Assembly (NCBI GenBank): GCA_019246575.1
Contig: JAFAQG010000867.1
Span: forward strand, 1-6,057
Direction of reading: 5' to 3'
Source: Acidobacteriaceae bacterium
GTDB lineage: Bacteria; Acidobacteriota; Terriglobia; Bryobacterales; Bryobacteraceae
DNA length: 6,057 bases
The position numbers and the translations under genes are program-made. Shown here one piece after another: positions 1-6,057 of the stretch (position 1 is the first letter of the stretch; each line of letters begins with the position of its first letter). The notes beneath the pieces are model-generated. The model made no database searches, was not told the origin of the DNA, and saw only the letters and a list, made by a program, of their open reading frames with translations.

Positions 1-300
1 CTCCGGAGCGAGGTGAAGGTAAGTGAAAAGGATCAGACCAGGTCGAAAGAATCCAAACTCAGAGGGTTGCGGCTCTTTCACTTTCACAATGAGGTCAGAG
101 CTTCTCCAAACCTCAGCAGCGGTCGGAAGAATCTTCGCGCCGGCTTCTAGGTAGTCCTTGTCAGGGATGGAACTTCCGATGCCAGCCTGTGTCTCAACCA
201 GCACTCTATGCCCACGCTCGAGCAGTGTGGTGACCATGCTCGGGACACAGCCGACGCGAGTCTCGTGGTCTTTGATTTCTCGGGGTACGCCGATGATCAC
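1..300 (-). CDS. ald: Alanine dehydrogenase, N-terminal 100 residues (truncated by window edge)
   Basis: This is the N-terminal part of NAD-dependent L-alanine dehydrogenase, a cytosolic enzyme that interconverts L-alanine and pyruvate plus ammonium. The frame is open from a GTG at 300-298 to base 1, and the rest (about 270 residues in this family, including the NAD-binding Rossmann domain) lies outside the window. The start MIIGVPREIKDHETRVG is the family signature, and LIVKVKEP and LFTYLHLAPE follow. The pyruvate-site residues known from characterised enzymes fall at their usual numbers: Arg15, Lys75 and His96. The GTG start is supported by an AGGAG (313-309, minus strand) 8 nt upstream. 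The gene follows the peptidoglycan-binding protein gene after 21 nt, so the two are probably co-transcribed. Pyridine nucleotide transhydrogenase alpha subunit is a related family, but the residue numbering and LFTYLHLAPE favour ald. Confidence 0.96.
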   Translation of the reverse strand, partial: MIIGVPREIKDHETRVGCVPSMVTTLLERGHRVLVETQAGIGSSIPDKDYLEAGAKILPTAAEVWRSSDLIVKVKEPQPSEFGFFRPGLILFTYLHLAPE

Positions 301-308
301 GTAGTGAT

Positions 309-313
309 CTCCT
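309..313 (-). promoter_or_regulatory. Shine-Dalgarno of ald
   Basis: The minus strand reads AGGAG here, 8 nt before the GTG at 300-298. It decides the non-ATG start of ald, and it lies wholly in the 21-nt gap after the upstream stop codon (TAG, 324-322). Confidence 0.75.
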
Positions 314-321
314 GTTTTGGC

Positions 322-789
322 CTATTCGATAGGAGGCGCTCCGGGAGTGGGCGCCGTAGAATTCGGAGTTGATGCAGCCGGTGCGGATGCAGGTGCGGCG
401 GTGCTACCGCTTAGGGGTAAAGCGGTAGTGGCCTCGTGCTTTGGGCCAAGGCCGAGGCCGATTAAGCTGAGGGCGGTGATCTTGCCGTCGGGCTCGAGCT
501 TCTGGTCAGCCTGGAAGCGCTTCAGAGCATCGACCGAATCATCGCCCCAGATGCCATTTACTTCACCATGAAAATAGCCCCGGTCTGCCAGCGCTCTCTG
601 GATCTCCTGGTAACGTTCCGGATCGGGATGGAGTTGATATACAGGCGCGGCTTGCCGCCGAACGCGGCTGCGTACGGACCGTCGCTTAGTGCCCGAGGGG
701 GCGGGCTGAGACTTTGTTTTTGCCTGTGGATTCGCTTGTAACAGGACGGACGCGGCTCCCAAAAGGAGGAGTATCAGAACCCGCATCAC
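322..789 (-). CDS. Secreted protein with a peptidoglycan-binding (PGB_1-like) domain
   Basis: This is a small exported protein expected to bind cell-wall peptidoglycan. It has no enzymatic domain. The start is GTG 789-787 or the adjacent ATG 786-784; an in-frame TAA just upstream excludes anything longer. Residues 1-19 (MMRVLILLLLGAASVLLQA) form a signal peptide with a short n-region and hydrophobic core. Residues 22-47 are a basic, low-complexity linker. Residues about 57-113 match the peptidoglycan-binding domain 1 fold: DPERYQEIQRALADRGYF, then a GEVNGIWGDDSVDALKRFQ core and a final KLEPDGKITALSLIGLGL. The last 40 residues are rich in Ala, Pro, Ser and Thr, like a wall-spanning or disordered tail. 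It is the first gene of a probable unit with ald. Its precise role is unknown: it could be a wall-anchoring module or an accessory to a hydrolase. Confidence 0.86.
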   Translation of the reverse strand: MMRVLILLLLGAASVLLQANPQAKTKSQPAPSGTKRRSVRSRVRRQAAPVYQLHPDPERYQEIQRALADRGYFHGEVNGIWGDDSVDALKRFQADQKLEPDGKITALSLIGLGLGPKHEATTALPLSGSTAAPASAPAASTPNSTAPTPGAPPIE

Positions 790-795
790 GGAGTA

Positions 796-801
796 ATTTT
801 A
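796..801 (-). promoter_or_regulatory. Possible -10 element of the peptidoglycan-binding protein gene (leaderless candidate)
   Basis: The minus strand reads TAAAAT (5 of 6 matches to TATAAT), followed by the six bases TACTCC and then the GTGATG start pair. A transcript initiated 6-7 nt past this hexamer would begin at or next to the start codon. No purine-rich Shine-Dalgarno lies in front of the start. The expected -35 position (about 819-824, ACTGCA on the minus strand) is poor, so confidence is limited. Confidence 0.35.
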
Positions 802-869
802 CCACTTATGCGTGGTGTTGCAGTGCCGTCGGAAACGTCTGAAAACGTTACGCCGTGAGTGCGTTCCGA

Positions 870-1028
870 ATGCCTTTCAGCACAACGGACTTACGCCGGC
901 GGAATGTGTCATACTTTTGGTTCATTACTACTAAGCAAGCGCGCAAAACGGGCGCGGGGTCAAGCGCCCCGCCGAAACAACAAAAGAGTTTGGTTGCTTG
1001 TCGGGCAGCGCGCCCCTTGCGCCAGTGA
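870..1028 (+). CDS. Putative aromatic leader peptide (52 codons) in front of the DAHP synthase gene
   Basis: A short open frame runs from ATG 870 to TGA 1026-1028 and has no recognisable protein family. Residues 15-18 are Tyr-Phe-Trp-Phe (codons TAC TTT TGG TTC, 912-923); the only other aromatic residue is Phe3. Such a run directly before a gene for the first enzyme of aromatic synthesis is what a ribosome-stalling leader would show. The start is uncertain: ATG 870 has only a weak GTGAG about 10 nt upstream, and an in-frame GTG at 906 would give a 40-residue peptide beginning just before the run. After the run the peptide is basic and low in complexity ([18 protein letters not shown]), suggesting that its product is not a folded protein. 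The TGA overlaps the GAGG of the next gene, and 7 nt separate this stop from that start, so termination-reinitiation coupling is possible. Chance occurrence cannot be excluded. Confidence 0.42.
950..972 (+). promoter_or_regulatory. Overlapping GC-rich hairpins in the DAHP synthase leader
   Basis: Two mutually exclusive stems can form. GGGCGC 950-955 pairs with GCGCCC 964-969 (8-nt loop), and GCGGGG 954-959 pairs with CCCCGC 967-972 (7-nt loop). A third, longer-range option pairs GGGCGCG 950-956 with CGCGCCC 1009-1015, because GCGCCCC occurs twice (964-970 and 1010-1016). The hairpins begin 26 nt after the Tyr-Phe-Trp-Phe codons. No U-tract follows, so this is not an intrinsic terminator as seen. 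Confidence 0.4.
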
Positions 1029-1030
1029 GG
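1027..1030 (+). promoter_or_regulatory. Shine-Dalgarno of aroF, overlapping the leader stop codon
   Basis: GAGG lies 5 nt before the ATG at 1036 and fixes that start rather than more distal in-frame ones. Its first two bases are the last two of the TGA (1026-1028) that ends the upstream small frame. Confidence 0.7.
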
Positions 1031-1035
1031 AACAC

Positions 1036-2073
1036 ATGATCGTCTCGATGAAGCTTCATGCGACAAAGGCCGAGATAGAGGGGGTATGCGCTCGCATACG
1101 AGAGTTCGGTTACAAAGTCCACTCGATCGAGGGAGAAGAACGGGTCGTCATCGGCGTCGTCGGCGTGGGAGACGTGACAGCGTGTCTCGAGTCGCTCGAG
1201 GCGATGCCTCAGGTCGAGAAAGCAGTGCGTATCTCGGCTCCGTATAAGTTTGTAAGTCGAGAGTTTCGGAAGACTAAGTCACAGATAGGCGCGAATGGGG
1301 TCGATATTGGCGGAGATGAGTTCATCGTCATGGCGGGGCCGTGCTCGGTGGAAAGCGAGAAGCAGATTGTAGAGACGGCCCAGTTTGTCGCGGGACACGG
1401 CGCACACTTTCTGCGAGGCGGCGCCTTCAAACCTCGAACCTCGCCGTATGACTTCCAGGGCATGGAAGTTGAGGGATTAAAGCTGCTGCGGCGGGCTAAA
1501 AACGAGACTGGGCTTGGAATTATCACGGAAGTAATGAGCGACAGAGATGTCGAGATGGTCGCTGAGTACGCCGACATTCTGCAGATTGGCGCTCGCAACA
1601 TGCAGAACTTCGCGTTACTGAAAGCGCTAGGCAAAGCAGATAAGCCGGTAATGTTGAAGCGTGGCTTAAGTTCGACGATCAAGGAGTTACTCATGTCAGC
1701 CGAGTACATTGTGGCGCATGGTAATCCGAACGTAATCCTGTGCGAGCGCGGCATTCGGACGTTCGAAACGGAAACTCGTAATACGTGCGACATCACGGCG
1801 ATCGCGGTATTGAACGAGCTATCGCATCTACCTGTGATTTTGGACCCGAGCCATGCGACCGGGAAGCGCAGCCTGGTGCCGGCGCTGTCGAAAGCGGGGG
1901 TCGCAATTGGCGCCGACGGTCTGATTGTCGAAGTGCATCCCTGCCCGGAAAAGGCGATCAGCGATGGTGCACAATCGTTGACGCTGAACCAGTTCGCGGC
2001 CATGATGGACGAGTTGAAACCATACTTCCGCCTGTGGAAGGAATCGCGCGTGCCCGCGCTGGCAAGCGCTTAA
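1036..2073 (+). CDS. aroF: 3-deoxy-7-phosphoheptulonate (DAHP) synthase, type I-beta
   Basis: This cytosolic enzyme condenses phosphoenolpyruvate with erythrose 4-phosphate to DAHP, the first step of the shikimate pathway. The product has 345 residues, close to the 338 of the Thermotoga maritima enzyme. Residues 1-70 form the ferredoxin-like regulatory domain that in the T. maritima enzyme mediates feedback by Tyr/Phe. The barrel domain follows with GPCSVE (101-106), [16 protein letters not shown] (127-142), [12 protein letters not shown] (181-192), PVMLKRG (204-210), DPSHATGKR (270-278) and [11 protein letters not shown] (292-302). The metal ligands Cys103, His273, Glu299 and Asp310 are each one residue later than in T. 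maritima (102, 272, 298, 309). There is no fused chorismate mutase. The start at 1036 is chosen for its GAGG at 5 nt; the 59-residue upstream extension does not look like family sequence. It is followed after 11 nt by an unknown membrane-anchored protein gene, probably co-transcribed. Regulation by the upstream leader is suspected. Confidence 0.97.
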
Positions 2074-2084
2074 GCGGCGGCTAA

Positions 2085-3005
2085 TTGACACAAATTCGCC
2101 CGAAGCCGTGGCTCTTGTTCACGCTGATCGGCGCTTTGGTTGCAGTATCGGTGTTTGGCGTCGACCGTTACCGACGCCGGTTCGTGCGGTCGAACGCGCA
2201 AATGGTGGCGTTACTTCCTCCTCGCGGTACGAAATTTTTTGTGGATGTCGCTGTCTTGCGCAGGGCAAATCTACTGTCGCTGCTTTCGGACCCCAAACGG
2301 GTTGAAGAGATGGATTACAGTCGATTCGTGCATGAAACGGGGTTCGATTATGCGAGGGATGCGGACGCGATTGCCGGCAGTGTGGAATCGAAGCAGATGT
2401 TTGTTGTTGTGCGTGGCCGGTTTCATTGGAGCGACATCCGGCAGTACGCCGCCGATCACGGCGGCAGCTGCACGGCGCATTACTGTAAGTTGCCAGCAAG
2501 TAAACGTGAATATAGTGCTTCGGTCGTCGAAATTCAACCCGATGTGCTTGGGCTCGCGCTCAGCGAGGATCCATCCGCAGCGACAATGCTGGTACGCCGC
2601 CGCGGTATGCCTTCCGAGCAGATACCGGCTCAGCCGGTTTGGGTGAAACTGTCGCGTTCGCTCCTCGAAAACCCGGTTAATCTGCCTTTGCCGGCACGCA
2701 TACTGACAATCACGCTGCAATCGGCCGATACCGTGACGCTTGCTCTCGATCGGGGTGAGTCTGCTGACGCGACATTCGAAGTGCACGTAAACGCAGAGTT
2801 TCCGAACCAAGCGGCTGCGGACACGGCGCGAAGACAGTTAGAGATTCAGACGAAGCTGTTCCAATTGGAGCTTGCGCGTGAACACGAACAGGCGAGCGCA
2901 TCGAATCTTTCGGGCTTGTTCGTTTCCGGAAGATTTCAGGCTGTGGGAAACAGGTTGTCGGGAAGCTGGCCGGTGAAAAGAGAGCTGCTCGAGGCGCTGC
3001 GATAA
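2085..3005 (+). CDS. Membrane-anchored conserved protein of unknown function, TTG start
   Basis: I do not recognise this family by name. The 306-residue product has one N-terminal membrane segment (about residues 9-26, LLFTLIGALVAVSVFGVD region), preceded by RPK and followed by RYRRR. The rest, including a segment LLPPRGTKFFVDVAVLRRANLL at 43-64, should be a soluble domain; the charges do not decide on which side of the membrane. The only two cysteines (C129, C134 in CTAHYC) are five residues apart and could form a disulfide if the domain is periplasmic. The segment about 244-270 is a charged, probably helical stretch. The TTG at 2085 is the first possible start, because an in-frame TAA (2082-2084) is directly upstream; the next ATG (codon 40) would delete the membrane anchor. 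GCGGCGG 4 nt upstream is a modest ribosome site. It lies 11 nt after aroF, so co-transcription is likely, but no metabolic link is visible. Confidence 0.8.
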   Translation: MTQIRPKPWLLFTLIGALVAVSVFGVDRYRRRFVRSNAQMVALLPPRGTKFFVDVAVLRRANLLSLLSDPKRVEEMDYSRFVHETGFDYARDADAIAGSVESKQMFVVVRGRFHWSDIRQYAADHGGSCTAHYCKLPASKREYSASVVEIQPDVLGLALSEDPSAATMLVRRRGMPSEQIPAQPVWVKLSRSLLENPVNLPLPARILTITLQSADTVTLALDRGESADATFEVHVNAEFPNQAAADTARRQLEIQTKLFQLELAREHEQASASNLSGLFVSGRFQAVGNRLSGSWPVKRELLEALR

Positions 3006-3147
3006 AGGGAACGAACAGACAGCATGAGAGACTTCCGGGGTGTTTCTCGGAGTATCCGTGCTATGTGTACCTGGGTCTGGTCAAACGTTCATTACAGCTT
3101 CGATTACGGCCGAGTAACCGCTCCTTTGCGTCCGGTTCTGTTCGCGA
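3006..3147. other. Convergent intergenic region without a clear terminator
   Basis: These 142 bp separate the plus-strand unit from the converging NYN gene. A terminator for either side would be expected. The best structure is a short hairpin at 3101-3120 (CG, one mismatch, then TTAC paired with GTAA over a 6-nt loop), with no U-tract on either strand. I see no gene here. Confidence 0.5.
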
Positions 3148-4425
3148 CTATTCCGGTTTGCGCTTACGCGGGCGGCGGGATGCACCGGCGCCGGATGGAG
3201 CCCGTTTGCGAGCAGGGGTCTTTTTCGGCTTGGGCGGGGGCGGATTCGGCTCGAAGATGGTGGGCTGGCCTTCGACGATGGGTTGCGGCTCGTCCTCCTC
3301 TTCGATGATGGCTTCGGGCGCGGGTTCGGGCAGCGCGGGCGGGTAGAACTCTGCGCCCAGGTGAACGATTAAGCCGCGTTCCTCGTCCAGTTCGGTTCTA
3401 ACCACGGTCTTGTCCTGAGCGTAATTTAGAAACTCGCTGAACTGTTGGAAACCGTACTTGGTAAGGCTGAATTCGGGATGCTCGGCTTGCATCCATTGTT
3501 CCAGCTCTTCGGCGGAAGCGCCATTTTCGAGCTCCATGCGGTGGGTTTCCAGGACGTCGCGAAGCAAGGGTAGGGCTTCCTCGGGTTTGGGAGCGACCTT
3601 TTCGTGCGCGGGACCGCCGCGGCGTTCGATGATATAGCGCCCGCCGGAGCCGCTGACATTGATGAATTCCGCCTTTTTGAGCTTGTCGACGAATTCCGAA
3701 AAACTTCCTGCGCCATATGCACGTTCGCTAAACGCCGGATCGAGCTGCAGCATGGTGCTTTTTAACAGGCCGAGCTGAGGCTGAACGGCACGGCGTTCGA
3801 GCACCTGTAACGCGCGCTCGACGAGCGGGACAGCCTGCGCGAGATCGAGGGGCGCGGGCCGTTGCCCACGATCGCGCTTGTCTTTCCGCTCGGGACGGTC
3901 GCCTCGCTCGGGCCGGTCGCGACGCTCGGGCAGGGGTTGCGGTACGATGCGGTCTCCATCCTCGAGCAATGACTCATAGCTGACAAATTCATGGCAGTTT
4001 TGCTGCAGGATGGTGCTGGTAAATGCCTTGCCGCCCAGAACAAAAACAGTTTTGCCATACTCTTTCAGCTTGTTAACCAGCGGAATGAAATCGCTGTCGC
4101 CGCTGACAATGGCGAAGGCATTCACATGCGCGTGCGTGAACGCCATCTCGAGGGCGTCGAGGGCCAAATTTATGTCTGCGCCGTTCTTGTCGCCGCGGGG
4201 CGACGGGATGCGTTGCACCATTTGGACGGCGTTCTCAGCCATCTGGCGTGTGGCGCCTTCCTGACGGCCCCAATTCGCGTAGGCGAATTTGGCGACGATA
4301 TCGCCTCGCTCTTTCAGCGCATTGAGCGTGAGTGACACATCGAAGTCGCGCCGCAGAGTCGATTTGACACCGATCTCGATGTTGTCGTAATCGACAAAGA
4401 CGGCGATGTTTAGTCTGTCTTGCAT
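3148..4425 (-). CDS. NYN-domain (LabA/DUF88-like) putative ribonuclease with tandem OST-HTH/LOTUS domains
   Basis: This 425-residue protein probably acts on RNA in the cytosol. Residues about 5-150 form a NYN (PIN-like) nuclease domain: AVFVDYDNIEIG (8-19), GADINLALDALEMA (82-95) and IVSGDSDFIPLVNKLKEYGK (106-125). The acidic residues expected to bind the metal are all present (Asp12, Asp14, Asp84, Asp110, Asp112), so the nuclease is likely active. A charged linker (about 160-192) contains three PERxDR-type hexapeptides. Two OST-HTH/LOTUS-like domains follow, at about 195-268 and 283-360, a fold known to bind RNA. Then come an acidic, proline-rich stretch and a Lys/Arg-rich tail (about 398-425). 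The start at 4425 is chosen because the protein opens MQDRLNIAVFVDYDN there, with AAGGG a few bases upstream; a start at 4485 would add 20 unlikely residues. It is divergent from the TonB-receptor gene and convergent with the aroF unit. The RNA target is unknown. Confidence 0.93.
   Translation of the reverse strand: MQDRLNIAVFVDYDNIEIGVKSTLRRDFDVSLTLNALKERGDIVAKFAYANWGRQEGATRQMAENAVQMVQRIPSPRGDKNGADINLALDALEMAFTHAHVNAFAIVSGDSDFIPLVNKLKEYGKTVFVLGGKAFTSTILQQNCHEFVSYESLLEDGDRIVPQPLPERRDRPERGDRPERKDKRDRGQRPAPLDLAQAVPLVERALQVLERRAVQPQLGLLKSTMLQLDPAFSERAYGAGSFSEFVDKLKKAEFINVSGSGGRYIIERRGGPAHEKVAPKPEEALPLLRDVLETHRMELENGASAEELEQWMQAEHPEFSLTKYGFQQFSEFLNYAQDKTVVRTELDEERGLIVHLGAEFYPPALPEPAPEAIIEEEDEPQPIVEGQPTIFEPNPPPPKPKKTPARKRAPSGAGASRRPRKRKPE
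3877..3930 (-). repeat. Three 18-bp in-frame tandem units encoding PERxDR-type hexapeptides
   Basis: Units 3913-3930, 3895-3912 and 3877-3894 (minus-strand order) encode PERRDR, PERGDR and PERKDK, residues 166-183 of the NYN protein. The first two are close at DNA level; the third has diverged. The repeat lies exactly in the linker between the nuclease and the first LOTUS domain. Confidence 0.8.
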
Positions 4426-4485
4426 GAAGTCCCTTCTGTGTCCGTCCCGCCAACGCCGTGAACGGCCCGAAGTAAGGCGGAGCAT

Positions 4486-4515
4486 GTTATCCCGGGTGCA
4501 GGGTCAGGCGACCAA
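4486..4515 (-). promoter_or_regulatory. Weak candidate promoter of the NYN gene
   Basis: On the minus strand TTGGTC (4515-4510) and GATAAC (4491-4486) are spaced by 18 nt. A start about 7 nt downstream would give a 5' leader of roughly 54 nt before the ATG at 4425, and would leave the alternative ATG at 4485 out of the usable transcript. Both hexamers match consensus only partly. Confidence 0.25.
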
Positions 4516-4658
4516 TTGCCGCCGAGTCGCAAGCGGACGAGACTTGTTCGCACGCCCGGGAATGTACGGTACCATTGCGTTCGCGCCGTAATCGCGTCCC
4601 GAGAACAGACCGGACCCGATTGCGCAGGCGGGATAACTCATTCAGTATACGTCCAGAT

Positions 4659-4664
4659 TATAAA
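4659..4664 (+). promoter_or_regulatory. Candidate -10 element for the TonB-receptor gene
   Basis: TATAAA stands out in an otherwise GC-rich region. No good -35 is found 16-18 nt upstream (ACTCAT at 17 nt). If it is used, the transcript would have a 5' leader of about 230 nt containing the inverted repeats listed for this region. Confidence 0.3.
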
Positions 4665-4683
4665 ACGGCTGCACGGTCAGATT

Positions 4684-4729
4684 GCGCCCGCACGCGCATG
4701 GCACGCGAGCGCGACGAGTTTGCGGGCGC
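4684..4729 (+). repeat. Bulged 14-bp GC-rich inverted repeat upstream of the TonB-receptor gene
   Basis: GCGCCCGCA (4684-4692) pairs perfectly with TGCGGGCGC (4721-4729), and directly inside it CGCGC (4693-4697) pairs with GCGCG (4709-4713). This gives 14 base pairs, a 7-nt one-sided bulge (4714-4720) and an 11-nt loop. No U-tract follows on either strand, so it is not a standard intrinsic terminator. Confidence 0.6.
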
Positions 4730-4852
4730 TAGCATACGCGGGTGCTCAGTACTGTCGGGCAGTGTTACGAGTTAGATCGGTGAGCATCTATCTGCAGGGG
4801 AGCGCGGGCGTACTCCGGTAGGCGATTCCGCGTGCAGAATCAACTTCATCGC

Positions 4853-4868
4853 TTGCCGAGGACGGCAA
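4853..4868 (+). repeat. Short inverted repeat in the TonB-receptor leader
   Basis: TTGCCG (4853-4858) and CGGCAA (4863-4868) flank the four bases AGGA. The 6-bp hairpin ends 33 nt before the start codon. It could alternatively be a short operator; nothing in the window tells which. Confidence 0.4.
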
Positions 4869-4886
4869 AGCTCCTACTGCCACGTC

Positions 4887-4892
4887 AGGGGG
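4887..4892 (+). promoter_or_regulatory. Shine-Dalgarno of the TonB-receptor gene
   Basis: AGGGGG lies 9 nt before the ATG at 4902. It lies almost touching the alternative in-frame ATG at 4893, so 4902 is the better start. Most of it sits in the loop of a small hairpin (4882-4887 paired with 4894-4899, one G-U pair). Confidence 0.65.
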
Positions 4893-4901
4893 ATGGCGTC
4901 A

Positions 4902-6057
4902 ATGACGGTGGGTTTTTCATTAGCTTCTAGCTTGCTTTTGACGGGACTGCTGGTCACGCATGCGTGGTCGCAGGAAGTTAACGGTCAGATTCATGGTACC
5001 GTAACGGACCCCACCGGGGCCGCGGTTCCGGACGCCAGAGTAACGGCGACAAACACACAAACGCAGGTTTCGGCATCGGTTCCTACGAAGACGGATGGGA
5101 GCTTCGAGTTTCTGCAACTGCCCGTGGGGACATATAACGTCACCGTCGGCAAGACCGGGTTCAGGACGTTCACCGCCGAGAACATTGCTCTCGCTCTGAA
5201 TCAGATTTATAACTTGCCGGTATCGCTGCAAGTGGGTCAAGTGAGCGAGTCCGTAGTGGTAGAGGCGAATGCCGTGCAAGTGGAGACGAGCACGACACAA
5301 CTGAGTACGGTTATTCAAGGCCAGCAGATTGTGGATTTGCCGCTAAATGGAATGAATTGGATCCAATTGCAGCAATTAGCGCCATGCGTAGTTTCAACGA
5401 GCGACAGGTTCACGAGCAACTATGCCACAAACGGCAGTCAATCGCAGCAAAATTCGTTTCTCGTAAACGGGGCGGATGCGATCGATTTACCGTTGAACAC
5501 ACCATTAATTATCCCAAGTCCGGATGCGATTGCGGAATTCAACCTGATTACAAGCACCCTGAACCCGGAATACGGCCGGAACTCGGGCGCGGTTTTGAAC
5601 GCGGTCATCAAATCAGGCACGAATCGTTGGACGGGCGATGTATTCGATTTCTACAGAGATACGTTTTTGAACGGCCGGAATATCTATCAGGTCAGCAAAC
5701 AGGTGTTTCATCAGAACCAGTTTGGCGGGACGCTCGGTGGACCGGTGTGGCGCGATCACACGTTCTTTTTCCTGTCCTATCAGGGTACTCGCAACCGCTC
5801 GCCTCAGACTGGCGGGCAGGTTACTGTGCCCACGCAAGCGCAACGAAATGGGTTGTTTCCGGATATCGCGAGATCGACGGCAAAGTCTCCGTTTCCGCTG
5901 GTGGGCTCGAACGGGCAAACGTACCCGGCCGGAACTCCGTACTCCACTATTTTCGGGAGTGGCCAAATCCCGACCGCTGACTTTAACGCTATTTCGCAGA
6001 ATCTGCTTTCGAAGTATGTGCCTCAGGCAAATATCGGAACCAATCTCTATTCGTTTA
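4902..6057 (+). CDS. Oar-like TonB-dependent outer-membrane receptor, N-terminal 385 residues (truncated by window edge)
   Basis: This is an outer-membrane protein of the acidobacterial Oar-like TonB-dependent receptor group. Members are presumed to import carbohydrate, peptide or other large substrates using TonB; the substrate here is unknown. The frame is open to the right edge, and the family is usually around 1000 residues or more, so most of the barrel is missing. Residues 1-24 (MTVGFSLASSLLLTGLLVTH, then AWSQ) are a signal peptide. Residues about 27-110 are a carboxypeptidase-regulatory-like beta-sandwich with GTVTDPTGAAVPDARVTA (32-49) and DGSFEFLQLPVGTYNVTV (65-82). The plug follows: QQIVDLPLNGMNWIQL (141-156), NSFLVNGADA (184-193), NPEYGRNSGAVLNAVIKSGT (221-240). 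The barrel opens with NQFGGTLGGPVWRDHTFFFL (272-291), then SYQGTR. The ATG at 4902 is preferred over 4893 for its Shine-Dalgarno spacing. It is the first gene rightward of the divergent region, with no neighbour visible to suggest a substrate. Confidence 0.94.
   Translation, partial: MTVGFSLASSLLLTGLLVTHAWSQEVNGQIHGTVTDPTGAAVPDARVTATNTQTQVSASVPTKTDGSFEFLQLPVGTYNVTVGKTGFRTFTAENIALALNQIYNLPVSLQVGQVSESVVVEANAVQVETSTTQLSTVIQGQQIVDLPLNGMNWIQLQQLAPCVVSTSDRFTSNYATNGSQSQQNSFLVNGADAIDLPLNTPLIIPSPDAIAEFNLITSTLNPEYGRNSGAVLNAVIKSGTNRWTGDVFDFYRDTFLNGRNIYQVSKQVFHQNQFGGTLGGPVWRDHTFFFLSYQGTRNRSPQTGGQVTVPTQAQRNGLFPDIARSTAKSPFPLVGSNGQTYPAGTPYSTIFGSGQIPTADFNAISQNLLSKYVPQANIGTNLYSF

Follow-up and report, generated by a model that had tools for sequence, protein, structure and literature searches.

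In enterobacteria, the pheA and trp leaders feature a leader peptide, a terminator and a competing antiterminator. In Corynebacterium glutamicum, a leader peptide with the residues Phe-Tyr-Phe, AroR, is described ahead of the DAHP synthase gene aroF, whose transcription is said to rise upon phenylalanine limitation; tyrosine supply is reported to be without effect (available text of PMC11802643 and PMC4046766), a precedent that the initial annotation of the locus studied here also cites. For the ilvBNC leader of the same organism, a title cited in PMC4046766 states that the peptide arises with no ribosome-binding site. According to the accessible parts of a 2010 survey (PMC2965389), Proteobacteria and Actinobacteria had until then been the only groups with demonstrated leader-peptide systems, Firmicutes being its own addition, and the attenuators it predicts in Acidobacteria are almost all without an associated function. 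Acidobacteria are among the groups for which a further study (PMC4833913) tallies short leader genes in the vicinity of structural genes; its available text nowhere uses the terms aromatic, aroF or pheA. We found no literature on leader-peptide attenuators of this sort in Acidobacteriota.

Here we analyse a DAHP synthase locus within an acidobacterial DNA stretch of 6,057 nucleotides (the window, meaning the whole stretch) together with its relatives, and the results on both the window and the attenuator family are computational throughout. We propose, with a probability of roughly 85%, that aroF in this family was ancestrally, and in many members still is, under ribosome-mediated transcription attenuation, and that this control has been lost in the window, where an apparent run of aromatic codons is a promoter read as codons. 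The aroF attenuator constitutes a new, well-supported attenuator family with a mechanism of a kind already known. It resembles AroR in placing an aromatic leader peptide before a DAHP synthase gene, but its leaders also hold Trp and Tyr, belong to another phylum and apparently have other sequences. Like the enterobacterial pheA and trp leaders, it places a short leader peptide and a terminator with a rival antiterminator ahead of a gene for aromatic biosynthesis; unlike them, its leaders mix Phe, Tyr and Trp, appear to start almost without a 5′ untranslated stretch and match no Rfam family, and the gene product catalyses the opening step of the common pathway. The ilvBNC leader, as described, likewise does without a ribosome-binding site, but concerns other amino acids, another gene and another phylum.

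The Aromatic Run in the Window Probably Reflects a Promoter

On the plus strand of the window, a 52-codon frame runs from an ATG at position 870 to a TGA at 1026-1028, ends in RQ* and contains the codons TAC TTT TGG TTC at 912-923, its stop falling 7 nt short of the aroF ATG at 1036, all as initially annotated; a 57-codon version of the frame (855-1025) yields no match in Pfam or NCBIfam. The downstream gene is indeed a DAHP synthase gene: aroF (1036-2073, plus strand) encodes a type I-beta enzyme of the PRK08673/DAHP_synth_1 kind with a ferredoxin-like domain, matching PF00793 and PF18152 and scoring 486.8 bits against the PRK08673 subfamily model (cut-off 335). Its neighbours are a peptidoglycan-binding-domain gene (322-789, minus strand), an NYN/OST-HTH protein gene (3148-4485, minus strand) and, directly after aroF, a gene for an uncharacterised 306-residue protein (2085-3005, plus strand) with no Pfam or NCBIfam match, which by eye is similar to frames found behind another DAHP synthase type (L166-L170).

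Of 5000 dinucleotide shuffles of the 250 nt upstream, 0.5% contain four consecutive aromatic codons in a plus-strand frame; among 922 real pieces of the same length from L001-L038, read on one strand and including true leaders, 20 do. The annotation's view that such a run is rare by chance is borne out to the extent that the run is uncommon, but it is not extraordinary.

The run is explained by a conserved promoter. In the closest relative found by aroF (L082, 87%), the segment TGTGTCATACTTTTAGTTCATG spans a −10 box and the leader start, ending in the leader ATG, and positions 905-926 of the window are identical to it at 20 of 22 bases; 2000 dinucleotide-shuffled versions of the upstream 250 nt reach 16 at most. 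By virtue of this match, the hexamer CATACT at 910-915 is a probable −10 box within a putative extended −10 promoter element, TGTGTCATACT (905-915, plus strand). Transcription starts about 7 nt after a −10 hexamer, and in the window it is predicted to start at ~922, just where the aromatic run ends; the run (912-923, plus strand) would then overlap the −10 box and fill the interval between it and the start, lying in or before the first transcribed bases and not, as initially supposed, inside the transcript. We further aligned the promoter with those of ten relatives from the window's clade (L001, L081, L082, L084-L088, L092 and L093). Contrary to the expectation that frame and run be kept in close relatives, the frame meets an in-frame stop at the position of the run in 7 of the 10 and holds the four aromatic codons in none (e.g., SYF*FM in L082 and AYY*FM in L001). 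The true leader ATG of L082 and L001, present in others as well, corresponds in register with the 52-codon frame to an ATT at 924-926 of the window (plus strand), and the alignment indicates that the leader ATG has there turned into ATT. In L082 and L001 the aromatic codons lie 3′ of this ATG, not 5′, and none follows the ATT in the same frame of the window.

Were 870-1028 nonetheless a translated leader on which ribosomes stall at 912-923, the existence of so uncommon a run would be accounted for, and its SYFWF does also occur in the true leader of L001; set against the promoter conservation across the run itself, the interrupted frames of the relatives and the lack of a terminator after it, however, we regard this as extremely improbable. 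The run was rejected as a leader peptide on the grounds of promoter homology, and sequence and promoter alignment make the frame at 870-1028 probably no gene. The locus documents a trap: promoter DNA can pass for a run of aromatic codons.

A Predicted Attenuator Precedes aroF in Many Related Genomes

A search for relatives of aroF returned 80 loci, of which L001-L039 entered the upstream analysis, and a second search, across 237 family genomes, found aroF matches in 199 and contributed 30 further loci (L081-L110); the two sets are best aroF matches and not a random sample, and without the duplicates L090 and L102 they comprise 67 distinct loci. In 54 of these, a leader frame of 13-27 codons, rich in Phe, Tyr and Trp, and an intrinsic terminator are found before aroF: 49 in the alignment A1, three recognised by the covariance model introduced below (L022, L086 and L107) and two diverged ones (L015 and L037). 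The aromatic-sensing leader initially proposed ahead of aroF hence stands for the gene family and falls for the window, where we read the run as promoter DNA. The element is absent from the other 13 loci (L007, L011, L030, L039, L083, L089, L091, L092, L094, L100, L101, L103 and L106).

Leader peptides such as MPRRSSFSFRFWYRS (L019), MACFYASSFSYRFWHFA (L004) and MTAYAAYFYWFRFWFRPESCRRVPA (L093) frequently contain a Phe-Arg-Phe-Trp core, and strong conservation at the DNA level is seen in part of the leader, with the consensus TTTCGATTTTGG. Because the 49 leaders of A1 were chosen for their aromatic frames, frame counts within A1 are circular, and both this choice and the loci without the element speak against attenuation in the relatives. 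The terminator in A1 has standard pairs in 98.6% of cells over the 49 sequences, with three pairs changed on both sides, and is followed by a U tract. A segment X (columns 105-116; commonest form GAGTGGCGTTGG) adjoins or crosses the leader stop codon and pairs with the terminator 5′ arm (columns 157-167) in a computed antiterminator that is mutually exclusive with the terminator: 85.5% of A1 cells are paired versus 34-49% in slid registers, six pairs are changed on both sides, and 0 of 500 shuffles show covariation as high. X also pairs with leader codons, GCCAACTCG, in 78.3% of cells versus 42-61% when slid, which suggests a third pairing equivalent to the classical 1:2 hairpin; that it shows no covariation beyond shuffles is another point against attenuation. 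Apart from tRNA, no Rfam family reached its gathering score in L001, L003, L015, L019, L160, L161, L162, L166, L176, L177 or L178.

The diverged loci L015 (2824-2958) and L037 (173-312) have all the attenuator parts before aroF, with an aromatic leader beyond the reach of the model and an antiterminator/terminator of their own (CTCAGC-GCAA-GCTGAG-U tract). Their genomes measure 1.1-1.2 Mb and L015 carries the title Patescibacteria; if the titles hold, gene and attenuator were possibly transferred between phyla.

A Proposed Switch on a Probably Leaderless Peptide

The start codon lies 8 or 9 nt past the best −10 box in 82 of 116 leaders, two having no box, and it is preceded by a Shine-Dalgarno-like 4-mer in one of the 116. 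Because of this spacing and the near-absence of the motif, the mRNA for the aroF leader peptide is probably leaderless, with few bases before the start codon. If confirmed, such starts would provide a test bed for the question of how leaderless translation stays in step with transcription.

From this architecture we infer transcription start, translation, stalling and an amino-acid response as follows. Transcription would begin a few bases or less from the leader ATG, and a ribosome would read the 13-27-codon peptide with its many Phe, Tyr and Trp residues. With ample charged aromatic tRNA, the ribosome at the stop codon would cover X and the terminator (CCCACTC-loop-GAGTGGG-U tract) would form before aroF; with charged tRNA in short supply, it would stall on the run, leaving X to pair with the terminator 5′ arm and aroF to be transcribed. 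The switch in the relatives probably senses the supply of Phe, Tyr and Trp.

Equilibrium folding of the 116 leaders, with 15 nt assumed to be covered by the ribosome and the terminator core placed by pattern, wrongly in a few rows (L013 has zero for both states), gave mean terminator/antiterminator probabilities of 0.93/0.004 for a ribosome at the stop, where the terminator was favoured in 116/116, and of 0.84/0.10 for the ribosome-free RNA. With the ribosome stalled mid-run the values were 0.50/0.45 and the antiterminator was favoured in only 55 of 116, which counts against attenuation, in a calculation that takes no account of the order of synthesis, in which X and the 5′ arm precede the 3′ arm. 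In a separate step, X was placed by pattern in 103 of the 116 leaders. The minimum-energy structures of L015 and L037 behave as a clean switch, with the antiterminator when stalled and the terminator with the ribosome at the stop.

Spread of the Predicted Attenuator and Its Probable Loss in the Window

The covariance model R1 matches up to 172 of the 237 family genomes at E ≤ 0.001, an upper figure given that some weak matches span the terminator only (G234, G132), and recognises the held-out loci L022, L107 and L086 with 102, 54 and 43 bits, respectively. Of 396 phylum genomes, R1 matches 41 at E ≤ 0.001, and only G001, G198 and G200, all of them also in the family set, score above 31 bits. 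A subset of 92 R1 hits was fetched, 90 of them distinct, and aroF follows in 89 of the 90 (median gap 17 nt, range 9-128), the other ending 40 nt from a contig end. All 67 fetched hits outside A1 hold an open frame that is no longer than 40 codons and includes four or more aromatic residues, a count over hits selected by R1, which still carries the sequence of A1. The strong conservation of part of the leader as DNA would also suit a protein or small-molecule binding site, riboswitch-like, in which the frame is a passenger; yet in the held-out hits the aromatic content stays though codons and residues change, and the related hisI leaders bear His runs instead, and we judge a binding site highly improbable and retain attenuation as the reading for the relatives.

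No intrinsic terminator was found between the run and aroF in the window, and R1 gives no match to the window at E ≤ 10 with filters off. Since its leader ATG is ATT and neither a terminator nor a model match is present, the window has lost the element, a 5′ untranslated stretch apparently taking the place of the attenuator at 924-1035 (plus strand). What survives is the promoter; with the start codon, the leader and the terminator all missing, aroF in the window's lineage should escape attenuation control. Some other control could conceivably persist in 924-1035, through an attenuator that has diverged strongly or a structure masking the ribosome-binding site: the sequence is GC-rich, a hairpin is possible (predicted folding energy of −40 kcal/mol for 922-1050), and L015 and L037 show leaders diverging past the model with all parts intact. 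The folding energy of 922-1050 is nevertheless that of shuffles (z = −0.01 versus 200 shuffles), the stretch has neither a U tract nor an aromatic leader frame, and no Rfam family reaches its gathering score in the window; retained control of this sort is unlikely in our estimation, and an RNA element in 924-1035 was rejected in view of the missing signal from folding against shuffles and from Rfam. We found no close relative sharing the 924-1035 stretch.

A tree of 36 aroF proteins places the window, for which we maintain loss of the attenuator, within a 19-row clade (support 100/96) where the element is kept in 12 rows and absent from 7, the window included. Since L092, which lacks it, pairs with the attenuator-bearing L085 (support 96/86) and L100, which also lacks it, groups with L095 and L096, which have it (support 92/92), multiple losses within the clade are likely, the base of the clade being poorly supported. 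At L092, TGTGTCATACTTTT lies ~25 nt before aroF: the promoter is kept and the leader gone. In five genomes of the clade that lack the element before aroF (G043, G044, G047, G051 and G055), R1 run with stricter filters matched no copy elsewhere, and relocation of the attenuator within the genome was rejected on this basis. Natural losses such as that in the window show the outcome without the switch.

By eye, L007, L011, L030, L101, L103 and L106 have a −10-like box 7-9 nt before the ATG of aroF itself. In these loci aroF may be leaderless, with the attenuator deleted.

Related Leaders before Other Genes

Weak R1 hits led to sister leaders before other genes, which were identified by Pfam. Leaders with His runs precede hisI in L160-L165, some recognised by eye from the DNA, and a His-run frame (e.g., MFVARHHRHHHHHHFGAIRAHA) is found in 28 of 30 hisI upstream regions of the family (L269-L298). 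A −10-like hexamer accompanies 27 of these 28 frames, 8-9 nt before the ATG in 25, in a script that preferred frames with a hexamer. Taken with the upper figure of 172/237 for the aromatic leaders, the 28/30 His leaders suggest that attenuation is routine in this acidobacterial family.

Outside the family, RYYWWYR and YFWCWY occur before two genes for anthranilate synthase component I, trpE (L176 and L143, respectively). Within it, a Trp leader was found in 0 of 30 upstream regions of anthranilate-synthase-like genes, a further point against attenuation from a set with 31-37% identity to the query that may include other chorismate enzymes and has some loci with short upstream sequence. We lean, by a modest margin over even odds, towards a broad and hitherto apparently unannotated attenuation regulon in Acidobacteriota that acts through probably leaderless leaders on aroF, hisI, trpE and genes for an aromatic hydroxylase, a class IV aminotransferase and a peroxiredoxin, the last with unexpected Cys codons, and from which single elements are repeatedly lost with the promoter kept, as in the window.

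Elsewhere in the phylum (29 DAHP synthase loci, L240-L268), compact aromatic frames, none of them accompanied by a normally spaced −10 box, occur at L249, L259, L263 and L267 and, in weaker form, at L242; one example reads VPSYYWYSWYWFSPRG.

Further frames were noted before other genes. At L178 (200-280), the Tyr-rich SYYYGYPYW precedes a gene for a biopterin-dependent aromatic amino-acid hydroxylase, a tyrosine-making kind of enzyme, and a single Leu/Ile/Val-rich leader, MTTPAVLLLLILVLVLVTQGAN, is found in two genomes (L149 and L150) before a class IV aminotransferase gene. We know of no Cys-run leader system before a peroxiredoxin; two distinct Cys-run frames from outside the family, SYCCRCCCC (L177, 309-383) and FRCCCCCN (L148, 1514-1585), both lead into a terminator-like hairpin whose tail is U-rich, with a gene for an AhpC/TSA peroxiredoxin beyond it.
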